A program made the position numbers and the translations under genes. DNA of 64,000 nucleotides. Origin: Bacteriovorax sp. Seq25_V. Lineage in GTDB: Bacteria > Bdellovibrionota > Bacteriovoracia > Bacteriovoracales > Bacteriovoracaceae. The DNA lies in NCBI RefSeq assembly GCF_000447795.1, contig NZ_AUNI01000020.1, positions 124,001 to 188,000 of the forward strand, read 5' to 3'. Numbering within the stretch: position 1 is the stretch's first letter; every line of letters starts with the position of its first letter. Positions 1 to 64,000 of this stretch are shown piece by piece. A model generated the notes under the pieces. That model was not told where the DNA came from, did no database searches, and was given only the letters and a program-made list of their open reading frames with translations.

Positions 1-117
1 TATCTACTTTTATCTGGAATGTCTTTTTCATTTCTAGTCCTTATATATTATTTGTTCGAAGCTTTTACCCCTATTTTGAGGGGCAGGCTAGATTATTACC
101 ACAAATCTCAAAAATAA
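1..117 (+). CDS. C-terminal end of a membrane protein (partial)
   Basis: Frame 1 is open from the left edge to a TAA at 115-117 and encodes 38 residues. It starts inside a strongly hydrophobic stretch (Leu, Ile, Phe and Tyr rich, about 20 residues) and ends in a short basic, Tyr-containing tail. This is the usual look of a last transmembrane helix followed by a cytoplasmic C-terminus. The family cannot be recognised from so little sequence. The call rests on the open frame, the composition and its position at the window edge. Confidence 0.55.
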   Translation, partial: YLLLSGMSFSFLVLIYYLFEAFTPILRGRLDYYHKSQK

Positions 118-156
118 GTTAAAATTAAATGAAATTAGTCTATGGAAGGAGAATTT

Positions 157-489
157 ATGAAGTTATTACTTGCTACAATACTTTTATTACCGTCAATGAT
201 TTTCGCGCAAACTCTGGATTGTTCATTAATTATTAATAACACTGTGGTTGAAAAGAATAAAGTTGAAATCACAAAGGGTGAGAAGACCGCTATTTTTAAC
301 TATGAAGATCTTAAAGTAAGTTCGATTATGAGAACAGCTACAAAATTTGAAATTGAAGTGTTTAATCCATTTGAGCCTTCTCGTAGTTATGCTGTTGGAG
401 AGTTAAAGGAAATAACTGACGACCTTTCACTTGTTTCATGGAAGCGTGAACAAATTTTGGAAGTAAACTGCACTCTTGTAGCTCAATAA
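157..489 (+). CDS. small exported protein of unknown function
   Basis: This is a 110-residue protein. An in-frame ATG exists at 142, but the ATG at 157 is preceded by AAGGAGAA at good spacing and starts directly with a signal peptide (MKLLLATILLLPSMIFAQ), so 157 is preferred. The mature part is short and probably beta-rich, with two cysteines (one near the mature N-terminus, one near the C-terminus) that could form a disulfide in the periplasm. I do not recognise a family. A strong inverted repeat follows at 497-527. Confidence 0.7.
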   Translation: MKLLLATILLLPSMIFAQTLDCSLIINNTVVEKNKVEITKGEKTAIFNYEDLKVSSIMRTATKFEIEVFNPFEPSRSYAVGELKEITDDLSLVSWKREQILEVNCTLVAQ

Positions 490-496
490 AATGATC

Positions 497-527
497 GTGC
501 CCGTAAAGCTTAAACTATTACGGGCAC
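497..527 (+). terminator. inverted repeat, probable transcription end
   Basis: A perfect 10-bp stem (GTGCCCGTAA at 497-506 with TTACGGGCAC at 518-527) and an 11-nt loop lie just after the stop codon of the small exported protein. No clean T tract follows, so it could be a weak intrinsic terminator or an RNA-stabilising hairpin. Confidence 0.5.
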
Positions 528-613
528 ATAGCTAAGTGTTTAAATATTTAACACCCTCTATACTTTTTGCCTTTCTGGCCAAAAGAATACTTTGAAGTAG
601 TAAAATTAGGACA

Positions 614-1219
614 ATGTTTAAGATCTTCATTCTTCTATTTTCAGTTCATTTCTTCGCGAGCGCTGAGTTTCATGATAGTGCACAAATCCCTGAAATTGCC
701 CAAAGGGAATATATTTACACCGATTCTACTCGCCATCAGTATGTTCAAACTTATGGTGTATATACTTGCCTCGCAGTCGTATTTTATAGCGAAAGTACTC
801 AAACTGGTGTGCTCGCCCATATTGATAGTGCGACTAAATTACCAGAGGCCGTATCAGAAATAGCTAAACTTTTTAAAGGTGATTCATACTCTGTACGTAT
901 CTATGGAGGACAAGCCCCATATTATCTTGAATCAAGAGTTGTCGAAACATTGGAAAACTTTGGTATTGAAGTTTCAGATATCGTGAGAAACACTTCGAGA
1001 CAGGCCATTAATATTGTACTCGAACTTAAAACAGGTGAAGTTTTTGAATACGATGAAATGCATTCATCTACTAATTATAAAATAAGACAAGCAAAAGTCG
1101 ACCGACTTAAGTTTTCTAAACGACTTTATCGCCACCAGGATTCGTCGATCGGCGGCGATATCGTTATGATTGATAATTCTACTTCTGCGTTTGATCTCTC
1201 AGGATTTTTGCTCCCTTAG
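614..1219 (+). CDS. predicted secreted NTAN1/CheD-like cysteine deamidase
   Basis: This is a 201-residue protein with an N-terminal signal peptide (residues 1-17, cleavage after ASA). The mature part carries a Thr46-(x5)-Cys52 element and then Leu-Ala-His69-x-Asp71. A Thr, Cys, His arrangement with 6- and 17-residue spacings is the catalytic pattern I associate with the CheD receptor-deamidase fold. The TC..VV, TG..LAHID, later GG and final N..LELKTGE pattern also resembles protein N-terminal asparagine amidohydrolase (NTAN1). Both families hydrolyse side-chain amides of Asn or Gln with a Cys-His pair. An exported copy would act in the periplasm or on prey proteins. The family assignment is by motif only and the substrate is unknown. 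The gene overlaps the next one tail to tail by 21 bp. An AGGA sits very close to the ATG. Confidence 0.6.
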   Translation: MFKIFILLFSVHFFASAEFHDSAQIPEIAQREYIYTDSTRHQYVQTYGVYTCLAVVFYSESTQTGVLAHIDSATKLPEAVSEIAKLFKGDSYSVRIYGGQAPYYLESRVVETLENFGIEVSDIVRNTSRQAINIVLELKTGEVFEYDEMHSSTNYKIRQAKVDRLKFSKRLYRHQDSSIGGDIVMIDNSTSAFDLSGFLLP

Positions 1220-1609
1220 TCCCATTAATAACTTGTGACGATACTCAAGGAGTTCCTTCTCATGTTTCAAGTGAGCATAGTAAATAATAATCGTAAGGGA
1301 GTAGAGGAGAATACTACCAATAATCAATACCATCGAATAAAGTAACAGAAAATAGTCAGGGCTACTGTTAATCTCGAGATAAGCCATACTTAATGCTATA
1401 GTGGCAAAGAACGAGAAGTAGATGTGAAAGTAATTTTTCTTCAGCGTTTTTAGTGCCCAAAACCATTGAAAATCATTTTCATAATCATCGACATCAATAT
1501 GCATCTTTCTATCATGTTCAATCTCATCGCATAGATGTTCATAGTACTGAATTTGATCTTCATCATTCATTAAGTTGGGGTTAAGAAGTAATTCTGTTTT
1601 TGTTATCAT
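1199..1609 (-). CDS. small membrane protein, two predicted TM helices
   Basis: This is a 136-residue protein. A charged, acidic N-terminal region of about 55 residues (many Asp, Glu and His) is followed by two hydrophobic helices (roughly residues 61-79 and 85-110), joined by a short loop, and a basic C-terminal helix. This suggests an inner-membrane protein with both ends in the cytoplasm. I do not recognise the family. Its GAGG ribosome binding site lies inside the inverted repeat at 1612-1649, so translation could depend on RNA folding. The 3' end overlaps the deamidase-like gene by 21 bp. Confidence 0.6.
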   Translation of the reverse strand: MITKTELLLNPNLMNDEDQIQYYEHLCDEIEHDRKMHIDVDDYENDFQWFWALKTLKKNYFHIYFSFFATIALSMAYLEINSSPDYFLLLYSMVLIIGSILLYSLTIIIYYAHLKHEKELLEYRHKLLMGLREQKS

Positions 1610-1611
1610 AC

Positions 1612-1649
1612 AAACCTCGATAACTCTATTTTAAGCTTGTTCGAGGTTT
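1612..1649 (-). promoter_or_regulatory. leader hairpin enclosing the ribosome binding site of the gene at 1199-1609
   Basis: The perfect 9-bp inverted repeat AAACCTCGA (1612-1620) and TCGAGGTTT (1641-1649) is separated by 20 nt. On the minus strand the arm next to the start codon contains GAGG, the only plausible Shine-Dalgarno sequence for the ATG at 1609. The paired form would hide it. This is a structural inference. Temperature or ligand control is possible but not shown. Confidence 0.4.
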
Positions 1650-1745
1650 AGTGATTTTATAAGGTAAGTATGAAATCTTATTTATGCTTTGACCAAGGAA
1701 TGCTTAAAAATCCCTATACTTGAACACAGGTGCTAAATTATTTTG

Positions 1746-2480
1746 TCACTTCTTTACTGATTCACTGAAGCCAAGACGTCCAATAAAAGGAAGTTTCAGT
1801 GCTGGCCTCCAAAAATCGATACCGAAGTTTAGTCCCAGTAGGTTAATTTCGATACCTTCATTCTTAGCTGCAGTTGCGCCAAATAATCCAAAGAAAGAGA
1901 GTTGGTAACCTGTGTTACTTTGACTTTCTCCCCAGAACGTATTTGGACCGAGATAGTCTTTACCGATTGCATTGGCAGGAAGTTCTGTGTCGATCTCCTT
2001 AATGTTTCTGATTAAGTAAGAGACAAATGTATTTGAGTTTGGTCCAGGCCAAAGCACATAGCGATCTTTAAATGGGTATTGCTTGATAAGTTTTTTGACC
2101 TCGGCAACAATGAGTCTTGCATCACCGCCAGTGCTTTCAAATAATAGGGTTGGTTCATTATCATACCATTTCCTATCTGGGAGCTGCTTTTCAACATTGA
2201 TGGCCGAACCAGTTGCTCTGATATTCCATGATGTCACCTGGGCAACAGTGTAAGCCGTATCTTCTTTTAGTTTCCAGGCCACCCATGGGTGTGTTCCAAA
2301 ATAGCCGCGCCATGCGAATGCTCGAGCATAGTAGATCTGGAAAATATCTTCCTTCTGTTCTTTTGCAGGAGTTGCAATATTTGCACTTTCCCGTGATGCA
2401 CTTCTCCAGTCCTTACTCGAACAAGATGAGAAGATCATTAATAGGAGAGTAAATTGAAGAAGTTTATATACGATTTTCAT
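1746..2480 (-). CDS. lipoprotein of the DUF3750 family
   Basis: This is a 244-residue protein with a lipoprotein signal: basic start, hydrophobic core, then FSSC with the lipidated cysteine at position 20. The mature region has a Trp-rich stretch (YFGTHPWVAWK) and the conserved WPGPNSNTFVSYLIRN block near residues 145-160, which I associate with DUF3750. That family is of unknown function and common in proteobacterial envelopes. The protein is probably anchored in the outer membrane facing the periplasm. It is transcribed divergently from the aminotransferase gene. The function remains unknown. Confidence 0.75.
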   Translation of the reverse strand: MKIVYKLLQFTLLLMIFSSCSSKDWRSASRESANIATPAKEQKEDIFQIYYARAFAWRGYFGTHPWVAWKLKEDTAYTVAQVTSWNIRATGSAINVEKQLPDRKWYDNEPTLLFESTGGDARLIVAEVKKLIKQYPFKDRYVLWPGPNSNTFVSYLIRNIKEIDTELPANAIGKDYLGPNTFWGESQSNTGYQLSFFGLFGATAAKNEGIEINLLGLNFGIDFWRPALKLPFIGRLGFSESVKK

Positions 2481-2605
2481 ACAGGAATATTACACCAAAA
2501 TAGTTTAGATATCTACTTTGACAAAATCTTTACGATAACTAGATTTCCATTCTCTTAAAATATGCTTATAATGAGGTGTATTTAATTCATAATCAAGGAA
2601 TAACT

Positions 2606-3730
2606 ATGTCTATTTCAGCTGTACCATTTATTACCCTCAATAGATTTGAAGATGGATTTAGAGATCAATTTTTAAAAGGTGTTGAAGGATTATTTGATAA
2701 TACTCAATTTGTTGGTGGCCCAATGGTCGCTGAACTTGAAGCAACTCTTGCAACGAAGGTTGGTTCAAAATATGCTGTTGGCTGTGCTAATGGAACTGAT
2801 GCAATCCAAATTGCTTTAAGAGCTGTTGGTGTTGAAAAGAACGATGTTGTTCTTGTTCCAGATATGACTTTCTGGGCAACTTTTGAAGCGGTTGTTAATG
2901 TTGGCGCAAATCCTGCGACAGTTGATGTTAGCCGTGAAACTCTTCATTGGGATGTCGAGACTTTTAAAGCAGCGATTGAAAAATTTAAACCAAAAGCTGC
3001 TATTATGGTTCATCTCTACGGTTGGGCTTCTCCTGATACGACAGCTATTCGCAAGGCCGCAAAAGATGCTGGCGTTCTTTTAATTGAAGATGGCGCTCAG
3101 TGTTTTGGAACCGAAGTTGATGGGAAATCTGTTCTTGGAGAAAGTTTAATTTCTACAACAAGTTTTTATCCTGCAAAAGTGCTTGGAGCTTCTGGAGATG
3201 CTGGAGCAATTTTTACAAATGATGAAAACCTAGCAAAGACGGCCAGAATACTTGTCAATCATGGACGTACAGATCACTATTCTCACGGAATGATTGGTTG
3301 GAACTCACGTATCGGTGCTTATGAATCTCTATTTTTAAATCTTTCTTTAAAGCATATCGATGCCAGACTAGACAGTAGAAGAGAAGCGGTAAAATACTAC
3401 CAAGAAAATCTTCAAGGACTTCCTCTAAAAGTAGTTACAGCGGCTTCAAATGTTTCTGAAAATGGTTACTGTGCAGTCGCACTTATTGAGCCAGAATTAA
3501 GAGGTGCTTTAATTGAAACTTTAAAGTCAAAGAATATTGGTTTTGGGACTATATACCCAGGAGCAATGAGTCTTCAAAGTGGAGCAAAAGATCACTTAGT
3601 TGGTTCAATCGATAATGGAAATGCTCACTATATTTCGCAAGCAGTTCTAAACCTGCCATGTTTTGCATATATTACAAAAGAAGAATTAGCGTACGTTGTA
3701 GCGGCGGTAAAAGAGCATTTTAAAAAGTAA
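2606..3730 (+). CDS. DegT/DnrJ/EryC1/StrS-family sugar aminotransferase
   Basis: This is a 374-residue PLP enzyme. The open frame extends upstream to a GTG at 2576, but ATG 2606 has AAGGA at correct spacing and starts at the usual N-terminus of the family. Visible elements are the ANGTDA phosphate-binding loop (61-66), a cofactor-binding acidic segment (LLIEDGAQCFG, 158-168) and the Schiff-base lysine in FYPAKVLG (K191). These enzymes transaminate keto-sugar nucleotides for surface polysaccharides, LPS or glycoconjugates in the cytoplasm. The next gene starts one base after the stop, so the Hsp70-like protein is almost certainly co-transcribed. No other sugar-nucleotide gene lies beside it, and the substrate cannot be told. 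Confidence 0.9.
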   Translation: MSISAVPFITLNRFEDGFRDQFLKGVEGLFDNTQFVGGPMVAELEATLATKVGSKYAVGCANGTDAIQIALRAVGVEKNDVVLVPDMTFWATFEAVVNVGANPATVDVSRETLHWDVETFKAAIEKFKPKAAIMVHLYGWASPDTTAIRKAAKDAGVLLIEDGAQCFGTEVDGKSVLGESLISTTSFYPAKVLGASGDAGAIFTNDENLAKTARILVNHGRTDHYSHGMIGWNSRIGAYESLFLNLSLKHIDARLDSRREAVKYYQENLQGLPLKVVTAASNVSENGYCAVALIEPELRGALIETLKSKNIGFGTIYPGAMSLQSGAKDHLVGSIDNGNAHYISQAVLNLPCFAYITKEELAYVVAAVKEHFKK

Positions 3731-3731
3731 G

Positions 3732-4994
3732 ATGAGTTTTTACGCAATAGACTTCGGTACCTCAAATTCGTTAATTTCTTATATTGATAAAGATGGCAAT
3801 GCTAAACTAATCCCCATTGATCACGATGGGGATGTTATCTTGAAGTCCATTATTTACACTCCTACTCAAAGAGAATGGTTCTATGGTAAAGAAGCAATTT
3901 TTGAACGTGAGAATAATGATGGAGAAGGACGCTTCTTTCGATCAATAAAAAAATTTCTTGCGGAACCAAATTATAAGGGAACTGAAGTTCACGGTAAGCA
4001 AGTTTCAATTGAATTTCTCGTTTCGAAAATTTTGGGACATATGAAATCTCAAGCAGACAAAGTGGTAGGCGAAAATGTCACAAGCGTCGTGCTTGGTCGT
4101 CCTGCTCGTTATTCTTTAAATGACGATAACGACCAATTGGCCCAGGATAGAATGGAAAAGGCCGCTAAGCTTGCAGGCTTTGAAAGAATTATCTTCTGCC
4201 CTGAACCTCTTGCTGCAGGATTAAACTTTTCCTCACTCAGTGATAAGTCTCAAGAGATGAATGTCTTGATTGCTGACTTCGGTGGGGGGACTTCTGATTT
4301 CACGATCCTTCGTGTTCATGACAAAGAGTACTCAGCTGATGATGTCCTTGGCATGAGCGGTCTCTTTGTGGCCGGAGACGCCCTTGATGGGCAGATGATG
4401 AGAGATTTTATTTCCAAGCATTTTGGATCACAAATCGAATATCAAATTCCATTTAATGATAATGTGTTAAAGTTTCCAAAAAAGCTGATGTTAACTCTAT
4501 GTTCTCCTGCTCACATATCGATCTTACGCGAAAGAGAAACGTGGGAACTTTTAAAAGAAATTCAAAGCTATAGTATTAGTGATGAGTATAAGCGCTTAAT
4601 TGACCAGCTGTTCACTCTTGTCGAGGAACAACTGGCCTATCCTGTTTATAGTGAAATTGAAAATACAAAGATTGCCCTGAGTTCAAAGAGCACGAGCACA
4701 TATCAATTTCATCAATCTTCGATTCATATCGATGAGGAGATTACTGAAGACGCTTATCGAGAGTCGATTTCTGAGACTGTCGATAAAATTAAAGACTCAA
4801 TGCTTAAGGCCTTTGATCATTCCAACTTAGAGCTCGAAGACATTAATAGGGTCTTCATCACAGGTGGTACTGGACAGTCTCCATATATTCAAGAAATGCT
4901 CAAAGAAATTTTTGGACCAGAAAAAATCTCCGATGGAGAGGTTTTTCAATCAGTGATTAATGGTCTAACTGAGTATGCGAAACTTCAACAATAG
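3732..4994 (+). CDS. Hsp70-like ATPase, YegD type
   Basis: This is a 420-residue protein with the actin/Hsp70 ATPase signatures: AIDFGTSNS (residues 5-13, phosphate 1), ADFGGGTSDF (181-190, phosphate 2) and a late GGTGQSPYI adenosine motif near 375-383. GRPARY and PEPLAAG are also typical of the E. coli YegD branch. There is no DnaK-style substrate-binding domain and no C-terminal lid, so it is about two thirds of DnaK length. It is probably a cytoplasmic ATP-dependent chaperone-like protein with an unknown client. The start is 1 bp downstream of the aminotransferase stop, which suggests translational coupling. Confidence 0.85.
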   Translation: MSFYAIDFGTSNSLISYIDKDGNAKLIPIDHDGDVILKSIIYTPTQREWFYGKEAIFERENNDGEGRFFRSIKKFLAEPNYKGTEVHGKQVSIEFLVSKILGHMKSQADKVVGENVTSVVLGRPARYSLNDDNDQLAQDRMEKAAKLAGFERIIFCPEPLAAGLNFSSLSDKSQEMNVLIADFGGGTSDFTILRVHDKEYSADDVLGMSGLFVAGDALDGQMMRDFISKHFGSQIEYQIPFNDNVLKFPKKLMLTLCSPAHISILRERETWELLKEIQSYSISDEYKRLIDQLFTLVEEQLAYPVYSEIENTKIALSSKSTSTYQFHQSSIHIDEEITEDAYRESISETVDKIKDSMLKAFDHSNLELEDINRVFITGGTGQSPYIQEMLKEIFGPEKISDGEVFQSVINGLTEYAKLQQ

Positions 4995-5049
4995 TTCAAA
5001 GTCTATGGTATTCTAATTCCTATAATTCATCACCAATGTGAGGATATGA

Positions 5050-5676
5050 ATGATTTTAGCACTTATAACTGGTCTTGTTATTGGCTTTCTTATGTGTATT
5101 CCAATTGGACCAATTAATGTCTGGGTTATCAATACTCAGTTAAGAAAAGGTGCCAAAAGTGCTCTCGCAATTGCGGGGGGCGGCTCTTTGATGGATTTTA
5201 TCTATTTCTATATAATTCTAAGTGGATTGTCTTTTTTCAGTTTCTCTGAATCGATCATTAATTTTTTCAAGGTTATTGGTATTCTTGTAATTTTTGGGAT
5301 GGGAGTTAAGGAACTTCTATTTTCTTCACAAAGCTTTAATGAAGAATTTGTTGATCAAGCACGAACTAAAACAATTGTTACATCTTTTTTGGTCGGAATT
5401 ATACTCTATACTTCAAATCCTGGACTTATTGTCACGATGACGGCATTAGGTGCTTTTTTAAAAAGTTTAGATTTATTCGAGTTTAATTTACTCAATATCT
5501 TAATTGTCTCTCTTGGTCTTGCAATGGGGTCTTTTCTTTGGTTTGTATGCTTGAGTCACTTTGTTAAACGCTATCAAGAAGCTATTAGAACTAAGTATAT
5601 GGCCAAAGTGAGCAAACTAAGTGGTCTTCTTATGTTGTTACTAGGTATTTTTATGAGTATAAAAATTTTGTTTTAG
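5050..5676 (+). CDS. LysE/RhtB-family amino-acid exporter
   Basis: This is a 208-residue, very hydrophobic protein with about six transmembrane helices. The N-terminal helix ends in the conserved IPIGPINVWVI segment (residues 17-27), the LysE-family signature, and a Gly-rich stretch with an acidic residue (GGGSLMDF) follows. Members export basic or neutral amino acids across the inner membrane by proton antiport. GAGGAT lies just upstream of ATG 5050. The 3' end overlaps the convergent DUF3820 gene by 4 bp. The substrate is unknown. Confidence 0.85.
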   Translation: MILALITGLVIGFLMCIPIGPINVWVINTQLRKGAKSALAIAGGGSLMDFIYFYIILSGLSFFSFSESIINFFKVIGILVIFGMGVKELLFSSQSFNEEFVDQARTKTIVTSFLVGIILYTSNPGLIVTMTALGAFLKSLDLFEFNLLNILIVSLGLAMGSFLWFVCLSHFVKRYQEAIRTKYMAKVSKLSGLLMLLLGIFMSIKILF

Positions 5677-5894
5677 ATATTCTTGAAAAGATACTCTAGA
5701 CCATTAACTTTTATCTCATAAAGTTCACGTAAGAGAATTCCAAGCTCTCCATCAGGGAAGCCCTCATTTTCAAACCAAACCATATACTCTTCAGGGATAT
5801 CAATTAGACGAACACCCTTGTAGCGACCAAAAGGCATTCTGGTCGTTGTAAATTTTTTTAAATATTCTTTATCAAAGTTAAGTTGGTTTTCCAT
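5673..5894 (-). CDS. DUF3820-family small protein
   Basis: This is a 73-residue protein with the family hallmark MPFGRYKGVRLIDIPEEYMVWF (residues 20-41). DUF3820 proteins (also annotated as putative quorum-sensing-regulated factors) are short cytoplasmic proteins of unknown biochemical role. No signal peptide or membrane helix is seen. It is divergent from the YaiI-like gene, with only 35 bp between the two starts, so the two may share a control region. Confidence 0.8.
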   Translation of the reverse strand: MENQLNFDKEYLKKFTTTRMPFGRYKGVRLIDIPEEYMVWFENEGFPDGELGILLRELYEIKVNGLEYLFKNI

Positions 5895-5929
5895 TCGACT
5901 CTCTCTCTAAATTTGGTTAGAGTGTATAA

Positions 5930-6397
5930 ATGGATAATACAATCAATTTTAAAATTTGGATAGACGCAGATGCCTGTCCTAAAGTCATTAAAGAAGTTGT
6001 TTACAAAACTTGTGCTCGCACCGGAGTCCCTGTAACTCTTGTTGCTAATAGTTATATGACTATTCCTCATTCTCCACTGATTCGCCTCATTCAAGTTGAG
6101 CAAGGTGCCGATGTTGCAGATTCCTATATTGTCGAACACCTTGAAGCTGATGATATTATTATTACTGCTGATATTCCGCTTGCTTCTCTTGTCGTTGAAA
6201 AAGGCGCATTAGCAATTAATCCTCGTGGAGAGTTGTATACGGAGGAGAATATCAGTGAGCGTCTTTCCATGAGAGATTTTATGCAAGATCTGCGTGATAG
6301 TGGAATGCAGACTGGAGGGCCAGCGCCATTTGGACCAAAAGATAAGGAGTCTTTTGCAAACTCACTAAATAAAATACTAACAAAGAAGTTAAAATAG
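5930..6397 (+). CDS. UPF0178 (YaiI/YqxD) family protein
   Basis: This is a 155-residue protein with the family motif WIDADACP (residues 10-17) near the N-terminus, then a mid-protein ADIPLASLVVEKGA segment and a GGPAPFGPKDKESFANSL block close to the C-terminus. All are characteristic of UPF0178/DUF188. The Asp-rich motif and PIN-like layout have been taken to suggest a metal-dependent nuclease, but I know of no established function. It is cytoplasmic, of normal family length, and has only a weak ribosome binding site. Confidence 0.85.
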   Translation: MDNTINFKIWIDADACPKVIKEVVYKTCARTGVPVTLVANSYMTIPHSPLIRLIQVEQGADVADSYIVEHLEADDIIITADIPLASLVVEKGALAINPRGELYTEENISERLSMRDFMQDLRDSGMQTGGPAPFGPKDKESFANSLNKILTKKLK

Positions 6398-6479
6398 CTA
6401 CTTTCTTCAAGGTCGTTTGACAAGGCCTCGGTAATAAGAGATAGATAGGGTGCAATCTAAACACTCTTTAAATAAACCT

Positions 6480-6510
6480 TTTACTACCGGTGTTTGGATT
6501 AGGTAGTAAA
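6480..6510 (+). promoter_or_regulatory. inverted repeat in the leader of the DEAD-box helicase gene
   Basis: TTTACTACC (6480-6488) and GGTAGTAAA (6502-6510) form a perfect 9-bp stem with a 13-nt loop, 20 bp before the helicase ATG. It could be a 5' UTR hairpin that is itself a target of helicase or cold control, or an operator. No T tract follows, so it is not an ordinary terminator. Confidence 0.35.
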
Positions 6511-6530
6511 TAAAAAATGGAATATTAAAG

Positions 6531-7805
6531 ATGATAGATTTCAAATCGTTGAATTTGCACGCCTCTATATTAGAAGCTCTCGAAAAAAAGGGTTACACAA
6601 GCCCAACACCAATACAGGCGCAGGCCATCCCTCACTTACTAGAAAATAAAGATTTACTTGGAATAGCACAAACTGGAACAGGAAAGACTGCTGCCTTTTC
6701 ATTGCCGATTATTAATCGACTTGGAAGTAATAAGATCAAGGTAAAGCCTGCAAGAATGCGTACTCTTATTCTTACACCAACACGTGAGCTTGCTTCACAG
6801 ATTGATGAAAATATTAAGTCTTATAGTAAAGGTCTAAAGCTTTCAAGCACTGTTATCTTCGGTGGAGTTTCGCCTCGTCCACAAATTATGGCCATGTCAA
6901 AAGGTGTGGATATTCTTGTGGCAACTCCTGGACGACTGCTTGATCTGATGGGTGATGGACATATTCTTTTTGAGCAACTTGAAGTTTTTGTTCTTGATGA
7001 AGCCGATCGTATGCTCGATATGGGGTTTATTCGCGATATCAAAAAAGTAATCGCGAAACTTCCTAAAGTAAGACAAACTCTTCTTTTTTCAGCAACGATG
7101 CCAAATGATATTGCCGACCTTGCGAATTCTTTACTAAAAGAACCTGTGCGAGTTGAAGTAACTCCAGAATCGACAACAGTTGAAAAAATTGATCAGAAGC
7201 TTTGTCTTGTTGATCGTACAAATAAACCACTGCTTTTAAAAAGTATCCTTCAGGACAAGACGATACAAAGTGTACTTGTTTTTACTCGTACAAAGCATGG
7301 TGCTAATAGAGTTGTAAAACATCTTGAGGATGCAGGAATTGGTGCCGCCGCAATTCATGGGAATAAGTCTCAAGGAGCTCGTGAAAGAGCTCTAGATTTA
7401 TTTAAGCGCGGAAAAATTAGAGCTCTAGTAGCAACTGATATTGCTGCTCGTGGAATTGATATTTCTAATATTACTCACGTTGTTAATTATGATCTTCCAA
7501 ATGATCCAAAAAGTTATGTTCACCGTATTGGTCGAACGGCTAGGGCCGGACGTGAAGGTGTTGCAATTTCATTTTGTGATGAGACGGAGCTTAAACTTTT
7601 AAAAGACATTGAAAAAACAATTAAGATGAAAATAGATGTTGATACTACTCAACCATATCACGGTGCTGAACCACATCTTGCGAAGAAACAACCTTTACGC
7701 AATCCAAATGAAGCTAAGGGAAACAAGCCAAAGCATAATCAAAATAGACGTCGAAAGCCACTTAATAAGAAGGCTTCTGGTGCTGCTCCTAGAAAAAGTA
7801 ATTAA
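6531..7805 (+). CDS. rhlE: DEAD-box ATP-dependent RNA helicase, RhlE-like
   Basis: This is a 424-residue protein with the complete motif set of the family: Q motif (PTPIQAQAIP, 25-34), motif I AQTGTGKT (46-53), PTRELASQ (82-89), DEAD (155-158), SAT (186-188), then ATDIAARGIDI and HRIGRTARAG in the second RecA domain. The last 45 residues or so are very basic and low in complexity (Lys, Arg, Asn, Pro), an RNA-binding tail typical of the RhlE/RhlB group. It unwinds RNA in the cytoplasm, probably in ribosome assembly, RNA turnover or cold adaptation. A clear terminator follows. Assignment to RhlE rather than another DEAD-box subgroup is by similarity of layout. Confidence 0.9.
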   Translation: MIDFKSLNLHASILEALEKKGYTSPTPIQAQAIPHLLENKDLLGIAQTGTGKTAAFSLPIINRLGSNKIKVKPARMRTLILTPTRELASQIDENIKSYSKGLKLSSTVIFGGVSPRPQIMAMSKGVDILVATPGRLLDLMGDGHILFEQLEVFVLDEADRMLDMGFIRDIKKVIAKLPKVRQTLLFSATMPNDIADLANSLLKEPVRVEVTPESTTVEKIDQKLCLVDRTNKPLLLKSILQDKTIQSVLVFTRTKHGANRVVKHLEDAGIGAAAIHGNKSQGARERALDLFKRGKIRALVATDIAARGIDISNITHVVNYDLPNDPKSYVHRIGRTARAGREGVAISFCDETELKLLKDIEKTIKMKIDVDTTQPYHGAEPHLAKKQPLRNPNEAKGNKPKHNQNRRRKPLNKKASGAAPRKSN

Positions 7806-7811
7806 CAATAA

Positions 7812-7837
7812 GACCTCTTAAATAGAGGTCTTTTTTT
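7812..7837 (+). terminator. intrinsic terminator after the helicase gene
   Basis: The 7-bp stem GACCTCT (7812-7818) and AGAGGTC (7824-7830) has a 5-nt loop and is followed by seven T residues. It ends the helicase transcript, and its T tract touches the stop of the convergent metalloprotease gene. Confidence 0.9.
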
Positions 7838-8732
7838 ATTTATCATTTGAATTGAGATTACGATAAATCTTTCCACGATAATAACTAAGAGAGCCAGAAA
7901 AATCTGAATTCTCATTTATATCGCATTTTCCAACAATAAAGAATCCCTGTGAATAGATATCACTTTCTTCAAGTGGTGCAAGATAACTTGGTCCATAGAA
8001 ATCGATATCGTTAACTTCCACATGACAACCAAGTGGGTTTAAAGTAACTTTTCCCGCTGTTCCTAGAATTTGTGCTTCTTCGTAGACATAATTTTCTTTG
8101 TAGTCCCATGTTGTAAAGTCATAACTGTCGTTAAACCAACATGCAGGCCTTTGTTCTTGATTAAGACCTGCTATCAAAGTATCAAAACGACATTGCTTGG
8201 AAGGATAATCATTTACATTTGTGATTGTCACAACTTCAGTTGATGGAGTGTCAACAGAGGCATTGCCATAAATTTCCCGTGAATCTAATATCGCTCTTTC
8301 CATACGTATGCGATCATCCTTGAAAATCCTTGGTAAGCATTCTGATGTGGCAAAGTAATCGGCCTGGGCCTCTGCGGAATACTTCTTGGTTGGATATACC
8401 TTTGGCTCTCCTGCGAGGAGGTGACCAACTTCATGGCATACAGTTATAGCGAAAGCGTCGTCAGTTAAATTGTATTTTCTTGGAAACTCGCCGTGGAAAG
8501 TCATAATAACTTTATTTTTACGATACGAGACACTGGCATTGGCCACTTTACTTTCCCATTTCGTGTCAAAAGTAATTGGACCATATTTTAGTTCAATCTG
8601 TTCTTGGTAGTGTGAAAGAACTTCATCGATAACCTGATGAAAGCTTTGCTCTGTCATTGGTGAAGCAAGTGCGATTGATGAAAGGCCTAGGGCCAGTAAT
8701 GTTTGTGCGATAGTCTTGATTTTCATGAACAT
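7836..8732 (-). CDS. secreted zinc metalloprotease with a C-terminal Cys motif (paralogue 1)
   Basis: This is a 298-residue protein with a signal peptide (to about residue 24; a second Met at position 3 may be the true start). The gluzincin motif HEVGH is at 100-104, with a downstream glutamate ligand in SAEAQADYFAT (E121). After it comes QCR.DT..AG......ACWFND with Cys181 and Cys198. The same three blocks at nearly the same spacing occur in the protein at 26206-26940, so the two are paralogues. The enzyme is expected to be a Zn2+ endopeptidase in the periplasm or secreted, perhaps acting on prey or envelope proteins. The remaining 95 residues or so after the Cys motif are extra relative to the paralogue and unassigned. 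The exact peptidase family is unknown. Confidence 0.75.
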   Translation of the reverse strand: MFMKIKTIAQTLLALGLSSIALASPMTEQSFHQVIDEVLSHYQEQIELKYGPITFDTKWESKVANASVSYRKNKVIMTFHGEFPRKYNLTDDAFAITVCHEVGHLLAGEPKVYPTKKYSAEAQADYFATSECLPRIFKDDRIRMERAILDSREIYGNASVDTPSTEVVTITNVNDYPSKQCRFDTLIAGLNQEQRPACWFNDSYDFTTWDYKENYVYEEAQILGTAGKVTLNPLGCHVEVNDIDFYGPSYLAPLEESDIYSQGFFIVGKCDINENSDFSGSLSYYRGKIYRNLNSNDK

Positions 8733-8819
8733 ACTATATCTTTATTAGAAATTGGAAGCTAATGGTTTGAAATAATTACTCGCCACTCTATTCAGATGAA
8801 TAAAAAATAGATATGCCTA

Positions 8820-9773
8820 ATGGGCATGTTTAAGAAACTCATTTTCCTATTTTCAGTCATTTGTGCTGCAAGTTCCTTTGCTAGTGGAAATCTTCGTGTT
8901 CTGACCTTGAACCTCGGGGCAATTATGCCTTTTTCTTCAAGCACTGAAGCGAGAATTTCTAGTTTTTGTGAAGAGATTAAGACCAAAGATTATGATGTAA
9001 TTCTTTTACAAGAAGTGTGGATTAGCTCATATCGTGAGCTTGTTAAAAAGAAATGTGATTTTAAATATAGCCTTGATTTGGATGAACAAAGTGGACTTGA
9101 TCGCAATATTGAAAAGGGGAGGGTTAGCTCTCCTTCAATGCGTGGAATAAATTTCGTACTTTCAAATCTCTTTGGTCATCTGGGTCTTGATTCAGGTCTT
9201 TTGATTCTTAGTCGCTATAAGCTTAATTCTCCAAAGCGTTTAATCTTCTCTGAAAGTGGGGATGAGAAGTATATCTTCGATGGAGAGTCCTTTGTTTCGA
9301 AAGGAGCAATTGGTGCAACAATCAAGCATCCTAAGCTTGGTGATATCTTTATTGCGACAACTCACTTGGTTTCAGATTATATCGATCACGATTATCAGGA
9401 GCAAAAGAAACTTCAGCTGACAGAGCTGGCGGCCTGGTTCAAGGTGAATTCAAGAAGAGGTAAGTCGATTCTTGGTGGAGATTTTAATATTTCACCACCA
9501 AGTGATAAGAGAAGACGTCATCTCAACACAAGTAATCTTTGGGAAAACCTCAAGAATAACTATTTAAAAGACTTCGCGGCCCTTAATTCTGATTTTTCTG
9601 ACCTCACAACTTTCCCTGGAACTGGACAAGATGATGATGAAGGTGTCGTTGATCATATCTTTGGGCACGGAGGTATCATCCCATTAAAAGGTGAGATTAC
9701 TCTTAAAAATGGCTTCTCTGATCACTATGGCTTCGAGGCCATCTTTGGAACTCAAGACCTCAGTCTTTTCTAA
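8820..9773 (+). CDS. exported endonuclease/exonuclease/phosphatase-fold enzyme (sphingomyelinase- or DNase-like)
   Basis: This is a 317-residue protein with a signal peptide (residues 1-22). The enzyme fold is shown by LTLNLGA (Asn31), LLQEVW (Glu65), GGDFNISP (catalytic Asp and Asn), VVDHIFGH and the terminal SDHYGFEA (general-base His). LQEVW is also found in neutral sphingomyelinases, so a secreted phosphodiesterase acting on phospholipid headgroups is plausible; secreted DNase is the main alternative. Activity should need Mg2+. ATGs at 8820 and 8826 are both possible starts, with no clear Shine-Dalgarno. It is divergent from the metalloprotease, and both look like secreted degradative enzymes. 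Confidence 0.75.
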   Translation: MGMFKKLIFLFSVICAASSFASGNLRVLTLNLGAIMPFSSSTEARISSFCEEIKTKDYDVILLQEVWISSYRELVKKKCDFKYSLDLDEQSGLDRNIEKGRVSSPSMRGINFVLSNLFGHLGLDSGLLILSRYKLNSPKRLIFSESGDEKYIFDGESFVSKGAIGATIKHPKLGDIFIATTHLVSDYIDHDYQEQKKLQLTELAAWFKVNSRRGKSILGGDFNISPPSDKRRRHLNTSNLWENLKNNYLKDFAALNSDFSDLTTFPGTGQDDDEGVVDHIFGHGGIIPLKGEITLKNGFSDHYGFEAIFGTQDLSLF

Positions 9774-9840
9774 ACTGGAGCGATTAAAGTTTTTTAAATT
9801 AACACGGTTCATATAGTGGACGTGACCAAGCGCATTGTCT

Positions 9841-9846
9841 TATAAT
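9841..9846 (+). promoter_or_regulatory. candidate -10 element for proS
   Basis: A perfect TATAAT lies 34 bp before the proS ATG. The expected -35 region near 9818 has only weak similarity to consensus, so this is a tentative promoter call. Confidence 0.3.
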
Positions 9847-9879
9847 AGAGCAAATTTTTAATATATTAGAGAGAGAAAA

Positions 9880-11373
9880 ATGAAAACAGCAATTACCCCA
9901 ACGAGAGAAGAAGATTTTAATGAATGGTACCAAGAAGTTGTAAAGTCTGGAGACCTTGCTGAGAATTCTCCCGTTCGTGGATGTATGATTATAAAGCCTC
10001 ACGGCTATTCGATTTGGGAAGGAATGCAGAAGCATTTAGATGCTGAGTTCAAAAGAACTGGGCACCAAAACGTTTATTTTCCAATGCTAATTCCACTTAG
10101 CTACCTTGAGAAAGAAGCTGAGCACGTAGAGGGTTTTGCGAAAGAATGTGCGGTTGTTACTCACCGTCGTCTTGTAAAAGATGGAGATAGATTAAAACCA
10201 GATGGTGAACTTGGTGAGCCATATGTAATTCGTCCAACAAGTGAGATGGTAATTGGTGAAGCATTCGCGAAATGGGTAAACTCATACCGTGATCTTCCAA
10301 TTAAAATCAATCAGTGGGCAAACGTTATGAGATGGGAGATGAGGCCAAGAATCTTCCTACGTACATCTGAATTCCTATGGCAAGAAGGACACACAGTACA
10401 CGCTACTGCAGAAGAGGCAGTCCAGGAAACTTTAACAATGCTTGAAGTTTATCGCTCATTCTTTGAAGATGTACTTGCTATTCCTGTAATGCCTGGTCAA
10501 AAAACTGAATCAGAAAAATTTCCTGGTGCAGATAGCACTTATACAATCGAAGCGATGATGCAAGATGGGAAGGCGCTTCAGGGTGGAACTTCTCACTTTC
10601 TTGGACAGAACTTTGCTAAGGCTCAAGGAATTAAATTCGCAGATAAAGATCTTAGTGAAAAATATGCTTTCACAACTTCATGGGGAGTTTCGACTCGTAT
10701 GATTGGTGGTCTTATCATGACTCACTCTGATGATGATGGACTTGTGCTTCCTCCAAAAATTGCAGCAGTTCATGTAAAACTACTTCCAATTTACAAGAAA
10801 GAAGCTGAGAGAGAAGAAGTTCTTGCTTATGTAAATGACTTAATGGCAGAAGTTTCAAAAGTTGACTTTAATGGTGGAAAAGTTTCTGTTGAAGTTGATG
10901 ATCGTGATATTCGTGGAGGTGAGAAGTACTGGAGTAATGTGAAGAAAGGTTACCCAATCATTCTTGAAATCGGTCCACGTGATGTTAAAAATGGTAAAGT
11001 ATTTATGACAAGAAGAGATCTTGGAACTGGTGCTAAATCAGGAATTGCAAAAGATGATTTTATCTCTTCTGTAGCTTCGATGCTTGAGGAAGCTCAGGCG
11101 AATCTTTACACGAGAGCAAAAGAGAAGAGAGACGCGAATATTGTTGAAATCAGTTCAAAAGACCAATTTGAAGAAGTATTTTCAAGAAAAGAATTCCCAA
11201 ATAAAATGGGATTTGCTTATATCGCAGACAATGAAGAATCGCGAAATATTCTTAGTGAGAAGCAAATGAGCTTCCGTTGTATGCCTTTAACTGAGCAAGA
11301 GGTTGAAGGTAAGACTTGTATCTTTACGGGTGAACCTGTTAAGAGAAGAGTTATCATCGCAAAAAGTTACTAA
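9880..11373 (+). CDS. proS: prolyl-tRNA synthetase, archaeal/eukaryotic-type
   Basis: This is a 497-residue class II aminoacyl-tRNA synthetase that charges tRNA-Pro with proline. Motif 2 lies in the NVMRWEMRPRIFLRTSEFLWQ region, and the catalytic core starts early (SPVRGCMIIKPHGYSIWEG). There is no bacterial editing (INS) domain between motifs 2 and 3. The C-terminal extension ends in a terminal tyrosine (IIAKSY), a feature of the archaeal-type enzyme. This short form occurs in a minority of bacteria. An AGAGAGA run precedes the ATG, and a strong terminator follows. Confidence 0.95.
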   Translation: MKTAITPTREEDFNEWYQEVVKSGDLAENSPVRGCMIIKPHGYSIWEGMQKHLDAEFKRTGHQNVYFPMLIPLSYLEKEAEHVEGFAKECAVVTHRRLVKDGDRLKPDGELGEPYVIRPTSEMVIGEAFAKWVNSYRDLPIKINQWANVMRWEMRPRIFLRTSEFLWQEGHTVHATAEEAVQETLTMLEVYRSFFEDVLAIPVMPGQKTESEKFPGADSTYTIEAMMQDGKALQGGTSHFLGQNFAKAQGIKFADKDLSEKYAFTTSWGVSTRMIGGLIMTHSDDDGLVLPPKIAAVHVKLLPIYKKEAEREEVLAYVNDLMAEVSKVDFNGGKVSVEVDDRDIRGGEKYWSNVKKGYPIILEIGPRDVKNGKVFMTRRDLGTGAKSGIAKDDFISSVASMLEEAQANLYTRAKEKRDANIVEISSKDQFEEVFSRKEFPNKMGFAYIADNEESRNILSEKQMSFRCMPLTEQEVEGKTCIFTGEPVKRRVIIAKSY

Positions 11374-11388
11374 TCTTCTAATAATATA

Positions 11389-11417
11389 GCCCTACTTAAA
11401 TAGTAGGGCTTTTTTTT
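11389..11417 (+). terminator. intrinsic terminator after proS
   Basis: The 8-bp stem GCCCTACT (11389-11396) and AGTAGGGC (11402-11409) has a 5-nt loop and is followed by eight T residues. Confidence 0.92.
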
Positions 11418-11456
11418 CTATCTTTATTGAGTCTCTAAAATTGCTATTATTTATTT

Positions 11457-11750
11457 ATGAAAGCAATAATCTTGTTTATAACTCCATTTTTTCTATGTTC
11501 AGCTTCAACTCTAAGAATCAAGGCAAAGAATTTTGATTGTAAGACTAACGAGCTAGGACAATTATTTGTTTCTGAAAATAAGAAGTTAGTCTATCAACTA
11601 GAGGTACCTCTTGACGGGAGTGCTGCTTTTAATCTTCCTAAAGGTCAGTATGATATCTCCTACATTACGAAGTCTGGTTGTAGTGCGACACTAAATCATA
11701 CTCATCAAGCAAATAAGGACTCAGATATTACAATTGAGGTTAAGCAATGA
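11457..11750 (+). CDS. small exported protein of unknown function
   Basis: This is a 97-residue protein with a signal peptide (about residues 1-16). The mature part has two cysteines and alternating polar and hydrophobic residues, with a GQYDISY element reminiscent of a small beta-sandwich such as a transthyretin-like or Ig-like domain. That is only an impression. The stop overlaps the next start (ATGA, 4 bp), so the two exported proteins are translationally coupled and may work together. The family is not recognised. Confidence 0.6.
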   Translation: MKAIILFITPFFLCSASTLRIKAKNFDCKTNELGQLFVSENKKLVYQLEVPLDGSAAFNLPKGQYDISYITKSGCSATLNHTHQANKDSDITIEVKQ

Positions 11751-12688
11751 AATTCTTTTTCGTAACATTATTTGGAATGATGGCCACGGCCTCAATGCTG
11801 GCACCACAGCCAGGTATGCGAGATATGGAAGGTGCCAGATGTATGGCGCTGCTCCCTCAGTGTATGGGAGATACAAGTGCGACAAGGCCAAGTGATTACT
11901 GTGTTCAATGTCAGTACCTTGATCGTGGAATATATCCAAGTGTAGCGACACCAATGCCATCTTACTATCCTTGGTGGTATGGGTATGGGATGTACCAATA
12001 TCCAAGTTACTACTCGTATCCGGGTGTATGGAATAATGGTGGACTTTCAAATCATTACTATCCTGGGCCTGGTAATATGGCCGCAGGAAAGCCAAATATT
12101 TATTTTCATGGTCTAGAGAACGGACAAGAATTTGACTTTAAAATTTCTTATAAAGAAAAGGCGAATGAACTTTCGACTTCTCCAATTCATTCAAAGAATG
12201 GATGGAGTATTAAGAAGTCAAAAGATGGACTAGTTGTTGATGGGACAAACTATAACTACCTTTATTATGATTACAAACTCGACTCAAATAAACTGCAAAG
12301 TGAAGCAGGTTTTTGCGGTGATGAGAAATCTGTGTATAAGAAGATGGTTTCTGTTTTAAATACAATGAAATTTAAAAAAGCAGAAGTCGATGATTTTGAA
12401 AATTACTGGGCCTTTAAAATTCCTAAAGGGGAGTATTGCGTGTTCCCTCAGGAGCATCAGGAGCTTAATGAAATTGCTGCTTGGCAAAGCTCAATACAAC
12501 CACAATTTTATAAAAGAGTTTTATTTGCACTAATTCCGAAAGATCAGATTTTAGCTAAGAAGGGAGCTAATTTCACAAAAATCCCTGAAAGTGATTGGAA
12601 TCCGATGAGGGGAATTTATCGTAACGTTGCACAGGCCGATTCGAAGTTTCAAATACATGAGTGGGGAGTAGCCTTCTTAACTAAGTAA
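11747..12688 (+). CDS. exported Tyr/Pro/Trp-rich protein of unknown function
   Basis: This is a 313-residue protein with a signal peptide (about residues 1-17). Residues 30-55 hold a group of four cysteines. Residues 65-105 form a low-complexity segment very rich in Tyr, Pro, Gly and Trp, like an adhesive or aromatic linker. The rest is a globular-looking domain with several Trp and Tyr residues. The protein is probably envelope-associated. Its start overlaps the stop of the small exported protein before it. I recognise no family. Confidence 0.6.
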   Translation: MKFFFVTLFGMMATASMLAPQPGMRDMEGARCMALLPQCMGDTSATRPSDYCVQCQYLDRGIYPSVATPMPSYYPWWYGYGMYQYPSYYSYPGVWNNGGLSNHYYPGPGNMAAGKPNIYFHGLENGQEFDFKISYKEKANELSTSPIHSKNGWSIKKSKDGLVVDGTNYNYLYYDYKLDSNKLQSEAGFCGDEKSVYKKMVSVLNTMKFKKAEVDDFENYWAFKIPKGEYCVFPQEHQELNEIAAWQSSIQPQFYKRVLFALIPKDQILAKKGANFTKIPESDWNPMRGIYRNVAQADSKFQIHEWGVAFLTK

Positions 12689-12703
12689 TGATAGTTTATT
12701 GCT

Positions 12704-13042
12704 ATGAATATTACAGTTTTAGATTATCACGTTCATCTCTACTACGATGAAAACTCAATAGAATTTGCAAAAGATCTCGCTCATAGATGCAAGGAAAAGT
12801 TTCCAATTGAAATTTGGCACTTCCATGAAAAATTTGTGGGCCCTCACCCAATGTGGAGTGTGCAATTAAGTGTTCAGACTGCCGACTTTGGTCGTGTGTT
12901 TGAATGGATCACTCTTAATCATAAGCATCTTATTGTCTTCACCCACCCAAATACAGGAGATGATCTTCTTGATCATACTGATCATGCAATTTGGCTCGGT
13001 AAATCACTTGATTTAAATATCGACATCTTTAAGAAGGCCTAG
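12704..13042 (+). CDS. DOPA 4,5-dioxygenase-family protein
   Basis: This is a 112-residue cytoplasmic protein with the histidine pattern of the bacterial and fungal DOPA-dioxygenase-like family: YHVHLYYD near the N-terminus (His9, His11), WHFHEKFVGPHP (His39, His41, His48), and FTHPNTGDDLLDHTDHAIWLG (His81, His91, His94). Characterised members open the ring of DOPA or similar catechols using Fe2+. Many bacterial homologues have no known substrate. The length matches the family. It precedes a DUF938 methyltransferase by 2 bp, suggesting one operon. Confidence 0.8.
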   Translation: MNITVLDYHVHLYYDENSIEFAKDLAHRCKEKFPIEIWHFHEKFVGPHPMWSVQLSVQTADFGRVFEWITLNHKHLIVFTHPNTGDDLLDHTDHAIWLGKSLDLNIDIFKKA

Positions 13043-13044
13043 TA

Positions 13045-13641
13045 ATGGAAAAAATGATAAGCGAAGCTTGTGAGCGAAATAAAGGACCAATCCTTGAGAA
13101 GCTCAAAGGGGTTATCGATGGCAAGAGAGATTTGAATATTCTTGAGATCGGTAGTGGAACTGGTCAGCACGCAGCTTTCTTTGCTAGCGAACTTTCTAAT
13201 GTGTCTTGGTCTACAAGTGACCTTAAAGAAAATCATGAGCAGATTAAACTTTGGATTGAAGGAATAAAAAATATCAAGCAACCAATTCAATTTGAATCGG
13301 GGAAAGATGAATTTCCTCAAGGTGACTTTGACATTGTTTATACTGCAAATACTCTTCATATCATGTCTTGGAAAAATGTTAAGACACTTATTAAGCAAAT
13401 AGGAAAGGCCTTGAAAGGTGACGCCCGCGTTTGTATCTATGGCCCTTTTAATTATCATGGAAAATTTACGAGTGAGAGTAATGAAAATTTCGATGCTTGG
13501 CTGAAGGATAGAAATCCTATGAGCGGGATTAGAAGTTTCGAAGATATCTGTAATAATTTTGTGAAATATAACTTTATATTAGAAAATGATTTTGAAATGC
13601 CTGCTAATAATCGTTTCCTAGTTTTTAAAAAGTTAAAGTGA
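13045..13641 (+). CDS. SAM-dependent methyltransferase, DUF938 family
   Basis: This is a 198-residue protein that begins with the DUF938 N-terminus (SEACERNKGPILEKL, with the NKGPI core) and has the SAM-binding loop LEIGSGTGQHAAFFA (residues 33-47). A later acidic segment and IYGPFNYHGKFTSESNENFD are also typical of the family. The substrate is unknown. It is cytoplasmic. AAGG in the end of the previous gene serves as ribosome binding site, and the close spacing to both neighbours suggests an operon with the dioxygenase-like gene and xthA. Confidence 0.85.
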   Translation: MEKMISEACERNKGPILEKLKGVIDGKRDLNILEIGSGTGQHAAFFASELSNVSWSTSDLKENHEQIKLWIEGIKNIKQPIQFESGKDEFPQGDFDIVYTANTLHIMSWKNVKTLIKQIGKALKGDARVCIYGPFNYHGKFTSESNENFDAWLKDRNPMSGIRSFEDICNNFVKYNFILENDFEMPANNRFLVFKKLK

Positions 13642-13648
13642 GATAAAT

Positions 13649-14434
13649 ATGGCGAAGAAAATAAAAATTGCATCATGGAACGTCGCTGGTCTTAGGGCCT
13701 GTGAAAAAAAAGGTTATCACGATTGGGTTAGAGATTTTGATGCCGACATTATTTGTCTACAGGAAACCAAAGCATTACCTGAACAATTAAATGACTCCCT
13801 GGTTAATCCCGTAAATCATGAAGCAATCTACGCACCGGCCGAAAAGAAAGGCTATTCGGGGGTTTCTACGTGGGTTAGAAAAGGAATTGAGCATAAGCAT
13901 ACTATTGGTCTTGGTATTGAGAAGTTTGACTGTGAAGGAAGGACTATCATTACTGAGTTTTCAAACTTCATACTTATCAATTGCTACTTTCCAAATGGCC
14001 AACGCGACCACGGACGTGTTCCTTATAAATTAGAATTTAGCCGTGAAGTTGCGAAGAAGGCCTTAACACTCAAAAAGAAAACTAAGAAAGAAGTTATTAT
14101 TACTGGTGATTATAATACGGCTCACCATGAAATTGATCTTGCAAATCCAAAAACAAATACTAAGTCTACAGGATTTCTTCCAATTGAGAGAGAGTGGATG
14201 GATGAGTTTAAAGGCCAGGGCTTTACAGATATTTTTAGAGAGTTCACTCCAGATGAAAATGGTCACTACACGTGGTGGACTTTTAGAGGTGACTGCCGAG
14301 CGAGAAATATCGGATGGCGTATTGATTACTTCTGGTCAACAAATGAACTTCTCCCAAGAGTGAAGGCCTGTGAACATCATAGCGATGTGATGGGAAGTGA
14401 TCACTGTCCAATCTCAATGATATTAGAGGTTTAA
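13649..14434 (+). CDS. xthA: exodeoxyribonuclease III / AP endonuclease
   Basis: This is a 261-residue protein with the full catalytic set of the ExoIII/APE1 family: SWNVAGLRA (Asn11), CLQETK (Glu39), NCYFPNG (Tyr111), GDYNTAHHEIDL (Asp152, Asn154), RIDYFW and GSDHCPI (Asp251, His252). It cleaves DNA at abasic sites and trims 3' blocking groups in base-excision repair in the cytoplasm. Unlike the gene at 8820-9773, it has no signal peptide. It sits last in the short run of genes from 12704 to 14434. Confidence 0.92.
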   Translation: MAKKIKIASWNVAGLRACEKKGYHDWVRDFDADIICLQETKALPEQLNDSLVNPVNHEAIYAPAEKKGYSGVSTWVRKGIEHKHTIGLGIEKFDCEGRTIITEFSNFILINCYFPNGQRDHGRVPYKLEFSREVAKKALTLKKKTKKEVIITGDYNTAHHEIDLANPKTNTKSTGFLPIEREWMDEFKGQGFTDIFREFTPDENGHYTWWTFRGDCRARNIGWRIDYFWSTNELLPRVKACEHHSDVMGSDHCPISMILEV

Positions 14435-14535
14435 GTTTTTTTAATGCTCTGTGTAAAATATTCAGGAAGTTGACTATTTAATTACTTCTTACTCAAAAAT
14501 TGTTTATAACAAAGTATACAAATTTTGAGGTCAAT

Positions 14536-15495
14536 ATGAAAAGCAGTGCTATCTTTAAGAATATTTGTAAGGACAAGTATTATCTTCTGAAGCTTTATTC
14601 AGTGGAGACCTTACTATTTTCAATAGCTATTCTTATACTTTTAAAATTTAGATCATTCGAAGCTCTCAATTTTTCAGCGGTTGACTTTTTATTGTTAATT
14701 CCAGCTGTTATTATGGGCTGGCTTGTTTCTTCATTTCTTCACAATACTTCCCACGATAATATTAAAAATCGTTTTTTAAATCTATTTGTAGGTGAGTTTT
14801 GTGGAGCATGGGTAATGTATGGCTTTAGAAATTTTATTCTGATTCATATCCTTCATCATAAATATACGGATGAAGAATTTGATCCTGTAAATCCGTCAGG
14901 TATGACATTTCTTGTTTTTGTGACTGCGCCAATGCGCTATATGATTAAAAGAGCTAAATCATTCTTAGAAGATAATTATAAATCAGAAGAAAATTATCAT
15001 AAGATTATGATTGGGCATGATATTCTTTTTCATCTGAATCTTGTTTTGAGACTTGCTTTCTGGTTTACTCTATTTGGACCAAAGCTTTTTTTACTTTTTT
15101 ATATTCCATCTGTAATTAGCAATATTGCTATTCTTGCTCATATTAATTATGTTTGCCATCAAGACCATGAAGACGGAAGTGTGGAGATTTTTAACCTTAA
15201 TCATAACCTCTATTATAAAGTTGCAAACTTCATAACGATCGGTGGCTATTATCATAAGAGTCATCACTTAAACCAAAATCTCTTTGATCCACGTGCTCTA
15301 AAAACAAAACGTTCAAAAGAGAGGTTGATTTCCAAGCAAGCACAAGGAATCTCTCTACATCAGGACTATCAATATTCAGGATCTTTAATTTCAAAGTATT
15401 TTGAAATCAATGGGATTTGGGGCGAGAGAAAGAAGAATTTTGAGAAGGCCCAGTCAAAAGATAGACTGGCCGTTGTCCATCGCTTAAGTCTATAG
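14536..15495 (+). CDS. membrane fatty-acid desaturase-family enzyme
   Basis: This is a 319-residue membrane protein with the three His boxes of the di-iron desaturase/hydroxylase superfamily: HNTSH (69-73), HILHH (104-108) and HKSHH (240-244). Hydrophobic segments flank the boxes. The frame is open from a TTG at 14500, but ATG 14536 with a GAGG upstream is preferred. It introduces a double bond or hydroxyl into an acyl chain or related lipid. It is convergent with, and overlaps by 6 bp, a cytochrome P450 gene, which is next to a glycosyltransferase gene. Carotenoid oxygenases of the same superfamily are an alternative. Confidence 0.85.
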   Translation: MKSSAIFKNICKDKYYLLKLYSVETLLFSIAILILLKFRSFEALNFSAVDFLLLIPAVIMGWLVSSFLHNTSHDNIKNRFLNLFVGEFCGAWVMYGFRNFILIHILHHKYTDEEFDPVNPSGMTFLVFVTAPMRYMIKRAKSFLEDNYKSEENYHKIMIGHDILFHLNLVLRLAFWFTLFGPKLFLLFYIPSVISNIAILAHINYVCHQDHEDGSVEIFNLNHNLYYKVANFITIGGYYHKSHHLNQNLFDPRALKTKRSKERLISKQAQGISLHQDYQYSGSLISKYFEINGIWGERKKNFEKAQSKDRLAVVHRLSL

Positions 15496-16830
15496 TCGAC
15501 TTGTTAGCTTTATCAAAATATCTTTCTTTGGTCTTAAGCTAACATAAGCTTCTGCGAGAGGAAGCTCATCACTTAATTCCAGTTGAAAGTTATTTAAAAC
15601 CTCTTTAATAATTATTTTTATTTCACTTAAAGAAAATAGTTCGCCAATACAACGTCTTGGTCCTTTTGAGAAAGGTATCGAACGATGTTCTTTATTAATT
15701 TCATTCGTTATAAAACGATCAGGTTTAAATTCTAAAGGATCTTGATGATATTTTTCACTTCGTTGCATGACATATATTGGAATAACAACATTAGTATTTT
15801 TGAAAATTTGTAAGTCTCCAATTTGCGTATCTTTAGAAGCTTTTCTCGATAGAACTGGAAATGCCGGATAGAGACGCATAGCCTCGTGTATAACGAGATC
15901 AAGATAATCATCATTTCGCTGAATTTCTATAAATAGCTTTTCCTGGATATCCTGATGCTTTGCTAGTAGTCCAAATATCCAAGATAGAGTGTGTGCAGTC
16001 GTTTCGTGACCTGCGAGCATTATAGTTAAAATCTCATCTCTAAGCTCATCATCTCTAAGTGACGTTCCAGTCTCTTCATCTTTTGCATGCACAAGTCGCT
16101 GAAGTACACTGGAGAGTTCTGTGGGTCTTGGGTTCTCTCTCTCTTTAGTAATAAGTTCCATCACTATTGTTTCTAAATTTTTAAAATGTCTTTTGAATTT
16201 AAAATTTTTCTTTGTTGGTACCCAGTAAGGAATAGGGAAGAACTCGAAAATTCTCTCGTATGTTACGATTGAGGTATAGTCTACTGCTTCACTCACGATC
16301 TTTGCTTTTTCTTCTCCCAAATTTGAACCAAGAAAAATCTCACATGCAATATCAAACGTTACCTTTTTGCAAAAATCACATATATTGATTGAATCTGAAA
16401 AATTAGCAACCATTTTTGAGGTGATATTTTTGATAGATGGTTCATATCTTGTAATTGCGTTATTTCCAAACTCTTTTGAAATAATTGTTCTATTTCGTAA
16501 CCAAAGGTTAAAATCATTATTTGTGGCGAGGCCATTTCCAACAACGGCCCTAATCTCTTCAATCTGTTCTCCTTTAATGAATGAGCGATTATTCTCGATG
16601 AGAACTTCTTTAATCATTTTTGGATCATAGATAATTACAGAGTTCATTGGCCATGGGAAGCTTGCTATTTTTCCATATTCATTATGCGTTTGTGTGAATG
16701 CCGCTAAAATATTTTTTTGAAACTCTTTTACATAGTTAATATATTTCAACCCTCGAGGGCCTGGGATATGGGAAAGTCTGACAAAAGTGATTGCCTTTTT
16801 AAAACTAGATTTGCGATTTTCATTTGCCAT
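15490..16830 (-). CDS. cytochrome P450
   Basis: This is a 446-residue soluble P450. The oxygen-binding I-helix motif AGHETT is at 273-278, the ExxR motif is E316-R319, and the heme-ligand loop FSKGPRRCIG has the axial Cys394. The PERF-like segment is FKPDRF. It hydroxylates or epoxidises a hydrophobic substrate using electrons from a ferredoxin or flavoprotein, and no such partner lies adjacent. It resembles the CYP102/CYP110-like fatty-acid or terpenoid oxidising group by eye, but I cannot assign a substrate. Its start is 59 bp from the divergent glycosyltransferase gene. Confidence 0.92.
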   Translation of the reverse strand: MANENRKSSFKKAITFVRLSHIPGPRGLKYINYVKEFQKNILAAFTQTHNEYGKIASFPWPMNSVIIYDPKMIKEVLIENNRSFIKGEQIEEIRAVVGNGLATNNDFNLWLRNRTIISKEFGNNAITRYEPSIKNITSKMVANFSDSINICDFCKKVTFDIACEIFLGSNLGEEKAKIVSEAVDYTSIVTYERIFEFFPIPYWVPTKKNFKFKRHFKNLETIVMELITKERENPRPTELSSVLQRLVHAKDEETGTSLRDDELRDEILTIMLAGHETTAHTLSWIFGLLAKHQDIQEKLFIEIQRNDDYLDLVIHEAMRLYPAFPVLSRKASKDTQIGDLQIFKNTNVVIPIYVMQRSEKYHQDPLEFKPDRFITNEINKEHRSIPFSKGPRRCIGELFSLSEIKIIIKEVLNNFQLELSDELPLAEAYVSLRPKKDILIKLTSRL

Positions 16831-16889
16831 AGTTTATTTTAGCAACTCAATTTCAAACATAAAGTTTTTTTTGATGGTACAATATTTCC

Positions 16890-18116
16890 ATGGCAAGAAT
16901 TCTATTAACTTCTATTGGCTCTTTGGGAGATGTAAATCCAATTATTGCTCTTGGAAAGTATTTGAAGGCAAACGGTCACGTTATCACTTTGGCAACGTGC
17001 GAACGCTATAGAAATAATATACAAGATGCCGGCTTGGACTTTATCTGTGTTCGTCCTAATTACGATCCAAAAGACGAAGCTTTGTGTAAAGCAATTGTTC
17101 ATCCGACACTAACTCTTTATTATGTCCATAAGTTAATTCTAACAGAGGAACAACTTGAACTTAGTATTAATGACTTTTGTGATATTGTTAATGATTATGA
17201 TTTTGTAATTGGTAATGTATTTTCATATGCCGCAAAGATAGCGTGTCTTAAAAATAATGTGAAGTGGGTCTCTCTAAATCTTTGTGCTCTTTGTTTTTTT
17301 TCAAGTTATGACCCTCCAGCTCTTTATCCTCTTCTTTTTTTGCAAAAATTAAAGTTTGGAAAACGTCTCATACATAAAGTTTTATTTCGCTCGATGTTTA
17401 AACTCGTCGATTATTGGGGCCGTGAGGTTCATCGCTCATATGAGAGACATGGACTTGGAAAAGCCGGAAGCCTTATGCTAGAGGCTCCTTTCTCAAAAGA
17501 CTTAAATATTGCATTATTTCCAAAAGAATTTGGCACTTTTCAAAAAGACTGGCCAATCAATACGGTTCAAGCTGACTTCTTAAATTATAGTGGAGAAAAA
17601 ACTGATTTATCTGATGAAGTTAAATATTTCTTAAATAATAAAGAAAAACCAATACTTGTGACTCTAGGATCTGTGGCTGTGTATAATCTCAATGAGTATC
17701 TTGAACCAATAATTAAACTCATTGAAAATACGAAGGATCGCTATATCCTCACAATTCCTGATTCGTATAAAGAGCGCTATGCTGTTTTAAAAGAAGATAG
17801 AATTCTTCTCGCGAATTTTCTACCTTATACTTCAGTTATGCCTTTAACAAAGGCGGTTATTCATCAAGGAGGAATTGGAACTGTCTCCAATTGTTATCAA
17901 TCTAAAGTATTTCAAATTATCATTCCATCTTGTACGGATCAATTTGATAACGCCTATCGTGTGAAGAAAATAGGTCACGGTGATTTTATTCCTTTAAAAT
18001 CCCTATGCTATACTAAGCTTAAGCTTAAATATTCACTGATAGAAACCTTCTCTGTCTCCATTGAAAATGGTGAACATGATCGGTTATCAGTGTTGCTCTC
18101 TTATTTAGAATTATGA
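16890..18116 (+). CDS. UGT-like glycosyltransferase (family 1, GT-B fold)
   Basis: This is a 408-residue protein. The N-terminal domain starts with ILLTSIGSLGDVNPIIALGKYL (residues 4-25), the usual opening of UGT/MGT enzymes. The C-terminal nucleotide-sugar site is HQGGIGT (325-331), followed by DQ (350-351). These enzymes transfer a sugar from a nucleotide donor to a lipid, sterol, macrolide or terpenoid acceptor. With the neighbouring P450 and desaturase genes this suggests oxidation and glycosylation of a lipid, which is inference. No signal peptide is seen, and it is probably peripheral to the inner membrane. Confidence 0.85.
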   Translation: MARILLTSIGSLGDVNPIIALGKYLKANGHVITLATCERYRNNIQDAGLDFICVRPNYDPKDEALCKAIVHPTLTLYYVHKLILTEEQLELSINDFCDIVNDYDFVIGNVFSYAAKIACLKNNVKWVSLNLCALCFFSSYDPPALYPLLFLQKLKFGKRLIHKVLFRSMFKLVDYWGREVHRSYERHGLGKAGSLMLEAPFSKDLNIALFPKEFGTFQKDWPINTVQADFLNYSGEKTDLSDEVKYFLNNKEKPILVTLGSVAVYNLNEYLEPIIKLIENTKDRYILTIPDSYKERYAVLKEDRILLANFLPYTSVMPLTKAVIHQGGIGTVSNCYQSKVFQIIIPSCTDQFDNAYRVKKIGHGDFIPLKSLCYTKLKLKYSLIETFSVSIENGEHDRLSVLLSYLEL

Positions 18117-18138
18117 GTTTTTCTTCATATAAAAGTAG

Positions 18139-18165
18139 TTAACTATCTAAATTATAAACCGATAT
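18139..18165 (+). promoter_or_regulatory. possible flagellar sigma-28 promoter before the Cache/chemoreceptor pair
   Basis: TTAACTAT (18139-18146), an 11-nt gap and ACCGATAT (18158-18165) match the TAAAGTTT-N11-GCCGATAA consensus at 5 of 8 and 6 of 8 positions. Placement 44 bp before a taxis-related gene supports it, but the match is imperfect. Confidence 0.3.
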
Positions 18166-18208
18166 CTTAATATAAGTTTTTATAAATTTTTATAATTTGG
18201 GAGGGATT

Positions 18209-18646
18209 ATGAAGAAGATTTTCTTGATTACTATTTTATCATTAACTTCATTTTATTCGAATGCTGCAGGCTGTACTAAAGAACAGGCTAAGGCCGCTGT
18301 AGAGAAAATGTGCGGAGAAATTACTGCAAAAGGCGATGCTGCAAAAGCTGAGGTCGCAAAGTTTAGATTTTGTGACACTAATTATGTTTGGGTACAAGAC
18401 GCAGATGTAAAAATGGTTGTTCATCCAATTAAGGGAAGACTTAACGGGAAAGACCTGAAAGGCAATAAAGATGAAAAAGGAAAATTCCTATTTGTTGAGT
18501 TTGATAAAGTTGCCAAGGCAAATGCTGAAGGTGGTTGGGTAGACTACTATTGGACTAAGCCAGGAGATGAGGCACCAACTCCAAAAGTGTCATTTGTTAA
18601 GCAGTGTGCAGGTGACAAAAAGTGGATTGCTGGTGCAGGTGTTTGG

Positions 18647-18652
<6 letters not shown>
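18209..18652 (+). CDS. periplasmic single-Cache-domain protein
   Basis: This is a 147-residue protein. The frame is open from TTG 18197, but the ATG at 18209 follows GGGAGGG and begins a signal peptide (residues 1-19), so 18209 is chosen. The mature part is a small Cache (sCache_2-like) domain: HPIKGRLNGKDLKGNKDEKG (72-91), FVEFDKVAK (95-103) and GGWVDYYWTKPG (108-119). Such domains bind small organic acids or similar ligands. Here there is no membrane anchor or output domain, so it may act as a soluble binding partner of the chemoreceptor encoded next. A tetranucleotide repeat starts inside its last codons. Confidence 0.8.
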
Positions 18653-18698
<46 letters not shown>

Positions 18699-18714
18699 AA
18701 GGATTTCTCTAGTG

Positions 18715-20754
18715 ATGAAAAAATTAAAAAATATTGGACTTAAAGTACAAATTACTTTGATGACTGCAATCGTCTCAGCAATCTGTATTGTAGTTATCTC
18801 TTTCATTAGTTCTATTCGTTCTAAGAGTGCGCTTTTGGATATATCAAAAGGGCAACTTGATTCAACGAGTAAATTGATGTCGGATAAGGCGAATGAATAC
18901 TTTTCATCACTAGAAACCTTTACAGGTATATTAAGTAAAGACCGCTTGATAGAGGGGTTGTTTATCGCATTTGAAGGAGCATTCTATGGTGGTGCATTTT
19001 CAACAGATAGTGATCAAAAAATTTTAACTCCTTCCTATATATCTAATGATAAATTATATGGAGATAGAATTAGATTAACAGCGAAAGATTATAAGTTAAA
19101 GTCGATCATGCTTGTTTCAATAAATGGGCAAGTAATTATGAATTCTATCTATGATGAGAAGTATCATTTTCTTGGGCGAAGCTTAAGGAATGGAGCATTG
19201 AAAGGCAGTGCTCTTAGTAAGTGTTTTGAGCAGGCCATTGCATCAGACAGTAATAAGATGTTCTTTGCTGACTATGCTCTATATCAAACATCAGGAGATG
19301 TGCACTCTTTTATTTGTCAGCGTGCTCTTGCTGAATTTCCTCATCCCGATGAGGGAATTGCAAAAGGAGATGTCCTAGGTGTTCTGGTCACAGAAGTTGA
19401 TCAAGCTTATATCAATGGAATTCTTTCTTCTCGAGAAGGAATGGGTGAGACGGGACAAACTTACTTAGTAGGAGAGGACGGGATTTTAAGATCCAATATG
19501 TTCATTGAAAGTGGAAAGTTTAATGTTACAAACTCACTTAAAGAGAATATAAAAATAGAAAATGAAGCAGTTAAAAATGCTCTTGCAAATAATGTCGGAA
19601 GCCTTACTCTTGTTGGTCCACTAGGAAAAGAGGTTTTGACATCTTATAGAACACTCAGAGTTATTGACCGAAACTGGGCTTTTATCGCAGAGAGAGAAAT
19701 TACAGATATCTTAGCTCCTGTAAATAAAATGATCTACTTTATTGTTCTTATTTCATTCATTCTTTTTGGAATTATTGTATTTGTAAGTTGGTACGCAACT
19801 TCAATGTTATCAAGGCCTATTACATCTTCTACAGATCATCTAAAAGAAATATCGGGAGACGTTGGAGAGAATGCACAGATTGTAAAAAAGTATTCTGAGG
19901 ATCTTGGAAATGCTTCTGGAAATCTCGCAAGCTCGATCCAAGAAACGGTTTCAACAATGGATGAAATCACACAGATGGTTAATAAGAACCTTGAGAATGT
20001 TGATCAGTCAACAATGCTGTCGGAAGCGAGTAAGAACGCCGCTACAGAAGGACTAGGCATTGTAAGTAAAATGCGTGAAGCAATGAATGACATCAATGGT
20101 ACTAATAATAATATCACTGAAGAAATGAGAGAGTTGAGTGAACAGATGGTTGAAATCATCTCAGTTATTGAAGAGATTGGAGCAAAGACTTCGGTAATCA
20201 ATGATATCGTTTTTCAAACGAAGTTACTTTCGTTTAATGCTTCGGTAGAAGCCGCGCGAGCAGGAGAACATGGAAAGGGATTCTCTGTTGTCGCCGAAGA
20301 AGTTGGAAATCTCGCGACAGCTTCGGGAACAGCTGCAACGGAAATATCAACAATGCTTCAGGAGTCTGTAGGTAAAGTTCAACAAATTGTAAATTCTTCA
20401 AAAGATAAAATTGCACGAGTTACTGAAGAGGGAGCAATGAAAATTCAATTTGGTCAAACTATTGCGACTAAGTGTGGAGAGCAGTTAAATCTCATCCTTG
20501 AAAATGTAAATAGTGTCCATGGAACAATCTCTGAAGTAAAGCTAGCTTCTAATGAGCAGGCTACAGGTATTCGCGAAGTATCAAAAGCAATGCAGATGTT
20601 AGATCAGGTCTCAAACGATACACAGCAGATTTCGACTGATATCTTAAAAGTTGCAAAAACTTTGAATGATGGCTCTGAAGAACTTGAAGATATCGTTAAA
20701 ATTTTTAACAACCTTATCTCTGGAAAAAAGAAAGAAGCTATTAGTGAGCAATAG
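18715..20754 (+). CDS. methyl-accepting chemotaxis protein
   Basis: This is a 679-residue receptor. ATG 18715 is preferred; GTG 18712 is in frame and nearer the optimum distance from AAGGA. The order is TM1 (about 11-33), a periplasmic sensor of about 300 residues with Cache-like character (including [10 protein letters not shown] and a late ITDIL), TM2 (about 338-360), and a cytoplasmic methylation/signalling region. The hairpin tip [21 protein letters not shown] binds CheA and CheW. A HAMP domain is not clearly recognisable after TM2. It steers flagellar motion in response to a ligand. The soluble Cache protein encoded upstream may be its ligand-binding partner. The C-terminus lacks a CheR-tethering pentapeptide. 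Confidence 0.92.
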
Positions 20755-20809
20755 TTGTTTTCCTTTATGAGGCCATAGAAAAAATCTATTTACAATATAT
20801 CACACTAAT

Positions 20810-20837
20810 CCCTTATCATATGAGATAGGGGTTTTTT
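20810..20837 (+). promoter_or_regulatory. hairpin plus T6 directly before the ZIP transporter start codon
   Basis: CCCTTATC (20810-20817) pairs with GATAGGGG (20824-20831), 8 bp including one G-T pair and a 6-nt loop, and is followed by six T residues and then the ATG at 20838. It looks like an intrinsic terminator for the chemoreceptor gene. Its right arm also contains the only Shine-Dalgarno-like sequence (GGGG) for the ZIP gene, so it could control ZIP expression by attenuation or RBS hiding. Confidence 0.55.
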
Positions 20838-21605
20838 ATGTCGTTTTTAGATAATCCGTTTATCATTGTCACTCTAATTGGTCTTTCAACTGGACTTGGT
20901 GCCCTTCCTGTGTTCTTTAAAAAGAAGTTTGATAAAGACTCTCTAGATCTAGGAATGGGCTTTAGTGCAGGTATTATGTTAGTAGCCTCATTTATTTCTC
21001 TAATCATTCCAGGAATTGAATCTGGAATTCTTCTCTTTGGAAAAGTTAACGGGCTCTTAACCGTCACTTTTGGTATCGTGATTGGTTATTTCTTCATTAT
21101 AGGTATTCATAATTTGACGCCACACCTGCACTTTCATAAGGCCGTTGATATGAAGCTTGAAAAAAATTTAAGTCGCATGACTTTAATTATGCTTGCTATC
21201 TGTCTGCATAATATTCCAGAAGGACTTACAGTTGGTGTTGGTCTTGCCTCAGACGATAAGTCCCAGGGCCTTGCTCTAAGTTTTGGTATCGCTCTTCAAA
21301 ATATGCCAGAGGGGTTAGTTGTTGCAATAGGATTAATTAGCGAAGGTAGCTCTAAAAGCCGAGCTTTTCAATTTGCATTACTATCTGGATTAGTTGAACC
21401 AATTGCTGCTATACTCGGATATTATTCATTGCAATTTTCTAATATGCTTCTTCCGTTCTCCCTAGGCTTTGCTGGAGGGGCGATGTTATTTGTAATTTGT
21501 CAGGAAATATTTCCTGAGCTTTTTAGAAAGGGACATGAAAAGAAAGCATCTTGTGGTGTCGTTAGTGGCATTATAACGATGTTTGCACTTAGTTATTTAT
21601 TATAA
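20838..21605 (+). CDS. ZIP-family divalent metal transporter
   Basis: This is a 255-residue protein with about eight transmembrane helices. The two metal-binding helices carry HNIPEGLTVGVGLA and LQNMPEGLVVAIGL, the paired (H/N)xPEG motifs of the ZIP family, and a His-rich PHLHFHKA lies in the central loop. It imports Zn2+, Fe2+ or Mn2+ across the inner membrane. The start is fixed because there is no other Met for 35 codons. The ATG comes directly after the terminator-like hairpin, which suggests expression control. Dps, an iron-storage protein, is encoded next. Confidence 0.9.
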   Translation: MSFLDNPFIIVTLIGLSTGLGALPVFFKKKFDKDSLDLGMGFSAGIMLVASFISLIIPGIESGILLFGKVNGLLTVTFGIVIGYFFIIGIHNLTPHLHFHKAVDMKLEKNLSRMTLIMLAICLHNIPEGLTVGVGLASDDKSQGLALSFGIALQNMPEGLVVAIGLISEGSSKSRAFQFALLSGLVEPIAAILGYYSLQFSNMLLPFSLGFAGGAMLFVICQEIFPELFRKGHEKKASCGVVSGIITMFALSYLL

Positions 21606-21697
21606 GTGATTAGGTTTTCCCTTAATTGTGATTTTTATCATTGAGTAATAAAATATAATAAAATATCTTTGATTTAATTAAAAACCTTGGAGGATTT

Positions 21698-22168
21698 ATG
21701 AATTTAAATATTGGAATTGATGAAAACAAAAGAGTAGAGATCGCAACAAGTCTTTCACAACTTCTTGCAGAGTCTTATACGCTTTATTTAAAAACACACA
21801 AGTATCACTGGAATGTAACAGGGCCAATGTTTCAAACTCTTCACTTAATGTTTGAAACACAATACAACGAACTTGCTCTTGCCGTTGACGAGATTGCTGA
21901 GAGGATTAGAGTAATGGGAGTTAAAGCTCCTGGTTCATATGGTGAGTTTGCAAAACTAAGTTCAGTTAAAGAAGATACTTCAACAAACACAGAAGCAAAT
22001 GTAATGATTCAAAATCTTTTAAATGATCACGAAACAATTGTAAGATCAGCCAAAGGGATTTTACCACTTCTTGAAGGTGCAAACGATGAAGGTACAAATA
22101 GTCTTCTTGGTGCGAGAATCGAGTATCATGAAAAAACAGCTTGGATGCTAAGAAGTTTAATTGGTTAA
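21698..22168 (+). CDS. dps: Dps-family ferritin-like DNA-protection protein
   Basis: This is a 156-residue protein. The ferroxidase ligands His37, His49, Asp64 and Glu68 have the same 12, 15 and 4-residue spacing as in classical Dps. HKYHWNVTGP and the DEIAERIR helix are family signatures. It forms a dodecamer that oxidises Fe2+ with H2O2 and stores it, protecting DNA in the cytoplasm. There is no long Lys-rich N-terminal tail, so DNA binding is uncertain. TTGGAGGA precedes the ATG. A terminator follows, and the peroxide-detoxifying ahpC and ahpF lie just downstream. Confidence 0.93.
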   Translation: MNLNIGIDENKRVEIATSLSQLLAESYTLYLKTHKYHWNVTGPMFQTLHLMFETQYNELALAVDEIAERIRVMGVKAPGSYGEFAKLSSVKEDTSTNTEANVMIQNLLNDHETIVRSAKGILPLLEGANDEGTNSLLGARIEYHEKTAWMLRSLIG

Positions 22169-22192
22169 GATCATTCGATATAAGTGATTTGT

Positions 22193-22215
22193 GGGACTCA
22201 ATGAGTCCCTTTTTT
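22193..22215 (+). terminator. intrinsic terminator after dps
   Basis: GGGACTC (22193-22199) pairs with GAGTCCC (22203-22209) around a 3-nt loop and is followed by six T residues. Confidence 0.9.
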
Positions 22216-22313
22216 AATTCAGCTTTCTCTATCATCTCATCAATATATAGAATTTCAAATTAGTCGCAAAACAAGTGAATATGATTTTTATGAAACTTTA
22301 ACAGAAAGACTAT

Positions 22314-22633
22314 ATGGCCGTGAATAAAATCATAAATGGATTCATAATTTCAATTAAAATATTATCGCTATCATCTTTTGCTGATACTTGGACAAGAGAA
22401 ACTGAGCATGGTGGATTTCTTATAAATGTACGGTAGAACAGAAAAACAATGAACAACAAACTCCATTGATGTATGCCGCACTCTTTGATCGTAAGGATAT
22501 TGTAAGAGAGTTAATGAAGAATGGCGCAAGCGTCAATGAGACCGACTTGGAGGGGCGTTCTGCGTCATCTTTAGCCCGTGAACAAGGCAATTTTAGCATG
22601 CTCGAAGTTTTGAATAGAAGAGTGTCTAACTAA
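22314..22633 (+). pseudogene. broken ankyrin-repeat protein gene between dps and ahpC
   Basis: An ATG at 22314 opens a 40-codon frame with a signal-peptide-like start (MAVNKIINGF, then a hydrophobic run ending in SFAD) that stops at a TAG (22434-22436). From about 22406 another frame continues to TAA 22631-22633. It encodes an ankyrin repeat (TPLMYAALFDRKDIVRELM, then KNGASVNETDLEGRSASSLA and a second short helix). The two parts together look like an exported ankyrin protein that has suffered a frameshift and probably an internal deletion, since only about 1.5 repeats remain. Periplasmic ankyrin proteins (AnkB type) are linked to peroxide resistance next to catalase in other bacteria, which fits the dps/ahpC setting. 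The remaining sequence of the 588-bp gap is the dps terminator and the ahpC promoter region. Confidence 0.6.
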
Positions 22634-22656
22634 TTGATATTATATGGTTTTTTTTG

Positions 22657-22681
22657 ATAGAGTGAGCCTATCAATGTATAG
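22657..22681 (+). promoter_or_regulatory. possible peroxide-response operator before ahpC
   Basis: ATAG (22657-22660), 7 nt, CTAT (22668-22671), 6 nt, ATAG (22678-22681) resembles part of the OxyR pattern of alternating ATAG/CTAT tetramers with 7-nt gaps. One gap is short and the fourth element is missing. It lies 76 bp upstream of ahpC, where control by peroxide is expected. Confidence 0.3.
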
Positions 22682-22756
22682 ATAAAATGAAATTGGAAAA
22701 TAGTAAAAATTAAACGATAGTATATGCATTAGATAATAAATCTTTAGGAGGATATT

Positions 22757-23323
22757 ATGCAAACGTTAATCAACACAAAAATTACTGACTTTAAACTTGA
22801 AGCTTATCACAATGATGACTTCAAAACTGTTACAAACAAAGACATTGAAGGAAAGTGGTCAATCTTTTTCTTCTACCCAGCTGACTTTACATTTGTATGT
22901 CCTACTGAACTAGGTGACATGGCCGATAAGTATGCTGAGTTCCAAAAAATGGGTGTTGAAGTTTACTCTGTATCTACAGATACTCACTTCACACACAAAG
23001 CATGGCATGATGCTTCTGAAACAATCAAGAAAATTAAGTACCCAATGCTAGCTGATCCAACAGGTCACCTAACAAGAGCATTTGGTGTTCACATTGAAGA
23101 AGCTGGTCTTGCTTACAGAGGAACTTTCCTTGTAAACCCAGCTGGTGAAATTAAGCTTGCTGAAGTTCAAGATAACGGAATTGGAAGAAACGCTGATGAG
23201 CTAATGAGAAAAGTACAAGCTGCTCAATTCATCGCAGAACACCCAAATGAAGTTTGTCCAGCTAAGTGGAAACCAGGTTCAGATACACTTAAACCAGGTT
23301 TAGATCTAGTAGGTAAAATCTAG
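22757..23323 (+). CDS. ahpC: alkyl hydroperoxide reductase subunit C (2-Cys peroxiredoxin)
   Basis: This is a 188-residue protein. The peroxidatic Cys48 lies in FTFVCPTELGD, and the resolving Cys is near residue 167 in EVCPAKW. It reduces H2O2, organic peroxides and peroxynitrite in the cytoplasm and is recycled by AhpF, encoded 64 bp downstream. AGGAGG lies at ideal distance from the ATG, which suggests very high expression. Length and motifs match the AhpC1 group. A hairpin between the two genes probably lowers ahpF expression relative to ahpC. Confidence 0.97.
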   Translation: MQTLINTKITDFKLEAYHNDDFKTVTNKDIEGKWSIFFFYPADFTFVCPTELGDMADKYAEFQKMGVEVYSVSTDTHFTHKAWHDASETIKKIKYPMLADPTGHLTRAFGVHIEEAGLAYRGTFLVNPAGEIKLAEVQDNGIGRNADELMRKVQAAQFIAEHPNEVCPAKWKPGSDTLKPGLDLVGKI

Positions 23324-23342
23324 AATTAAAAAAAGTTTTAGG

Positions 23343-23367
23343 GCCGTCTTTTAGACGGCTCTTCTTT
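23343..23367 (+). terminator. hairpin between ahpC and ahpF (partial terminator)
   Basis: GCCGTCT (23343-23349) pairs with AGACGGC (23353-23359), with a 3-nt loop and a T-rich TCTTCTTT after it. The interrupted T tract suggests attenuation rather than full termination, allowing more ahpC than ahpF message. Confidence 0.65.
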
Positions 23368-23387
23368 AGGAAAAGATCGAGGAAAGT

Positions 23388-24935
23388 ATGTTAGATAGTG
23401 CAATGTTAGAACAATTAAAATCAGTATTCACAAAGCTTGAGAATCAAGTTGAATTGGTTCTAAGAACTTCTGATCACGCTAAGCAAGCAGAGTTAAAAGA
23501 AATGTTAACTCAACTTTCTTCAACATCAGATAAGATAGTTTTGACAGAAGTTGCTGACGGGAAGTCTTATCCAAGCTTCTATATTAAATATGATGGTAAA
23601 GAGAATGGAATTGCTTTTGAAGGTATTCCTGGTGGACATGAGTTCACGTCACTTATTCTTGCAATTCTAAACTCAGACAAGCAAGGAAAATTACCTGATG
23701 ATATGATCATCAATAGAATTAAGAAATTAAAAGGGCCAATAGCTCTTAGAACATATATTTCACTTTCATGTGAAAACTGTCCAGAGGTTGTCCAGGCGTT
23801 AAACTTAATGGCAATCTTCAATGAAAACTTCTCTCATACGATGGTTGATGGAGAATTCGTTCAGGAAGAAATTTCTTCTCTGGGTATCCAAGGGGTTCCA
23901 AGTGTTATTGGTGAGGGAAAACTTATTAGTTCAGGAAAAATATCATTACCAGATCTTATTAAGAAACTTGAAGAAAAATACGGGGTTGAAGAAGGTGGAG
24001 AAGTAAAAGAAGTAGACCTTGGTCTCTATGATGTTGTTGTAGTTGGTGGTGGCCCAGCTGGTGCATCTGCTGCCATTTACAGTGCTCGTAAAGGTTTAAA
24101 GACTGCTGTAATTGCGGAAAAAGTTGGTGGCCAGGTTCAAGATACAAAAGGGATTGAAAACTTAATCTCTGTTCCATATACAGAAGGTCCTGAGCTCGCG
24201 GCTAAACTCGCAGGGCATATGGCCGAATATGATATTCAAATTCTTGAGCATCGTAGAGTTTCAAAAGTTGTAAAAGATAAGAATTCATTCTTAACTTTAG
24301 ACTCTGGAGAGAAGCTTGAAACAAAGTCTCTTATCGTGACAACGGGAGCGAAGTGGAGAGAGTTAAATATTCCTGGTGAGAAAGAATATATTGGACGTGG
24401 TGTAGCATTCTGTCCACACTGTGATGGCCCATATTACAAAGGAAAAGATATTGCAGTTGTTGGTGGTGGAAACTCTGGTGTTGAGGCAGCAATCGATCTT
24501 GCTGGCATCGTAAAGAGTATTACACTTATTGAATTTGCTCCAGAACTTAAGGCCGATCAAGTGCTTGTTAAAAAACTTGAGTCTCTTCCAAATGTAAAGA
24601 TTTTAAAAAATGCGAGAACACATGAAGTCGTTGGTAACGGCGAAAAAGTTGTTGGTCTTTCATATGAAGATAGAAGCAACGGTGAAATCAAGAATCTCGA
24701 GCTTGATGGAATTTTCGTTCAGATTGGTCTTTTACCAAATAGTGCTTTTATCAAAGATGTTGTTGAGACAAATAAATTTGGAGAAATTGTAATCGATGAA
24801 AAATGTCGTACGAGTGTTCCAAATATATATGCCGCAGGAGATGTAACAACTGTACCATTTAAGCAAATCATTATCGCAATGGGAGAGGGAGCGAAAGCAG
24901 CCCTGACTTCATTTGAAGATCACATGATTAGTTAG
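23388..24935 (+). CDS. ahpF: alkyl hydroperoxide reductase subunit F (NAD(P)H:AhpC disulfide reductase)
   Basis: This is a 515-residue flavoprotein. An N-terminal double-thioredoxin-fold domain carries Cys128-x-x-Cys131 (CENC). The FAD-binding GGGPAGASAA is at 220-229, the active-site pair Cys342-x-x-Cys345 (CPHC) follows, then the NAD(P)H-binding VVGGGNSGVEAA (357-368) and a C-terminal AAGDVTTVPFKQ FAD motif. It passes electrons from NADH through FAD and both disulfides to AhpC in the cytoplasm. The start at 23388 has GAGGAAAG in front. The operon with ahpC is clear from spacing and function. Confidence 0.97.
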   Translation: MLDSAMLEQLKSVFTKLENQVELVLRTSDHAKQAELKEMLTQLSSTSDKIVLTEVADGKSYPSFYIKYDGKENGIAFEGIPGGHEFTSLILAILNSDKQGKLPDDMIINRIKKLKGPIALRTYISLSCENCPEVVQALNLMAIFNENFSHTMVDGEFVQEEISSLGIQGVPSVIGEGKLISSGKISLPDLIKKLEEKYGVEEGGEVKEVDLGLYDVVVVGGGPAGASAAIYSARKGLKTAVIAEKVGGQVQDTKGIENLISVPYTEGPELAAKLAGHMAEYDIQILEHRRVSKVVKDKNSFLTLDSGEKLETKSLIVTTGAKWRELNIPGEKEYIGRGVAFCPHCDGPYYKGKDIAVVGGGNSGVEAAIDLAGIVKSITLIEFAPELKADQVLVKKLESLPNVKILKNARTHEVVGNGEKVVGLSYEDRSNGEIKNLELDGIFVQIGLLPNSAFIKDVVETNKFGEIVIDEKCRTSVPNIYAAGDVTTVPFKQIIIAMGEGAKAALTSFEDHMIS

Positions 24936-25011
24936 AAAAATATTCATATCTATTTACACCTTGTTTTGCTAGTGATAATAAAGTTTGATCAGTGAAACAA
25001 GGTGGTCTAAG

Positions 25012-25488
25012 TTGAAAACTCTAATCTCGATTCTAATAATTTCAAATATTTATGCTTTAGAAGTGCTAACAGCAAAGAACCAAAAATTCGTTACAACTTT
25101 CCAAAATTATGCGTGTAAGAGCTTTAGAGATAAGGCCTCCACACCAACTGAGCTTGCGGAATTAGACATGGAGTTTACCCTCTTAGGGGTCTCTGATAGC
25201 ACCCGTAATATCACAATGGACCTAATGTCTTCTGATGGGAGTTGTTCTTATCACGCATACTTTTCACGTAAAAAAGGGGAGAAGTTTTTAAACTTTGAAT
25301 CTTCTGTTGCTGTTGGTGATGAAGTTTGTACTAGTAAGAAAGAGGCAATTGATGCTCTTATGGTAAATGGTTTTAGATATGTGATTAAGTTTAATGCTTA
25401 TATTTCTCTACTCTTTATGACTAAAGTTAATAATGAGTGTTTAGAAACTTCTGGTAATAATCTCGTCGAGTTTACTTGGGAGATTTAA
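25012..25488 (+). CDS. small exported protein of unknown function
   Basis: The open frame begins at 24985. The TTG at 25012 follows AAGGTGG and gives a signal peptide (MKTLISILIISNIYA), so I place the start there, giving a protein of 158 residues. The mature part has four or five cysteines, a possible pair of disulfides, and no recognised domain. It is probably periplasmic or secreted. A bidirectional-looking hairpin follows and separates it from the convergent exported-protein gene. Confidence 0.6.
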   Translation: MKTLISILIISNIYALEVLTAKNQKFVTTFQNYACKSFRDKASTPTELAELDMEFTLLGVSDSTRNITMDLMSSDGSCSYHAYFSRKKGEKFLNFESSVAVGDEVCTSKKEAIDALMVNGFRYVIKFNAYISLLFMTKVNNECLETSGNNLVEFTWEI

Positions 25489-25495
25489 ATAGATA

Positions 25496-25529
25496 AGAGC
25501 TTGGTTTCTAGGCCAAGCTCTATATTTTT
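25496..25529 (+). terminator. terminator between convergent genes
   Basis: AGAGCTTGG (25496-25504) pairs perfectly with CCAAGCTCT (25513-25521) around an 8-nt loop, with a T-rich stretch (TATTTTT) after it on the plus strand. Confidence 0.8.
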
Positions 25530-26112
25530 ATAATTCGTCAGATACTTCGATTGTCATTTTTAAATGATCCGTACAAGCAAGTGTGTCACCATCTACAGAA
25601 CATTCCATATCACTAAATTGGATATCACTAGAGATTTTAAATTCATCTGTGTCAATATTTAAATGCTGTAATTGTGCAAGACCTGACTGTTCTAATTCAT
25701 CTTTATATATGGCGAGAAGTTCTTCCTTTGAGATTGTAAGTTCTTTTAAGTTTCCAGTGAATGATTTTTTCATTTTTGCATTTATTTCAATATCAATATT
25801 CTCTTGTCTTCCGTTAGCGTCGATTTCTTTATCTACATATTGTATAGTGTTCTTCCCTGTAACTGTAATACGTTTGAGATGAGCATTCTTATCATCTCTT
25901 TGGCTTACGTCTTCTGATTTCTCTAGCATTGTTTCGCCATCATCAGAAAACTTAAAAGATACATTTCCGCTCGCTAGTGAGTATGACTTAATAAAATCAT
26001 TTTTCGCCATCTTTTTATAGAAAGTTTTAGATGTTAAATTTGTTCCAATTTCAATTTTTAAGGCATACGTCGATGTTGATAAAAGTGCGCAAGCAAGTAA
26101 TAACTTTTTCAT
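25528..26112 (-). CDS. exported protein of unknown function
   Basis: This is a 194-residue protein. The frame runs further upstream to 26169, but the ATG at 26112 has GGAGA in front and begins a good signal peptide (MKKLLLACALLSTSTYA). The mature part is rich in Lys, Asp, Glu, Ser and Thr with alternating hydrophobic residues, which suggests a beta-rich periplasmic domain of lipocalin or YceI-like size. There are two cysteines near the C-terminus. No family is recognised. It follows the metalloprotease and thioredoxin genes on the same strand, 93 bp after the protease stop. Confidence 0.6.
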   Translation of the reverse strand: MKKLLLACALLSTSTYALKIEIGTNLTSKTFYKKMAKNDFIKSYSLASGNVSFKFSDDGETMLEKSEDVSQRDDKNAHLKRITVTGKNTIQYVDKEIDANGRQENIDIEINAKMKKSFTGNLKELTISKEELLAIYKDELEQSGLAQLQHLNIDTDEFKISSDIQFSDMECSVDGDTLACTDHLKMTIEVSDEL

Positions 26113-26205
26113 GTTGTCTCCAGTTTTATGAAATAAAATTATTTCTAGATTACCTGGAGAAGCGTTCATATTCAGGTTTATTGAAATTTATTTAGGGGTG
26201 TAGAT

Positions 26206-26940
26206 TTAGTTTACACCATCGTTAAAATACCAGCACTTAGGATAGCTCTCGTTTAAAATCCCTGCTTTAAATGTATCGAGACGGCATTGAGGAGCTGGAT
26301 GTTCTTCCATTGTTTGGGTGACAATACTTGAATCTTGTCTAGTCAATTTTGGAAACGGAAAGCGATTACCTCTTCTGGTATTTGATAATTTGTGTGAAAA
26401 CTCGGCAGTATTTTTTCCACTTAGAATGAGGCGCTGGCAAAGATAATCATTGCTTGCACAAAGGCCAATTTGGCTGGACTCGTCTTTATGCATCTTCATG
26501 AAATTCTGATTGTCTTCGTTAGCGATATATTCTTTAAGACAAGTATTTGTTGCATAGTAATCACTCTTTCCTTCAACCGTGGCCCATCTTCCTTGTTTGT
26601 AGGGAACTCCGCCAAAATGATGGCCAAGCTCATGGCAAAGTATTGTCTGAAAAGTTTGAATGTTCATTTGTTTGTGACGTATAAGTCCACCAAGAATTGT
26701 GATAACCATTAGGCCATCTTCTCTGGAAGCATATGCATTAACGTCATTTCTTTCCCAGGCCAGCCTGACCTCGAGATTGGACATATTATAAAATCCTCGA
26801 AAATTATCAAGCTCTATCTCGTAGAGTTCTCTATTAGATTTTTCCATGAAAGTATTATCAACTTCAACTGTCTCCATATTCTCAGGCAAGAAAGATGCAA
26901 GTGTTTGAAGTGATAAGAGGATAAGAAAAAAGCTTTTCAT
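26206..26940 (-). CDS. secreted zinc metalloprotease with a C-terminal Cys motif (paralogue 2)
   Basis: This is a 244-residue protein with a signal peptide (about residues 1-16). It has HELGH at 103-107, the downstream ligand region VEGKSDYYATNTCL (Glu123, Asp127), and near the C-terminus QCRLDT..AG......KCWYFND with Cys219 and Cys236, 17 residues apart. All three blocks are shared with the protein at 7836-8732. It is predicted to be a Zn2+ protease of the periplasm or outside the cell. It has four further cysteines, so disulfides are likely. A thioredoxin-like protein is encoded immediately upstream, 7 bp away. The substrate is unknown. Confidence 0.75.
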   Translation of the reverse strand: MKSFFLILLSLQTLASFLPENMETVEVDNTFMEKSNRELYEIELDNFRGFYNMSNLEVRLAWERNDVNAYASREDGLMVITILGGLIRHKQMNIQTFQTILCHELGHHFGGVPYKQGRWATVEGKSDYYATNTCLKEYIANEDNQNFMKMHKDESSQIGLCASNDYLCQRLILSGKNTAEFSHKLSNTRRGNRFPFPKLTRQDSSIVTQTMEEHPAPQCRLDTFKAGILNESYPKCWYFNDGVN

Positions 26941-26947
26941 AAAAATC

Positions 26948-27385
26948 CTAGAGGCTTAAGAAGATAAAAGCACCAATAAAAATGACTAGTAGTAAAATGA
27001 TTAAGATTTCAAATGAGTATGACTTGTTTTGTTTTTCAACTTCAAATTGTCCGTGCTCTCGAAAATAAGGTTGGTCGATATTTGTAATTACGAATTCTAA
27101 ATCTCTAAATGGAGTGACACCGTAGAATGAGTAAAGAATTTCTCTGCCTTCACAGATGTGAATTGTTGGCACCGATCTAATTTCAAAATGACTTGCAAGT
27201 TCAGGACTTTGGTCTGTGTCGACTTCAAAGAGTTTTATTTCAGGATAGCTTTCACGAAACTTTTCTAGAACAGGTTTCATCGTTTGGCATGGACCACATG
27301 TTTCAGATCCAAACTTAATAATATAGGGTCTGTTAAGAGCATTAACAGATGAGTCAAAATTTTCTGATGTTAAAATATAATCCAT
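26948..27385 (-). CDS. thioredoxin-domain protein with a C-terminal membrane anchor
   Basis: This is a 145-residue protein. The thioredoxin domain starts at the N-terminus with Cys30-Gly-Pro-Cys33 and has the cis-Pro loop in SVPTIHI (about 82-88). A charged linker leads to one hydrophobic helix (about 124-144) that ends the protein. No N-terminal signal is present, so the simplest topology is a tail-anchored protein with its catalytic domain in the cytoplasm. That is unusual for a thioredoxin. It is encoded with the secreted metalloprotease, whose cysteines might need handling, but the predicted sides of the membrane do not match. Confidence 0.8.
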   Translation of the reverse strand: MDYILTSENFDSSVNALNRPYIIKFGSETCGPCQTMKPVLEKFRESYPEIKLFEVDTDQSPELASHFEIRSVPTIHICEGREILYSFYGVTPFRDLEFVITNIDQPYFREHGQFEVEKQNKSYSFEILIILLLVIFIGAFIFLSL

Positions 27386-27482
27386 TTAAAAATTTTAGGT
27401 GATGGACCACATTTTGATAAGACGCAGCGAGTACTTTGATTAAATGCTTATCTTTTAACTCTTGTTTGTATATAGTGAGGAT

Positions 27483-28850
27483 ATGGAAAAGAAAGAACTC
27501 AAAGCAAGTCTCACTCAAGGTAATATTCTTTTACAACTAATCTCTTTAGCGTTACCGATGTCATTTGGTGTTTTTAGTATTATTGGATTTAACCTCGTCG
27601 ATACTTTCTTCGTTGGTCAGCTTGGAAGTTTGGAGCTTGCTGCCATGGCGTTTACTTTTCCTATACCAATGCTTGTGGGATCAATCTCTTTTGGTATTGG
27701 TACTTCAACAGCCTCTTTTACCTCTCAGGCCATTGGCGCAGGTCGAGTAGAGGAAGTTAAGCAGTACACAAGTTATAGTCTTCTCCTTGCTATCGTTATA
27801 GTCTGTATCGTCGCAGTTCTAGGATATTCAACAATTGATTGGCAATTTCGCTTGATGGGAGCAGATGATACGGTTCTTCCTCTTATCCGTGAGTATATGC
27901 AAATTTGGTATCTTTGTACGCCGTTTACTGTTATTCCGATGGTTGGAAATAATATTATGCGCTCACTTGGAGATACTAAGAATCCAGCAAAGATCATGGC
28001 AGTTGCGGGGATTGTAAATATCATCTTAGATCCTATTCTCATTTTTGGTTTAGGACCAATTGAGCCAATGAGACTACAAGGTGCTGCCATCGCCACGATG
28101 ATATCAAGAATCTTAACACTTTTTGCTTCACTTTATATTCTTCATACAAAGTATGGTGTAATCAAAAATCCTTTTAAAAACTTTAAGGAACTTTGGAAGT
28201 CATGGACCGATATTATCTGGCTTGCAATTCCTGCGACTTGTACAAATATTGTTTCTCCTATTTCAATGGCCATCGTTACAAGAATGGTTTCAAATTATGG
28301 AAATAAAGTTGTCGCAGGTTTTGGTGTCGGAACTCGTATCGAGTCCTTTATGACTATTCTGCTTATTGGACTATCAGTTAGTCTTGGCCCATTTGTTGGG
28401 CAGAACTTTGGTGCTAAGAATTTTGAAAGAATAAATAAGGCGATTCGTTATGCTAATATTTTTCCAATACTTTGGGCCGCATTTTGTTTTTTAGTTATGT
28501 ACTTTTTCTCTGATAATATTAGTGCGCTTTTTAACGATGATGTTGAAGTAATGAGTGCCGCAAGAAGCTACCTACTTATTATTACGATAGGAATAATTGG
28601 TAATGGGGTCCTTTTAAATATTGTTAATGTTTTTAATGTTATTAAAAGACCCAAAGTATCTCTCGTGGCCAATGCTTTTAAGATGTTCATTATCTATCTG
28701 CCATATGCTTTCATCTTACGTGGGACGTTTCATGAGTATGGAATTTACTACGCCGGCCTTACTGCCCATCTGGTAACTGGATTCTTTGCTTATATCTACT
28801 TGAAAAAAACTTTTAAAGATATTGCCGGAAATCAAGCTCTTAATTCGTAG
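27483..28850 (+). CDS. MATE-family multidrug efflux pump
   Basis: This is a 455-residue protein with about 12 transmembrane helices arranged as two similar halves. The first helix segment reads SLALPMSFGVFSIIGFNLVDTFFVGQLG, typical of the MATE N-terminus (DTFFVGQLG). The second half opens with an equivalent VGQNFGAKN segment. It extrudes cationic drugs or metabolites using a Na+ or H+ gradient in the inner membrane. ATG 27483 with adjacent GAGG is preferred over the upstream in-frame TTG at 27462. A weak hairpin with a T run (28851-28875) follows. The substrate is unknown. Confidence 0.92.
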   Translation: MEKKELKASLTQGNILLQLISLALPMSFGVFSIIGFNLVDTFFVGQLGSLELAAMAFTFPIPMLVGSISFGIGTSTASFTSQAIGAGRVEEVKQYTSYSLLLAIVIVCIVAVLGYSTIDWQFRLMGADDTVLPLIREYMQIWYLCTPFTVIPMVGNNIMRSLGDTKNPAKIMAVAGIVNIILDPILIFGLGPIEPMRLQGAAIATMISRILTLFASLYILHTKYGVIKNPFKNFKELWKSWTDIIWLAIPATCTNIVSPISMAIVTRMVSNYGNKVVAGFGVGTRIESFMTILLIGLSVSLGPFVGQNFGAKNFERINKAIRYANIFPILWAAFCFLVMYFFSDNISALFNDDVEVMSAARSYLLIITIGIIGNGVLLNIVNVFNVIKRPKVSLVANAFKMFIIYLPYAFILRGTFHEYGIYYAGLTAHLVTGFFAYIYLKKTFKDIAGNQALNS

Positions 28851-28901
28851 CGTCTAATAAGAGACGTTGCTTTTTGGTGAATTTATTTATTTAATTTGGC
28901 C

Positions 28902-29444
28902 ATGAAAAATCTAATCAAAATTTGCACACTTACCTTTATTTCTCTTGTAACATTTGCTGGATCAATTCCTCATTACGACAGGTATCCGCAAACTCCTGCG
29001 ATTCCTTACGAAGAAGATATCTTAGACTTCTATTCAACGAAAACAGCTTATGGTGAGTTTTCAAACTTTGCTCTCTTTCCAATCACAATTAATGGAGTTC
29101 TTTGGCCGACGTCTGAACATTATTATCAGGCACATAAGTATGAAGCAGCTGATCTCCAAGAGTGGGTAAGACAAGCGCCTTCACCATATGAGGCAGCAAT
29201 GAGAGGAAGAGATAAAAATATTCCAAAACGTGCAGACTGGGATTCTTATAAAGATATTGCGATGGATGTTGCTGTAAGAGCAAAATTCACTCAGTATGAA
29301 GTCTTAAAAGAGCTACTACTTTCAACTAATGATAGTGAGATATTCGAACATACCAAGAATGATTGTTACTGGGGTGATTGTGGTGATCGCACAGGTAAGA
29401 ATAAGCTTGGAAAACTACTGATGACAATTAGAGCAGAGCTTTAA
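28902..29444 (+). CDS. NADAR-family protein with a predicted signal peptide
   Basis: This is a 180-residue protein. Start 28902 (ATG) is preferred to the TTG at 28896. Residues 1-21 look like a cleavable signal peptide. The NADAR (COG3236/DUF1768) domain follows: FSNF (53-56), WPTSEHYYQAHK (68-79), RADW (110-113), YWGDCGDRTGKNKLGKLLM (156-174). Known members hydrolyse N-glycosidic bonds of riboflavin-pathway intermediates or reverse ADP-ribosylation, and they are cytosolic. An exported copy would need a different substrate, for example ADP-ribosyl groups or nucleotides of prey. The signal peptide call is by eye. The 3' end overlaps the convergent kinase gene by 4 bp. Confidence 0.8.
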   Translation: MKNLIKICTLTFISLVTFAGSIPHYDRYPQTPAIPYEEDILDFYSTKTAYGEFSNFALFPITINGVLWPTSEHYYQAHKYEAADLQEWVRQAPSPYEAAMRGRDKNIPKRADWDSYKDIAMDVAVRAKFTQYEVLKELLLSTNDSEIFEHTKNDCYWGDCGDRTGKNKLGKLLMTIRAEL

Positions 29445-30496
29445 TAGTAGTAATCATCGTCTCCATACCCATTGCCATATCCATTCGAAGGACCTTTAAT
29501 CGTCCTTAGTTGTTCATTGAGATCATATATCTGCTCTGCCCAGTATTGATCTGTATTAAAGTAGGGAAAATTCTCTTTGAAAATTGGATCATCCCATCTC
29601 TTGGCCATCCAAGCGGCAAAGTGGATATAACGTAGAGCTCTCAGTGGTTCAATTAACTTTAGCTCTTCATAATTGAAGCTTCTCATTGAGTCGTAGGCCT
29701 CAAGAAGAACCATTCGATCATTAAGTGCTTCCTCATCGATACCGGGAACGACTAGCCAGATATCTTGAACTGCAGGACCCATTAACATATCGTCAAAGTC
29801 AATGAAGTAAGGGATGTCGTCGCGATAAATGATATTACCTTTGTGACAATCTCCATGGATACGAATATTTTTAATATTTTTAAAAAGGGGAGAGCTCACT
29901 TCACAAATCTCTCGCACAACGCTCTCATAGCCTTTGGCATATTGCGGAGGAATAATATTTTTTTCTAAAAGAAAATCGAGGTTCTGTTCTCCATAGGTTT
30001 TTGTATTAATTGATAAGCGGTGACTTGCCACAGAGCTTGCACCAATATTATGAATTCTTCCAAGCGTTCTTCCCATGATTTGCAGCTGTTCTTCATTGAG
30101 TTCTTCTGGTGCTCTTCCTCCTTTCTTTGGGAAGAGGCAGTAGTAGATATCATGATCTTTCAGTTTAAATAAAGTTTCACCATCAATAACAAGGGGGGCG
30201 ATGACTGGAAGCTCTTGCTCGTCAAGATCAAGCAGGAAGCGATGCTCATCGCGTATCTGATCTTGATTCCATCGTCCTGGTCGATAAAATTTAGCGACAA
30301 TGAACTTATCACTAGGACTTTTAATCTCGTTTGTTGGTCTTTCTATTTCTATCTCATACACCCTGTTCTCCATACTTCCTAATTGGAGGCAACGACCTGT
30401 TGTCGTTATTTTCAAGGCCTCGACAGCATCAAGAACAATTTCAGGTGTTAAGTGAAAGAAGAATTGTGTTTCATTACCCCAAACGTAGTTTGTCAT
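29441..30496 (-). CDS. srkA: stress-response Ser/Thr kinase, SrkA/YihE type
   Basis: This is a 351-residue protein of the aminoglycoside-phosphotransferase/choline-kinase fold. AKFYRPGRW carries the ATP-binding Lys. The catalytic loop IHGDCHKGNIIY and the metal-binding FIDFDDMLMGP are diagnostic of SrkA (RdoA). In E. coli this kinase protects against stress-induced cell death. The last residues form a Gly-Tyr-Asn-Asp run (GNGYGDDDYYY) not seen in the E. coli protein, so a family-specific tail is likely. It is cytoplasmic and divergent from a nucleotidyltransferase gene. Confidence 0.88.
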   Translation of the reverse strand: MTNYVWGNETQFFFHLTPEIVLDAVEALKITTTGRCLQLGSMENRVYEIEIERPTNEIKSPSDKFIVAKFYRPGRWNQDQIRDEHRFLLDLDEQELPVIAPLVIDGETLFKLKDHDIYYCLFPKKGGRAPEELNEEQLQIMGRTLGRIHNIGASSVASHRLSINTKTYGEQNLDFLLEKNIIPPQYAKGYESVVREICEVSSPLFKNIKNIRIHGDCHKGNIIYRDDIPYFIDFDDMLMGPAVQDIWLVVPGIDEEALNDRMVLLEAYDSMRSFNYEELKLIEPLRALRYIHFAAWMAKRWDDPIFKENFPYFNTDQYWAEQIYDLNEQLRTIKGPSNGYGNGYGDDDYYY

Positions 30497-30573
30497 AAAT
30501 TCCTTTATTGTAAAAAGGTGATTGATTTGTCAGAATTATACTAGAAGCCGTATTTAATGGGAAAGGAATAAGT

Positions 30574-31212
30574 ATGAGCGGTGTTAATTCAGATAAATTA
30601 CTTGAATTCTTATTAGAGAATATCGATATTAAAGTTGCAATCATGTACGGTTCAATGGTTCGTGGCGACTATACACCAAAAAGTGATATTGATATTCACT
30701 GCTTTTACGAAGGTGATGCTCCCGAGTGTTTCAACCTTGAGTTTGAGGGGCGTTTTCTTGATTGCTGGCTTGAACCGATGTCAAAACTATCAAAGATCAA
30801 TGACTTCTCTCAATATATGAAATTAAAGAACGCCAAAATCATTCTTGATGATAAGCAACAAGGTGAACGTCTTGTTCAAGGTGTTCGTAATTATATCGGC
30901 GAGGGTCCTGCTCAAATTGGTGGTGCTCTTCGAAATAATCTCGTACTTTGGCTACAGCGCACGTATGATCGATTGCAAAGAGGTGATGACGAAGCTAACT
31001 ACAGAAGAGTGAGTCTCTTAAAAGATATTCTTGAGATCTTTTGTACATTAAATGGGATGTGGTTCTTCGGTAGTAAAGAAACTCTATTATCTTTAAGAAT
31101 GACTCACCCTGATTTCTACTTTGTATACTCTGAAGCACTTAAGGACCCTGCTGATCTTCTAAAAATTAAGAAAGTGGTTAACTTAATTGTAGGAATGGAG
31201 ATAAAAAAGTAA
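30574..31212 (+). CDS. nucleotidyltransferase-domain protein
   Basis: This is a 212-residue protein. The N-terminal Pol-beta-like nucleotidyltransferase domain has YGSMVRGDYTPKSDIDIH (residues 25-42) with the Gly-Ser and Asp-x-Asp catalytic pattern (Asp38, Asp40). The C-terminal half is helical and resembles the HEPN-like or kanamycin-nucleotidyltransferase C-terminal region. Members transfer AMP or other nucleotides to small molecules, RNA or proteins. No separate HEPN partner gene lies beside it, so a classic MNT/HEPN toxin-antitoxin pair is not evident. The substrate is unknown. Confidence 0.75.
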   Translation: MSGVNSDKLLEFLLENIDIKVAIMYGSMVRGDYTPKSDIDIHCFYEGDAPECFNLEFEGRFLDCWLEPMSKLSKINDFSQYMKLKNAKIILDDKQQGERLVQGVRNYIGEGPAQIGGALRNNLVLWLQRTYDRLQRGDDEANYRRVSLLKDILEIFCTLNGMWFFGSKETLLSLRMTHPDFYFVYSEALKDPADLLKIKKVVNLIVGMEIKK

Positions 31213-31290
31213 TTTCTTCCCAGTTTTTTATTGATTTTTCCTCTTCCCATTTTAAGTTAGAATAATTAAGTCGCTTGAAAAGGAATAAAG

Positions 31291-31665
31291 TTGATTAAAT
31301 TGCTCGCTATCATATTTATCTCTAGTCTCTATGTTTTTGCATCTCCTGTTGAAAATTACAAGAACGCGAGAAAGCAAAATATTCTTGAATACACAGTCTT
31401 TGGTATTGATGAGTGTCTAAAGAGAAATGAGGCTCTCTTTGTCGTAGGGCCAGGTGAAGTTCCGGAAGGAAAAATTCAAGTTGGCACACCTGAATATTTT
31501 AATTTCCTTGCAACTTGCTTTAAGAGTGTATCCACACTTAAGTGTGTTGGAAAAGATAATTGTATTATTAAAAAATCGATGCAAAAGCGTCTCGAGAACG
31601 TGAAGTATCTGGATAAGGTTCTCTCCAAATTTGAAGGAACGATATCGCAAAAAAAAATAGAATAG
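31291..31665 (+). CDS. small exported protein of unknown function
   Basis: This is a 124-residue protein starting with TTG behind AAGGAATAAAG, with a signal peptide (residues 1-17). The mature part has four cysteines (around residues 42, 92, 99 and 104) and a basic, helical C-terminus. I recognise no family. It lies 8 bp before the response regulator gene, so the two are probably in one operon. That may mean it is part of the signalling unit rather than an unrelated secreted protein. Confidence 0.55.
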   Translation: MIKLLAIIFISSLYVFASPVENYKNARKQNILEYTVFGIDECLKRNEALFVVGPGEVPEGKIQVGTPEYFNFLATCFKSVSTLKCVGKDNCIIKKSMQKRLENVKYLDKVLSKFEGTISQKKIE

Positions 31666-31673
31666 GATAGCAA

Positions 31674-32039
31674 ATGAAGCCCTTTTTAATTGTTGATGAC
31701 AATCATGATGTTTTGAGCTTTTTAAAGTGGGAACTTCAAGAATTTGGTGCAATTTCGATGCAGGCGGATAATTGCCAGGATGCAATTGAGGTTATTAAAG
31801 AAATTGAGCTCGAAGCTATCTTCCTAGATATCGTTTTAGGGCATGAGAGCTCAGAGCAAATAATCACTTTTATTCGTTCTGAAGAAAATACCCTTAACAA
31901 AGATGTCAGGGTTGTTCTTATGAGTGGCCTAATCGACCAGGAATTCAGTCATAAATATCATGATAAATTCTACCAAATACTTGAAAAACCGTTCTCATCT
32001 GAGCGCTTACTCCAGGTCTTAAAACAGTTGAGTTCTTAA
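31674..32039 (+). CDS. single-domain response regulator (REC)
   Basis: This is a 121-residue receiver domain only. The acidic pocket is Asp8-Asp9, the phosphoacceptor is Asp52 (IFLDIVLG), the switch Ser is in VVLMSGL, and the lysine is in LEKPFSS. With no output domain it acts as a phosphate-transfer or protein-binding module, CheY- or Spo0F-like. The nearest kinase gene is on the other strand at 34782-36089, and the HPt-REC gene follows that one. RBS AGGATAGC precedes ATG. Confidence 0.9.
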   Translation: MKPFLIVDDNHDVLSFLKWELQEFGAISMQADNCQDAIEVIKEIELEAIFLDIVLGHESSEQIITFIRSEENTLNKDVRVVLMSGLIDQEFSHKYHDKFYQILEKPFSSERLLQVLKQLSS

Positions 32040-32074
32040 CTCAAGATTTTTAATAGATATACCGAAAAGTATTT

Positions 32075-33496
32075 ATGAGAAAAATATTTTTGGTCGGTAT
32101 ATTTCTATTATGTCAATTTACTACTGCAAGTAATCTGTCTGGCTATCTTTATAAATCTCAGGTTGATGGAGTAGAAGTTTCTTTGTCATTTGACGATGCT
32201 ACTAGTAGCTACCTCTTCAAGGCCCGTGGAAAGTCATACTGGTATCCACGACGTAAGTTTGATCAAATTGAAAAAAAACATTTTTATGATATTCCCTCAA
32301 AGGATACTGAAAAATTGTTCCAGACGCTAAAAAAGCATGCTGAGATTTCTACTTTAAGTAAACCAACAGATGAAGAGTTGGTTATTTATAATTTAAAAAC
32401 TCTTGAATTAATTAATGACTATACAACACCGCAATCTGGTCCATGTGGTCAAAATAAAGTCATCAATGATGATGTAACTGTCGAGTATGAAAAATCAAAT
32501 ACAGAGGATCATAATGTCGTCGAGCTTGCTCTCGAGGGAGATGGGTTCTTTGCTATGGGAAAACTCACTGGAATGAAGTTGGAGTTAATGACTTCAAATG
32601 ATAATCCTTTGCACGGTGGACTTGGGGCCATTGGCGTTACAAGTTGGGGTGAAGGAATAGAGGGAGATGATCGTGGTAAAACATTTGGAATTTCTGGAGA
32701 AGTAAGTGCACAGTTTGAAAAAGGGGAGATTACTCTTCGCAAGTTCTCTGAAGGTTATGGTCGTCTCGGTTCAGTTGAAGGAAATGGCTATAAATATAAT
32801 GGGAAAATGTACAAGTCGCAATTTATCTACGATGAGGAAGGAAAACGCTATCAAGAGTTTTTAAGTATTGATGGTATAGAACTTGAGATCAAGAGAGAAC
32901 TTGGTTTTGATGATGTCTATGTAAAAGTAATTGGTCGTAAAAAAGAAATGGATGATACTTCAGGCATTGCGAAAGAAGTACAGGAAAGCTGGCACAAGAA
33001 TCTAGAAGGGGCAAAGGACAATACAATTCAATATCACTACTTGGATTATATGGAAAAGCGAAGAGGCTACGAAGCCTATGTAGAGGTTGGTAAGAAGTTT
33101 GAAATCTATAGAGGCGATAAGTCGTCACTCGAAGCCACTGCTTACACTGGGCTTCAAGCATCGACTCTTGGAAGCTCTGAAAGATATGTCTCAGTAGGAG
33201 GAGAGTTAAAAGCTATTTTCCTTGATGAGAATGAAGGAAGTGTATTTCCTCAGTGGGACGTGCGACTGTATGGGAATGTTAAGAAATATCAAGATCGTGA
33301 ATCAGGTATGATCTCAGGAGCATCACTTACAAGAAGATTTGGAGTAACAGATCGTGGTTATATTTATGTCAAAGCTGGCATGGAATATAATGCTGATCGC
33401 TATTCAAAAGAGTATGGACAGGAAGAGTTCGATAGAAATGGCCGATATGATATCGACCATCAACTTGGTGTCGGATTTGAATATAAGTTCAAATGA
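32075..33496 (+). CDS. exported protein, probable outer-membrane beta-barrel region
   Basis: This is a 473-residue protein with a signal peptide (to about residue 18). The first 150 residues or so are mixed, with two Cys. The C-terminal half has alternating aromatic and polar residues and Gly turns, and the chain ends in GVGFEYKFK with a terminal-strand-like pattern and a Phe next to the end, as in outer-membrane barrels. The function is unknown. It is convergent with the NPP lipoprotein gene, and the two stop codons abut. Confidence 0.65.
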   Translation: MRKIFLVGIFLLCQFTTASNLSGYLYKSQVDGVEVSLSFDDATSSYLFKARGKSYWYPRRKFDQIEKKHFYDIPSKDTEKLFQTLKKHAEISTLSKPTDEELVIYNLKTLELINDYTTPQSGPCGQNKVINDDVTVEYEKSNTEDHNVVELALEGDGFFAMGKLTGMKLELMTSNDNPLHGGLGAIGVTSWGEGIEGDDRGKTFGISGEVSAQFEKGEITLRKFSEGYGRLGSVEGNGYKYNGKMYKSQFIYDEEGKRYQEFLSIDGIELEIKRELGFDDVYVKVIGRKKEMDDTSGIAKEVQESWHKNLEGAKDNTIQYHYLDYMEKRRGYEAYVEVGKKFEIYRGDKSSLEATAYTGLQASTLGSSERYVSVGGELKAIFLDENEGSVFPQWDVRLYGNVKKYQDRESGMISGASLTRRFGVTDRGYIYVKAGMEYNADRYSKEYGQEEFDRNGRYDIDHQLGVGFEYKFK

Positions 33497-34711
33497 CTAT
33501 TGTTTTAAAATACCCATAATTGGAGCAAAGTTTCCATCAATTCCGTGGTCAATTTTGATTCCAAAAATATAGGCGAACAGAGGGTAAATATTTATATTAT
33601 CCACGCTCTTATGCACATATGAAGTTTTAAATTTAGGACCTTTTGCATAAAAGATAGCATCCATATCATTTGTCTCATGCTGATTCCAACCATGATTTCC
33701 TAGTGAAAGCTTATCATCAACATTTAAAATGATATTCCACTGATCATCTGCAATACAGACGATATCACCAATTCTCACATTCGAGTGAAACTTAAGTTGT
33801 TTTGGAGTAGTCATTGGTGAGTAGCACTTGAAGTTCTTGGCGGTCTTATTAATCGCTTCAATATCTTTTGAGATATTGGTTACGATATTAGATTTTTTAT
33901 ATAAATGTGAAATTGGACCATGCCCTTCAATAAAGTAGAGAGAGCGAATATAATCATTAGATTTTTTGAAAAGGAGCTCTTTATTTTCTGCAACTAGTGC
34001 CTGCATACCATGATCTGAGAGTACAATAATATTGAGATTTGGCTCAATTTTAAGTGCCTGACTGAGAAGACTTTCAATTGATCTATCCACCTTTAAAACG
34101 GCCTCTCTTGTTTCTTGCGCCTCTGGACCAAATTTATGGCCAGCGGAATCTACATCAGAGAAGTAGAGAGTTAGAAATTGAGGTGCATTCTCTGTCTTAT
34201 CAGATAGCCACTCGAGTACCTTAGAAATTCTCGCTTCATGTGGCATTGTATGCTCATAATCAAGGTAGAAGTCTGGTCGATAGCCTAGTACTTCCGCTTC
34301 TGAGCCTGGCCAAAATAGAGTCGCTGACTTGATTCCATTTTTCTTTGCAAGCGCCCAAAACGGAAGCGCCTTATAAAATCTTCCATCCGTTACACTAGAT
34401 CTATCTTTGAGTGAGTATCTTTTTTCAAGATCTGGAGCATAGAAGTGATTGGCGATAATACCATGATTCATTGGGTAAACACCTGTCATAATGGAGAGGT
34501 GATTAGGGAAAGTCTTTGTCGGAAATGACGGTCTTAGTGATCTTAGCCTTGCTCCTTCATTGCTAAACTTTGTCAAAAATGGTGGAGAGTAGAGTTCTGT
34601 ATAATCGTGGCGGTAACCATCAATTGAGATTACTAGAAGTTTAGTCTTTTCCTGTTTGTTGCAAGAGAATAGTGTCAAAGTCGTCAGTAGGAGACAGAAA
34701 TATTTCTTCAT
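33497..34711 (-). CDS. nucleotide pyrophosphatase/phosphodiesterase (NPP) family lipoprotein
   Basis: This is a 404-residue protein with a lipoprotein signal (LFSC, lipidated Cys17). The alkaline-phosphatase-superfamily metal and nucleophile sites are ISIDGYR (Asp31), PTKTFPNH with the nucleophile Thr67, FSDVDSAGHKFGP and VLSDHGM. This matches NPP enzymes, which split nucleotides, dinucleotides or phospholipid headgroups using two Zn2+ ions. The protein is predicted to sit in the outer membrane or at the surface, where it could salvage nucleotides or hydrolyse prey material. The substrate is not identifiable. Confidence 0.88.
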   Translation of the reverse strand: MKKYFCLLLTTLTLFSCNKQEKTKLLVISIDGYRHDYTELYSPPFLTKFSNEGARLRSLRPSFPTKTFPNHLSIMTGVYPMNHGIIANHFYAPDLEKRYSLKDRSSVTDGRFYKALPFWALAKKNGIKSATLFWPGSEAEVLGYRPDFYLDYEHTMPHEARISKVLEWLSDKTENAPQFLTLYFSDVDSAGHKFGPEAQETREAVLKVDRSIESLLSQALKIEPNLNIIVLSDHGMQALVAENKELLFKKSNDYIRSLYFIEGHGPISHLYKKSNIVTNISKDIEAINKTAKNFKCYSPMTTPKQLKFHSNVRIGDIVCIADDQWNIILNVDDKLSLGNHGWNQHETNDMDAIFYAKGPKFKTSYVHKSVDNINIYPLFAYIFGIKIDHGIDGNFAPIMGILKQ

Positions 34712-34781
34712 GAAATGCCTTTGTAAAAAATTGAATGTGAGAGTAGTTTAAAGAATAATTAGTATTTTTTCAAAGGAAGAA

Positions 34782-36089
34782 TTAGATTATTGGGAGAAAG
34801 ACAGAGAATTTGGATCCCGCATCTTTAGTCGAATTAATATCGATATCACATTGATGTGATTGAAGTAAGTGGAAAACAAGTTTTAAACCAACTCCGTGTC
34901 CATGCTCTCCTTGTGTTCCAAGAGATGTTCTATTGTTGACACCTTTTCTAAGCTCCTCTAAAAAATCTTCATCAATACCAATACCTTCGTCTTTCACTGT
35001 TATTTTATATTGAGAGCCGAGGATTTCTCCCGTCACACTAATCTTAGAGTTTTCAAATGAATATTTTATTGAGTTTGCGATGAGGTTTCTAATCACTGTC
35101 TCAAGCATCAGTTGATTAAAACAAAACTTAAGAGGATGAATCGTACTTTCAATATTAATACTTTTTCCAATTGCTAAATCTTCGCAAAAATCTATCGCAT
35201 TTGCACATGCGTTCTGCACGCAATTTGATTCATTCTTTGCATTTGATGACTTGATACTTATGGCCCATTCAAGTAGGTTTTGAAGAAGGCCGTTTAAGTT
35301 ATCTGAGGCGGAGTTTATTGATTCAACTTGTTTGTTTGCTCTTTCGATATCATCATTCTCAAGAGACTTTTTTAGTATTTCTACTCTGCTTTTAATAACT
35401 GTAAGTGGGTTTTTAAGGTCATGGCCGATAAGGCTAAGTATCGTATCTTTAGCGTAGCCGAGTTCTTTAAGGTATTCTTGTGCCAAGAAACTTGCTCTTT
35501 GTGATTTTGATTGAACTATTTTTATATAAATGAGAACTATGTTAATAGCACATAACATGAAACACATATAAATATGAGCATTCAATCCAACGAGTTCAAA
35601 GTTAAAGAAGAAAATGTAGTGTACTAGTAAAAGTGTAGAGGAAATAAATGCATAAAGTAGCGGTGCTGGAGTTACTATATAAAATGAGCAGGTCATGATG
35701 AGAATTCCTGGCATTAGAGTAAAGCTATTTCCCCTTGTCATCAAAGTCAGAAGAATAATTATGAGAGTCGACAGTAGCATCAGGAAAAAACCATACTCTT
35801 CAATAGCCTTAGGGTAATGAACTTTTTTGTAGAAAAGTGGAAACATTAGCAGTCCAGCAAAGACTAGTATAAGGCGAAGACCGATGAGGATATTTGCACT
35901 TCCCCAATAAAAGGTACGATGAAAGTCAAAAAAGATTCCAGCAAAAAGAAGTAGAATGCAGCAGATATTATAGCTTACAAAAAAGTGCTTCTTACTTTGC
36001 TGCCAATAATATTCTTTGAACAAAGCCTCTTGGTCTCTATCTCTTAATTGTCCTGAAAAGCGATAATTACTTTGTTCTTCTACATTCAT
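34782..36089 (-). CDS. membrane sensor histidine kinase
   Basis: This is a 435-residue protein. The N-terminal part has six hydrophobic helices (about 38-54, 64-86, 98-118, 124-141, 143-162, 172-191), i.e. an integral membrane sensor with little periplasmic loop. It is followed by a DHp domain with the phosphorylatable His223 (GHDLKNPLT) and a CA domain with N box NLIANSIKYSF, G1 VKDEGIGI and G2 GEHGHGVGLKLV. It autophosphorylates and passes phosphate to a receiver. It follows the HPt-REC gene by 7 bp, so the pair is a likely phosphorelay. The signal is unknown. Confidence 0.92.
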   Translation of the reverse strand: MNVEEQSNYRFSGQLRDRDQEALFKEYYWQQSKKHFFVSYNICCILLLFAGIFFDFHRTFYWGSANILIGLRLILVFAGLLMFPLFYKKVHYPKAIEEYGFFLMLLSTLIIILLTLMTRGNSFTLMPGILIMTCSFYIVTPAPLLYAFISSTLLLVHYIFFFNFELVGLNAHIYMCFMLCAINIVLIYIKIVQSKSQRASFLAQEYLKELGYAKDTILSLIGHDLKNPLTVIKSRVEILKKSLENDDIERANKQVESINSASDNLNGLLQNLLEWAISIKSSNAKNESNCVQNACANAIDFCEDLAIGKSINIESTIHPLKFCFNQLMLETVIRNLIANSIKYSFENSKISVTGEILGSQYKITVKDEGIGIDEDFLEELRKGVNNRTSLGTQGEHGHGVGLKLVFHLLQSHQCDIDINSTKDAGSKFSVFLPII

Positions 36090-36096
36090 CTAAATT

Positions 36097-36882
36097 TTAT
36101 GCAGCAATTTTTCCAAGTTCAATTGAGCACTTGATATAGTAAATAAGTTTATTTTCTGATAACGGTTTTTCAGCAAAGAATACTTTTTCCCAGACTTGTT
36201 CGTCAGCATTGATCTCTGGACGATAACCACTCAAGAAAATAATTGGTGTATGTTGATTGCCTCCAACAGATTTTCTGAGTTGATTGATAAACGCCTTCCC
36301 ATCGAGTTCTGGCATCATGTAATCGCAGATGATGACATCGTATGTTTTAGCTTGACTCTCTCTCAAGCCTTCTTGACCATTAGCAGATGTTGCAATTTCA
36401 CAATTAAAACTTTCTTTTAGATAGGTGGAAACAATTTCTTGAATATCTGGATCATCATCAATAATAAGAAACTTAAAATTATTCTTCTTCATTGGTTTAT
36501 CACTTGCTTGATTTTGAATCATATTTGTTAAATCATAGAAATCAAAATCTGCAGTCAAGTCGACTTTTAATATTTCAAGATAATCAGAGAGAGAATTGAG
36601 ATACATTAATGATGTATCATAAGATTTACTATCAAACTCAATTTCACCATTTTTTAATTGGATCAACTTTGATTCAAATAAGTGAGAGATCTCCGCTATT
36701 GAGTCAAAACCACAAGCTCTTGTATTACCCTTAATAGAATGTATCACGCGAAACATTTGATTATAGTCATCAGTACCAAACTCTGAAACTTCTTTGCCGT
36801 ATAAGACATCACTTAGTTCTGCAAGATGATCTTCAAGCTCACTCATCGTTGCTAGTTTAAGTTCTTTTTCTATTTCTTCCAT
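36097..36882 (-). CDS. HPt-REC phosphorelay protein
   Basis: This is a 261-residue protein. The HPt domain has His48 in RVIHSIKGNTRACGF (45-59). After a linker comes a receiver domain with Asp142-144 (IIDDD), phosphoacceptor Asp187 (IICDYMMPELDG) and Lys239 (AEKP). This order (HPt before REC) and the adjacent membrane kinase gene suggest a three-step phosphorelay. No DNA-binding domain is present. Transcription starts from the region shared with the cysteine-array gene at 37130. Confidence 0.9.
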   Translation of the reverse strand: MEEIEKELKLATMSELEDHLAELSDVLYGKEVSEFGTDDYNQMFRVIHSIKGNTRACGFDSIAEISHLFESKLIQLKNGEIEFDSKSYDTSLMYLNSLSDYLEILKVDLTADFDFYDLTNMIQNQASDKPMKKNNFKFLIIDDDPDIQEIVSTYLKESFNCEIATSANGQEGLRESQAKTYDVIICDYMMPELDGKAFINQLRKSVGGNQHTPIIFLSGYRPEINADEQVWEKVFFAEKPLSENKLIYYIKCSIELGKIAA

Positions 36883-37129
36883 GGCTGGTCCTTTTTATTT
36901 GTTCGATTGTACGAACTCTATCGGATTCCAATAAATTTTTATTAGATCAATTATAGGTGCAAAATGAAATTTTTTCATGGGCCATTTTGACACTGGGGTC
37001 ACTATAGCTAGTTTTGCAGATTCCTGGTCCTAAACAAATTCAGGTACAAGACGCGCTGCTATATACTTGATTTTTTTGGCATATTAATTGCTCTTTGATA
37101 TCTTCGTAACACAACATAAGGAGAGAGAG

Positions 37130-38365
37130 ATGAGTAAGACTTACCTAAGTTTAGGCCTTTTATTGCTTTGCTTGTTGCTTGGTCTAGGGGCAAAGGCCGA
37201 AAGCGCAGACAGTTTTCAATTAAACGGACAATCTGAAGAGACAATTGTACTTGACCTAATTAAGTCAGTAACAATGTATAGAGATGAGCTTCAAGATTCG
37301 ACTTGCACTAGACAAGAGCCATATGACACAGAAGAGTGTGGGTATGTAACAAAGTATCGTCAGGACTGTCGCTACGAGCCAGGTAGAAATGTTTGTAGAC
37401 CGTATACAGATAGAATATGTCGTTATGAAACTCGCTATCGTCAAGAGTGTCGAACTGAGCCAGGAAGACAACAATGTCGTTATGAGCCAGGTAAAACAGT
37501 ATGTAGAACGAATTCGCGTGGAGAGAATAATTGTAGAACGATTCCAGGTAGGCAGGTTTGTGACACTGCTCCAGGAAGAAGAGTTTGTAGAGATGTTCCT
37601 TATCAAGATTACGTTTGTCGCAATGAAACGCGCAATAGATGTGATTATGAGCCAGGTAGAAATGTATGTTCAAGCGTTCCATACCAAGAGTACGAATGTA
37701 AAACAGTTACTCGTTACAGAAGTATTCCATACGCATGTAAAATTACAGTTAAAGTTCCATATCAAGTTGATAAGAAAGTTGAGCACACTGTTAACTTTAA
37801 TATCGTAGGAGCTAAAGACCTTTCTGATGCAACAATTAATGTTGCCTTAGCTGAGAATGGAAGTATTTCCCTTTCTGCTGATAACCACTCTGCTTTAACA
37901 CTTCTTGAAGTTGATAATAGAATTGTTTCATCAAGTGAGTACGATTTCACATCACAAGTTGATGTAAATGTAGTTGATAGAGCTCAATATGAAGCGCCAT
38001 TAAAAATTAATTCACATGGTTTATGGATGAGTAAAGATGGTGACTACGTACTTACTGTTGATAGCTTCAGCGCTGTAAACTTTGCTGTTGAAATTGATGT
38101 TGTAACTGTTTCTGACGGAGATAGACATTATAAGAAAACTTTCAATATTAATGAATTTAAGAAAACTGATGCTGGAAATGGGAAGGTAAAACTTTCAATT
38201 GATCTTAAAAAACATGGTTTCAAGGCCCTAAAAAATCTTTTTGGTGGAGTAAGAATTAAAGTCGCAACAACTTTTGAAACAACTCCGCTTGGAAATGTTC
38301 TTGGAAATCAAAAACCAAACAATTCTAGAGAGCACATTTTTAGTCTAAAAGTTTATAAAGATTAA
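37130..38365 (+). CDS. exported protein with a regular cysteine array
   Basis: This is a 411-residue protein. The frame is open from TTG 37088, but ATG 37130 has AAGGAGAGAG in front and opens a signal peptide (1-23). Residues 59-203 contain 16 cysteines spaced mostly 8-11 residues apart (59, 70, 80, 89, 97, 107, 116, 125, 135, 144, 153, 163, 171, 180, 190, 203), within repeats such as CRYEPGR..C and VPYQ.Y.C. Residues 210-411 form a beta-rich domain without Cys. It is probably exported and heavily disulfide-bonded. I do not recognise a named family. A UUCG-loop terminator follows. Confidence 0.7.
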   Translation: MSKTYLSLGLLLLCLLLGLGAKAESADSFQLNGQSEETIVLDLIKSVTMYRDELQDSTCTRQEPYDTEECGYVTKYRQDCRYEPGRNVCRPYTDRICRYETRYRQECRTEPGRQQCRYEPGKTVCRTNSRGENNCRTIPGRQVCDTAPGRRVCRDVPYQDYVCRNETRNRCDYEPGRNVCSSVPYQEYECKTVTRYRSIPYACKITVKVPYQVDKKVEHTVNFNIVGAKDLSDATINVALAENGSISLSADNHSALTLLEVDNRIVSSSEYDFTSQVDVNVVDRAQYEAPLKINSHGLWMSKDGDYVLTVDSFSAVNFAVEIDVVTVSDGDRHYKKTFNINEFKKTDAGNGKVKLSIDLKKHGFKALKNLFGGVRIKVATTFETTPLGNVLGNQKPNNSREHIFSLKVYKD

Positions 38366-38378
38366 TAGAATTTAGTTA

Positions 38379-38403
38379 GGCCACTTCGGTGGCCTTTTTT
38401 TTT
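38379..38403 (+). terminator. intrinsic terminator with UUCG tetraloop
   Basis: GGCCAC (38379-38384) pairs with GTGGCC (38389-38394) around the exceptionally stable TTCG loop and is followed by nine T residues. Confidence 0.95.
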
Positions 38404-38472
38404 ACCTGTTTTGCTTGACAATTATTTGTTGCTTGTTAATACTCCTGTTTGATTATTCAAACAGGAGAAACA

Positions 38473-39612
38473 ATGAAGAAGTCATTACTTGCAATGGTAG
38501 TACTCGCAACTACAGCGAATGCAGCAACAACAGCAGATCTAGAAAGAAAGTTAAATGTACTTGCAACAGAAGTACAAAATCTTAAGGAAAACAAAACTGA
38601 AACTGGTGTAACTCTGGGTGGTTACGGAGAAATTATCTATACAGATACATCGTCTGAAAATGAGTCAAATAAAGCGTCTGGAGTAAAACCAAGCAATAAG
38701 TGGGATACTCTTAGAAACGTGCTTTATGTAGGTTATAAGTTTTCACCAAAATGGTCATTTAAAACTGAAATTGAAATTGAGCACGCGAATGAAATTTATA
38801 CGGAATTCGCTGAAATTAGATACTCTCACTCTGATGCATTCAATGCTAAGGCCGGTCTTCTTCTTGCGCCAATTGGTTTTGTAAATACAGAGCATGAGCC
38901 AACTAGATTTTTTGGAGTAAATAGACCGGAGATCGAAAGTAAAATTATTCCAACAACATGGAGAGAAAATGGTTTAGGTCTTCATGGGAAGCTCAACCAA
39001 CTTTCATATAACGTATTTCTTTTAAACTCTTTAAAGGGTGATAGTTTTGATGCTTCAGGTGTTCGAAGTGGTAGACAGAAGGGCTCTAATGCTGCTGCTG
39101 GAAACTGGGCATACCTTGCAAGATTAGATTATAACTTTAATTTTGGTCTTGATTTAGGAGCAACAGCATATATTTCAAAAACAAATGGAACAACAGCTTC
39201 AGGGCTAAAGCACAATATTTATGAATTACATGCTGAGTATAATTACCAAGGTTTAAAGGCGAGAGTTCTTTATGTAAAATCTGACCTTGATGGGAAGAAG
39301 ATTTCTGAAGTTGTAAGTAAAGATGTTGCTGATGAAATGGCTGGTTACTATGTAGAACTTGGTTATGATATTTTCCACGGAAAAGATTGTTACCTTGCTC
39401 CTTACGTCAGATATGAAACTTTCAATACTCAAGAAAAGCTTGATGCAAGCCTTGGTGACAAAGATAAGTCAAAAGATGTTACGAACCTTACTTACGGTTT
39501 AATGTATAAGCCAGTTGAGAAAATTGCTTTCAAAGTTGACTACCAAAAAGTTACAAACGAAGCAAAAACAGGAGTTGATAAAGTTAACTTTGGTATCGGA
39601 TGGGAATACTAA
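38473..39612 (+). CDS. outer-membrane porin-like beta-barrel protein
   Basis: This is a 379-residue protein. ATG 38473 follows CAGGAGAAAC and opens a signal peptide (about 1-17); the frame upstream to 38449 is ignored. A short coiled-coil (ADLERKLNVLATEVQNLKENK) precedes a barrel with GGYGEIIYTD and many amphipathic strands, ending in VNFGIGWEY with a C-terminal aromatic residue. This is the layout of trimeric or phosphate-selective (OprP/OprO-type) porins. It forms an outer-membrane channel, and the solute is unknown. The next gene overlaps its end by 13 bp. Confidence 0.82.
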   Translation: MKKSLLAMVVLATTANAATTADLERKLNVLATEVQNLKENKTETGVTLGGYGEIIYTDTSSENESNKASGVKPSNKWDTLRNVLYVGYKFSPKWSFKTEIEIEHANEIYTEFAEIRYSHSDAFNAKAGLLLAPIGFVNTEHEPTRFFGVNRPEIESKIIPTTWRENGLGLHGKLNQLSYNVFLLNSLKGDSFDASGVRSGRQKGSNAAAGNWAYLARLDYNFNFGLDLGATAYISKTNGTTASGLKHNIYELHAEYNYQGLKARVLYVKSDLDGKKISEVVSKDVADEMAGYYVELGYDIFHGKDCYLAPYVRYETFNTQEKLDASLGDKDKSKDVTNLTYGLMYKPVEKIAFKVDYQKVTNEAKTGVDKVNFGIGWEY

Positions 39613-40133
39613 TCTTGTCTAGATTTCAAAATACTTTAAAAATTGGGGGAAGATTACTTCTCCCTTTTTTGTTTTTGTCCTCAAATTCTATGGGAGACAA
39701 AATCCATAGTAACCTCGAAAAAAAATTTCCAGAGTGCAAGCTAGAAAAGAAAGTATATTTTCTTGAAGATGCTGAACTTTTGAAATTAAAAGAAAAGTAT
39801 CCGACAAAAAACATCAGTGCATTTTATAATTATTATGAAAAATCTTGTTCAGGTAAAATGTCTCGACTATTTGTTTCAAGTGATGTTGTAAGGACATTAA
39901 AGCAATTTCTATTAATTGAGATAAAAGACAAGAGGATTGTAAATCTTGAGGTCTTAAAGTTTGATGAACCAGTTGAGTACAAAGTACAGCCTTATTGGCT
40001 TGAGAAATTTTATAAAATTACTTCTCTAAGTGAGATTGATAAAATGGATGGAGTCTCTGGGGCAACACTGACTTCGCGCTCAACGAAATATCTTAGTTGG
40101 GTATTTCTCTATGTTGATGCTATAATAAAATAG
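39600..40133 (+). CDS. FMN-binding domain protein, probable covalent flavinylation site
   Basis: This is a 177-residue protein with an N-terminal hydrophobic segment (about 18-30) that is probably a signal anchor. Near the C-terminus DGVSGATLTS (150-159) matches the D..(S/T)GAT motif where ApbE-type transferases attach FMN to a Thr (here Thr156) in NqrC, RnfG and related proteins. It is predicted to carry FMN on the periplasmic side. ATG 39600 lies inside the porin gene; a TTG at 39615 is an alternative start. The next gene, 2 bp away, encodes a His-rich membrane protein, so the two may form an electron-transfer pair. Confidence 0.8.
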   Translation: MGILILSRFQNTLKIGGRLLLPFLFLSSNSMGDKIHSNLEKKFPECKLEKKVYFLEDAELLKLKEKYPTKNISAFYNYYEKSCSGKMSRLFVSSDVVRTLKQFLLIEIKDKRIVNLEVLKFDEPVEYKVQPYWLEKFYKITSLSEIDKMDGVSGATLTSRSTKYLSWVFLYVDAIIK

Positions 40134-40135
40134 TT

Positions 40136-40570
40136 ATGCAAAGACGAAACTCTCTTCCTGTACATCTTTCTTCATACCTTGTGATCGCAATCGGTGCAAT
40201 CTTGTATGTGATTAAAAATTTCTTTAGTGTCGAAGGGGAATGGGGAGTTGAAGATCACTTCCTCGTTAAGCCTTTGTTGAGTGCACATCTTCTAACCACA
40301 CCACTTTTAGTTTTCTTTATTGGTTCAATTTTACACTTTCATATATTGATAAAGCTTAAGAGTGGGGTGAAAAAATTTAAAGTATCAGGACTCTTACTTG
40401 TGGTGTCTTTTCTTGTCATGTTATTTTCAGGAACTTCAATCCAAGTATTTATCTCTGAAGCTGGGCGCAATACAGCTGTACTGATTCACAATATATCTGC
40501 TTTAATTTGGGCCATTTCTTACATTCTTCACCATGCTTTAGTCAGTTTCTCGAAGCATACCTCAAACTGA
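40136..40570 (+). CDS. four-helix membrane protein, probable b-type cytochrome
   Basis: This is a 144-residue protein with four predicted transmembrane helices (about 12-27, 47-68, 83-101, 114-135). Histidines sit within or at the ends of helices (His51, His67, His69, His118, His132, His133), as expected for one or two bis-His b hemes, resembling small cytochrome b561/DUF4405-like proteins. Together with the flavinylated neighbour it could move electrons from the quinone pool to periplasmic FMN. Heme binding is inferred from the His pattern only. Confidence 0.6.
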   Translation: MQRRNSLPVHLSSYLVIAIGAILYVIKNFFSVEGEWGVEDHFLVKPLLSAHLLTTPLLVFFIGSILHFHILIKLKSGVKKFKVSGLLLVVSFLVMLFSGTSIQVFISEAGRNTAVLIHNISALIWAISYILHHALVSFSKHTSN

Positions 40571-40783
40571 TCCAGTTAAATGGGGATGAGATTTGTATAT
40601 TCTTTTGTTATTTAGTGTCGTTAAACCCTGAGATTTTAGGCTGCAGTAAAAAAAATACCTAAACCCATGTTGTTGTTAAGAAATTGATATAATTATCCCC
40701 ATTTTTCTGGAGCAGTTTAAACTAATTATCGAATTGGGCAATGTGCCATTGGCTTTTTAAATGCATATACATCTAGCTTTTGC

Positions 40784-40789
40784 TATAAT
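40784..40789 (+). promoter_or_regulatory. extended -10 promoter candidate for gltX
   Basis: TGCTATAAT (TG at 40781-40782, TATAAT at 40784-40789) is a perfect extended -10 element, 35 bp before the gltX ATG. The -35 region is weak, which is common with extended -10 promoters. The rest of the 254-bp gap (40571-40824) shows no gene or other clear signal. Confidence 0.5.
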
Positions 40790-40824
40790 GTGCCAAAAAT
40801 TTGTTAAATTAGAAGGATATAGAA

Positions 40825-42252
40825 ATGACTGTAAGAGTTAGATTTGCACCATCACCAACTGGTTACCTACATATCGGAGGAGCGAGAACTGCGCTTTACC
40901 AATACCTTTTCGCAAAAGCGATGGGTGGAACTTATGTACTTCGTATTGAAGATACAGATCTTGAAAGATCTAAAAGAGAATATGAAGAGAGCCAAATTGG
41001 AGATCTCAAGTGGTTAGGGATCGAGCACGGTGAAGGGCCAGATATCGGTGGAGAGTATGGACCTTACCGTCAATCTGAAAGAATGCAAATCTATGGTGAT
41101 ATTGCTTGGAAATTTATTGAGGAAGGAAAAGCATATCCGTGTTTCTTAACAAGTGAGGAACTTGAAGAGCTTACAGAGAAAGCGAATGCTGAAAAAATCG
41201 CTCCACATGCTTATCACGGAAAATATCGAGACTACGACCTTGCTGAAGCAAAGAAGAGAATCGAAGCAGGTGAAGAGTATGTTATTAGATTTAAAAACCC
41301 AGGAAAGAAATGGACGTTTACAGACCTTTCTCGTGGAGAAGTAACTTTCCCTGAAGATATGGTAGGTGACTTTGTTATTATCCGTTCAAATAAAATGCCT
41401 GTTTATAACTTTTGTTGTGCCGTTGATGATTGTCTAATGAAGATCAGTCATGTTATCCGCGCAGAAGAGCATTTAAATAATACTGTTAGACAGCTAATGA
41501 TCTATGATGCCATGGGGGCAGAGCCACCTCAGTTTTGTCACGTAACTCTTCTTGTTGGTGAAGATAGACAAAAACTTTCTAAGAGACATGGGGCGACTTC
41601 TGTAACTCAATACAAAGAGCTTCACTATCTTCCACAGGCAATGACAAATTACCTTTGTCTTCTTGGTTGGTCACATCCAGAAGAGAAAGATATTTTTGAT
41701 GTGAACGAACTTGGAGAAAAATTTGATCTTTCTAGGTTTTCTAAGACGTCAGCAATGTATGACATTAAGAAATTAAACTTTGTAAATGAGCAATGGTTAC
41801 GTGCTCTTCCTGATGCTGATATTGCGAAAGGAATGACTATTGCACTAGGGACGGACTCTGAATTTAATAAACAGAGTGATGAGTGGAAAGTAAAGTTTGC
41901 GAGCATCATGAAAGAAAAAATTCAACTTTTCTCTGATGTTGAGTCACACCTCCCAATCTTCTTTGATCCCGCTGCTGAAGAAGATGATCAGTATAAAGAA
42001 GCAATTGCTTGGGAAACTACAGCTCAAATTAAGACCTACTTAAATGAGGAAGTTTCAAAGCTTAGTGGTGATTTTATTGACGAGTCTCTTGTTGATACTT
42101 GGATGAACCATCTAAAAAGTGAATTAAAAATTAAGGGTAAACCATTATTCATGGGAACAAGAGTTTGCCTAACAGGTAGAGCACACGGACCAGATTTAAA
42201 ATCAGTTGTGTCATTAACTCCACTTGAAATCGTTAAGAAAAGATTAAGCTAA
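40825..42252 (+). CDS. gltX: glutamyl-tRNA synthetase
   Basis: This is a 475-residue class I aminoacyl-tRNA synthetase. The HIGH-type motif is HIGG (16-19) in SPTGYLHIGGARTALY, and the KMSKS-type motif is KLSKR (250-254). It charges tRNA-Glu (and possibly tRNA-Gln, if the organism uses the transamidation route) with glutamate in the cytoplasm. Length and motif order match GltX. AGAAGGATA precedes the ATG. tyrS starts 10 bp after its stop, so the two synthetase genes form an operon ending in the terminator at 43541. Confidence 0.97.
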   Translation: MTVRVRFAPSPTGYLHIGGARTALYQYLFAKAMGGTYVLRIEDTDLERSKREYEESQIGDLKWLGIEHGEGPDIGGEYGPYRQSERMQIYGDIAWKFIEEGKAYPCFLTSEELEELTEKANAEKIAPHAYHGKYRDYDLAEAKKRIEAGEEYVIRFKNPGKKWTFTDLSRGEVTFPEDMVGDFVIIRSNKMPVYNFCCAVDDCLMKISHVIRAEEHLNNTVRQLMIYDAMGAEPPQFCHVTLLVGEDRQKLSKRHGATSVTQYKELHYLPQAMTNYLCLLGWSHPEEKDIFDVNELGEKFDLSRFSKTSAMYDIKKLNFVNEQWLRALPDADIAKGMTIALGTDSEFNKQSDEWKVKFASIMKEKIQLFSDVESHLPIFFDPAAEEDDQYKEAIAWETTAQIKTYLNEEVSKLSGDFIDESLVDTWMNHLKSELKIKGKPLFMGTRVCLTGRAHGPDLKSVVSLTPLEIVKKRLS

Positions 42253-42262
42253 AGGATATTGC

Positions 42263-43534
42263 ATGAAGTTTTATGATGAATTAAAAGCCAGAGGTATTAT
42301 CGAGGCCATGAGTCACGATGAGTTAGAAGAAAAACTTAATAACGAAAGCCTTTCTTTCTATTGTGGTTATGATCCTTCTGCAAAGTCTTTACAGCTTGGT
42401 AACTTATTTACAATTGTGACGTGTATGCGTTTTCAAAATGCAGGACACAAGCCCTATATGCTAGTTGGTGGTGCTACTGGAATGATCGGTGATCCTTCAG
42501 GCAAGAGTGAAGAGAGAAACCTTCTTGACGAAGATACGCTGAAATCAAATATTGAAGGTATCACAAAGCAACTTGGTCAATTTGTAAGCTTCGATACTTC
42601 GAAGTCTAATGCTGCTGTAATGGTGAATAATCATGACTGGTGGGGGGGAATTGGATTCCTCGAGTTCTTAAGAACTATTGGAAAGCGTTTTAGAGTAAGT
42701 GAAATGCTTGCCAAAGACTCTGTTAAATCTCGTATTCAATCAGAATCAGGGATCAGCTTAACTGAATTCTCTTATCAAATTCTTCAGGCATATGACTTTG
42801 TTTGTTTAAATAAACAGCATAATGTGAAGCTTCAAATTGGTGGTTCTGATCAGTGGGGAAATATGACCGCTGGTACAGACCTTGTACGTAAGATGAATGG
42901 GGAGCAGGCCTTCTGTTTTACAATGCCACTAATTACAGATCAAAATGGAAATAAGTTTGGAAAGTCAGCTGGAAATGCTATTTTTCTTGATGGGGAGATG
43001 ACTTCTCCATATAAGATGTACCAATTTTTATTAAATGTTGATGATGCCATCGTCGATGGTCTTCTAAAGCGCTATACATTCCTAACTCTGGATGAAATTG
43101 CAACACTCGAAGATAAGACTAAGACTGAACCACATTTAAGAGTTGCTCAAAAGACTCTGGCAAGTGAAGTGGTAAAGCTTGTTCATGGTGAAGAAGGATT
43201 AGCCTCGGCACTTCGTGCAACGAGCTTCTTCTTCGGTGAAAAAATTGAAAATGTAACAGATAAAGAAATCTCTTCAATCTTTGAAGATGTTCCTTCCGTG
43301 ACACTCTCTAAAGACTTCTTAAATGAAGGTGAATTTTTAGAGGCCCTTGCTCAAACTCCACTTTTTAAATCAAAAGGGGAGGCTAGACGTAGCGTTGAAC
43401 AAAATGGAATCTCTATTAATAACGTAAAAGTTACAGCGGTTGATAAGAAGCTTTCTAAAGATGATCTCGCAAGTGAGACGGCTCTTCTCGTTAAAAAGGG
43501 AAAGAAAAATTACTGTGTAATTAAATTTGAATAA
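42263..43534 (+). CDS. tyrS: tyrosyl-tRNA synthetase
   Basis: This is a 423-residue class I synthetase. CGYDPSAKSLQLGN (34-47) replaces HIGH, and KFGKSAG near residue 230 is the KMSKS motif. A C-terminal S4 RNA-binding domain (LFKSKGEARRSVEQNGISI) is present. It charges tRNA-Tyr in the cytoplasm. This is the TyrRS group with LQLGN and KFGKS. It is in an operon with gltX. AAAGGAT precedes the ATG. Confidence 0.97.
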   Translation: MKFYDELKARGIIEAMSHDELEEKLNNESLSFYCGYDPSAKSLQLGNLFTIVTCMRFQNAGHKPYMLVGGATGMIGDPSGKSEERNLLDEDTLKSNIEGITKQLGQFVSFDTSKSNAAVMVNNHDWWGGIGFLEFLRTIGKRFRVSEMLAKDSVKSRIQSESGISLTEFSYQILQAYDFVCLNKQHNVKLQIGGSDQWGNMTAGTDLVRKMNGEQAFCFTMPLITDQNGNKFGKSAGNAIFLDGEMTSPYKMYQFLLNVDDAIVDGLLKRYTFLTLDEIATLEDKTKTEPHLRVAQKTLASEVVKLVHGEEGLASALRATSFFFGEKIENVTDKEISSIFEDVPSVTLSKDFLNEGEFLEALAQTPLFKSKGEARRSVEQNGISINNVKVTAVDKKLSKDDLASETALLVKKGKKNYCVIKFE

Positions 43535-43540
43535 GAGTAG

Positions 43541-43565
43541 AGGAGGTCATTGACCTCCTTTTTTT
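43541..43565 (+). terminator. intrinsic terminator after tyrS
   Basis: AGGAGGT (43541-43547) pairs with ACCTCCT (43553-43559) with a 5-nt loop, followed by six T residues that run up to the stop of the convergent LOV gene. Confidence 0.92.
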
Positions 43566-43566
43566 G

Positions 43567-44148
43567 TTAAATTGATCTTATATAGTCAATTATTTTCTTT
43601 ATTTCTGTTTTAGTTTCTTCTTTGACTACCATCGCACTTTCCTGGTCTGTGAAGTATTGCATTGATCGGATATTTGCAAAGATTCTCTCTAGCGGATTAG
43701 AGACGTTGTGCTCGATTTCGTTTGTACTAATCTTCGATTCTATTGTTTCTGTAAGTGTTGTATCGAGAATTTTTTCTTTCTTTTCTGTGATATCACTTTG
43801 AATCCCAATAAAATATCGAACACCTAATAGCTCATGCTCAATCGGTATTAGCATTAATCTATTCCAAAATGGTGTACCATCTTTCTTATAGTTAATGAGA
43901 TCATACCAACAGCATATACCCTTTGATATAGAGTTCTTAAGAGACTTTGTAACCTCTTGATCACTTCCTGGTCCTTGTAAGAAACGACAGTTTCGATTTA
44001 TTGACTCAGCTGCCGTATATCCGGTAATTTCTGTGAAATAACTATTTATGTAAACGAGTGGAGAATCTTCTTTTTCTAGATCGACGATGGTAAAGCACTC
44101 ATCAAACTCATTTCCACATTGTGTAAGAACATCAAGAATTGATTTCAT
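43567..44148 (-). CDS. LOV blue-light sensor fused to a DHp-like histidine segment, no ATPase domain
   Basis: This is a 193-residue protein. Residues 15-122 form a LOV-type PAS domain with the photoactive motif NRNCRFLQG (Cys54) and the FMN-contacting NYKKDGTPFWN (Asn86, Asn96) and Gln117 in FIGIQSDI. In LOV proteins this Cys bonds to FMN under blue light. The remaining part contains E-H147-N-V-S-N-P-L (146-153), the H-box pattern of histidine-kinase DHp domains, then a second helix ending at residue 193. No CA (ATPase) domain follows. It might be a light-controlled dimeric phosphotransfer or kinase-modulating protein. The start overlaps the permease stop by 1 bp. Confidence 0.8.
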   Translation of the reverse strand: MKSILDVLTQCGNEFDECFTIVDLEKEDSPLVYINSYFTEITGYTAAESINRNCRFLQGPGSDQEVTKSLKNSISKGICCWYDLINYKKDGTPFWNRLMLIPIEHELLGVRYFIGIQSDITEKKEKILDTTLTETIESKISTNEIEHNVSNPLERIFANIRSMQYFTDQESAMVVKEETKTEIKKIIDYIRSI

Positions 44149-46322
44149 TATTTATTAATTCCTTTTCCACTTGGGTGGATTGAGATGACGGAACAAGTTG
44201 CTTGATCAATTATCTGATCCTCGACACTTGAAAAAATATCATGCCATCTATAATTCTTCTCACTACCAATGATAAGTAGGTCAAATTCAGCACTGTTTTG
44301 TACAATAGTAGAGACAGAGTTTTTGCCAGTCAAAATAATAATACTTTTTCTGACTCGAACGTCATTTGTACGAATTTCTAGCTCATGCTCAATTGATTGG
44401 CAACGCTCAATCGCCTCATTTTTATTAACAAAGTACGCAAAAGCTATTTCTGCTTTATTTGTTACTGCAAGGGCCTCTGCTGTTGAAATAATGATTTCAT
44501 CATTATGGTCTAGATTAAGCACGACGAGTATCTTTCTAATATAACGAACACCCTTATCCTTGAAGATAACAAGATGGCATTCGAGATGGGCCTTAAGCCA
44601 AGTGATTGGAGAGTGAAGGGTGATAGTTCCTCGACTTTTTCCGCTCCATTCCATGAAGAGCCACTTTGAGTGCATTCGCTGAGAGAGTTCAAAAATTGTC
44701 TTTGAGATGTCGTGAGTGACAACGGGATCAAAAGTAAGAGGTTTTCCTTTTTCAATTGCCATCGCAATGACACGTCGGCGAAGAGATTTAAGTTCAGGAG
44801 GCTCTTCAATGAAATCACTTAAGTCCGATTGTTCAGGAGCTTCAGTAAGATGAGCGACTTCAATTAGGTCATCATTTTCTGATAGTGCAACACCCATTTC
44901 AACAAGCATTTCTGGAGATCGTTCTTTCCCTAGAAGAGTTATTACAATTTGGGCATCACGATTAAAAGTTGCAGACTCCATTTTATTTATCTCATCATCT
45001 CGTTGTTTGGTTAGATCTTTTCTCTTTCCATGAATTCCAATAACACCCTTTCTATCTACCCTTTTCCTAGCATAGGAAAAATAGATTATGAGACCAGGTA
45101 TCGAAATTCCGAGTAGTCCAACAATTGCGACACTTCCCATTTTTAGGAGAAGAAAGCTTGTGAGTGTTATTCCTATCATCTGAGTGAATGGATAGAGAAT
45201 ACTTTTATATGTCGGCCTATACCAGTGAACGCGAGTTTCTCTTAGTATGATAACTGCAATATTCTCAAAAAGATAAATAGCAAGAATGAAAGCAGAAGCT
45301 AATTTGGCAATTTTCGTAATATCGATGAATGAAATTATAAAGAGAATAATAATTCCAGAGCTAATAATACTCACAATAGGAGTTTTGAAATTTATGTGTA
45401 GCTTTCCAAAGCTCTTTGGAAGTAATCCATCTCTACTCATGGCAAATGGGAAACGAGATGCTGCCAGTAGACCTGCATTAGCCATTGAGGTCATTGTGAT
45501 AATTGCAATAACTGAGATAGCTATTCCTATGTAGTCACCTGCATATGCTTTGGTCATTGTGTATATAGGCCTAAGGTTTCCTGATAACTTTGATAGTTCG
45601 ACATATTTAGATAGTGCAAATGTTGTTGTACAGTAAACAATCGTGACAATAAGTAGAGATATTAAAATTCCACGAGGAAGATTCTTTTCTGGTTTTTTTA
45701 TTTCTTCTGCTATAGCTGCAACTTTGGTTACCCCCGCAAAAGAAACAAAGACAAGACCAGTACTTTTGATTAAACCTTCTATACCATTTTGTAGAAATGC
45801 TGTATCACCTGAAACTTCCAGTGGGTTTAGAATCACTAGGGTATCAAGTAAGACTAAACTACTAATGGCCGTGATGACGATAAAGATTAAAAAATTACTT
45901 ATTTTTCCCACACCAAAAATATTTATAAAGGTTATCGCGATAGCGAGCACTAGTGCTACTTCTTTAATATTAACGTTACTTAGAATGTTGAGATATGCTC
46001 CAAAGCCCATGAGGGCAAATGCTGACTTGAGCAAAAGAGATATCCAAAGACCTAGGCCTGCAATTGTTCCTGCCATCGGGCCAAATGTTCTATCAAGATA
46101 AATATATGTACCACCACTTGATGGCATTGCTGTGGCAAGTTCTGATTTTGAAATAGCGGCCGGTAGGACACAAATTGCTGCTAGTAAATAGGAGAGCCAT
46201 ACACTTTCACCAGTGATGGAAAAAGCGAGACCTGGAAGAACGAAGATTCCAGAGCCAAGCATAGAGCTTATGCAAATTGCGATGACAGAGCTTAGTCCTA
46301 AGCTTCGTTCTAATTTTTTCAT
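44148..46322 (-). CDS. APC-family amino-acid permease with two C-terminal USP domains
   Basis: This is a 724-residue protein. Residues 1-410 or so form an APC permease of 12 helices, starting with the family signature SVIAICISSMLGSGIFVLPG (helix 1) and with a PSSGGTYIYLDRTFGP loop. Residues 445-720 resemble two universal stress protein (USP)-like segments: IVITLLGKERSPEM and, after a linker, ILVVLNLDHNDE, then a DLLIIGSEKNYRW nucleotide-site-like segment. It transports amino acids or amines across the inner membrane, and the USP domains may sense ATP. It is in the same operon as the LOV gene and after the REC proteins. The substrate is unknown. Confidence 0.88.
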   Translation of the reverse strand: MKKLERSLGLSSVIAICISSMLGSGIFVLPGLAFSITGESVWLSYLLAAICVLPAAISKSELATAMPSSGGTYIYLDRTFGPMAGTIAGLGLWISLLLKSAFALMGFGAYLNILSNVNIKEVALVLAIAITFINIFGVGKISNFLIFIVITAISSLVLLDTLVILNPLEVSGDTAFLQNGIEGLIKSTGLVFVSFAGVTKVAAIAEEIKKPEKNLPRGILISLLIVTIVYCTTTFALSKYVELSKLSGNLRPIYTMTKAYAGDYIGIAISVIAIITMTSMANAGLLAASRFPFAMSRDGLLPKSFGKLHINFKTPIVSIISSGIIILFIISFIDITKIAKLASAFILAIYLFENIAVIILRETRVHWYRPTYKSILYPFTQMIGITLTSFLLLKMGSVAIVGLLGISIPGLIIYFSYARKRVDRKGVIGIHGKRKDLTKQRDDEINKMESATFNRDAQIVITLLGKERSPEMLVEMGVALSENDDLIEVAHLTEAPEQSDLSDFIEEPPELKSLRRRVIAMAIEKGKPLTFDPVVTHDISKTIFELSQRMHSKWLFMEWSGKSRGTITLHSPITWLKAHLECHLVIFKDKGVRYIRKILVVLNLDHNDEIIISTAEALAVTNKAEIAFAYFVNKNEAIERCQSIEHELEIRTNDVRVRKSIIILTGKNSVSTIVQNSAEFDLLIIGSEKNYRWHDIFSSVEDQIIDQATCSVISIHPSGKGINK

Positions 46323-46360
46323 GCAAGCGTATCGGAAGAAAAATCAATTAATTTAGATAC

Positions 46361-47047
46361 TTATGTTATTGGAGGGGATTCGATGAGTATCTTTCTAATC
46401 GCAGGGAAAAGAGCTGCATGTTCTTGCTCGTCAAGTTCAATTTTAAATATATACCCACCGTGCTCTCGATCGAGTGTTACTTCTTTGATAATAAAGTTAT
46501 GACCGGCCAAGAAGCCATTGTTGATTTCTATGTATGTGCCTTTTGCGATATAGTTCTTAGAAAGAACACGGATATATTCCTCTGTAATAGAGTGAATAGT
46601 TAATGGTAGTTCAAAGAAACACTCAAGATCTCCTGTAGGAATTGCAAAGAATGGGAAGGCATTCTGTTCATTGAATCTTTCTAAGTAGAGATCAACTTTA
46701 CTCATCAGAATTTTATTATCTAGCGGTTTTTGAATATAGTCATTTGCACCACACTCAAGAGCAAGTTGAATATCTTCATCACTATCTCTTCTGGACATAA
46801 TAATGATAATAATTTGGTTGCCTATCTTTCTTCTCATCATTTCGATGATTTTAAATCCTACTCCGTTAAAATCTCCTATGTTTAGATCTACTAGACAGAG
46901 GTGTGGCTTGAAAGATACAATTTTTTTGAAAAATTCTTCGAGGGAAGTAGCTGTCTCAATAGCATATGAGTTTTTCTTTAAAATAACTTTTAGATAGTTG
47001 TTGATGTCAGCATCATCATCAATAGTAAGAATTCTTCTTTCGTTCAC
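46361..47047 (-). CDS. response regulator: REC plus beta-rich, PilZ-like C-terminal domain
   Basis: This is a 228-residue protein. The REC domain (residues 4-125) has Asp10-12 (IDDD), phosphoacceptor Asp54 (LVDLNIGDFNG), Ser85 and Lys107 (QKPL). Residues 135-225 are beta-rich and have an ITEEYIRVLS...GTYIEI pattern that resembles a PilZ barrel, but the usual RxxxR c-di-GMP motif is missing. There is no DNA-binding domain. It neighbours a second REC protein of the same layout, 1 bp away, in a six-gene operon with the LOV sensor and HPt genes. The output is unknown. Confidence 0.8.
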   Translation of the reverse strand: MNERRILTIDDDADINNYLKVILKKNSYAIETATSLEEFFKKIVSFKPHLCLVDLNIGDFNGVGFKIIEMMRRKIGNQIIIIIMSRRDSDEDIQLALECGANDYIQKPLDNKILMSKVDLYLERFNEQNAFPFFAIPTGDLECFFELPLTIHSITEEYIRVLSKNYIAKGTYIEINNGFLAGHNFIIKEVTLDREHGGYIFKIELDEQEHAALFPAIRKILIESPPIT

Positions 47048-47048
47048 A

Positions 47049-47729
47049 CTAAGCCTTCTTCGTTTTTAATGACCTAATACCTTTTAGATCTTTTTCTTTT
47101 AGACCTACAATACTGACATCAGTGTCATAGATTCCTGGTTGTACATCACGACTAGGTCGGTGAATAACAAACTGGGCACGATCAATTTCAATTTTCTTTA
47201 GAAATTTACTGCTTATATTGAGCTTCATTTTTTCACTAAATTTAATTTTTGATCTCAATACCAGTTCAACTTCGCTAATTTTTGTCACTTGCCCCATACA
47301 TTTTGCCGTTAGCCTACTTGTGTTTTGGTCTACGATTGTAGCTTCCAGGAGATCTAGGTCTGGCATGATTTTTTTCATTGTGGTCATAAGTATATTATTA
47401 TTGATAGGCTTTATTAGATAACCATTTGTTCCTATACGCTGAGACAGCTCTATCGCTTTTTTACTTGATAGGGAACTTATCATTATAACTTTTATGCGAC
47501 GGTGTGGATCAATTTTACGTACTTGTGAAATAAAATTGAAGCCATTTTCATTCTCGAGATTAATATCCAATAGAATAAGATGTGGGTAAATTGCAGTAAG
47601 CTTCTTCTCAGCTGAAAGTGAATCTTCTGCTTCATGTACTTCATGACCCATTCCTTCGAGCAACTTTCGAAGATATACTCTCATGTCCGGATCATCATCA
47701 ATTATTAAAATACTCTTACTCTTTCTCAT
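47049..47729 (-). CDS. response regulator: REC plus PilZ-like C-terminal domain
   Basis: This is a 226-residue protein. The REC domain has Asp11-13 (IIDDD), phosphoacceptor Asp55 (LLDINLENENG) and Lys in IKPI. The C-terminal 95 residues or so carry CMGQVTKISEVELVLRS, then a KMKLNISSKFLKKI stretch, a beta-barrel-like pattern similar to the neighbouring protein's C-terminus. No canonical c-di-GMP or DNA-binding residues are seen. Its start overlaps the stop of the HPt gene by 4 bp, so co-translation with the HPt partner is likely. Confidence 0.8.
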   Translation of the reverse strand: MRKSKSILIIDDDPDMRVYLRKLLEGMGHEVHEAEDSLSAEKKLTAIYPHLILLDINLENENGFNFISQVRKIDPHRRIKVIMISSLSSKKAIELSQRIGTNGYLIKPINNNILMTTMKKIMPDLDLLEATIVDQNTSRLTAKCMGQVTKISEVELVLRSKIKFSEKMKLNISSKFLKKIEIDRAQFVIHRPSRDVQPGIYDTDVSIVGLKEKDLKGIRSLKTKKA

Positions 47730-48019
47730 ATGAATTTGACTTGAATATCCTGCATAAATGCTTCAAAATTTTTGATAAGATCACCAACTTTTTCAAAATT
47801 TCCATTTTTACATTCAAGTTCGATATTCTTAGCAATTTTTCCTAGTTCATCAAAACCATAACCACCTGAACTACCAGATACACGATGTCCAATTTTTTCT
47901 ATCGTTGAGTAGTCTTTAACCGCAAAGGCGTCATTTAGTAGTCCGATATCCTTGCGTCTGTTCTCGAGGAAGCTGGGTAAGATATCTTTAAGTTCTTCAT
48001 CAACTTCAATGATTGGCAT
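47726..48019 (-). CDS. stand-alone HPt phosphotransfer protein
   Basis: This is a 97-residue, all-helical protein with the HPt motif IGHRVSGSSGGYGFDEL (phosphoacceptor His45). It moves phosphate between receiver domains in a multistep phosphorelay. Overlap with the next REC gene (4 bp) and a 3-bp gap to the REC-HD gene make it the centre of this operon. Being a separate protein, it can serve several of the receivers encoded on both strands here. Confidence 0.88.
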   Translation of the reverse strand: MPIIEVDEELKDILPSFLENRRKDIGLLNDAFAVKDYSTIEKIGHRVSGSSGGYGFDELGKIAKNIELECKNGNFEKVGDLIKNFEAFMQDIQVKFI

Positions 48020-48022
48020 TTT

Positions 48023-49351
48023 TTACTCCTCATCTGTAATTAGAAATTTATCTTTGATTGCTTTTAAAATTTTATAGAAATTCTTGTGCGCAAATTTATA
48101 ATTTAATATTGTAAAAATCTCTCTTAGTTTTTCAGGTTTAAATTCATAATGATACAGCTCATTAGAAAAAGCATGAGCCACTAGAAAGGTCAAAGTGGTG
48201 ACTGAATTATTTGTATTCATCTGACTTTCATTATAAGGATAATTCTCATCAAAACTATGTTGAATTGTTAAAATCTTTTGAATTTCATCACTTATATCTG
48301 TAAAATTCTTATTATTCTCAAGAAGTTTAACATGTTTTCTTATTATCTGTTGTTCATCATATGTTAAGTCTTTGATCTTTTCTGGCCTTATGTCATGAAT
48401 GTAATTTAAATCGGCCCTTTCAATACCTAGGTCATGAATTAGTGATGCCATTGCAAGTCTTTCATTTGCTTGCTTTGTTAGCCCAACTTCACCGGAAATA
48501 TGTGAGCAAATGCATGTTATCAAAAATGTGTGATCGTAAGAATAATCATTTGATTTTAGCAGAGATTCGATCAGTCCTTTAAAGCTAGATTTGTGGGCCT
48601 GCTCAATTGCCTGTAAAGCAAGTTTAGAACTTTCATCGATAGAGTATTGTGAAATTCCTAGTTGTTTCACCAGGGAGGCTAGGTAGAGGTGCTGTTTCTT
48701 TGCATTTTCTAAGAAATCACTTTCACTATTAGTGTTTTTTAAAAAATTTGTTGATGTAAATTCAACGAGAAAGTCTTCGTAATCTTCTGCTAATATATAG
48801 AAATACTTAATTTCTTTTTGAATGTAGCGTTGAATAAAGTCCATTTCATATTCATGTTCTTTATTAATGATTTTAACGTACTTTTCCTTATTTATTTCGA
48901 TGAAGATTGAACATTTTGTGTAGTTGAATCTCGTAAAGTTATATATTGGAACTCTTCGATATTTACTTTGTTCTCCATCTCCGTCGTAGTTCAAAATTTT
49001 ATTAAGCATTGCCGTGATGTCTTTTGGTCGGGCAGGTTTTTGAAGTGAAGATAGTCTCTGATCATTTGAATCTGTTAGGAAATCTACTTCTTCAAGGTTT
49101 CTACTTGTGAAAAGTAAAAACTGCGTTTCGCTATTATGAGTTCTTAGATGTATATAAACGTCTTCGCCAGTACCAAATGGAGGCATTTCATAATCACAAA
49201 TAATTAAATCGAAACTATAACGATCTAGTTCTGCGATAGCCGTATTTGGGCACGATGCCCTGACTATCGTGGCACTTTCAAACGCATTTTCAACTATTAT
49301 ACATATAAGCTCGAGAATTGCGTTATCATCATCGACGATTAATATATTCAT
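48023..49351 (-). CDS. response regulator with a degenerate HD-GYP domain
   Basis: This is a 442-residue protein. The REC domain has Asp7-9 and phosphoacceptor Asp53 (ICDYEMPPFG). A middle region (about 135-225) contains the KYVKI ... YIQKEIKYFYI pattern common in such regulators. The C-terminal HD domain keeps a first His (YDHT), ASLIHDLG and a later His (IRKHVKLLEN), but the HHExxDGxGYP motif is reduced to QHSFDENYPY. The c-di-GMP phosphodiesterase activity of HD-GYP proteins is therefore uncertain; it may bind rather than cleave. It is first in the minus-strand operon. Confidence 0.85.
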   Translation of the reverse strand: MNILIVDDDNAILELICIIVENAFESATIVRASCPNTAIAELDRYSFDLIICDYEMPPFGTGEDVYIHLRTHNSETQFLLFTSRNLEEVDFLTDSNDQRLSSLQKPARPKDITAMLNKILNYDGDGEQSKYRRVPIYNFTRFNYTKCSIFIEINKEKYVKIINKEHEYEMDFIQRYIQKEIKYFYILAEDYEDFLVEFTSTNFLKNTNSESDFLENAKKQHLYLASLVKQLGISQYSIDESSKLALQAIEQAHKSSFKGLIESLLKSNDYSYDHTFLITCICSHISGEVGLTKQANERLAMASLIHDLGIERADLNYIHDIRPEKIKDLTYDEQQIIRKHVKLLENNKNFTDISDEIQKILTIQHSFDENYPYNESQMNTNNSVTTLTFLVAHAFSNELYHYEFKPEKLREIFTILNYKFAHKNFYKILKAIKDKFLITDEE

Positions 49352-49481
49352 TAATTTTACCTCTTATTTATTATCGGCAGGTAAAGATAATTGCTTGAGA
49401 GTACGATAAGGAATATATGCTAAATAAAAAGTTAATAAAATCACACATTTTAGGAGCATACATCTTGTATACTGAAATTAT

Positions 49482-50966
49482 ATGAAGATACTGTACTTTG
49501 GAATTGATAACACATTTATAAAATCTCTTGATCTAGAGCTTTTAGATTCTGGCTTCTTGCTATACTCTGTTTCAAATCTTGAAGAATTGGAAAAAGAGAT
49601 GAATAGCTGCGCTCTTGTTTTAATTGATTATGACCATGAAAAGGAAATAATTGAGAAGGCTGTTGAGAAGATCAAGGACATTGAAATGAAGCGCGCGGGA
49701 AAGAATATTCCCCTTATTTATATCAGTAATAAAGATAATTTTGATGAGAAACTACGTGCATTCCATATGGGAGCAGATGAATATGTTGATAAGTATGAAT
49801 TAAAGTCATTGAAGTTAAAAATCAACTCTTTTTTAAGACCAGATCTTATTTGGAAAGGTCTTAATACCTTACTCGTTGAAGATGATAGAATCTCTGCTAA
49901 GTTTATTTCTCACGTTCTTACTTCAAAAGGTGCAAATGTAACTCTATTTTTGGACTCTGTTGAGGCTTTTGAATACTTAAAAGCAGGAAATGTCGTTGAT
50001 CTTATACTAACTGACCATATGATGCCAAACCTCACGGGGGTTTCATTTGTTAAGAAAATTCGAAAAGAGTTAGGGATCCGTGCAGTTCCAATTGTTTTCA
50101 TTAGTAGCGAACAGGATAAAGTTGAAATTTTGGAGTTTTATAAGGCCGGAGGTAATGACTATATTGGCAAGCCACTTATTAAAGAAGAGCTCTATGTCAA
50201 AGTTAATCAACTTTTAGAAAATACGATCAAGACATCAATCCTTAAGAAACAAATTGAAGAACTAGAAAAGTTAAGTCGTTTAAAAGATCAGTTCTTAGCC
50301 GTTTGTTCCCATGACTTAAGAACTCCTTTGAATACTATCTTAGGACTTTCCAATATTATTGGTGAGGAAGAGGATATAAAAGATATTAAAGAATATGGAG
50401 ATCAAATTGAAAAATCAGCTCGAGAACTTCTTGAAATGGTTAATGAGCTTCTTGATTTCAGTGATATTGAACTTAAAAAATCTACGGTCAAACTAACTTC
50501 TGTAAATGTTGTTGAAATCTTAAAGAACGCACTTCGTAATATCAGCTCAATCAATACAAAGCACCTTAGGTTATCGATCGTGTCAGATTTTGATGAAGTT
50601 TTAATTAATGGTAATAAAGGAATGCTTCAACGTGCTTTTTCAAATGTTATGAGTAATTCGTATAAATTTACCGCAGAAGGTGGTGAAATAAAGTGCACTG
50701 TTTTAAAAGATAATGATTTTGTAAATGTTATTGTTTCGGATAGTGGAATAGGAATGTCATCAGAAGAATTATCACATCTTTTTGATACTGTTCCTACGAC
50801 TGGAAGAGAAGGCCTAAAGGGCGAGAAGAGTACTGGATTAGGTACCAAAATTGTTAAAAATATCATGGAAAAGCATGGTGCTGAAACGAATGTAACTTCT
50901 ATTGAAGGAGTTGGAACAACTTTTACATTTCGATTTCAGATGTCTTCAAATGAGAAAGGAACATAA
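49482..50966 (+). CDS. hybrid histidine kinase: pseudo-REC, REC, HisKA, ATPase
   Basis: This is a 494-residue soluble protein. Residues 1-115 are a REC-like domain with no acidic pair at the N-terminus, so probably a pseudo-receiver. Residues 127-245 are a canonical REC (Glu133-Asp135, phosphoacceptor Asp178, Lys230). The kinase core follows with His277 (VCSHDLRTP), an N box (NVMSNSYKFT), G1 (VSDSGIGM) and G2 (KSTGLGTKIV). Having receivers before the kinase suggests that phosphorylation of the receivers controls its activity. It is cytoplasmic, without membrane helices. It opens the plus-strand operon, with the minus-strand operon diverging 130 bp away. Confidence 0.93.
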   Translation: MKILYFGIDNTFIKSLDLELLDSGFLLYSVSNLEELEKEMNSCALVLIDYDHEKEIIEKAVEKIKDIEMKRAGKNIPLIYISNKDNFDEKLRAFHMGADEYVDKYELKSLKLKINSFLRPDLIWKGLNTLLVEDDRISAKFISHVLTSKGANVTLFLDSVEAFEYLKAGNVVDLILTDHMMPNLTGVSFVKKIRKELGIRAVPIVFISSEQDKVEILEFYKAGGNDYIGKPLIKEELYVKVNQLLENTIKTSILKKQIEELEKLSRLKDQFLAVCSHDLRTPLNTILGLSNIIGEEEDIKDIKEYGDQIEKSARELLEMVNELLDFSDIELKKSTVKLTSVNVVEILKNALRNISSINTKHLRLSIVSDFDEVLINGNKGMLQRAFSNVMSNSYKFTAEGGEIKCTVLKDNDFVNVIVSDSGIGMSSEELSHLFDTVPTTGREGLKGEKSTGLGTKIVKNIMEKHGAETNVTSIEGVGTTFTFRFQMSSNEKGT

Positions 50967-51322
50967 TGAGAGTATTATTTGTTGACGACAGTATAGATAA
51001 TCTAACTTTGTATAAATTATATTTTAAAAAAATGACAGAAATTGAGATTGATTACTTTGCTGATCCTCGAGAAGGTTTAACCCATGCTCTAAACGATAAG
51101 TATGATCTTATTTTTCTAGATATACAGATGCCTGAGATCGATGGGTTTGAGTTTAAGGCAAAACTTGATGAATCTAAAATAGTAGCAACAATATGCGCTC
51201 TAACTGGCTTTACTGATGAGAGCACACTCGAAAAAATTGAGTCACACAATTTTTCTGAGATTATAAAAAAGCCAATTTTAAAAAAAGACTTAGTTGAATT
51301 AGTAGAAAAGTATAAAAAATAG
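50966..51322 (+). CDS. single-domain response regulator (REC)
   Basis: This is a 118-residue receiver with Asp7-Asp8, phosphoacceptor Asp52 (IFLDIQMPEIDG), Thr in ALTGF and Lys in IKKPIL. There is no output domain. The start overlaps the kinase stop by one base (TAATG), so it is produced together with the kinase and may be its direct phosphoryl acceptor or an inhibitor or shuttle. Confidence 0.93.
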   Translation: MRVLFVDDSIDNLTLYKLYFKKMTEIEIDYFADPREGLTHALNDKYDLIFLDIQMPEIDGFEFKAKLDESKIVATICALTGFTDESTLEKIESHNFSEIIKKPILKKDLVELVEKYKK

Positions 51323-51327
51323 GATAC

Positions 51328-52503
51328 ATGATGAAGAGTAATAATTTTCAAGATGCATTAAGTTTAGCTAGAGAGGAGTTTATTGAATCTCTTCCTAGCG
51401 AGATTGAAGCTCTAAAGAATGTCATCGTCAAAAATAAGGATATTAAAAAGTCAGATATTTCTGAAAAAGATATATCTAGCTTTATTCGAAGTATTCATAA
51501 CATTAAATCGGTAGCCGGGTCCTATGGACTAGACTTTATTGTGAGTGCTTCACGCAATATTCTTGATCATACTTCTTATTATTTAAATCTTGAGAAGGAT
51601 TCAATTGTAGATTTTGAACTGTCTCTTAAAATTTTTGACTTAATGGAAGATTACATCAAAAGTCTTCAAAAATCGTCTCGATCAAATTATTCTGTTGAAC
51701 TTGATAATCTTTTGACGGAAAAGCTTACGAAGAAGAGAGTTTTGCTAGTAGAAAAGGATGAGAGACTTATTGAACACTTTAAAAACATCTTCAATAAAAA
51801 AGATATAACGTATTCAATTGTATCCTCAGGGATTGAGGCCTTTAGTCGCCTACTTGATGAACGATTTGATTTACTGATTACAGATCTTCATGTTGGTAAA
51901 CTTGATGGGCCAAGTCTAATTGCTTCTACACGTGTATCAAGCAGTGTTAATCAATCGATTAAAACTTTGATGTTAAGTGTTTCATATTTTGATCTTCTTC
52001 CATCAATATCGATGCCTGATTTCTTTATTTCAAAGAATGAGAATATTCTCTCCTCTTTTGAAAAAGCGATTGATAAATTCTTACGGCCTGATAGCGTAGA
52101 AAATACAGAGGTTGTTAAAATTTTGAGTTTAGATGATGATAAGAATATTCATGACCTTTTAAATATCTCTTTTCGTTCTCATAATATTGAATACGACTTC
52201 GCAATGGATGGAGATTCGTTCATACAAAAATTTACGAGCAATAAGCCTGATATTGTCCTTCTGGATCTCATTTTAGAGAAGGAGAGTGGGGTTGATGTTA
52301 TAAGGCGACTTAAGAAGAAAGTTACTTCTTTTGACGTTCCTGTAATTGTTCTTACGAGTCTCGAAGGGCAACTGAGAAGTGAGTTAGTTTCAGAAATTCC
52401 ATTTATTGTAGGTAGCTTATCTAAACCTTTTACTCCGAAAGCAATGGCGAAGGAAGTTCTGACTCTTTTCAAACAGAATAAAAAAGGTCTAAGTGCTAGC
52501 TAA
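51328..52503 (+). CDS. HPt-REC-REC phosphorelay protein
   Basis: This is a 391-residue protein. The N-terminal HPt has His57 (SIHNIKSVAGSYGLD). REC1 (about 136-250) has Asp186 (LLITDLHVGKLDG) but only a partly conserved acidic pocket (VEKDE). REC2 (about 264-385) is complete, with SLDDDK, Asp313 (LLDLILEKESG) and Lys366. The order HPt, then two receivers, with no kinase or output domain is uncommon. It could receive phosphate from the hybrid kinase and distribute it. ATG 51328 and 51331 are both in frame. The 3' end overlaps the convergent REC gene by 8 bp. Confidence 0.9.
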   Translation: MMKSNNFQDALSLAREEFIESLPSEIEALKNVIVKNKDIKKSDISEKDISSFIRSIHNIKSVAGSYGLDFIVSASRNILDHTSYYLNLEKDSIVDFELSLKIFDLMEDYIKSLQKSSRSNYSVELDNLLTEKLTKKRVLLVEKDERLIEHFKNIFNKKDITYSIVSSGIEAFSRLLDERFDLLITDLHVGKLDGPSLIASTRVSSSVNQSIKTLMLSVSYFDLLPSISMPDFFISKNENILSSFEKAIDKFLRPDSVENTEVVKILSLDDDKNIHDLLNISFRSHNIEYDFAMDGDSFIQKFTSNKPDIVLLDLILEKESGVDVIRRLKKKVTSFDVPVIVLTSLEGQLRSELVSEIPFIVGSLSKPFTPKAMAKEVLTLFKQNKKGLSAS

Positions 52504-52885
52504 GTAGCTGTGATATTTTTTCTTTGAGAGCAGTAAAGTCAACAGGCTTAGTGATATAGTCATCGGCCCCAAGGTCTTTGGCTAATGACTGTCTTTCTGT
52601 GTCAGTATAAGCTGAGGACATGAAGACAGGAAGATCTGGCATCAGTGATTTTACTTCCCTTAATAATTCAAACCCGGAGATACCTGGCATATTAATATCA
52701 GAAATAATGAGTTTGAAATCATTTGCCGCTTCTGACTTGAGTTGAGCAATCGCTTCTTCTCCTGAAATACAAAACACAATTTTGAATTGGTTCGCTTGCA
52801 CTTCTTTTTTAAATACTTTCTCGTATAGAAATTGCACCGATTTCTCATCATCAACAATTAATATTTTCTTTTCTAGGCTATTCAT
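52496..52885 (-). CDS. single-domain response regulator (REC)
   Basis: This is a 129-residue receiver with Asp12-Asp13, phosphoacceptor Asp63 (IISDINMPGISG), a Ser in VFMSSAY and Lys in ITKPVD. There is no output domain. It is transcribed alone toward the plus-strand phosphorelay operon, and its upstream region holds a palindrome and a tandem repeat that look like operators (52903-52970), so its supply may be separately regulated. Confidence 0.93.
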   Translation of the reverse strand: MNSLEKKILIVDDEKSVQFLYEKVFKKEVQANQFKIVFCISGEEAIAQLKSEAANDFKLIISDINMPGISGFELLREVKSLMPDLPVFMSSAYTDTERQSLAKDLGADDYITKPVDFTALKEKISQLLS

Positions 52886-52902
52886 TACTCAAGCTTCTTT
52901 AT

Positions 52903-52917
52903 GAACATGTTATGTTC
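52903..52917. promoter_or_regulatory. perfect palindrome upstream of the REC gene
   Basis: GAACAT (52903-52908), GTT, ATGTTC (52912-52917) form a perfect 6-bp dyad 17 bp before the start of the REC gene at 52885. It resembles a repressor half-site pair, but the spacing does not fit the known LexA types exactly. Confidence 0.4.
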
Positions 52918-52932
52918 TTGAAATTAAACATA

Positions 52933-52970
52933 GGTTAAAAAACTTTACCTTGTGGTTAAGAAATTTTACC
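52933..52970. promoter_or_regulatory. tandem 17-bp operator-like repeats
   Basis: Two copies of GGTTAA-N5-TTTACC lie at 52933-52949 and 52954-52970. Each is an imperfect dyad (GGTnAA/TTnACC), the copies differ at only two positions, and their starts are 21 bp apart, two DNA turns. This is the geometry of adjacent binding of a dimeric regulator on one DNA face. It lies in the region upstream of the REC gene at 52496-52885. Confidence 0.5.
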
Positions 52971-53075
52971 ACACTCTTAATTTTCAAACAATTAATTTTC
53001 GAAGTGTTTTTTTATATGATTATAGATCAATAAATTTAGATGGTTAGTTAAGATTGGTAAATATTTCTTAAGTAT

Positions 53076-53099
53076 GCCCCGAACCTAGACGCTCGGGGC
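53076..53099 (-). terminator. hairpin after the histone-H1-like gene
   Basis: GCCCCGA (53076-53082) pairs with TCGGGGC (53093-53099), 7 GC-rich base pairs and a 10-nt loop, 7 bp downstream of the stop codon on the minus strand. It lacks a good T tract but is much more GC-rich than its surroundings. Confidence 0.6.
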
Positions 53100-53106
53100 C
53101 GTAAAA

Positions 53107-53667
53107 TTATTTCTTTTTTGCTGGCGACTTTGGAGTAACCTCTTTCTTAGTAGAAATTTTCTTTTTTGGAGTTACTGGAGCCTTCTTAGCTGTCGCTTTT
53201 TTTGCTGGAGCTTTCTTAGCTGTCGCTTTTTTTGCAGGAGCTTTTTTTGCAACTACTTTTTTTGCTGTTGTTTTTTTAGCAGGAGCTTTTTTCTTCGTAG
53301 CAGTTGTTTTCTTTTTTAAAGGATTTACTTTCTTTGCTTTTGAAATTTCTTTCTTAACGTGACCCTCAAGAGTTTTCTGAAGCTTGTTTAGTTCTTTTAC
53401 TTGTTCATCAAGAAATTTCTTCGCTTTCTTTACTTCTTCTTGAATTGTTTTATCAATTAATTTTTCAACAGCTTCCTTTTCTTTTTGAATTCTGTTAACT
53501 ACTACTTTTAGATCTTTTTCTACAACATTTTTAACTTCTTGCTCAGCGTTCTTTACAAGGTCTTTTACTGTCTTTTGAACATCTTGAAGAGAGTTCTTTT
53601 GAATAACTTTTTCTACGTGTCCTTTAACTTCTTTAAATGAATTTAAAACTTTCTCTAAATTTTTCAT
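53107..53667 (-). CDS. histone-H1-like Lys/Ala/Pro-rich protein with coiled-coil N-terminus
   Basis: This is a 186-residue protein. Residues 1-110 form long amphipathic, highly charged helices (coiled-coil or phasin-like). Residues 111-186 are almost only Lys, Ala, Pro and Thr, with decapeptide repeats such as KKAPAKKATA (141-150 and 151-160), like the tails of eukaryotic histone H1 and bacterial AlgP/Hc1-like proteins. It probably binds DNA or RNA non-specifically and compacts the nucleoid, or links DNA to another structure through its helical part. It is well expressed, judging by AGGAGA before the ATG. Confidence 0.8.
   Translation of the reverse strand: MKNLEKVLNSFKEVKGHVEKVIQKNSLQDVQKTVKDLVKNAEQEVKNVVEKDLKVVVNRIQKEKEAVEKLIDKTIQEEVKKAKKFLDEQVKELNKLQKTLEGHVKKEISKAKKVNPLKKKTTATKKKAPAKKTTAKKVVAKKAPAKKATAKKAPAKKATAKKAPVTPKKKISTKKEVTPKSPAKKK
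53177..53250. repeat. 30-bp direct repeats in the histone-like tail
   Basis: A near-perfect 30-bp unit (for example 53191-53220 and 53221-53250, with a partial copy before) encodes the decapeptide repeat of the basic tail. Such DNA can gain or lose units by slippage and so vary the tail length between strains. Confidence 0.75.
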
Positions 53668-53685
53668 TGAATTCTCCTAATTTGA

Positions 53686-55431
53686 TTATATATATTTTGT
53701 TATCGGCATTCTTCTTCCAAAACCAAAACTTTTTGCCTTTAGTTTAATAATTGGGCAAAACTGAAATCTCTTATACTCTGAAATTTTACAAAGTCTATAA
53801 ACTTTTGTCACGTCCGCCGCAGGAAGTGAAGCATCGATGAGGTCTTGTTGACTATAGCTGTATGAAAGGTGTCCTTCAAGTATCGTGTCTAAAATTTCAT
53901 ATGGTGGCAGAGAGTGAGAATCTTCTTGGTTTTCTCGAAGTTCGGCACTTGGTGGGCGCTCGATTACTTCAATTGGAATAATATCTCCAAACTTCTTGTT
54001 GATATACTTTGCCAATGTGAAAACTTCGGTTTTAAATAGGTCTCCAAGTGGGCTTATTGCCCCAACACTGTCCCCGTAAAGAGTTGAGTATCCCACTGAT
54101 AACTCCGACTTATTTGATGTGTTAAGAACCATTGCACCAGTCTGGTTTGATCTGGCATAAATTAATGCCCCACGGAGTCTACTTTGAATATTCTCGTCAG
54201 CAAGGCCTTCCATTTCAGTGAATGTGTCGCGAAATTGGTTTCTCACTGTGCTATGGAGAAACTTGATCGGGAGACTCGTGAGCTTAATGTTAAGATTTTT
54301 ACAGATTTTTTGAGATATCTCCCAACTAAGTGTTGCTGAAAACTGACCTGGCATATAGACCGCTTCAATTGTTTGATCAGGTTGTTTGAAAAGACCAAGC
54401 ATTGCTATAACTAGTGCTGAGTCCATCCCTCCTGAAAGGGCGACGAGGAAGTTCTTCATTCCACATTTTCTTGCGTAATCCTGAATTCCTAGATTGAGAG
54501 CATGGAGAATTTCCTCACATTCCTGATCAGAGAGTTCTTTTATTCTCAGGTGTTCTTCTTTGACTTCAAGTCTTGGCGTGAATAACGACTCCCAAGAATG
54601 ATCTAGTTTTACAGGTGGTCTCGAGCCATCAACTACTTTTGCGGCCTGAACTTCGGCAGAGATGATATCTTGCTTGAAACTAAGTGCTTTTTTGGAAACA
54701 GTTCCTTCTGAGAAAATAAAACTACCACCATCAAAAACAATCTCGTCTTCACTTCCTACGCGATTTGCATAGTAATAAGGCACGTTGAAGCTTTCATAGA
54801 TCTGCTTTACACGAGCAATTCTTGAAGATTCCTTGCCAATATGGAATGGGCTTGCCGAGAGATTGAATACTCCATTGATCTCTTTACCTGAACACAATTT
54901 GAGTAGGTCAGAGACAGGGTCAACATCGTAGTGATCTGATGCCCACATGTCCTCACAGATAAGAAGACCAAAGGTTTTTCCGTTAAATTGATATAAAGCT
55001 GCCTCTTGGCCAGGCTTAAAATACTTTGCTTCGTCAAAAATGTCGTAGTTTGGAAGAAGTCTCTTTGAGTAGAGCTTTCTCATTTCTGCTTGCGACGAAA
55101 GCTCAAAAATTGAATTTTCGATATACTTAGGGTTGCCGAGGTCGTCGAATGTGTAGTCTAAGCCTCCTAATAGGAGAGAGGTATTTTCTGTACGATCTAA
55201 GCCCTGCCACCAGACTTTTAGCTCTTCAAAAAACTCATGGTAGCCCTGAATAAAATCTCTTTGAAAACAAAGGTCTTGGAGCGGGTAGCCACAAAGAAAA
55301 AGCTCCGGGAAAAGATGAATATTTCCCTGAAAGTTTTCACTGGTCGAAAGTTCCTTAAGATATGAAAATATTTCACTAAAATTAGCTATTTGGTGGTGGG
55401 TTTGGTGTATATAAATTTGCATGAACGTCAC
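53686..55431 (-). CDS. nadE: glutamine-dependent NAD+ synthetase
   Basis: This is a 581-residue two-domain enzyme. The N-terminal nitrilase-type glutaminase has Glu43, Lys123 and Cys159 (FPELFL, SKRLLP, LLICEDMW). The C-terminal synthetase has the ATP pyrophosphatase loop SGGMDS (333-338) and a terminal GFGRRMPI. It uses ammonia from glutamine to convert deamido-NAD+ to NAD+ in the cytoplasm. The frame starts at a GTG (55431). An internal ATG at 55422 (giving MQIYIHQ) is equally plausible, and neither has a strong ribosome binding site. It is divergent from trmFO. Confidence 0.95.
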   Translation of the reverse strand: MTFMQIYIHQTHHQIANFSEIFSYLKELSTSENFQGNIHLFPELFLCGYPLQDLCFQRDFIQGYHEFFEELKVWWQGLDRTENTSLLLGGLDYTFDDLGNPKYIENSIFELSSQAEMRKLYSKRLLPNYDIFDEAKYFKPGQEAALYQFNGKTFGLLICEDMWASDHYDVDPVSDLLKLCSGKEINGVFNLSASPFHIGKESSRIARVKQIYESFNVPYYYANRVGSEDEIVFDGGSFIFSEGTVSKKALSFKQDIISAEVQAAKVVDGSRPPVKLDHSWESLFTPRLEVKEEHLRIKELSDQECEEILHALNLGIQDYARKCGMKNFLVALSGGMDSALVIAMLGLFKQPDQTIEAVYMPGQFSATLSWEISQKICKNLNIKLTSLPIKFLHSTVRNQFRDTFTEMEGLADENIQSRLRGALIYARSNQTGAMVLNTSNKSELSVGYSTLYGDSVGAISPLGDLFKTEVFTLAKYINKKFGDIIPIEVIERPPSAELRENQEDSHSLPPYEILDTILEGHLSYSYSQQDLIDASLPAADVTKVYRLCKISEYKRFQFCPIIKLKAKSFGFGRRMPITKYI

Positions 55432-55481
55432 ACTCGGGGTAGATAGATTTATAATATATTATATAGCATAAAGGTAGAATT

Positions 55482-56840
55482 ATGACAAAAGTTGTTGTTA
55501 TTGGAGCAGGGCTTGCGGGAAGTGAAGCCGCTAATTTTTTAGCGAATAAAGGTATCGATGTTGTTCTTGTTGAAGGGAAGGCCATCGAAAGAAATCCGTC
55601 GCAAAAAATTGATACTTATGCCGAGCTTGTTTGTACAAACTCCCTAAAGTCAATGAAGCCTGATTCAGGTCATGGACTACTTAAATATGAAATGGATAAA
55701 TTAGGCTCAATCGTTCTTGAAAAAGGAAGAGAGACTGCTGTTCCTGCTGGAGATGCTCTTGCTGTGGATCGTGATGCATTTTCACTGGCTATTACAAAAC
55801 ATCTTCAGGCACATCCAAAGATAGAAATTATTAATGAGCATATTTCTAATCCTCTTGAGATCATTGAGAGATGTGAGGCCGAGGCTTGTATCATTGCTAC
55901 GGGACCTTTGACTTCAGAAGGTCTCTCAAATTGGTTAAGAGAAAATATTTCTGATGATGACTTCTATTTCTACGACGCTATTGCACCTGTGGTTGATGCT
56001 GATTCACTTGATTACTCAAAGCTATATTACAAAGATCGTCATAAGGCCGTGAGTGAAGAAGAAGGGGAGAATGCAGATTATTTAAATGCCCCAATGAATC
56101 AAGAACAATATGAAGCATTTATTACAGAGCTTCAAAATGCAGTTAAAGTTCCTGCTCAAAACTTTGAAGATTATAAATTTTTTGAAAGCTGCCTTCCGGT
56201 TGATATTATGGCCGAAAGAGGAATAGATACAGCGAGATTTTCTTGTATGAAGCCAATTGGACTAGAAATGGAAGATGGAACACTTCCATACGCCTGTGTT
56301 CAGCTTAGAAAAGAAAACCTACTTGGTTCAGCATTTAATCTCGTTGGATTTCAAACGAGACTTACATATAAAGAGCAAGTAAGAGTGTTTAGAATGATTC
56401 CAGGTTTTGAGGAAGCAAGTTTTCTTCACTTGGGATCTGTTCATAGAAACTCGTTTATCAACTCTAAGAAGCTTCTTAATAATGATTTAAGTTCTAAGAA
56501 ATTCCCAAATATTTATTTTGCTGGGCAAATTTCTGGAGTTGAGGGTTATACTGAAAGTGCTTCAATGGGATTATACGTTGCATCTCAATTAATGAAGAAA
56601 CTAGAGAATAAAGAAGTGAGACCATATCCAATTGAAACAGGAATGGGTGCACTCGTAAATTATATTATGACAATTGATAAGCCAGCACCTTCTAATATCA
56701 ACTTTGGACTTATACCTCCTGTGCCACTTAATAAGGAGCAGAGACGATTTAGAAAGGGAAGAAAGGCCCTAAAAAAAGAACTTGCCGCTGCAAGAGCGAG
56801 AGAAGTTTTCGATAGCTTTTATGAGGAATACTTAAAGTAA
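55482..56840 (+). CDS. trmFO: methylenetetrahydrofolate--tRNA-(uracil-54-C5)-methyltransferase
   Basis: This is a 452-residue flavoprotein. The FAD-binding VVVIGAGLAGSEAANFLA (residues 4-21) starts it, followed by ELVCTNSLKSMKPDSGHGLLK, which is diagnostic of TrmFO (Gid). A late YFAGQISGVEGYTESASMGL segment completes the FAD site. It makes ribothymidine at position 54 of tRNA using methylene-THF and FADH2. It is cytoplasmic. The EamA transporter gene starts on its last base, so the pair is co-transcribed. Confidence 0.96.
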   Translation: MTKVVVIGAGLAGSEAANFLANKGIDVVLVEGKAIERNPSQKIDTYAELVCTNSLKSMKPDSGHGLLKYEMDKLGSIVLEKGRETAVPAGDALAVDRDAFSLAITKHLQAHPKIEIINEHISNPLEIIERCEAEACIIATGPLTSEGLSNWLRENISDDDFYFYDAIAPVVDADSLDYSKLYYKDRHKAVSEEEGENADYLNAPMNQEQYEAFITELQNAVKVPAQNFEDYKFFESCLPVDIMAERGIDTARFSCMKPIGLEMEDGTLPYACVQLRKENLLGSAFNLVGFQTRLTYKEQVRVFRMIPGFEEASFLHLGSVHRNSFINSKKLLNNDLSSKKFPNIYFAGQISGVEGYTESASMGLYVASQLMKKLENKEVRPYPIETGMGALVNYIMTIDKPAPSNINFGLIPPVPLNKEQRRFRKGRKALKKELAAARAREVFDSFYEEYLK

Positions 56841-57739
56841 TGAAAGGAATTATATTTATTCTTATTGCTAGTTTACTTTGGGCCATTGACACCTTGGTTC
56901 GCTATCCTTTGTTATTTAAAGGACATTCGGCAGAGCTTATTGTTTTTGGAGAGCATTTATTTTTGGTGCTATTTCTCCTCCCAATTATTTTAAAAAGTAG
57001 AAAGAAATTTCTTAGCACAAAAGTCTCAAATATTTTTTACTTCTTTGTCATCGGTGGACTTGGCTCTGCAATTGGAACGCTAACTTTTACAAAGGCGTTT
57101 TTCTTAGTAAATCCTTCTCTTGTGATTCTTCTACAAAAACTGCAGCCCGTTATCGCTATTGCTTTATCTGCATTGATTCTAAAAGAGCGTATGAAACCAA
57201 AATTCTTTCTTTGGGCCATCGTCGCTCTCATTGGCGGAGTTATGATCAGCTATCAGGATCTTGCTCCTGGTGTGAAGCTCATTGTTGAAGGGCAAGCCGA
57301 CTTCACTAGTAATAGTTTGAAAGGTTATTCACTGGCCTTGATTGCAGTTATCAGTTGGGGGGCCGCAACAGTATTTGGAAAAGTGCTTTCGAAACAAGGT
57401 TTTGATGAGAAAGAAATTATGAGTGGAAGATTTTTAATGGGGCTTATTTGTCTTCTTCCATTTTTACTAACATTTAATATTGATCTCAATTTTTCTGCAA
57501 TTTTTTGGGGGAAAGTATTCTTTTTGGCCTTCATCTCTGGTGCCGTTGGAATGTACTTCTACTATCGTGGACTAAAATTAATTCCAGCTCATTTGTGCAC
57601 TTTGGCAGAAATGTTCTTTCCTTTCTTTGCAGTTATTGTAAACTGGATTTTTTTAGGAAAAGAGCTCAGTATGTTACAAATTACAGGAGCAAGTCTTTTG
57701 CTTCTGAGTTCCACCGTGATACAATTAAAGCATTATTAA
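56840..57739 (+). CDS. EamA-family (DMT) transporter
   Basis: This is a 299-residue protein of ten predicted transmembrane helices in two EamA repeats. The first repeat ends near PVIAIALSALILKERMKPKF, and the second has GAVGMYFYYRGLKLIPAHLCTLAEMFFPFFAV. Both have the Glu/Arg end-of-helix patterns of the drug/metabolite transporter superfamily. It probably exports or imports a small metabolite across the inner membrane. The start ATG overlaps the trmFO stop (TAATG). The substrate is unknown. Confidence 0.85.
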   Translation: MKGIIFILIASLLWAIDTLVRYPLLFKGHSAELIVFGEHLFLVLFLLPIILKSRKKFLSTKVSNIFYFFVIGGLGSAIGTLTFTKAFFLVNPSLVILLQKLQPVIAIALSALILKERMKPKFFLWAIVALIGGVMISYQDLAPGVKLIVEGQADFTSNSLKGYSLALIAVISWGAATVFGKVLSKQGFDEKEIMSGRFLMGLICLLPFLLTFNIDLNFSAIFWGKVFFLAFISGAVGMYFYYRGLKLIPAHLCTLAEMFFPFFAVIVNWIFLGKELSMLQITGASLLLLSSTVIQLKHY

Positions 57740-57749
57740 GGAGATATTA

Positions 57750-58712
57750 ATGCAAAAGTTACCAATGGATTTAACAGGTAAAAATATATTAGTTGCTGGA
57801 GCTGCTGGTTTTGTTCCATCACATGTTTGTCAGCTATACCTTGAAAAAGGGGCGACTGTTTACGGACTAGATAATTTTATTACTGGTTCAAAATCAAATA
57901 TCGAACTTTTATCAAAGTTTGAAAAATTTCATTTTGAAGAGAGAAATATTTTTGAATCGATTCCAGAGTATAAGGACGTTAAGTTTGACTATATCCTCTC
58001 TCTTGCTTCTCCAGCTTCTCCAATTGATTTCAAAATTATTCCTCTTGAGATTATGAGAGTAAATAGTGAAGGGACACTTAAGCTTCTTGAATTAGCTAAG
58101 GCCCATGGTGCAACTTTCTTAGAAGCTTCAACTTCAGAAGTGTATGGAGATCCTGAGATTCATCCTCAAGTTGAAAGCTATGTTGGTCACGTTAATCCAA
58201 TCGGGCCTCGTAGTTGTTATGATGAAGCAAAGAGATTTGCTGAAGCCTTAACGATGTCATTTCATACACGTTATAATGTTGATACAAGAATTATCAGAAT
58301 TTTTAATACGTACGGTCCAAGAATGAGACCAAATGATGGCCGTGTTATTCCAAACTTTGTTAATCAAGCAATGGATAATGAAGAACTCACAGTATACGGT
58401 GACGGATCACAGACGAGATCATTCTGTTATGTCACAGATCTTGTAAATGCAATTGATCACGTATTAATGCTTGGTGATCACATGCCATATAATATTGGAA
58501 ATCCAGACGAATATACAATTAAAGAGTGTGCGGAATTAATTATCTCAGCTCTTGATAGTAAGTCTGTACTCTCTTTTAAGGAACTTCCAAAAGATGATCC
58601 AAAAAGAAGAAGACCAGATATCTCTCGTGTAATGAAGCTTGGTTACCTGCCAAAGGTTACTTTTGCTGAAGGGTTAGAGAAAACTGCAAGTTACTTTAAA
58701 AGTTTAAAATAG
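57750..58712 (+). CDS. UDP-glucuronate decarboxylase-like SDR epimerase/dehydratase
   Basis: This is a 320-residue extended short-chain dehydrogenase. The NAD-binding GAAGF (17-21) motif, Thr128-Ser129-Glu130 in the ASTSEVYGDP stretch, catalytic Tyr157 and Lys161 (SCYDEAK), and HPQVESYVGHVNPIGPRSCYD match UDP-xylose synthase (UXS) closely. Such enzymes convert UDP-glucuronate to UDP-xylose, or UDP-4-keto-pentose in relatives, for surface glycans. The next gene resembles a glycosyltransferase, so a two-gene glycan module is likely. Other NDP-sugar epimerases are possible. AAGGAGAT precedes the ATG. Confidence 0.88.
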   Translation: MQKLPMDLTGKNILVAGAAGFVPSHVCQLYLEKGATVYGLDNFITGSKSNIELLSKFEKFHFEERNIFESIPEYKDVKFDYILSLASPASPIDFKIIPLEIMRVNSEGTLKLLELAKAHGATFLEASTSEVYGDPEIHPQVESYVGHVNPIGPRSCYDEAKRFAEALTMSFHTRYNVDTRIIRIFNTYGPRMRPNDGRVIPNFVNQAMDNEELTVYGDGSQTRSFCYVTDLVNAIDHVLMLGDHMPYNIGNPDEYTIKECAELIISALDSKSVLSFKELPKDDPKRRRPDISRVMKLGYLPKVTFAEGLEKTASYFKSLK

Positions 58713-58727
58713 ATTGGGAAGAAAATA

Positions 58728-59768
58728 GTGAAAGTTGTTGTTAGTTGTGATGCTGTTTTAAAAAGAGATTACTATTTAGAAATTATTGAGTCAGTTCTTG
58801 ATGTTGTTGGCGAGCAGTGTGAGCTTTATGCTCTTGTTCACCGTGAAGGAAAGATTGTTGGTCCTGTTGAGCAGAGGAAGATTCACTCATCATTTCTAAG
58901 CCATAAAGTTGATTCTTTTTCAGAACTAACTCAACATAACTTTCTCATTCCTGGAGCGGCGAAAAATCTTTTTATTCCTTGCTCAGTTGATCTTATTATA
59001 AATATCTCTCGTGGCTATTCCCATGGTATTTTAAAGTGCGAAAAGACAAAGCAGATTACTTTTATCGTGGAGGATATTGATTCTCAGATAAAGAAGAAGA
59101 CATTTAAACAAAAGATTTTCTCTTCATTTGTAAAAAGCTTCCAAGCTAAGAGTCTTTCGCAAGTTGATAAACTTTGGGTTTCAAATCTCAATCTTATACC
59201 TGCAAGCCTTAGGGATAAGGCCACTGTTGTTGCTCCTCCAGTGAAGCTTATGGATTATAAAATTCTACCGGATGCACTCTTTGTAAGAGATTACTTTGTT
59301 GTTAATGCTGAATCTTTAACTGTTGAGGAAGCAAAGGCATATATTGGGCTTGGAAAGAAATTTAAATTTATTGGCAGTGATGATCACCTGGAATCCCTTA
59401 AAGTTGGTCATGAAGAATGCTTCTTTGGTGATCGTTGTGGGGGAGAGTTAGCTCCTTTACTTGCTGGGGCAATGTTCCTGATCGATCACGAGCAAAATGA
59501 AGTACCTGTTAATACATTAAAAACGCTTGCATCTGGACGTCCTGTACTTGGGATGCCAAATCAATTCATTTCATATGGTGAGGGCTATTATAATCTCGCT
59601 GACTTTAATTTATCAGATGATGTATCGATCCCTGAATTTGATAAGAATAAGGCCAGAGGTTTAGCACTGGCCTTTGAAGAGTTAAAATTTAAGCATATGA
59701 TTAATAGAGAGTTGATGAGTCTGTCGCCACTCACAAAAGTGGAACAAGAGTCTGATAACTGCTGTTAG
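58728..59768 (+). CDS. glycosyltransferase-like protein (GT-B-like)
   Basis: This is a 346-residue protein starting at GTG behind GGGAAG. It has two similar-sized halves. The second half contains VVNAESLTVEEAKAYIGLG, then KFKFIGSD and, near the end, GGELAPLLAGAMFLIDHEQNEVPVNTLKTLASGRPVLG. That last segment resembles the nucleotide-sugar-binding Glu-containing region and ASGRPV loop of family 4 glycosyltransferases. It lies 15 bp after the UXS-like gene, so it may use UDP-xylose or a related sugar. The family call is tentative. Confidence 0.6.
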   Translation: MKVVVSCDAVLKRDYYLEIIESVLDVVGEQCELYALVHREGKIVGPVEQRKIHSSFLSHKVDSFSELTQHNFLIPGAAKNLFIPCSVDLIINISRGYSHGILKCEKTKQITFIVEDIDSQIKKKTFKQKIFSSFVKSFQAKSLSQVDKLWVSNLNLIPASLRDKATVVAPPVKLMDYKILPDALFVRDYFVVNAESLTVEEAKAYIGLGKKFKFIGSDDHLESLKVGHEECFFGDRCGGELAPLLAGAMFLIDHEQNEVPVNTLKTLASGRPVLGMPNQFISYGEGYYNLADFNLSDDVSIPEFDKNKARGLALAFEELKFKHMINRELMSLSPLTKVEQESDNCC

Positions 59769-61576
59769 TTACCAAATCTCTTATTCACTCGTACAAGATT
59801 ATAACGATTACTAATAATTTTAAAAATTGATAGCTTTCTTTCTGGATTGATCGAGTTGATACTCTTACTCACATCTCCTTCTGTACTACTATCTTCTCCT
59901 GAGTCAGTAAATGCACTATCAACATTGAAACCATTTGTTGCTCCTTCAATATTTCCTTCAAGTCCGTCAAAATTTAGACTTGATTCGAGCTTATTGAGAT
60001 TATTCTTTAAAGTACTGTCGTCATACTTCGGCATCTTATAATAATCATTTGATGCGAGAAGATTTTCTAATGGCTTATCTGAAGTTGGTGCAGTGACTGC
60101 TGAACTACCATAACGGTGGTTAAGAACTGCAGCTCTTACAGGATTTAGGTTTGAGTTTTTAAATGCGGCCAGTCTCTTGTTGAATTTTCCTTCATCAAGA
60201 ATGTCTCCAACTTGTTCAGCAGCTTCACCTTTTACTAGTTTCTTATCCAGAATATGTTTAGCTAGTTTCTTATTTACTCCATTAATTAGGGCAAGGTTCT
60301 TATCTGTTGAGAGAGCGTCTAGGCCTGAGTAGTCACCATTATAAGCATTATTTTGTGCCTTCTCCCAATCTGAAAGGTTGAGCTTCTGTGCGACTTGGGC
60401 GCCAATTCCTTTATTTGGAACGGAGTATGAGACTTTCTTACATGATGAATCTTTACATGGACAACTAACTACCTCATTTGAACTTGAAACACATTGAGCA
60501 AATTCAGATACTGATGCTCTAGAGCTGTCAGCTATTGATGCCGCCATTCCTGTTCCTAAGTTAATAGCTGTTCTTGCTCCACTTAGATTCGATGCCACAT
60601 TGGGTTTTTGCATAAGGGCCATACTCGGCATATCTTTGTTATACATAGAATCTAGTTTCTTTTTTAGCTTTTCGGCCTTTGTTTTATTCTTTGACCATTC
60701 GCTTGCTACTTTCTTAGAATCTTGTGCGGCCGTAAGCTCAAGGGCCATAACAATATAACCCGCTACTGAAACGTATGGAGAGCATGGGTTTTCCGCAACA
60801 CAACCTGTAAACCATGAAGTTGCTATACAGATAAGAGCTATTGTCGCTGAGATTCCAGCTAAGGCCGCTACCATTGTATGATTTTTAGCCTTTTTCTTTG
60901 CTGCTGAAATTACCATATCCATTGCAGTGATTTGTTTTTGAAGTGAAGCACTTTGAGTGTGGGCATTCCAGCCTTTTTGATCTTTGCTGTCCTCTTCTTT
61001 TAACATATCGGCTGCGGCCTTAAATTGTTTCTTTGATTCTTTATTTTGAAAGGCCATGAAAGCTGCGGCAAGAGCAACACCTCCGGCGAGCATCGCCCCT
61101 ATCCCGTCTGGGCAAGTGAAACCAAAGTATGCGGCACAACCAAGTCCTACAACGGAAGGTAGAGTTGTATCCATTGCGCCAGGATTACTTTTTGATGTCT
61201 TTTCATTATGTGCAGCTAGTTCTGCTCCAAAGTCTCTTAAGTTCTTTTTACATGCTTCCTGCATCTCAGTAGGTTTTGCATTACAGTCATTATATTCTTT
61301 GTTGTAATCTCTATTGTCAGCTGCACTAGCACAAACATTGAGGTGACAGTTAATTTCGAGATTTTGAGACTTACATTCTTGAACCTTTGCTGAGTACTCA
61401 GGTTTATCGATACAATAATTTGCGGAGTCTTGAGATTCTACTTCTGCGCTAACTAAGACTTCAACTGGCTCTCCTTCACTTTTCTGTGTCGCAGCCTCTT
61501 GTGCAAGAGGAGCGAGGCACAGTGTCCAGCTGATTATTGAGATAAGTAATTTTCTTAACCAGTTTGAGTAGTTCAT
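59765..61576 (-). CDS. large exported protein with Cys pairs and hydrophobic segments, unknown function
   Basis: This is a 603-residue protein. GAAGG before ATG 61576 favours this start over the upstream ATG at 61594. A signal peptide (about 1-26) is followed by a Cys-rich stretch (about residues 50-100), two hydrophobic regions (about 138-175 and 235-285, containing further Cys) and a long hydrophilic Ser/Asn/Lys-rich C-terminal half. It might be anchored in the inner membrane with large periplasmic parts. I recognise no domain. The stop overlaps the convergent glycosyltransferase-like gene by 4 bp. Confidence 0.55.
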   Translation of the reverse strand: MNYSNWLRKLLISIISWTLCLAPLAQEAATQKSEGEPVEVLVSAEVESQDSANYCIDKPEYSAKVQECKSQNLEINCHLNVCASAADNRDYNKEYNDCNAKPTEMQEACKKNLRDFGAELAAHNEKTSKSNPGAMDTTLPSVVGLGCAAYFGFTCPDGIGAMLAGGVALAAAFMAFQNKESKKQFKAAADMLKEEDSKDQKGWNAHTQSASLQKQITAMDMVISAAKKKAKNHTMVAALAGISATIALICIATSWFTGCVAENPCSPYVSVAGYIVMALELTAAQDSKKVASEWSKNKTKAEKLKKKLDSMYNKDMPSMALMQKPNVASNLSGARTAINLGTGMAASIADSSRASVSEFAQCVSSSNEVVSCPCKDSSCKKVSYSVPNKGIGAQVAQKLNLSDWEKAQNNAYNGDYSGLDALSTDKNLALINGVNKKLAKHILDKKLVKGEAAEQVGDILDEGKFNKRLAAFKNSNLNPVRAAVLNHRYGSSAVTAPTSDKPLENLLASNDYYKMPKYDDSTLKNNLNKLESSLNFDGLEGNIEGATNGFNVDSAFTDSGEDSSTEGDVSKSINSINPERKLSIFKIISNRYNLVRVNKRFGN

Positions 61577-61733
61577 ATCAAAACCTTCGTTCATTTTCTT
61601 AATTTTAAATGTTTATCGGCATTAGTTGATTAATACATTAAGGTTTAAAGTGATTTCAGTGTTTTATGTCATTTGAAAACGATTTTATGCCGCCAACTAT
61701 GGGTGGCAAGTCATCGGAACAATATTCCTTAAG

Positions 61734-61762
61734 TTCTTAAAATCATGGAATATATCTATAAT
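61734..61762 (+). promoter_or_regulatory. candidate promoter for the amino-acid transporter operon
   Basis: TATAAT (61757-61762) with TTCTTA (61734-61739) at a 17-bp spacer matches the housekeeping sigma pattern, perfect at -10 and weak at -35. ATATTCC (61722-61728) and GGAATAT (61747-61753) form an inverted repeat across the spacer that could bind a regulator. Confidence 0.4.
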
Positions 61763-61793
61763 AAATAAAAAAGAAATTTTAAGGAGTATAAAG

Positions 61794-62804
61794 ATGAGTC
61801 TTTCATTTAAGAAGATAACGATACTAGCTGTAATGGCCTCTTCGGTTTTGGCAGGAAAAACTCTTGATGGCATTAAGAAGAGAGGAACTCTTAAGTGTGG
61901 TGTTTCGACTGGGCTTCCTGGATTTTCAACACCAGATTCAAAAGGTAATTGGCAAGGACTTGATGTTGATTTTTGTCGCGCACTCGCTGTTGCTGTTTTA
62001 GGAGATGATACAAAAGTACAGTACGTATCACTTAACGCTCAACAAAGATTCACAGCTCTTCAATCTGGAGAGATTGATGTTCTTTCAAGAAATACTACCA
62101 ATACGCTGACTCGAGACACTTCAACGGGACTTAATTTTACGACTCCAATTTATTATGATGGGCAAGGTTTCATGGTGAGAAAGTCCTCGAAAATTACAAG
62201 TGCTATGCAATTAAGTGGGGCAAGTGTTTGTACTCAGCAAGGAACCACAACAGAGCTTAATATGTCAGATTTTTTTCGTGCTAATAGACTAAAGTTAAAG
62301 CCAGTTGTTTTTGAAAGTAATGATGAGGTAGTCCAATCTTTTGTGAAAGGTCGTTGCGATGCTTTAACAACTGATGCTTCTGGACTTGCAGCGGAAAGAA
62401 GTAAGTTTAAAAATCCTGATGAGTTCGTGATTTTACCTGAAGTTATTTCAAAAGAGCCTCTGTCTCCAGCTGTTAGGCATGGTGATGATGAATGGTTTGA
62501 TATCGTTAAGTGGACAATGTTTGCATTAGTTGAAGCTGAAGAAATTGGAATTACAAAAGAAAATATTAGTACATTTCTTAAGTCAAAAGATCCACGAGTA
62601 AAAAGATTTCTTGGAATAACACCTGGAAATGGTCAAGCTATTGGGCTTGATGAGAAGTGGGCATTTAATATTATTTCAAAAATTGGAAACTACGGTGAAG
62701 TTTTTGAAAAGAATGTTGGAAAAGGAAGTACGCTTAAGCTTGAAAGAGGGCTAAATGCTCTATGGAATAAGGGTGGATTAATGTTTTCACCTCCTTTTAG
62801 ATAA
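61794..62804 (+). CDS. aapJ: general L-amino-acid ABC transporter, substrate-binding protein
   Basis: This is a 336-residue periplasmic binding protein. A signal peptide (about 1-20) leads into TLDGIKKRGTLKCGVS, the characteristic start of AapJ/BztA proteins. DVDFCRALAVAVLGD and a late IGLDEKWAFNIISKIGNYGEVFEKNVG are also typical. It captures many L-amino acids in the periplasm and hands them to the permease encoded next. AAGGAG precedes the ATG. It is the first gene of the operon. Confidence 0.93.
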   Translation: MSLSFKKITILAVMASSVLAGKTLDGIKKRGTLKCGVSTGLPGFSTPDSKGNWQGLDVDFCRALAVAVLGDDTKVQYVSLNAQQRFTALQSGEIDVLSRNTTNTLTRDTSTGLNFTTPIYYDGQGFMVRKSSKITSAMQLSGASVCTQQGTTTELNMSDFFRANRLKLKPVVFESNDEVVQSFVKGRCDALTTDASGLAAERSKFKNPDEFVILPEVISKEPLSPAVRHGDDEWFDIVKWTMFALVEAEEIGITKENISTFLKSKDPRVKRFLGITPGNGQAIGLDEKWAFNIISKIGNYGEVFEKNVGKGSTLKLERGLNALWNKGGLMFSPPFR

Positions 62805-62813
62805 GGATTTATT

Positions 62814-63971
62814 TTGTTAAAGAAAATTTTAAATGATGAAAAAATTCGCTCTACACTTTTTCAAGGTGTAGGGCTTTTATTTATTTGTTCGATTATCTAC
62901 TATTTCTTTGTTAACACTCAAGCCAACTTAACAAAGCAAAATATCCAAACTGGTTTCGGCTTTTTTGAGCTTGAAGCAGGTTTTGATATTTCAGAGAGTA
63001 TGATTGAATATTGGTCTGATGATACTTATCTTAAGGCCCTTTATGCAGGTATTTTAAATACAGCGAAAGTTGCGCTAATCGGGAATATCTTTGCTATTGG
63101 GCTTGGAGTTATTATCGGAGTTGGTAGCTTATCGACAAATTGGATCATTAAAAAAATCTCAACGACATACGTTGAAATCGTGAGAAATATCCCGTTACTT
63201 CTTCAGCTTTTTTTCTGGTATGCGATCTTAACTGAAAACCTTCCAGATGTTAAAGATGCGATTGAGTTTCTTCCTCACTTCTTTTTAACAAATAGAGGTC
63301 TCTTTATTCCTTTTCCTGTCGAGTCAATTAAGTATGCTTATATTTTTGTAGCATTGGTTGTCTCAGTACTTGGTTACTTTTTTCTTGAAAGAAGAAGAGA
63401 TATTAAAACTGAAGAGACAGGTCTTGAGTCTCCAGTATGGCAAAGATTGAATTATCTAATTTATCTTTTACCTGTCGTGACATGGATGGTTTTAGGGAAA
63501 CCTACAGAGCTTTCGATGCCAGAGCTTGTTGGTTTTAACTTCCAAGGCGGCTATACTTTTACTCCAGAGTTTACGGCATTACTTGTTGGACTAATTATTT
63601 ATACTGCCGCATTTAATGCAGAGATTGCGCGTGCAGGTATAAACTCAATTAGCAGAGGGCAGTGGGAAGCCGCTTCTTCGCTTGGTCTTTCTAAAAAAGA
63701 TACGATGGGAAAAATTATTTTACCACAGGCCTTAAGAGTTATGGTTCCACCTCTAACTTCACAAATTCTAAACTTAACAAAGAATAGTTCACTCGCTGTT
63801 GCTATTGGTTACCCTGACTTTGTTTCAGTAACAAATACAACGATGAATCAGACAGGGCAAGCGATTGAGTGTGTTTTCTTAATTATGGTTGTTTACCTAA
63901 GTTTTTCATTATTAACTTCATTTATTATGAATATTTTCAATAATAGATTTAATAAATTTGAGAGATCATAG
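62814..63971 (+). CDS. aapQ: general L-amino-acid ABC transporter, permease subunit
   Basis: This is a 385-residue inner-membrane permease of the HEAAL family, starting with TTG behind AAGGAT. It has about eight hydrophobic segments. Between the first two helices lies a long hydrophilic region, typical for AapQ/BztB. The cytoplasmic coupling segment EIARAGINSISRGQWEAASSLGLS contains the EAA motif contacting the ATPase. It pairs with a second permease (AapM type), which begins on the next base. The ATPase (AapP) gene is expected beyond the right edge. Confidence 0.93.
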   Translation: MLKKILNDEKIRSTLFQGVGLLFICSIIYYFFVNTQANLTKQNIQTGFGFFELEAGFDISESMIEYWSDDTYLKALYAGILNTAKVALIGNIFAIGLGVIIGVGSLSTNWIIKKISTTYVEIVRNIPLLLQLFFWYAILTENLPDVKDAIEFLPHFFLTNRGLFIPFPVESIKYAYIFVALVVSVLGYFFLERRRDIKTEETGLESPVWQRLNYLIYLLPVVTWMVLGKPTELSMPELVGFNFQGGYTFTPEFTALLVGLIIYTAAFNAEIARAGINSISRGQWEAASSLGLSKKDTMGKIILPQALRVMVPPLTSQILNLTKNSSLAVAIGYPDFVSVTNTTMNQTGQAIECVFLIMVVYLSFSLLTSFIMNIFNNRFNKFERS

Positions 63972-64000
63972 ATGAATATGGTTAATAAATTTGTATATAG
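63972..64000 (+). CDS. start of the second permease gene (aapM-like), cut by the window edge
   Basis: An ATG follows the aapQ stop directly and the frame stays open for the remaining 29 bp. The identity as a second permease subunit is inferred from the standard aapJQMP gene order, since too little sequence is available to recognise it. Confidence 0.5.

Follow-up and report, generated by a model that had tools for sequence, protein, structure and literature searches.

A conserved, receiver-rich gene island of Bacteriovorax that may encode an unpacked multistep phosphorelay

Given that ten neighboring genes of Bacteriovorax sp. Seq25_V encode nine receiver domains, two HPt sites and a single kinase, we wondered whether these parts belong to one signaling pathway, and what such a pathway would act on. 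The genes occupy positions 43567 to 52885 of the stretch of 64,000 nucleotides analysed here (the window), in contig C20 of the 3.45-Mb genome of a marine bacterium whose named relatives are Bacteriovorax and the predatory Halobacteriovorax. Open reading frames and Pfam place all ten at the coordinates originally assigned to them and bear out the inventory drawn up from the bare sequence, including its statement that DNA-binding domains are missing: the Pfam scan of the island proteins found none. The island is flanked by TyrS on one side and by a phasin-like gene and NadE on the other, and is arranged as two divergent gene strings plus one receiver gene, REClone (52496–52885, minus strand), that faces the plus string. 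The minus string runs RRHD, HPt, RRb, RRa, permease and LOV, with neighboring genes that overlap by 4 bases at one extreme and lie 38 bases apart at the other, while the plus string runs HK, REC1 and HPt-REC-REC. Both promoters are presumed to lie in the intergenic region between the strings (49352–49481), where we detected no sequence-level conservation among relatives and no excess of sigma-70-like promoter matches over shuffled sequence (38 versus 36.6). The flanking phasin-like gene (53107–53667) encodes a Lys/Ala-rich, phasin- or histone-H1-like protein that matches no Pfam family convincingly and always adjoins NadE, even where the island is missing.

In terms of receivers, this is the densest stretch of the genome: eight of the 72 receivers above the Pfam cut-off fall within its 9.3 kb, as opposed to five in the next-best stretch of that length (Poisson P ~4e-11 against a null of random scatter, though two-component genes normally cluster). 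The ninth island receiver is the pseudo-receiver at the N terminus of the kinase, in which G-I stands in place of the acidic pair. The original prediction rightly held a pseudo-receiver to be present, but the count of receivers with a damaged acidic pocket is two, the other being the first receiver of the HPt-REC-REC protein, with E-K in the window and E-N, E-K or E-S in orthologues. Two further dense receiver/HPt clusters lie in the same genome (G000), one at C14:29000–35600, which holds a paralogue of HPt-REC-REC (27% identity), and one at C9:78900–88700.

The reading that we favor, and consider moderately likely, is that the island encodes an “unpacked” multistep relay. The kinase HK (49482–50966, plus strand) would autophosphorylate and transfer its phosphate to REC1 (50966–51322, plus strand), the single-domain receiver encoded next to it; REC1, as the predicted intermediate, would pass it to the stand-alone HPt (47726–48019, minus strand; 97 amino acids), and the HPt would in turn serve the paired response regulators RRb (47049–47729, minus strand) and RRa (46361–47047, minus strand), the predicted terminal outputs. 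The residues required of such a path are in place. HK matches HisKA (E 5e-16) and HATPase (E 9e-21) in Pfam, and its H277, N388/N392, G422/G424 and G452/G454 are invariant in nine orthologues, as is H45 of the stand-alone HPt, which lies in the motif IGH(K/R)V(S/A)GS(S/A)GGYGF of a protein that exceeds the Pfam cut-off for Hpt (E 2e-7). D7 D8, D52 and K102 of REC1 and the phospho-sites of RRa and RRb are likewise invariant in the aligned orthologues. Pfam found neither a PAS nor any other sensor domain in HK, in which the pseudo-receiver and then an intact receiver, REC2, precede HisKA, so that the kinase is probably governed by other phospho-signals or by partner proteins. This intact REC2 could also compete with REC1 for the intermediate role.

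What the relay would act on depends on RRa and RRb, each of which couples a receiver to a barrel domain. These C-terminal domains are homologous to one another (hhalign probability 94%), and the model of RRb (pLDDT 83.5) shows a barrel of six strands and, at the C terminus, a helix; in fold searches with RRb, the Foldseek and VIA-align lists were filled by receiver matches, so that they bear on the receiver and not on the barrel. For neither window domain did Pfam return a PilZ match at E values up to 1, and a PDB sequence search with profiles of the C-terminal domains gave nothing meaningful. PilZ is the only family matched by several homologous C-terminal domains, weakly and in 4 of 24 (best E 6e-4). 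PilZ domains that bind c-di-GMP carry the motifs RxxxR and D/NxSxxG. In our reading of the sequences, the window's RRa and RRb carry neither motif, and the domain is therefore best called PilZ-like. The barrels show no DNA-binding family and probably work via protein contact, and since neither of the two final switch proteins looks like a DNA binder, the relay would probably act on other proteins and not on genes.

To see how much of this arrangement is conserved, we compared 12 islands, the window included, from three genera: g1 (G000, G073, G082, G089 and G093), g11 (G010 and G056) and g3 (G002, G049, G068, G080 and G087). All of them occupy the same chromosomal site, beside the phasin-like gene, NadE and TrmFO. 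Every island has HK, REC1, HPt, RRb and RRa side by side; these five genes are thus kept together across the three genera and not scattered in relatives. The block is real and conserved, and it consists of this core and variable extras. The proposal of a multistep phosphorelay with non-DNA-binding outputs accordingly stands as far as gene content and the shared core are concerned, the route of the phosphate being read from sequence. Among the extras, REClone occurs in nine islands and RRHD in seven. The HPt-REC-REC protein (51328–52503, plus strand; a weak Pfam HPt and two receivers, the first of them atypical) occurs in six and is limited at this site to the window's genus and one other genome, G056, whose copy has lost both the HPt His and the Asp of the first receiver. 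We infer that the relay has optional side branches in RRHD, HPt-REC-REC and REClone, which may serve as further outputs, buffers or sinks. The g3 islands carry additional receiver proteins, among them ankyrin-linked ones in both islands examined with Pfam (G080 and G087); receiver-ankyrin-repeat proteins are found inserted near RRa in g3 islands at L077 (4607–6538) and L079 (6476–7675). A point against the unpacked relay comes from another genome of the same genus, G012, where the site between the phasin-like gene and TyrS (L152, G012:C6, 7669–11636) holds nothing beyond an HPt-like gene of 89 amino acids, the permease and a kinase of 484 amino acids that is not HK, and every receiver gene is missing.

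With the RRb and RRa C-terminal domains as queries, a phylum-wide search revealed how the same parts are arranged elsewhere. Distant Bdellovibrionota carry regulators of this type singly or as RRb-RRa pairs, and most of them adjoin a long hybrid kinase, in which receiver and HPt are usually included. In the Bdellovibrio-like loci L138 to L142, one regulator directly follows a long kinase, which in L138, the one examined with Pfam, reads PAS-HisKA-HATPase-REC-HPt; kinases similar to it accompany an RRb-RRa pair at L130 and L133, and L131 combines a hybrid kinase, a separate HPt gene and an RRb-RRa pair. For the receivers at the C termini of these kinases, the REC1 profile gives the best score in nearly all cases, and the HPt domains detected in them match the profile of the island HPt better than that of HPt-REC-REC. 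Intermediate and terminal receivers have been reported to be separable by sequence (PMC9981736), and REC1 carries the D-I-(Q/E)-M-P and ALTA/ALTG-type motifs that are common in the hybrid-kinase receivers of our set and that RRa and RRb lack. In a tree of 86 receivers, built on 122 columns and hence on a thin alignment for that many rows, REC1 groups with the hybrid-kinase receivers at an SH-aLRT of 87, and both RRb (96) and RRa (82) join their namesakes from distant genomes. AU tests disfavor trees that unite REC1 with REClone (p 0.005) or with REC2 of the kinase (p 0.028), and do not separate a position of REC1 inside the hybrid group from one as its sister (p 0.236). On account of these likenesses in profile, tree and motif, together with the HPt matches, we interpret the island as a multistep relay in unpacked form, and island and hybrid-kinase loci as putatively the same relay in unfused and fused form, related via fission or fusion. 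The Bdellovibrio-like loci share with the island the type of output regulator, the order of parts (kinase, receiver, HPt) and the adjacency of the genes. They differ in that the kinase itself carries receiver and HPt, with a PAS sensor in front in L138, whereas the island encodes kinase, REC1 and HPt separately, has N-terminal receivers and no recognised sensor on its kinase, and provides two output regulators.

However, the local kinase need not be the one that feeds the HPt. A contiguous HPt-RRb-RRa trio occurs in at least eight further genera (with the order RRb-RRa-HPt in G025), and outside the three island-bearing genera it mostly has no adjoining kinase, so that its kinase could be remote. 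This makes it doubtful that the circuit is self-contained, as had been proposed. The HPt and RRb/RRa might instead be a shared hub served by one or more remote hybrid kinases, with the local kinase and REC1 as one input among others or acting directly on other receivers. Sharing of HPts is plausible from the genome-wide matches (36 HisKA and 75 receiver against 13 HPt), and the FMSSAY motif of REClone resembles the FATGUY motif, which is reported for MrrA, SdrG and other receiver-only intermediaries (PMC9981736). Nevertheless, the trio is accompanied by kinase and REC1 in all 12 islands of three genera, and we regard the shared hub as the main, if rather unlikely, alternative to the local path through REC1. 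The trio also qualifies the claim that the system has no transcription factor. This is correct locally, but in seven loci of related genera examined with Pfam the gene adjoining the trio encodes an OmpR-type regulator (REC plus Trans_reg_C), near which RRHD-like proteins lie as well; the missing DNA-binding output thus appears to be a trait of the window's clade and not of the module. Searches for an orthologue of this regulator in the island-bearing genomes gave generic family matches only. In G034, more HPt-like genes lie directly beside the trio (L117, 8334–12326).

The original prediction had proposed another circuit, in which light (LOV), c-di-GMP (the PilZ-like and HD domains) and nucleotides (USP) control transport or motility. 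Its light sensor has an intact LOV motif: the LOV protein (43567–44148, minus strand; 193 amino acids with a helical C terminus, Pfam LOV/PAS) contains NRNCRFLQ with the photoactive cysteine, NYKKDG, FWN and GIQSD, and thereby the cysteine and the flavin-contacting N/N/Q, and phototropins and blue-light receptors head its PDB matches, with E values down to 8e-26. LOV and permease also lie in the gene string of the regulators, at junctions between overlap and 38 bases, and the output domain is weakly related to PilZ. Yet LOV is found in only two of the 12 islands, the window and G082 (the G093 contig stops before its expected place), and its start overlaps the gene of the permease, not that of a regulator; it is too rare to be a general input, and light is not supported as an integral signal. 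In Bacteriovorax sp. DB6_IX, a 280-amino-acid protein of no known family takes the place of the window's LOV between permease and TyrS (L070, 587–1429), and our literature search found no paper that pairs Halobacteriovorax with a LOV domain. The permease (44148–46322, minus strand) is an APC-family protein with a USP-like C terminus, as predicted, in which Pfam brought out one weak USP stretch (E 6e-4, below its cut-off) rather than two USP domains. It is present in 11 islands, while G056 keeps the relay without it. In G044 and G079, the permease lies beside NadE and the phasin-like gene with no relay genes between them, the HPt-RRb-RRa trio being located elsewhere, which argues that it is an independent neighbor and speaks against transport as the output. 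LOV and permease were therefore set aside as intrinsic parts on their presence and absence across islands, and are treated as neighbors rather than established parts of the relay.

The proposed c-di-GMP input fares no better, with the PilZ binding motifs absent from RRa and RRb and an HD domain, missing from five islands, that lacks GYP. The latter belongs to RRHD (48023–49351, minus strand), a receiver followed by a Bd1817-like domain pair in which Pfam sees HD only very weakly (E 0.13). For the last 310 residues, the C-terminal two thirds, the five best Foldseek matches are all Bd1817 (PDB 3TM8/3TMD), an HD-GYP protein of unconventional type from Bdellovibrio bacteriovorus, the best of them with E 4.4e-7, a TM-score by target length of 0.62 and a sequence identity of ~13%, and profile A11 matches 3TM8 at positions 133–410 (E 3e-8). 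Bd1817 is thus the best fold match of this part, the N-terminal receiver being RRHD's. Published work describes Bd1817 as a diiron HD-GYP protein that is inactive (PMC4159591). In our own mapping of that study's metal-ligand list onto RRHD, His274, His306-Asp307, His340 and His365 are invariant in seven orthologues, while in the window the Lys after HD is Ile and His393 takes the place of the last metal Asp. With most metal ligands kept but GYP and this Lys lost, RRHD most likely retains a metal site but has no phosphodiesterase activity on c-di-GMP. REC-HD proteins like RRHD belong to a large set of paralogues, matched in at least 88 of the 95 family genomes, with at least 18 in the richest. 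Altogether, we consider a circuit that integrates light and c-di-GMP improbable. That the island is a loose accumulation of two-component genes by duplication, with no single pathway, is very improbable: the homology of the RRa and RRb C-terminal domains, the genome-wide abundance of RRHD-like proteins and the coming and going of accessory receivers, ankyrin-linked ones included, would fit it, but none of the 12 islands lacks any gene of the five-gene core, and across the phylum the RRb-RRa pair is kept beside hybrid kinases.

Returning to the unpacked relay, a known counterpart in plan is the sporulation phosphorelay Kin-Spo0F-Spo0B-Spo0A, where an unfused kinase, a single-domain intermediate receiver, a separate phosphotransferase and a terminal regulator follow one another, as predicted for the island. 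Spo0B does not belong to the HPt family and Spo0A binds DNA, whereas the island has all its parts in one cluster and two outputs without a DNA-binding domain. In the CckA-ChpT-CtrA/CpdR relay of Caulobacter, the likeness is that a single phosphotransferase serves at least two terminal receivers; unlike in the island, the kinase CckA is a hybrid, ChpT is not of the HPt family and CtrA binds DNA. CpdR carries the FATGUY motif (PMC9981736), to which that of REClone is similar.

Our literature search found no paper describing the HPt-RRb-RRa trio or the RRb-RRa pair, and a recent comparative study of the phylum leaves the response regulators unmentioned (PMC11656739), although the trio is widespread in the family and the pair occurs across the phylum. 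Fused and separate forms of what appears to be the same relay in related genomes offer a natural series on how tethering or freeing a receiver and an HPt affects signal flow. It is tempting, if decidedly speculative, to suppose that this predatory lineage took a hybrid-kinase relay apart and uncoupled it from its transcription factor, and that one HPt now feeds several non-transcriptional receivers, which would control the machinery of attack or growth through protein contacts alone. The genes of the island are, in any case, concrete candidates for control of the predatory cycle.
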